Of a stretch of DNA of 9,673 nt, positions 1 through 9,673 are shown piece after piece (position 1 is the first letter of the stretch; each line of letters opens with the position of its first letter). Both the position numbers and the translations under genes were made by a program. Origin of the DNA: Pseudomonadota bacterium (GTDB lineage Bacteria; Pseudomonadota; Alphaproteobacteria; Rhizobiales; Xanthobacteraceae); NCBI GenBank assembly GCA_023390695.1, contig JAEWCJ010000427.1, positions 1 through 9,673 of the forward strand, read 5' to 3'. The notes under the pieces were generated by a model. That model saw only the letters and a list, made by a program, of their open reading frames with translations, had not been told where the DNA came from and did not search any database.

Positions 1-429
1 CCATTCCGGCAGGCCGAGAACGGTGGAGGTGCCGCCGATAGCTGCCACGACGTCGGCACCGCCGAGCGCAAGAATGAGCCCGGCGTCGACCGCGATCCCG
101 TCGGCGATGACGCGGGCGATCCTCTGCAGCGCGGCCGGGAGAAACTGGACGATGACGTCAAGCCGCATCGCCAGCGGACCGGCGATCGCGACGGGCGCCC
201 CGACCGCGACCAGCAGGACATTGAGCCAGATGGCGAGTTCCTCCGACCAGATCAGCCCGCTGCCGAACACATAACGCAGCGTCACCGACGTCATCACCAG
301 AACGAACAGGACCGCGAGGATCAGCGCGCCAAGCCATTGCAGTGCGGCCGACAGACGGTCGAGCATGGACGCAAGAACGCGGCGGCGGCCATCGCGCACT
401 GGAATGTTGCTGGTGTCCATGGCGGCCAT
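1..429 (-). CDS. dctQ: TRAP transporter small permease subunit (DctQ family), C-terminus cut by the window edge
   Basis: This is the small four-helix integral membrane subunit of a tripartite ATP-independent periplasmic (TRAP) transporter. It works with a large DctM permease and a periplasmic DctP receptor to import organic acids. The visible 143 residues have a basic N-terminus, a hydrophobic helix at about 32-52, and the family hallmark around 52-68 (RYVFGSGLIWSEELAIW), followed by a second helix at about 66-84. The segment MRLDVIVQFLP at 88-98 matches the usual loop before helix three. The visible end GLPEW at 139-143 matches the start of the last helix, so only some 20-40 residues should be missing. 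The start is ATG at 429 or ATG at 420; neither has a good ribosome binding site. The start lies 12 bases after the NIPSNAP stop, so translation is probably coupled. A dctM gene is expected just beyond the left edge. The substrate cannot be read from this subunit. Confidence 0.88.
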   Translation of the reverse strand, partial: MAAMDTSNIPVRDGRRRVLASMLDRLSAALQWLGALILAVLFVLVMTSVTLRYVFGSGLIWSEELAIWLNVLLVAVGAPVAIAGPLAMRLDVIVQFLPAALQRIARVIADGIAVDAGLILALGGADVVAAIGGTSTVLGLPEW

Positions 430-441
430 TCTGCCGAAACT

Positions 442-756
442 TCACTGCATGGGCGAGAAGGCCGTCGGGCGCAGAATGCGATTGCGCATCCGGATCACAT
501 ACGAGGACGTCTTTTTGCGGAACGCCTGCCAGGCAGGATCGGCTTCCATGGCGGCGCGCCGGCGTTCGCGGTCGCCCATATCCTTGTAGCGCCAGATATG
601 CACGACCTCGTTCACCGTGCCGCAATCGGTGGTGAACCAGCCGACAAGATCGCCGAGATGGCTGATCTGCAGCGCCATGCCCTCCGCGACATAGGTGTCG
701 AGATAGTCCTTCACATGCTCCGGTTTGATCAGATAGCTGCGCTCGTCGAGGATCAT
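442..756 (-). CDS. NIPSNAP family protein
   Basis: This is a small soluble protein of 104 residues with the NIPSNAP ferredoxin-like alpha-beta fold. The biochemical role of the bacterial family is not settled. Visible hallmarks are the opening strand MILDERSYLIKPEHV, a central strand with GWFTTDCGTVNEVVHIWRY at about residues 39-57, and the helix with RRRAAMEADPAWQAF at about 65-79. The open frame could start earlier, at 828, but the extra 24 residues are low in order and match nothing in the family, whose members normally begin MI-E-R-Y, so ATG 756 is preferred. No strong ribosome binding site is visible at either start. The gene lies between an upstream regulator gene and dctQ on the same strand. 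NIPSNAP genes next to organic-acid transporters are a recurring pattern in alphaproteobacteria, but here the link is only positional. Confidence 0.85.
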   Translation of the reverse strand: MILDERSYLIKPEHVKDYLDTYVAEGMALQISHLGDLVGWFTTDCGTVNEVVHIWRYKDMGDRERRRAAMEADPAWQAFRKKTSSYVIRMRNRILRPTAFSPMQ

Positions 757-827
757 CTGTGGTCCGGTCAGCCCGAGGCTGTGTTGGCGGTGAGATCGCG
801 GCCGCACAGGCGCGACCGGGTGAGACA

Positions 828-843
828 TATGCCGCGCGGCATA
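828..843. promoter_or_regulatory. Perfect 16-bp palindrome, candidate operator
   Basis: The sequence TATGCCGCGCGGCATA is identical to its reverse complement over 16 bases. It lies in the 105-base gap between the regulator stop (862) and the preferred NIPSNAP start (756). It has no T tract on either strand, which argues against an intrinsic terminator. A regulator binding site controlling the NIPSNAP-dctQ unit is the simplest reading, but this is inference. If the NIPSNAP gene instead starts at 828, the palindrome directly precedes and overlaps that start codon. Confidence 0.45.
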
Positions 844-861
844 ACACGCTTGGGCGGCAAA

Positions 862-1713
862 TCAGCCTGTTTCATCCAGCGAATGTCGCACGCACTGGGC
901 CAGATACAGGAATACGGTCGCCGCAAAGTCGTTCAGCGCGGCCGATAGCGGCGGGCAGACGGCAAGAAGTTCGTCGCCGTCTCCCGTCCGGGCGACGAAT
1001 CCGAGCCGTTCGGCGTCGCGCAGCACATTCAAGACGTGCGGACGCGATATGCTGAAGCGGCGCGACAATGCCGACACCGAGAGTGTGAAGGGCTGCGGTA
1101 TCGGTGCTTGCGGTTCCGACGCGAGAAACAGGCTGAACAGGATCATCATGCCGGCGTTGCGCTCGGCCAGCGGGTAAAGCGCTGGCGAGGAATCAAGAAA
1201 GCGGAAGCCGGCGCGGAACGATGCGCCGAAGCGGCGCGCCAGGGCGGAAAGAAAGTCCTCGCGATAAAGATTGGCGAGGCCGGATTTGCCTTCCGGCATC
1301 AACAATGACATGGCGCGGAAATGACAGGCGAGGCGCTCCCGCTGGGAATTGAGCATCAGTTCGGTCGGCACGAGCGGACGCATGCGCCGGTCGCTGCCGT
1401 GCGGTCCCGGCACCAGATAGCCGGCGTAGCGCATGAGAAGAAGCATGGCGGTCGCGCGGCCGGCGCTGCAAAGCCCGGTCTCGGTGCAAAGAGCTTTCAT
1501 CCGCGCGGCGGACAGGCTTGGTTGTCCATCGTCGGAGGAAAAATGCAGGTAGATTGCCAGCATGCCGAAAATAGCCCGGCCGCGGTCGTTCATCACCTGA
1601 TTGAGCACGCGGTTGCCTTGGTACACGGCGACGATCCCGTGCATCATCGTGTGCACGGCTTCGGCAAATCGGGGATGCGCCTGCAGCACTGCGACGTCAT
1701 GCGCAGACGGCAT
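862..1713 (-). CDS. Putative transcriptional regulator with two winged-helix domains, no named family
   Basis: This protein of about 283 residues has two helix-turn-helix-like regions and no recognisable effector or catalytic domain. Numbered from ATG 1713, the first is at about 45-119, with RGRAIFGMLAIYLHF, a recognition-like stretch around TETGLCSAGRATAMLLLM, and a basic wing near SDRRMRPLVPT. The second is at about 209-245, where SVSALSRRFSISRPHVLNVL followed by RDAERLGFVAR is a classic MarR/Crp-like helix-turn-helix and wing. The linker between them is helical. ATG 1713 is chosen because GGTGA sits seven bases upstream. An in-frame ATG at 1794 would add 27 Ser/Pro/Gly-rich residues with only a weak GAG upstream. 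The gene is transcribed away from the CoA ligase pair and towards NIPSNAP and dctQ, so it probably controls one or both sides. I recognise the architecture but cannot assign a family name. Confidence 0.72.
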   Translation of the reverse strand: MPSAHDVAVLQAHPRFAEAVHTMMHGIVAVYQGNRVLNQVMNDRGRAIFGMLAIYLHFSSDDGQPSLSAARMKALCTETGLCSAGRATAMLLLMRYAGYLVPGPHGSDRRMRPLVPTELMLNSQRERLACHFRAMSLLMPEGKSGLANLYREDFLSALARRFGASFRAGFRFLDSSPALYPLAERNAGMMILFSLFLASEPQAPIPQPFTLSVSALSRRFSISRPHVLNVLRDAERLGFVARTGDGDELLAVCPPLSAALNDFAATVFLYLAQCVRHSLDETG

Positions 1714-1720
1714 CGTCTCG

Positions 1721-1725
1721 TCACC
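1721..1725 (-). promoter_or_regulatory. Ribosome binding site that decides the regulator start
   Basis: Read on the minus strand, GGTGA is followed by seven bases and then ATG at 1713. This matches the anti-Shine-Dalgarno sequence better than anything upstream of the alternative ATG at 1794. Confidence 0.5.
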
Positions 1726-1920
1726 GGGAGATGACGCAGAACGGGAGGGAGGAGTGCCGCCCTGCGCAGCTTCGGACCGATGCAGAAGATCCATTGCAGA
1801 ACTCGATTCCGGGGCCGACGGGCCGCCGTTTATGCGCTGATTAGCCGTCTCACGGACAACACGGCAAGGTGAAGAGCTACGGGCCGCGGTGGCCGAGTGA
1901 CGCGCCGGCTTTCCCCCATA

Positions 1921-1956
1921 TTTCCTTACGGCGACATGTTTCCTTACAGCGACATG
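1921..1956. repeat. Two tandem copies of an 18-bp repeat
   Basis: TTTCCTTACGGCGACATG (1921-1938) is followed immediately by TTTCCTTACAGCGACATG (1939-1956), with one mismatch in 18. The pair lies just upstream of the possible promoter and inverted repeat of the CoA ligase genes. The copies could be tandem binding sites for an activator. Alternatively, read on the minus strand each unit begins with TGTCGC and continues with GTAAGGAAA, which resembles the multiple short repeats found at ends of IS21-type elements, so a leftover insertion-sequence end is also possible. Confidence 0.6.
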
Positions 1957-1963
1957 GGCTCGA

Positions 1964-1990
1964 TTGTGGGGGCGTAATTTCTGGTATTAT
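1964..1990 (+). promoter_or_regulatory. Possible sigma-70-type promoter for the CoA ligase genes
   Basis: A -35-like TTGTGG (1964-1969) and a -10-like TATTAT (1985-1990, five of six matches to TATAAT) are separated by 15 bases. A 17-base spacing would use the weaker TTATGT at 1987-1992. The -10 region lies inside the inverted repeat at 1980-2000. This is a by-eye assignment and the start point could lie elsewhere. Confidence 0.3.
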
Positions 1991-2000
1991 GTATTCCAGA
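1980..2000. promoter_or_regulatory. 21-bp interrupted inverted repeat, candidate operator
   Basis: The arms TCTGGTAT (1980-1987) and ATTCCAGA (1993-2000) are complementary at seven of eight positions around a five-base centre. Size and form fit a dimeric helix-turn-helix repressor such as a GntR/FadR-type protein. The repeat overlaps the -10-like TATTAT, so binding would be expected to block transcription of the downstream pair. No GntR gene lies in the window; the double winged-helix regulator at 862-1713 is the nearest candidate. Confidence 0.45.
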
Positions 2001-2069
2001 GCCGCCCAAAAAAGAACCTTCAAGGTGCACTGGGCTTTGCCGGCTCCAATAAGAAAATCAACGCGATAT

Positions 2070-2075
2070 GGAGGG
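2070..2075 (+). promoter_or_regulatory. Ribosome binding site that decides the CoA ligase beta-subunit start
   Basis: GGAGGG is eight bases before ATG 2084. The open frame extends back to 1964, but the earlier part runs through the inverted repeat and promoter-like region and has no family similarity, so ATG 2084 is the start. Confidence 0.8.
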
Positions 2076-2083
2076 CTAACGCC

Positions 2084-3253
2084 ATGGAACTTCATGAGTT
2101 TCAAGCGAAACAGCTACTGTCCCGCTACGCGCTTGGTTGTCCGAGGGGGCAGGCTGCCGCCACCCCGGACGAGGCGGAAACGGTTGCTGCCTCGCTCGGG
2201 TCGTCGGATCTTTTCGTCAAAGCCCAGATCCATGCTGGCAGCCGCTTCAGGGCCGGCGGCGTGCGGCGGGTACGCACGGCGGCCGAGGCGAAGGCTGCGG
2301 CGGCTGAGCTTCTGGGCCAGAAACTGGTCACCCAGCAGACCGGGCCGCGCGGCGAGACCGTGTCGCGGGTGCTGGTCGAAGCGGGCGTGGCTGGCGCGCG
2401 CGAACTCTATCTGGCGATGGTCGTCGACGGCTCGACCGGTGCGCTCATGGCGATGGGCGGCGACGGCGGCACCGAGATCGAGGAGCGGGCCGGGCAAGGG
2501 CTTCCGCCGCTGGAGACATTGTCGCTCGGGACCGGCGGCGAGAGGCAGGCGGGCGAGATCGCGGATTTTTGCCGGCGCATCGGACTGACCGGCCGTGCCG
2601 CGGATAATGGGGCTGGCGTCGTCCGCGCGATACATCGCGCCTTCATCGACCTCGACGCCAGCCTGATCGAAATCAATCCTTTGGTCGTGACCGCCGGCGG
2701 CGATCTGATCCTGGCCGACGCCAAGGTCATCCTCGACGACAATGCCATGTTCCGTCACCCCGATCTTGAGCGGCTGCGCGAGCCGGGCGATGTCGACGAT
2801 GTCGAACTGAAAGCGCAGCGGCATCAGGTCAATTTCGTTCAGCTCAATGGCGATATCGGCGTTGTCGTGAACGGCGCCGGGCTCGGCCTTGCGACGCTCG
2901 ATCTGGTGCGCGCGGCCGGCGGCGTGCCGGCCAATTTCATGGACATCCGCACGACCGCGAAGAGCCTCGACATCGCGCAAGGCATTGGCCTCGTGCTCGA
3001 CAATCCGCGCGCCAGGGTGCTGCTGATCAATGTCTATGGCGGCGGCATGCAGCCCTGCGACACCATCATCGAGGGACTCGGCATTGCCATCAAGCGCAAG
3101 GGCAGGTCGCTGCCGATCGTGCTGCGTCTCACCGGCAATAATGAAGATCTGGCGCGTCTGCGGCTCGTCAATTTCAATCTGAACGCCATCGAATGCAGCG
3201 ACATGTGGCAGGCGGCCACGCGCGCCGTGGCGATCGCTGCGGGGAGGGCATGA
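2084..3253 (+). CDS. ATP-grasp CoA ligase beta subunit, divergent SucC/MtkA-like
   Basis: The 389-residue protein is collinear with succinyl-CoA synthetase beta (SucC) and malate-CoA ligase large subunit (MtkA), both close to 390 residues. It starts with the typical MELHEFQAKQLL. The ATP-grasp domain includes FVKAQIHAGSRFRAGGV (44-60), KLVTQQTGP (80-88), ELYLAMVVD (107-115), LIEINPLVV (194-202) and a DAK segment (212-214). The C-terminal flavodoxin-like domain includes VNGAGL (262-267) and NVYGGGMQPCD (316-326). Several loops are unusual. The strongly conserved GGGA after ANFLDV in SucC and MtkA is RTTA here (289-292), and GGRGKAGG is GSRFRAGG. This points to a paralog with a different acid substrate rather than the citric acid cycle enzyme. 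It would form acyl-CoA from a carboxylate, nucleotide and CoA together with the alpha subunit that follows. The start is set by GGAGGG at 2070-2075. Its stop codon overlaps the alpha-subunit start. Confidence 0.87.
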   Translation: MELHEFQAKQLLSRYALGCPRGQAAATPDEAETVAASLGSSDLFVKAQIHAGSRFRAGGVRRVRTAAEAKAAAAELLGQKLVTQQTGPRGETVSRVLVEAGVAGARELYLAMVVDGSTGALMAMGGDGGTEIEERAGQGLPPLETLSLGTGGERQAGEIADFCRRIGLTGRAADNGAGVVRAIHRAFIDLDASLIEINPLVVTAGGDLILADAKVILDDNAMFRHPDLERLREPGDVDDVELKAQRHQVNFVQLNGDIGVVVNGAGLGLATLDLVRAAGGVPANFMDIRTTAKSLDIAQGIGLVLDNPRARVLLINVYGGGMQPCDTIIEGLGIAIKRKGRSLPIVLRLTGNNEDLARLRLVNFNLNAIECSDMWQAATRAVAIAAGRA

Positions 3254-4137
3254 TGACTGTTCTCGTCGACCAGAATACGAAAGTGCTGTGCCAGGGCATG
3301 ACCGGCTGGGCCGGCACCTATCATACCAATCGCATGATCCAGTACGGCACCAACGTCGTCGCCGGCGTGACGCCCGGCAAGGGCGGCAAGTCCCATATCG
3401 ATGTGCCGGTATTCAACGCCGTGGCGGAGGCGATGGCGGCCACCGGCGCCAATGCCAGTTGCGTTTTCGTGCCGCCCGCCAATGCGGCGGCGGCGATCAT
3501 CGAGAGTATCGAAGCCGGCATGCCGTTCGTCGTCGTCGTCACCGAACGCATTCCGGTTCTCGACATGGTGCGCGTGCGCGAGGCGCTGAAAGGATCGCGC
3601 ACGCGTCTCGTCGGTCCGAACTCGCAAGGCGTGCTGTCGCCCGGAACGTGCCAGATCGGCGTCATGGCGACCGACCGCGCGCGGCGCGGGAGCATCGGTG
3701 TCGTGTCCCGTTCGGCATCGTTGACGAGCGAAGTGGTGGCGCAACTGACCGCCGCCGGTCTTGGCCAGTCGACCACGATCGGGATCGGCGGCGACGCGGT
3801 GCACGGAATGGGAATTGCCGAATGTCTTGAGCTGTTCTTTGCCGACCCGCAGACCGATGCGGTGGTGCTGGTCGGCGAGATCGGCGGCAACGAGGAACAG
3901 GAGGCGGCGCGGTATCTGCGTGAGAATGGAATCAGGAAGCCGGTGATCGCTCTGATTGCCGGCCAATATGCCCCGCCGCAGCGGCGTATGGGTCACGCCG
4001 GCACGTTGACGTTGCTCGGGCGCGGCGATGCCGGCAGCAAGGTCGCAGAGCTGGAAGCGGCCGGCGTCATCATCGCCGCCAGTTCGCATCTTGTCGGTGC
4101 GGCCACACGGGATGCGCTGGCGCGGCGTGCGGCATGA
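3253..4137 (+). CDS. CoA ligase alpha subunit, divergent SucD/MtkB-like
   Basis: This 294-residue protein matches the alpha subunit of succinyl-CoA synthetase and malate-CoA ligase. It has an N-terminal CoA-binding Rossmann domain, with CQGMTGWAGTYH (13-24) and VAGVTPGKGG (36-45), and a C-terminal ligase domain. The phosphorylated histidine is kept at residue 248 in RRMGHAG, near E. coli SucD His246, and GEIGGNEEQEAA (208-219) is the normal partner segment. Departures from the norm are GPNSQG (121-126) where GPNCPG is usual, and SRSASLTSE (152-160) where SRSGTLTYE is usual. Starts at 3250 or 3253 are possible; GGGGAGGG at 3241-3248 fits 3253 better, where TGATG overlaps the beta-subunit stop by one base. 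The two subunits are therefore coupled and probably made in equal amounts. The substrate is not known. Confidence 0.87.
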   Translation: MTVLVDQNTKVLCQGMTGWAGTYHTNRMIQYGTNVVAGVTPGKGGKSHIDVPVFNAVAEAMAATGANASCVFVPPANAAAAIIESIEAGMPFVVVVTERIPVLDMVRVREALKGSRTRLVGPNSQGVLSPGTCQIGVMATDRARRGSIGVVSRSASLTSEVVAQLTAAGLGQSTTIGIGGDAVHGMGIAECLELFFADPQTDAVVLVGEIGGNEEQEAARYLRENGIRKPVIALIAGQYAPPQRRMGHAGTLTLLGRGDAGSKVAELEAAGVIIAASSHLVGAATRDALARRAA

Positions 4138-4153
4138 AGCAACCGGCTCCAGG

Positions 4154-5695
4154 CTAAGCGGCACAGATCTGCGGCAGCAGATTTTCGCCGGCAGCGGCAA
4201 TGACGGCGCCGCTGCGGACAAGCTCGGTCGCCGCACAGATATGCGGATGCAGATACTGGTCTTCATCCAGCAGCGGCACGCGCGCGCGGATGGCCGCGAT
4301 CGCGGATTGCAGCGGCAGACTTGTCTCCAGCGGCGCGTGAAAGTGGCAGCCCTGCGCGGCCGCCAGCCATTCGATGGCGATGATCGCGGCGGCATTGTCG
4401 GCCATCGGCATCAGCCGTCTGGCGCCATGCGCGGCCATGGAGACGTGGTCCTCCTGATTGGCCGACGTCGGAATGGAATCGACGCTGGCCGGCATGGCGC
4501 GCTGCTTGTTCTCCGAGACCAGGGCCGCCGCCGTCACCTGCGGGATCATGAAGCCGGAATTCAGTCCGGGCTTGGGCGTGAGAAAGGCGGGCAGGCCGGA
4601 CAAGGCCGGATCGACCAGCATGGCGATGCGGCGCTCCGCCAGCGAACCGATTTCGCACAATGCGATGGCGAGCATGTCGGCGGCGAAGGCGACAGGCTCG
4701 GCGTGAAAGTTTCCGCCCGACAGCGCCGTGTTGCCATCGGTGAAGATCAATGGATTGTCGGTGACGCTGTTGGCCTCGATGGCGAGCGTGTCCGCCGCCT
4801 TGCGCAGCATGTCGAAACACGCGCCCATCACCTGCGGCTGGCAACGCAGGCAATAGGGAGCCTGCACACGGGCATCGTTGACGAGATGCGAGGCGCGGAT
4901 CGCGCTGCCGGCCAGCAACGCCCGCAAGGCGGCCGCGGTCGCGACCTGGCCGGGATGTTTGCGCAATGCGTGGATGCGCGCATCGAAGGGCGTGTCGGAG
5001 CCGCGCGCGGCGTCGGTCGACAATGCGCCGGTCACCAAAGCGGTGCGCAGCAGGTTCTCGGCTTCGAACAATCCGGCAAGCGCAAAGGCGGTGGAGAATT
5101 GCGTGCCGTTGAGCAGCGCCAGGCCTTCCTTGGGCGCGAGCGTCAGCGGGGCGAGCCCGGCCTGGGCAAGCGCTTCGGCGGCGGGCAGGCGGCCGTCCGG
5201 CGAGGTGATGAACCCGACCCCGATCATCGCCGCGCTCAGATGCGCGAGCGGCGCGAGATCGCCGGACGCGCCGACCGAGCCTTGCGAGGGGATTTCCGGG
5301 ATCAGGTCCTTGTCGAGCAGCGATTGCAGCAGGTGCAGGGTTGCCGGCCGGATGCCGGAGGCGGCCTGCGCCAGACTGGCCAGTTTCAGCGCGATCATCA
5401 GCCGCACGACCGGCGCGGGTACCGGCTCGCCGGTGCCGGCGGCATGCGACAATACGATATTTCGTTGCAGGGTTGCGAGGTCCTCGGTGCCGATGCGCAT
5501 CTGGGCCAGCTTTCCGAAGCCGGTATTGATGCCATAGACGGCATCCCCGCCTCTTATAATGGCATCGACCGCCTGCGCATTCGCCGCGACCGCCGGCATG
5601 CAGGACGCATCCAGCGTCGTGCCGGCGCCGCGATAGAATGCCCGCCAGCCGGCAAGCGGAATACGACCGGGGGTGAGGGGGACTTGCCGAACCAT
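4154..5695 (-). CDS. hutH: Histidine ammonia-lyase
   Basis: HutH removes ammonia from L-histidine to give trans-urocanate, the first step of histidine breakdown in the cytoplasm. The 513-residue length is normal for the family (about 510). The MIO cofactor triad Ala143-Ser144-Gly145 lies in [14 protein letters not shown]. Tyr54 is in YGINTGFG, and His84 in LSHAAG is the residue that marks histidine rather than phenylalanine or tyrosine specificity. SANQEDH with Glu415 is also present. The usual QDPYSLR motif reads QAPYCLR (278-284), so a widely conserved Asp is Ala, while Tyr281 and Arg284 are kept. The start ATG 5695 gives the expected N-terminus, with only a weak ribosome binding site. It is convergent with the CoA ligase pair, with 16 bases between stops and no terminator hairpin. 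It is divergent from the ABC importer. hutU and hutI are not in the window. Confidence 0.95.
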
Positions 5696-5816
5696 GCGTC
5701 AGTCTCGCGTTGCGATCGTCAGGGATGCTGCGCCGGATGGCCAGATTGACCTCGGCCTTTCGCCCATGCTTGCATAAGCCACAGCCGAAGTCCGGCATTC
5801 CTTTCTGGAGGGGCAA
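5696..5816. promoter_or_regulatory. Divergent intergenic region between hutH and the ABC importer
   Basis: These 121 bases must hold the promoter of the importer operon and probably that of hutH. On the plus strand TTGACC (5746-5751) could be a -35 box; the best -10-like hexamer at a suitable distance is TTGCAT (5770-5775), which is weak. A short imperfect palindrome GCTTGCATAAGC (5769-5780) overlaps it. I do not see a TTGTATATACAA-type HutC site. The plus-strand ribosome binding site GGAGGGG (5807-5813) ends three bases before ATG 5817. Confidence 0.35.
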
Positions 5817-6758
5817 ATGAAGAAGATTTTTCTGGCGGCTGCCGCGGCGGTGACGCTCGCAGCCATGCCGGCGCAGGCGCAAACCAAGGTCACGATCGGC
5901 ATTTCCGGATGGACCGGCTTCGCCCCGCTGACGCTTGCGAAGGAGGCCGGCATCTTCGCGAAAAACGGCGTCGACGTCACCATCAAGAAGATCCCGCAGG
6001 CGAGCCGCCATCTCGCGATCCTCTCCGGCGACATCCAGTGCGCCGCCACGACGGTGGAAACCTGGATCGTCTGGAACGCCAACGGCGTTGCCACCACGCA
6101 ATTGTTCCAGCTCGACAAGTCCTACGGCGCCGACGGCATGGTGGTGCGCAACGACGTGAAGGCGATCAAGGACGTGAAGGGCAAGCCCGTCGCCGCCTCC
6201 GCGCCCGGCACGGCGCCATATTTCACGCTCGCCTGGTTCCTGAAGAAGAACGGCCTGTCGGTGAAGGACGTGAAAGTCGTCAACATGGAGCCCGGTCCGG
6301 CGGCGCAGGCCTTCATCGCCGGCCAGAACGACGTCGCGATGACCTATGAGCCCTATCTGTCGGCGGTGCGCGCCAAGCCCGACGCCGGCAAGATCATCGC
6401 CACCACGCTCGATTATCCGATGGTGATGGACACGTTCGGCTGCACGCCGAAATTCATCGCCGAGAACGAGGCCGCCGTAAAGGCGATGACCAAGAGCTAT
6501 TTCGAAGCGCTGGAGATGATCGAGAAGGATCAGAAGAAAGCCTACGAGATCATGGGCGCCGACGTGAAGCAGTCCGGCGAGCAGTTCGGCAATTCCGCGA
6601 AATATCTGCGCTGGCAGGATCAGGCGGCGAACAAGAAGTTCTTCGCCGGCGAGCATGCGCAATTCTCGAAGGAGGCCGCCGACCTCTTGCTGGAGATCGG
6701 CGTCATCAAGCAGATCCCGGATCTGTCGAAACTCGCCGATCCGCGCTTCGTGCAATAG
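5817..6758 (+). CDS. ABC transporter substrate-binding protein, SsuA/TauA/NMT1 family
   Basis: This is a periplasmic solute receptor of 313 residues for the importer encoded downstream. It has a clear signal peptide: MKK, then an Ala-rich hydrophobic stretch, ending AMPAQA with cleavage likely after residue 21. The mature part opens with KVTIGISGWTGFAPLTLAKEAGIF (24-47), the typical first strand and ligand loop of the family, followed by a DIQCAATTVETW segment (72-83) and KGKPVAASAPGTAPYF (121-136), the second binding loop. NDVAMTYEPYLS and KAYEIMGADV in the C-terminal lobe are also characteristic. The family binds taurine, alkanesulfonates, nitrate or pyrimidine-like compounds, and specificity cannot be read by eye. 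Lying divergent from hutH and upstream of hutF, it may bind histidine, urocanate or another imidazole compound; this is inference. GGAGGGG precedes ATG 5817. Confidence 0.92.
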   Translation: MKKIFLAAAAAVTLAAMPAQAQTKVTIGISGWTGFAPLTLAKEAGIFAKNGVDVTIKKIPQASRHLAILSGDIQCAATTVETWIVWNANGVATTQLFQLDKSYGADGMVVRNDVKAIKDVKGKPVAASAPGTAPYFTLAWFLKKNGLSVKDVKVVNMEPGPAAQAFIAGQNDVAMTYEPYLSAVRAKPDAGKIIATTLDYPMVMDTFGCTPKFIAENEAAVKAMTKSYFEALEMIEKDQKKAYEIMGADVKQSGEQFGNSAKYLRWQDQAANKKFFAGEHAQFSKEAADLLLEIGVIKQIPDLSKLADPRFVQ

Positions 6759-6773
6759 CTTTGCGTTTCACAT

Positions 6774-6887
6774 CGTCATGGCCGGGCGAAAGGCGCGCCG
6801 TCGTCGTGTCTGGAGTCCCGGCCATCCACATCTTGACCCTGGATCGAGCCTGAAGACGTGGATGCCCGGCACCGGCCGGGCATGACG
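6774..6887. repeat. Palindromic intergenic repeat, copy A (inside the ABC operon)
   Basis: The outer arms CGTCATG (6774-6780) and CATGACG (6881-6887) are complementary. The inner arms CATCCACATCTT (6823-6834) and AAGACGTGGATG (6853-6864) match at 11 of 12 positions. ATGGCCGGG (6778-6786) can also pair locally with CCCGGCCAT (6817-6825), and GCCCGG/CCGGGC in the right half can pair too. It is an inverted copy of the element at 8466-8551 with about 25 extra bases in one hairpin loop (6788-6816). No T tract follows either hairpin. It lies between the substrate-binding protein and permease genes and includes a GTG (6858) and an ATG (6882) in frame with the permease. Confidence 0.85.
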
Positions 6888-7682
6888 ATGGAGATGCTAT
6901 TCAAAGCGATGCGCCCCCTCGCACCCATATCGAACACCGCCCGGATCCTTCTGGGCATCTCGTTCTTCGTTCTGTTCGTTGCCGCCTGGTCGGTCGCCAC
7001 CCTGGGCGGCTTTGTCTCCAAGACCTTTCTGGCCGACCCGCTGACCATGCTGGAGGACGGCTGGCTGCTGCTCACCAAATACAATTTTTCGTATGATATC
7101 GGCGTTACGGTATGGCGCGTGGTTGGCGGTTTCGTGTTCGCCGCGCTCGTCGCCGTGCCGCTCGGCATCCTGATGGGCGCCTACAAGCCGATCGAGGCCT
7201 TTCTCGAACCCTTTGTGTCCTTCGCGCGCTATCTGCCGGCCTCGGCCTTCATTCCGCTTTTGATCCTGTGGGCGGGCATCGGCGAAATGCAGAAGCTGCT
7301 CGTCATCTTCATCGGCTCCGTCTTCCAGATCATCCTGATGGTGGCGGTCACCGTCAGTTCCGTGCGCCGCGACCTCGTGGAAGCCGCGCTCACCCTCGGC
7401 GCCAAGGATCAGGGCATTCTCGGCCGGGTGCTGATCCCGTCTTCCGCGCCGGGCATCGCCGAGACCCTGCGGCTGGTGCTCGGCTGGGCCTGGACCTATG
7501 TGATCGTCGCCGAACTGATCGGCTCGTCCTCCGGCATCGGCCATATGATCATCGACAGCCAGGCGTTGCTCGCCACCGGCCAGATGATCTTCGGCATCAT
7601 CGTGATCGGCGTCATCGGCTTAATCTCCGACTACCTGTTCAAGGCGGTGAACCAGCGTCTGTTCCCATGGAGCCTGTCATGA
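6888..7682 (+). CDS. ABC transporter permease, SsuC/TauC family
   Basis: This inner-membrane channel subunit is likely a homodimer that works with the substrate-binding protein upstream and the ATPase downstream. From ATG 6888 it has 264 residues, with hydrophobic segments at about 19-39, 76-98, 116-131, 137-156, 200-217 and 233-251. The cytoplasmic EAA loop that contacts the ATPase is EAALTLGAKDQGILGRVLIP at about 165-184. The start is uncertain: GTG 6858 and ATG 6882 are in frame but lie inside the palindromic repeat, so their N-terminal residues would be repeat-derived. ATG 6888 is the first start outside it; ATG 6894 and 6909 are also possible. None has a good ribosome binding site. Its TGA overlaps the ATPase start by four bases (ATGA), the usual sign of coupled translation. 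Confidence 0.9.
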   Translation: MEMLFKAMRPLAPISNTARILLGISFFVLFVAAWSVATLGGFVSKTFLADPLTMLEDGWLLLTKYNFSYDIGVTVWRVVGGFVFAALVAVPLGILMGAYKPIEAFLEPFVSFARYLPASAFIPLLILWAGIGEMQKLLVIFIGSVFQIILMVAVTVSSVRRDLVEAALTLGAKDQGILGRVLIPSSAPGIAETLRLVLGWAWTYVIVAELIGSSSGIGHMIIDSQALLATGQMIFGIIVIGVIGLISDYLFKAVNQRLFPWSLS

Positions 7683-8461
7683 GCAAGCTCCTGATCCAGG
7701 ATGTCTCGCGTGTCTTCCCGGCGGTGCGGGGCGGCACGCCGACGCGTGCGCTGCAGCCGATCGACCTGACCATCGGCGACAACGACTTCGTCACCATTCT
7801 CGGCCCGTCCGGCTGCGGCAAGTCGACCTTGCTGCGGATGGTGGCCGGTCTCGATACGCCGACCGAGGGCGGCATCCTGCTCGACGGCCTGCCGGTGACG
7901 CGGCCCGGCCCCGAACGCGGCATGGTGTTTCAGTCCTACACGCTGTTTCCATGGCTCACCATTGCGGAGAACGTCGCTTTCGGCCTGCGCGAAAAGGGCG
8001 TGCCCTTGCGCGAGCGCATGGATATCGTCGCTCAGTGGCTGGATCGCGTCGGACTGACCAGTTTCGCCAATCATTATCCGAAACAGCTCTCCGGCGGCAT
8101 GCAGCAGCGCACCGCGATTGCGCGCGCGCTCGCCAACGATCCTGCGATCCTGTTGCTCGACGAGCCTTTCGGCGCGCTCGACAACCAGACCCGCGCCCTG
8201 ATGCAGGAATTGCTGCTCGGCATCTGGGAGCGCGAGCGCAAGACCGTGCTGTTCGTCACTCATGACATCGAGGAGGCGATCTTTCTCGCCTCGCGTGTCG
8301 TGGTGATGTCGGCGCGTCCCGGCCGCATCAAGGCGGATATCCCGATCGATCTCGGCTATCCGCGCCACTACACGGTGAAGACCAGCCCGGAATTCTCCGC
8401 CATCAAGGCGCGGCTGACCGAGGAGATCCGCGCCGAAGCGGTGCTGGCGGCGGGGGTCTAA
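7679..8461 (+). CDS. ABC transporter ATP-binding protein, SsuB/TauB family
   Basis: This is a cytoplasmic ATPase of 260 residues that powers the importer. All motifs are intact: Walker A GPSGCGKST (42-50), Q-loop Gln85 in VFQSYTLFPW, signature LSGGMQQR (137-144), Walker B LLLDEP (158-163) with catalytic Glu162 in DEPFGALD, and His195 in VTHDIEEA. The SARPGRI segment (211-217) and the C-terminal tail are usual for the nitrate/sulfonate/taurine group. The start is ATG 7679, overlapping the permease stop by four bases, with GGAG at 7669-7672 six bases upstream. An in-frame ATG at 7667 would add four residues (MEPV) but is less likely. The gene ends just before the second palindromic repeat. Confidence 0.95.
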   Translation: MSKLLIQDVSRVFPAVRGGTPTRALQPIDLTIGDNDFVTILGPSGCGKSTLLRMVAGLDTPTEGGILLDGLPVTRPGPERGMVFQSYTLFPWLTIAENVAFGLREKGVPLRERMDIVAQWLDRVGLTSFANHYPKQLSGGMQQRTAIARALANDPAILLLDEPFGALDNQTRALMQELLLGIWERERKTVLFVTHDIEEAIFLASRVVVMSARPGRIKADIPIDLGYPRHYTVKTSPEFSAIKARLTEEIRAEAVLAAGV

Positions 8462-8465
8462 CCTT

Positions 8466-8551
8466 CGTCATGCCCGGCCTTGTGCCGGGCATCCACGTCT
8501 TGCTTTCAAGGCACGAAGACGTGGATGGCCGGGACAAGCCCGGCCATGACG
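8466..8551. repeat. Palindromic intergenic repeat, copy B (after the ABC operon)
   Basis: This 86-base element has outer arms CGTCATG/CATGACG and perfect inner arms CATCCACGTCTT (8490-8501) and AAGACGTGGATG (8516-8527). Each half also forms its own hairpin: ATGCCCGGC/GCCGGGCAT around CTTGT (8470-8492) and ATGGCCGGG/CCCGGCCAT around ACAAG (8525-8547). It lies between the ATPase stop and the convergent hutF stop, where such a structure could act as a transcript end or protect the 3' end. It lacks a T tract, so it is not a standard intrinsic terminator. Repeats of this kind are numerous between genes in Bradyrhizobium-like bacteria (general knowledge). Confidence 0.88.
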
Positions 8552-8559
8552 TGGTGCAG

Positions 8560-9673
8560 TTACAAAGCAGACAATTTACTCAGCACCGCGCGGTAGTGCT
8601 TCTCGACAGCGTCTCTTTGATGATGGCGACCATTTTCAACCACATGCCGGCCATCTACGAACACATCCTTCACGGCGCTGCGCCCGGCAACGAAGATCCA
8701 GGCATCAAGCCAGACATCGTCGTTGGCTGACACCAGATCGGGATGGTTGTGGTCGAGCACGACGAGATCCGCACGCTGGCCGGCAGCGATCGCGCCGGCC
8801 GCGCGCTGCAGCGCCTGTGCGCCGCCGGCGAGCGCTTGCGTGAACAGGCGGTGGCCCGTCGACTCGCCCTCTGTCATCGTCATGATGTTGCGGCCGCGAT
8901 GCAGCAGCCGCTGGCTGTATTCGAGCTGGCGCAACTCGCCGGCGGCGTCGATATCGATATTGGAATCGGTGCCGACGCCGAAGCGGCCGGAGGCCTCCAG
9001 AAAATCCGGCCCGTTGAAGAAGCCGTCGCCCAGCGAGGCTTCGGTCAGCGGGCATAGCCCCGCAATCGCCCCCGATTGGGCCAGGCCGCGCGTTTCCTCC
9101 GCCGTCATGTGCGTGGAGTGGATCAGACACCAGCGCCGGTCGATATCCATCTCGTCCAGCAGCCATTGCACGGGCCGCCGTCCCGACCATGCGATACAGT
9201 CGTCGACCTCCTTGGTCTGTTCGGCGGCGTGGATGTGGATCGGTCCGTCCGGCATTGCCGTGACAACCTGCTGCAAGGTGTCCGGCGTCACGGCGCGGAG
9301 CGAATGCGGCGCGATGCCGACCTGCGCCGACGCCAGCGGGGCGACGACGGCGCGGCTGCGTTCGGCAAGCTTTAGAAAGCGGTCCGGATCGTTGAGGAAA
9401 CGCCGTTGCCCTGCGACCGGCGCCGCGCCGCCAAATCCGCCATAGGCATAAAACGACGGCAGCAAAGTCAGGCCGATGCCGGTGTCGCCGGCCGCCGCCG
9501 CGATGCGCGCGGCCATCTCGCCGAGATCGGCATAAGGCGTGCCGTCCGGCGCGTGATGCAGATAGTGAAACTCGGCGACCGCGGTGAAGCCGCGCTCCAG
9601 CATTTCCATATAGGCGAAGGCGGAGATGGCCTCGACATCTTCGGGACTGAGCTGCCCGAGGAAGCGGTACATC
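8560..9673 (-). CDS. hutF: Formimidoylglutamate deiminase, N-terminus cut by the window edge
   Basis: HutF converts N-formimidoyl-L-glutamate to N-formyl-L-glutamate plus ammonia, in the five-step histidine pathway that then uses HutG. It is a zinc enzyme of the amidohydrolase superfamily. The visible 370 residues align with about residue 85 onward of the roughly 450-residue family, so the frame continues past the right edge and the N-terminal HxH metal motif is not seen. Visible landmarks, numbered from the ATG at 9672, are TAVAEFHYLHH (30-40), HIHAAEQ (146-152) with metal and catalytic His/Glu, KEVDDCIAWSGRRPVQWL (154-171), CLIHSTH (182-188), GLCPLTEASLGDG (205-217) and GTDS (234-237) with the metal-binding Asp. 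The apparent ATG at 9672 is an internal methionine, not the real start. It is convergent with the ABC operon. Confidence 0.93.
   Translation of the reverse strand, partial: MYRFLGQLSPEDVEAISAFAYMEMLERGFTAVAEFHYLHHAPDGTPYADLGEMAARIAAAAGDTGIGLTLLPSFYAYGGFGGAAPVAGQRRFLNDPDRFLKLAERSRAVVAPLASAQVGIAPHSLRAVTPDTLQQVVTAMPDGPIHIHAAEQTKEVDDCIAWSGRRPVQWLLDEMDIDRRWCLIHSTHMTAEETRGLAQSGAIAGLCPLTEASLGDGFFNGPDFLEASGRFGVGTDSNIDIDAAGELRQLEYSQRLLHRGRNIMTMTEGESTGHRLFTQALAGGAQALQRAAGAIAAGQRADLVVLDHNHPDLVSANDDVWLDAWIFVAGRSAVKDVFVDGRHVVENGRHHQRDAVEKHYRAVLSKLSAL

Follow-up and report, generated by a model that had tools for sequence, protein, structure and literature searches.

A candidate two-subunit, ADP-forming oxalate–CoA ligase with altered acid-pocket loops and a recurrent upstream palindrome

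Oxalate is a major acid of plants, fungi and soil, and Frc, its known bacterial point of entry, only exchanges CoA between formate and oxalate; an existing thioester is thereby moved without ATP, whereas an oxalate ligase would create a new one. Plant AAE3 is an acyl-activating, AMP-forming enzyme of a single chain, in contrast to the gene pair described here, which is of the ADP-forming ATP-grasp type and has no Pfam match to an AMP-binding adenylate-forming domain in either subunit. AAE3 has been identified as an oxalyl-CoA synthetase (passages of PMC7700444 and PMC9301600), and oxalyl-CoA is likewise the proposed product of the pair. Among two-subunit ligases, succinyl-CoA synthetase SucCD (E. 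coli, 1jkj; pig, 2fp4 and 5cae) shares with the pair its subunit composition, domains, gene order and phospho-histidine, and roles for the phospho-histidine and catalytic glutamates of such enzymes are described in part of PMC10342173; malate–CoA ligase MtkAB, found alongside the pair in some genomes, illustrates a different acid specificity within the two-subunit fold. Frc and Oxc act in the pathway of the proposed ligase and are neighbours of the pair in many relatives, as are PanE2-like proteins, reductases rather than ligases, which may use its product. A PanE2 homologue, ApbA2, acts as an acylating glyoxylate dehydrogenase during growth on oxalate (part of PMC7486775); with family and gene context, this suggests that PanE2-like proteins are oxalyl-CoA reductases.

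The stretch of DNA analysed here (the window, 9,673 nucleotides) contains a gene pair that probably encodes an ADP-forming two-subunit oxalate–CoA ligase.

The gene pair and its altered loops

The following features of the window surround and include the pair.

1–429, minus strand: TRAP DctQ gene, kept in the closest relative, G028
862–1794, minus strand: divergent winged-helix-like regulator gene with a weak MarR_2 match below the Pfam gathering score, adjoining the pair also in loci L001 and L127
1982–1998, plus strand: palindrome TGGTATTATGTATTCCA, 85 bp upstream of the beta start, proposed operator of an oxalate regulon
2084–3253, plus strand: beta subunit gene (open reading frame and Pfam), 389 aa, ATP-grasp_2 and Ligase_CoA domains, proposed oxalate–CoA ligase subunit beta
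3250–4137, plus strand: alpha subunit gene (Pfam), CoA_binding and Ligase_CoA domains with phospho-histidine, proposed oxalate–CoA ligase subunit alpha
4154–5695, minus strand: histidine ammonia-lyase gene hutH, convergent with alpha, at the site where G028 has a gcl-hyi-tsr-panE2 block

Within the subunits, the motifs are as follows, with alpha residues numbered from the start codon at 3253.

Beta 52–59: GSRFRAGG
2948–2959, plus strand: RTTA, beta 289–292, replacing GGGA of SucC and MtkA, proposed acid-pocket loop
3038–3064, plus strand: GGGMQPCDT, beta 319–327, a one-residue insertion relative to E. coli SucC FGG-IVRCD
3613–3630, plus strand: GPNSQG, alpha 121–126, GPNCPG in SucD
3706–3732, plus strand: SRSASLTSE, alpha 152–160, SRSGTLTYE in SucD, at the N-terminus of the alpha power helix
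3994–3996, plus strand: codon of His248, the presumed phospho-histidine, in GHAG (alpha 247–250), aligned with GHAG of solved SucD chains

The alpha start codon is ATG 3250 (295 aa) or 3253 (294 aa), and the gene overlaps the beta stop. Both subunits exceed the Pfam gathering scores for their domains (ATP-grasp and Ligase_CoA in beta, CoA-binding and Ligase_CoA in alpha), and by these matches the pair is a member of the ADP-forming two-subunit acyl-CoA ligases of the succinyl-CoA synthetase-like superfamily, with a fold that is evident from sequence matches to solved chains (beta to 1jkj_B, E 1.5e-81; alpha to 2fp4_A, E 1e-93). Alpha His248 and beta K46, R54 and E196 are retained; E196, part of IEINP, corresponds to E. 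coli E197 in the alignment, and the alpha glutamate of GEIGG aligns with the pig enzyme. A preliminary description of the DNA had read the pair as a two-subunit CoA ligase with the order, coupling and alpha His248 of succinyl-CoA synthetase and had named four departures from it (RTTA, GSRFRAGG, GPNSQG and SRSASLTSE), all of which are present in the sequence. The insertion at GGGMQPCDT, a further linked change, had been missed.

RTTA is invariant in 28/28 aligned homologues and in 25/25 more diverse ones, and co-occurs with GGGM or GGGL and with the alpha loop changes across the beta and alpha rows compared, which were partly picked by a pattern containing part of RTTA; invariance and linkage together argue that the loop changes go beyond chance or sequencing error. 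As a family trait, the altered loops that had been proposed thus hold for RTTA throughout and for GSRFRAGG in part, with Gly52, Arg54 and Gly59 invariant and positions 55 and 56 differing among members. In a beta tree built on 125 distinct of 132 rows, the 82 RTTA rows form one clade (SH-aLRT 99) separate from SucC (34 rows) and MtkA, as the preliminary description had anticipated; eight MtkA-like rows, two of them confirmed by the MtkA model, form their own clade, and L121, on a long branch, falls outside the groups. MtkA carries GGGA where the window beta carries RTTA and also has AGINR, and SucCD differs in its GGGA, GPNCPG and SRSGTLTYE loops, in having no GGGM insertion, and in clade and gene company.

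Profile scores straddle the cut-offs for the succinate enzymes. Beta lies just under the cut-offs of the NCBIfam SucC models (364.7 bits against 370; 349.8 against 375.55) and far from that of MtkA (307.4 against 604), while alpha exceeds both SucD cut-offs (362.8 against 336; 356.8 against 353.2); the TIGR01016 cut-off is reached by 4/18 RTTA betas. These scores would fit a divergent succinyl-CoA synthetase that is still active on succinate and whose role in oxalate loci is to provide or consume succinyl-CoA, but the acid-pocket loops are replaced as a linked set and a separate SucC is present in 22/22 genomes first searched and in 17/18 of the holders sampled later, so that this explanation is considered very unlikely. 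The 22 and the sister genomes G028 and G001, each with a separate SucC, bear out for the relatives the paralogy that had been suggested. The pair's database label is succinate–CoA ligase; judged by clade and loops, it belongs to a separate enzyme family.

Manual mapping with PMC11494057 and the sequence of 8wzu, a 4-hydroxybutyrate–CoA ligase, places the altered loops at the acid pocket of solved ADP-forming CoA ligases. RTTA was aligned by hand with V354–A357 of 8wzu, and alpha Gln125 of GPNSQG falls at the place of L131; G355 (in section 9) and L131 are both described near the acyl group in portions of PMC11494057. Together with the linkage of the changes, this supports the earlier suggestion of a probable new acid specificity. 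The pocket may have been remodelled for a small polar dianion, with three glycines of beta giving way to Arg289-Thr290-Thr291, Pro and Thr of SucD to Gln125 and Ser156 in alpha, and one residue added in GGGM.

Oxalate genes and a shared palindrome

Among 199 genomes of the order of G028, sampled regardless of the pair, 18 hold it. Frc exceeds its cut-off in 18/18 holders and 41/181 others (Fisher 4e-11), Oxc is found in 12/18 against 27/181 (5e-6) and PanE2-like proteins in 14/18 against 32/181 (3e-7), these p values being too small because the sampled genomes are related. At the level of loci, 17/18 stretches with the pair have at least one of four oxalate-related neighbours (Frc, Oxc, an oxalate/formate antiporter, a PanE2-like reductase), compared with 1/17 SucC-family control loci. 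Each holder except G106, which has no SucC-family stretch, contributed one as a control (17 in all). This was the copy with the highest score in every genome but G168, where that copy and the RTTA pair are 2 kb apart and its use would bring the controls to 2/17; nine of the 17 adjoin an SGA-like gene and are probably of MtkA type, control L164 is also beside Frc, Oxc and antiporter genes, and in G016 and G018 approximately 9–10 kb separate SucC-type copies from the RTTA pair. Representative neighbours, one per family, all score over their cut-offs (Frc 719 bits, Oxc 1012, Gcl 1176, oxalate/formate antiporter 619). In loci found by pattern, 65/80 have at least one of the four neighbour families, and the 15 with none include some short contigs. 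Some loci of the RTTA pair contain other CoA ligases, namely a SucC-type pair or an ACD-type enzyme, and there the oxalate step could belong to those. Activation of sulfoacetate was considered and set aside, as the gene neighbourhoods do not fit. Within the genus of G028, genome-wide Frc has no value as proof, being present in 8/8 genomes, five of them without the pair.

The presence of Frc in every sampled holder, and of formate dehydrogenase genes beside the pair in 3/18 stretches, is also what might be expected of a formate–CoA ligase priming the oxalate pathway, its formyl-CoA being converted by Frc to oxalyl-CoA. This main rival appears unlikely: core arrangements combine the pair with a PanE2-like gene but lack Frc nearby, for which a direct oxalate ligase is the simpler explanation, and the added Arg and polar pocket residues would better suit a second carboxylate.

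A palindrome, TGGTAT-N5-ATACCA (at least 11/12 positions matching), occurs at 18/18 pair loci and 1/17 controls, with 37 sites in 288 kb against one site in 309 kb. In the window alone its occurrence is modest evidence (0.05 expected at up to two mismatches; mean 0.2 in ten Markov sequences); it is kept among the relatives compared, and is absent from 24/80 pattern-found loci. A perfect copy precedes gntR-oxc-frc in the sister genome G001.

In some loci, genes next to the pair resemble SGA, GlyA and hydroxypyruvate reductase; they could mean that the ligase acts on a different small acid, such as malate, malonate, glyoxylate or glycolate, and feeds glyoxylate or C2 metabolism, MtkA being a known acid switch in the same fold. 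However, the RTTA group is separate from MtkA, the pair is repeatedly found with Frc, Oxc and the oxalate/formate antiporter nearby, and the palindrome also precedes this group of oxalate genes, rendering such a substrate improbable.

For the oxalate ligase, control is probably exerted through the palindrome at 1982–1998 by the GntR-type regulator that heads gntR-oxc-frc. The local GntR of L001 (577–1233) was rejected for this role, being approximately 31% like the oxalate-locus GntR, with the true counterpart heading gntR-oxc-frc elsewhere. A regulatory role for an 18-bp tandem repeat at 1921–1956 was likewise dismissed, the repeat not being found in L127 or L001, and neither a sigma-70-like promoter nor a terminator was called in 1780–2100.

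The window lineage and the proposed reaction

G028 keeps the window gene order and has gcl-hyi-tsr-panE2 directly after alpha, a block missing from the window and from L001; G001 has no PanE2-like gene at E 1e-40. Frc, Oxc, PanE2-like and antiporter genes are absent from the 9.7 kb window itself. The TRAP gene had been taken as a clue to an imported substrate, a suggestion that found no support: DctQ is kept in G028, the surroundings of the pair in L001 showed no recognisable TRAP gene, and pairs in relatives adjoin TctABC-type or oxalate/formate antiporter genes instead.

Absence of the block would also accord with a pair that is a remnant of it, without present use in the window lineage, but the open frames are under strong constraint (dN/dS 0.07–0.095 for beta in three comparisons and 0.024–0.038 for alpha in two, from 6 of 12 comparisons and with synonymous change near saturation), the palindrome is kept, and gntR-oxc-frc is retained in G001 and G028; disuse is therefore regarded as highly improbable.

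In the proposed oxalate ligase reaction, oxalate, ATP and CoA would yield oxalyl-CoA, ADP and phosphate: ATP on the beta ATP-grasp domain would phosphorylate alpha His248, the phosphate would pass to the acid, and CoA would then accept the acyl group. Oxalyl-CoA could be reduced by PanE2 to glyoxylate, entering Gcl-Hyi-Tsr or a serine/glycine route, or could alternatively pass to Oxc; since the gcl-hyi-tsr-panE2 block is missing in the window lineage, the product there probably goes to Oxc.

More broadly, the evidence makes it likely that the pair represents an unnamed family of two-subunit, ATP-dependent oxalate–CoA ligases with a rebuilt pocket (RTTA/GGGM/GPNSQG/SRSASLTSE), belonging to an oxalate regulon under GntR control, with TGGYAT-N5-ATRCCA as its mark, and supplying fresh thioester for assimilation via oxalyl-CoA reductase. 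If so, the succinate–CoA ligase label on such genes would need correcting, and the fold would have been re-tuned to a two-carbon diacid. Because the thioester is lost when oxalyl-CoA is reduced to glyoxylate, oxalate assimilation needs new CoA esters, and the ligase would fill this gap as their source, while the common palindrome may offer a handle on the whole oxalate regulon in Hyphomicrobiales.

Architecture and family of the ligase pair

Read as open reading frames, the beta and alpha genes are coupled, the beta stop overlapping the alpha start, and the motifs named in the preliminary description are all present in the two sequences, among them the RTTA loop (beta 289-292) that replaces the GGGA of SucC and MtkA. 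Pfam assigns ATP-grasp_2 and Ligase_CoA domains to beta, and CoA_binding, Ligase_CoA and Succ_CoA_lig domains to alpha; against the NCBIfam models, beta scores slightly below the SucC cut-offs and far below MtkA, and alpha lies above the SucD cut-offs.

Features of the window, left to right
Left of the pair: TRAP DctQ piece (Pfam/NCBIfam)
442-828: NIPSNAP-family protein, flanked by the TRAP and regulator genes
Left of the pair: divergent regulator, weakly MarR-like (Pfam)
1921-1956: 18-bp tandem repeat with perfect spacing, TTTCCTTAC(G/A)GCGACATG
1982-1998: palindrome of the type TGGTAT-N5-ATACCA
2084-3253 (+): beta, 389 aa
3250 or 3253-4137 (+): alpha
Right of the pair: HutH, ABC transporter and HutF (Pfam/NCBIfam)
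5817-8461: the ABC transporter, NitT/TauT-like (binding protein, permease, ATPase), between hutH and hutF
6775-6895 and 8466-8553: palindrome-rich intergenic repeats of the type gccgggcatgacgatgg / catgcccggcc

The transporter, a possible uptake system for histidine, urocanate or a derivative, is kept in the sister genome G028 and in L001, a relative's locus. At the corresponding place of another relative's locus, L127, no NIPSNAP-family protein was seen; a palindrome-rich repeat copy lies at the matching place there (19878-19969), and the tandem repeat is absent from both L127 and L001.

The RTTA proteins are a family, not an oddity. Among the best 120 of 8000 candidates scored in a protein search, identity ranges from ~85% down to ~62-68%, with RTTA invariant in 28/28 aligned proteins and in 25/25 of a more diverse set. 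Scanning genome contigs with the patterns ANFMDIRT and [VI]NV[YF]GGGM retained 80 loci, of 165 relatives, which are selected for part of the RTTA signature because the patterns contain it. RTTA occurs in 85 of 132 beta rows, mostly with GGGM, and GGGA or GGSA in 46, with GGIM or AGINR; alpha rows divide likewise (GPNSQG and SRSA(S/T)LTSE versus GPNCPG and SRSGTLTYE). A quick maximum-likelihood tree built from 125 beta rows recovers the 82 RTTA rows as a single clade (SH-aLRT 99, stem 0.81) in which the window's beta clusters with G028 and L001, apart from 34 SucC and eight MtkA-like rows, two of the latter confirmed by the NCBI model.

Oxalate genes, separate SucC copies and a shared palindrome

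Neighbour families were identified via one representative apiece, those of formyl-CoA:oxalate transferase (Frc), oxalyl-CoA decarboxylase (Oxc), Gcl, Hyi, tartronate semialdehyde reductase (Tsr), oxalate/formate antiporter and formate dehydrogenase alpha exceeding NCBI cut-offs, and the PanE2-like one that of the ketopantoate reductase subfamily NF005089. Within the pattern-found loci, PanE2-like genes occur in 43/80, Frc in 34/80, Oxc in 20/80 and the antiporter in 14/80; at least one is present in 65, and none in 15, some of these being short contigs and others full stretches such as L008.

Because the pattern scan is biased towards the signature, 199 genomes of G028's order served as a second sample, of which 18 hold the pair. 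Frc is present in 18/18 holders versus 41/181 others, Oxc above cut-off in 12/18 versus 27/181, and PanE2-like genes (E 1e-90) in 14/18 versus 32/181, comparisons for which Fisher p values are too small, the genomes being akin to one another. Frc, Oxc, antiporter or PanE2-like genes lie within the 4.5-20 kb stretches around the pair in 17/18 cases, versus 1/17 SucC-family control stretches (L164) from 17 of the holder genomes; the G168 control is a copy distant from the RTTA pair, the top-scoring SucC-family copy sitting ~2 kb from that pair.

Paralogy was found in relatives: G028 and G001, the window's sister genomes, hold both types, and each of the 22 genomes in the initial search encodes, in addition to an RTTA copy of 325-370 bits, a SucC-family protein scoring 490 bits or more. 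A separate SucC-family copy was found in 17 of the 18 sampled holders, G106 yielding the RTTA copy only; four RTTA copies among these holders exceed the SucC model's cut-off (393-409 bits).

The interval between regulator and beta contains TGGTAT-TATGT-AT(T/G/A)C(C/T)A, 85-91 bp upstream of beta, in the window, L127 and L001 alike. Counted as matches to 11 or more of the 12 arm bases, the palindrome occurs 110 times in 82 loci, versus 0 and 2 in shuffles; it is present in 56 of the 80 pattern-found loci (24 without) and, in the unselected sample, in 18/18 RTTA stretches (37 sites) versus 1/17 controls, again L164. Sites precede the genes for beta, Oxc, the antiporter, TctC, GntR, PanE2-like proteins and an ACD-type ligase. 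When 12 stretches spanning the GntR/oxalate locus were taken from other genomes, six carried a match of 11 or more arm bases and ten a match of 10 or more; L178 and L184 carried none. Taken alone, the window's palindrome is modest evidence; its placement and conservation weigh more. GntR is its putative binder.

In L039, L041, L042, L046 and similar loci, other CoA ligases, an ACD-type fused acyl-CoA synthetase (712 aa), its gene preceded by the palindrome, and a SucC-type pair, adjoin the antiporter. A TPP enzyme of 583 aa (L042:6673-8424 and relatives) replaces Oxc beside Frc in the loci of Labrys and Phyllobacterium; it exceeds no cut-off among 25 NCBIfam models listed and is possibly another oxalyl-CoA decarboxylase.

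The window's own lineage

G028 keeps the window's gene order (TRAP, regulator, beta at 85%, alpha at 88%, hutH, ABC), and carries between alpha and hutH an IclR/BhcR-like regulator, Gcl, Hyi, Tsr and a PanE2-like gene, a post-alpha order also seen in Bosea and Afipia loci. The window lacks this block, hutH beginning at 4154 after the alpha end at 4137, as does L001, which may reflect either loss in two lines or gain in G028, the tree giving no order for the three-way branching. Beta and alpha are still under constraint in this lineage. The metagenome assembly G001 has gntR-oxc-frc, with a perfect palindrome site 87 bp upstream, and no PanE2-like gene at E 1e-40; the corresponding site in G028 matches 10/12.

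Acid pocket and proposed reaction

In the 4-hydroxybutyrate-CoA ligase 8wzu, L131, F146, A164, G355' and S385' are reported to match those residues of the acetyl-CoA synthetase 4YAK that lie no farther than 5 Angstrom from the acyl group; loops P128-C130, G163-I165, G310-P312 and V354-D356 served to superpose sites, including that of succinate-bound pig SCS (PMC11494057). Manual alignment to the 8wzu sequence pairs alpha Gln125 with L131, alpha Ser156 with A164, beta Arg289-Thr290-Thr291 with V354-G355-D356, and the GGGM insertion (Gly321/Met322) with S385, and so places all four linked changes on acid-facing loops. Catalytic residues, with roles as given in PMC10342173, are retained.

The favoured reading is an ATP-dependent two-subunit oxalate-CoA ligase. 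Frc keeps a thioester, and reduction of oxalyl-CoA to glyoxylate uses one up; an ATP-dependent ligase beside PanE2, the proposed oxalyl-CoA reductase, would fit because it would supply the thioester so spent. A PanE2 homologue of Cupriavidus necator, ApbA2, acts as an acylating glyoxylate dehydrogenase (PMC7486775). The main rival, in which a formate ligase acts ahead of Frc, would differ little in net effect. Roles may be shared in Labrys and Phyllobacterium loci, since other CoA ligases lie close by there. No description of a two-subunit ADP-forming oxalate-CoA ligase was found in full-text literature, a search outside which most subscription journals fall. The fold of the pair is known; its probable acid, oxalate, is new for this fold.
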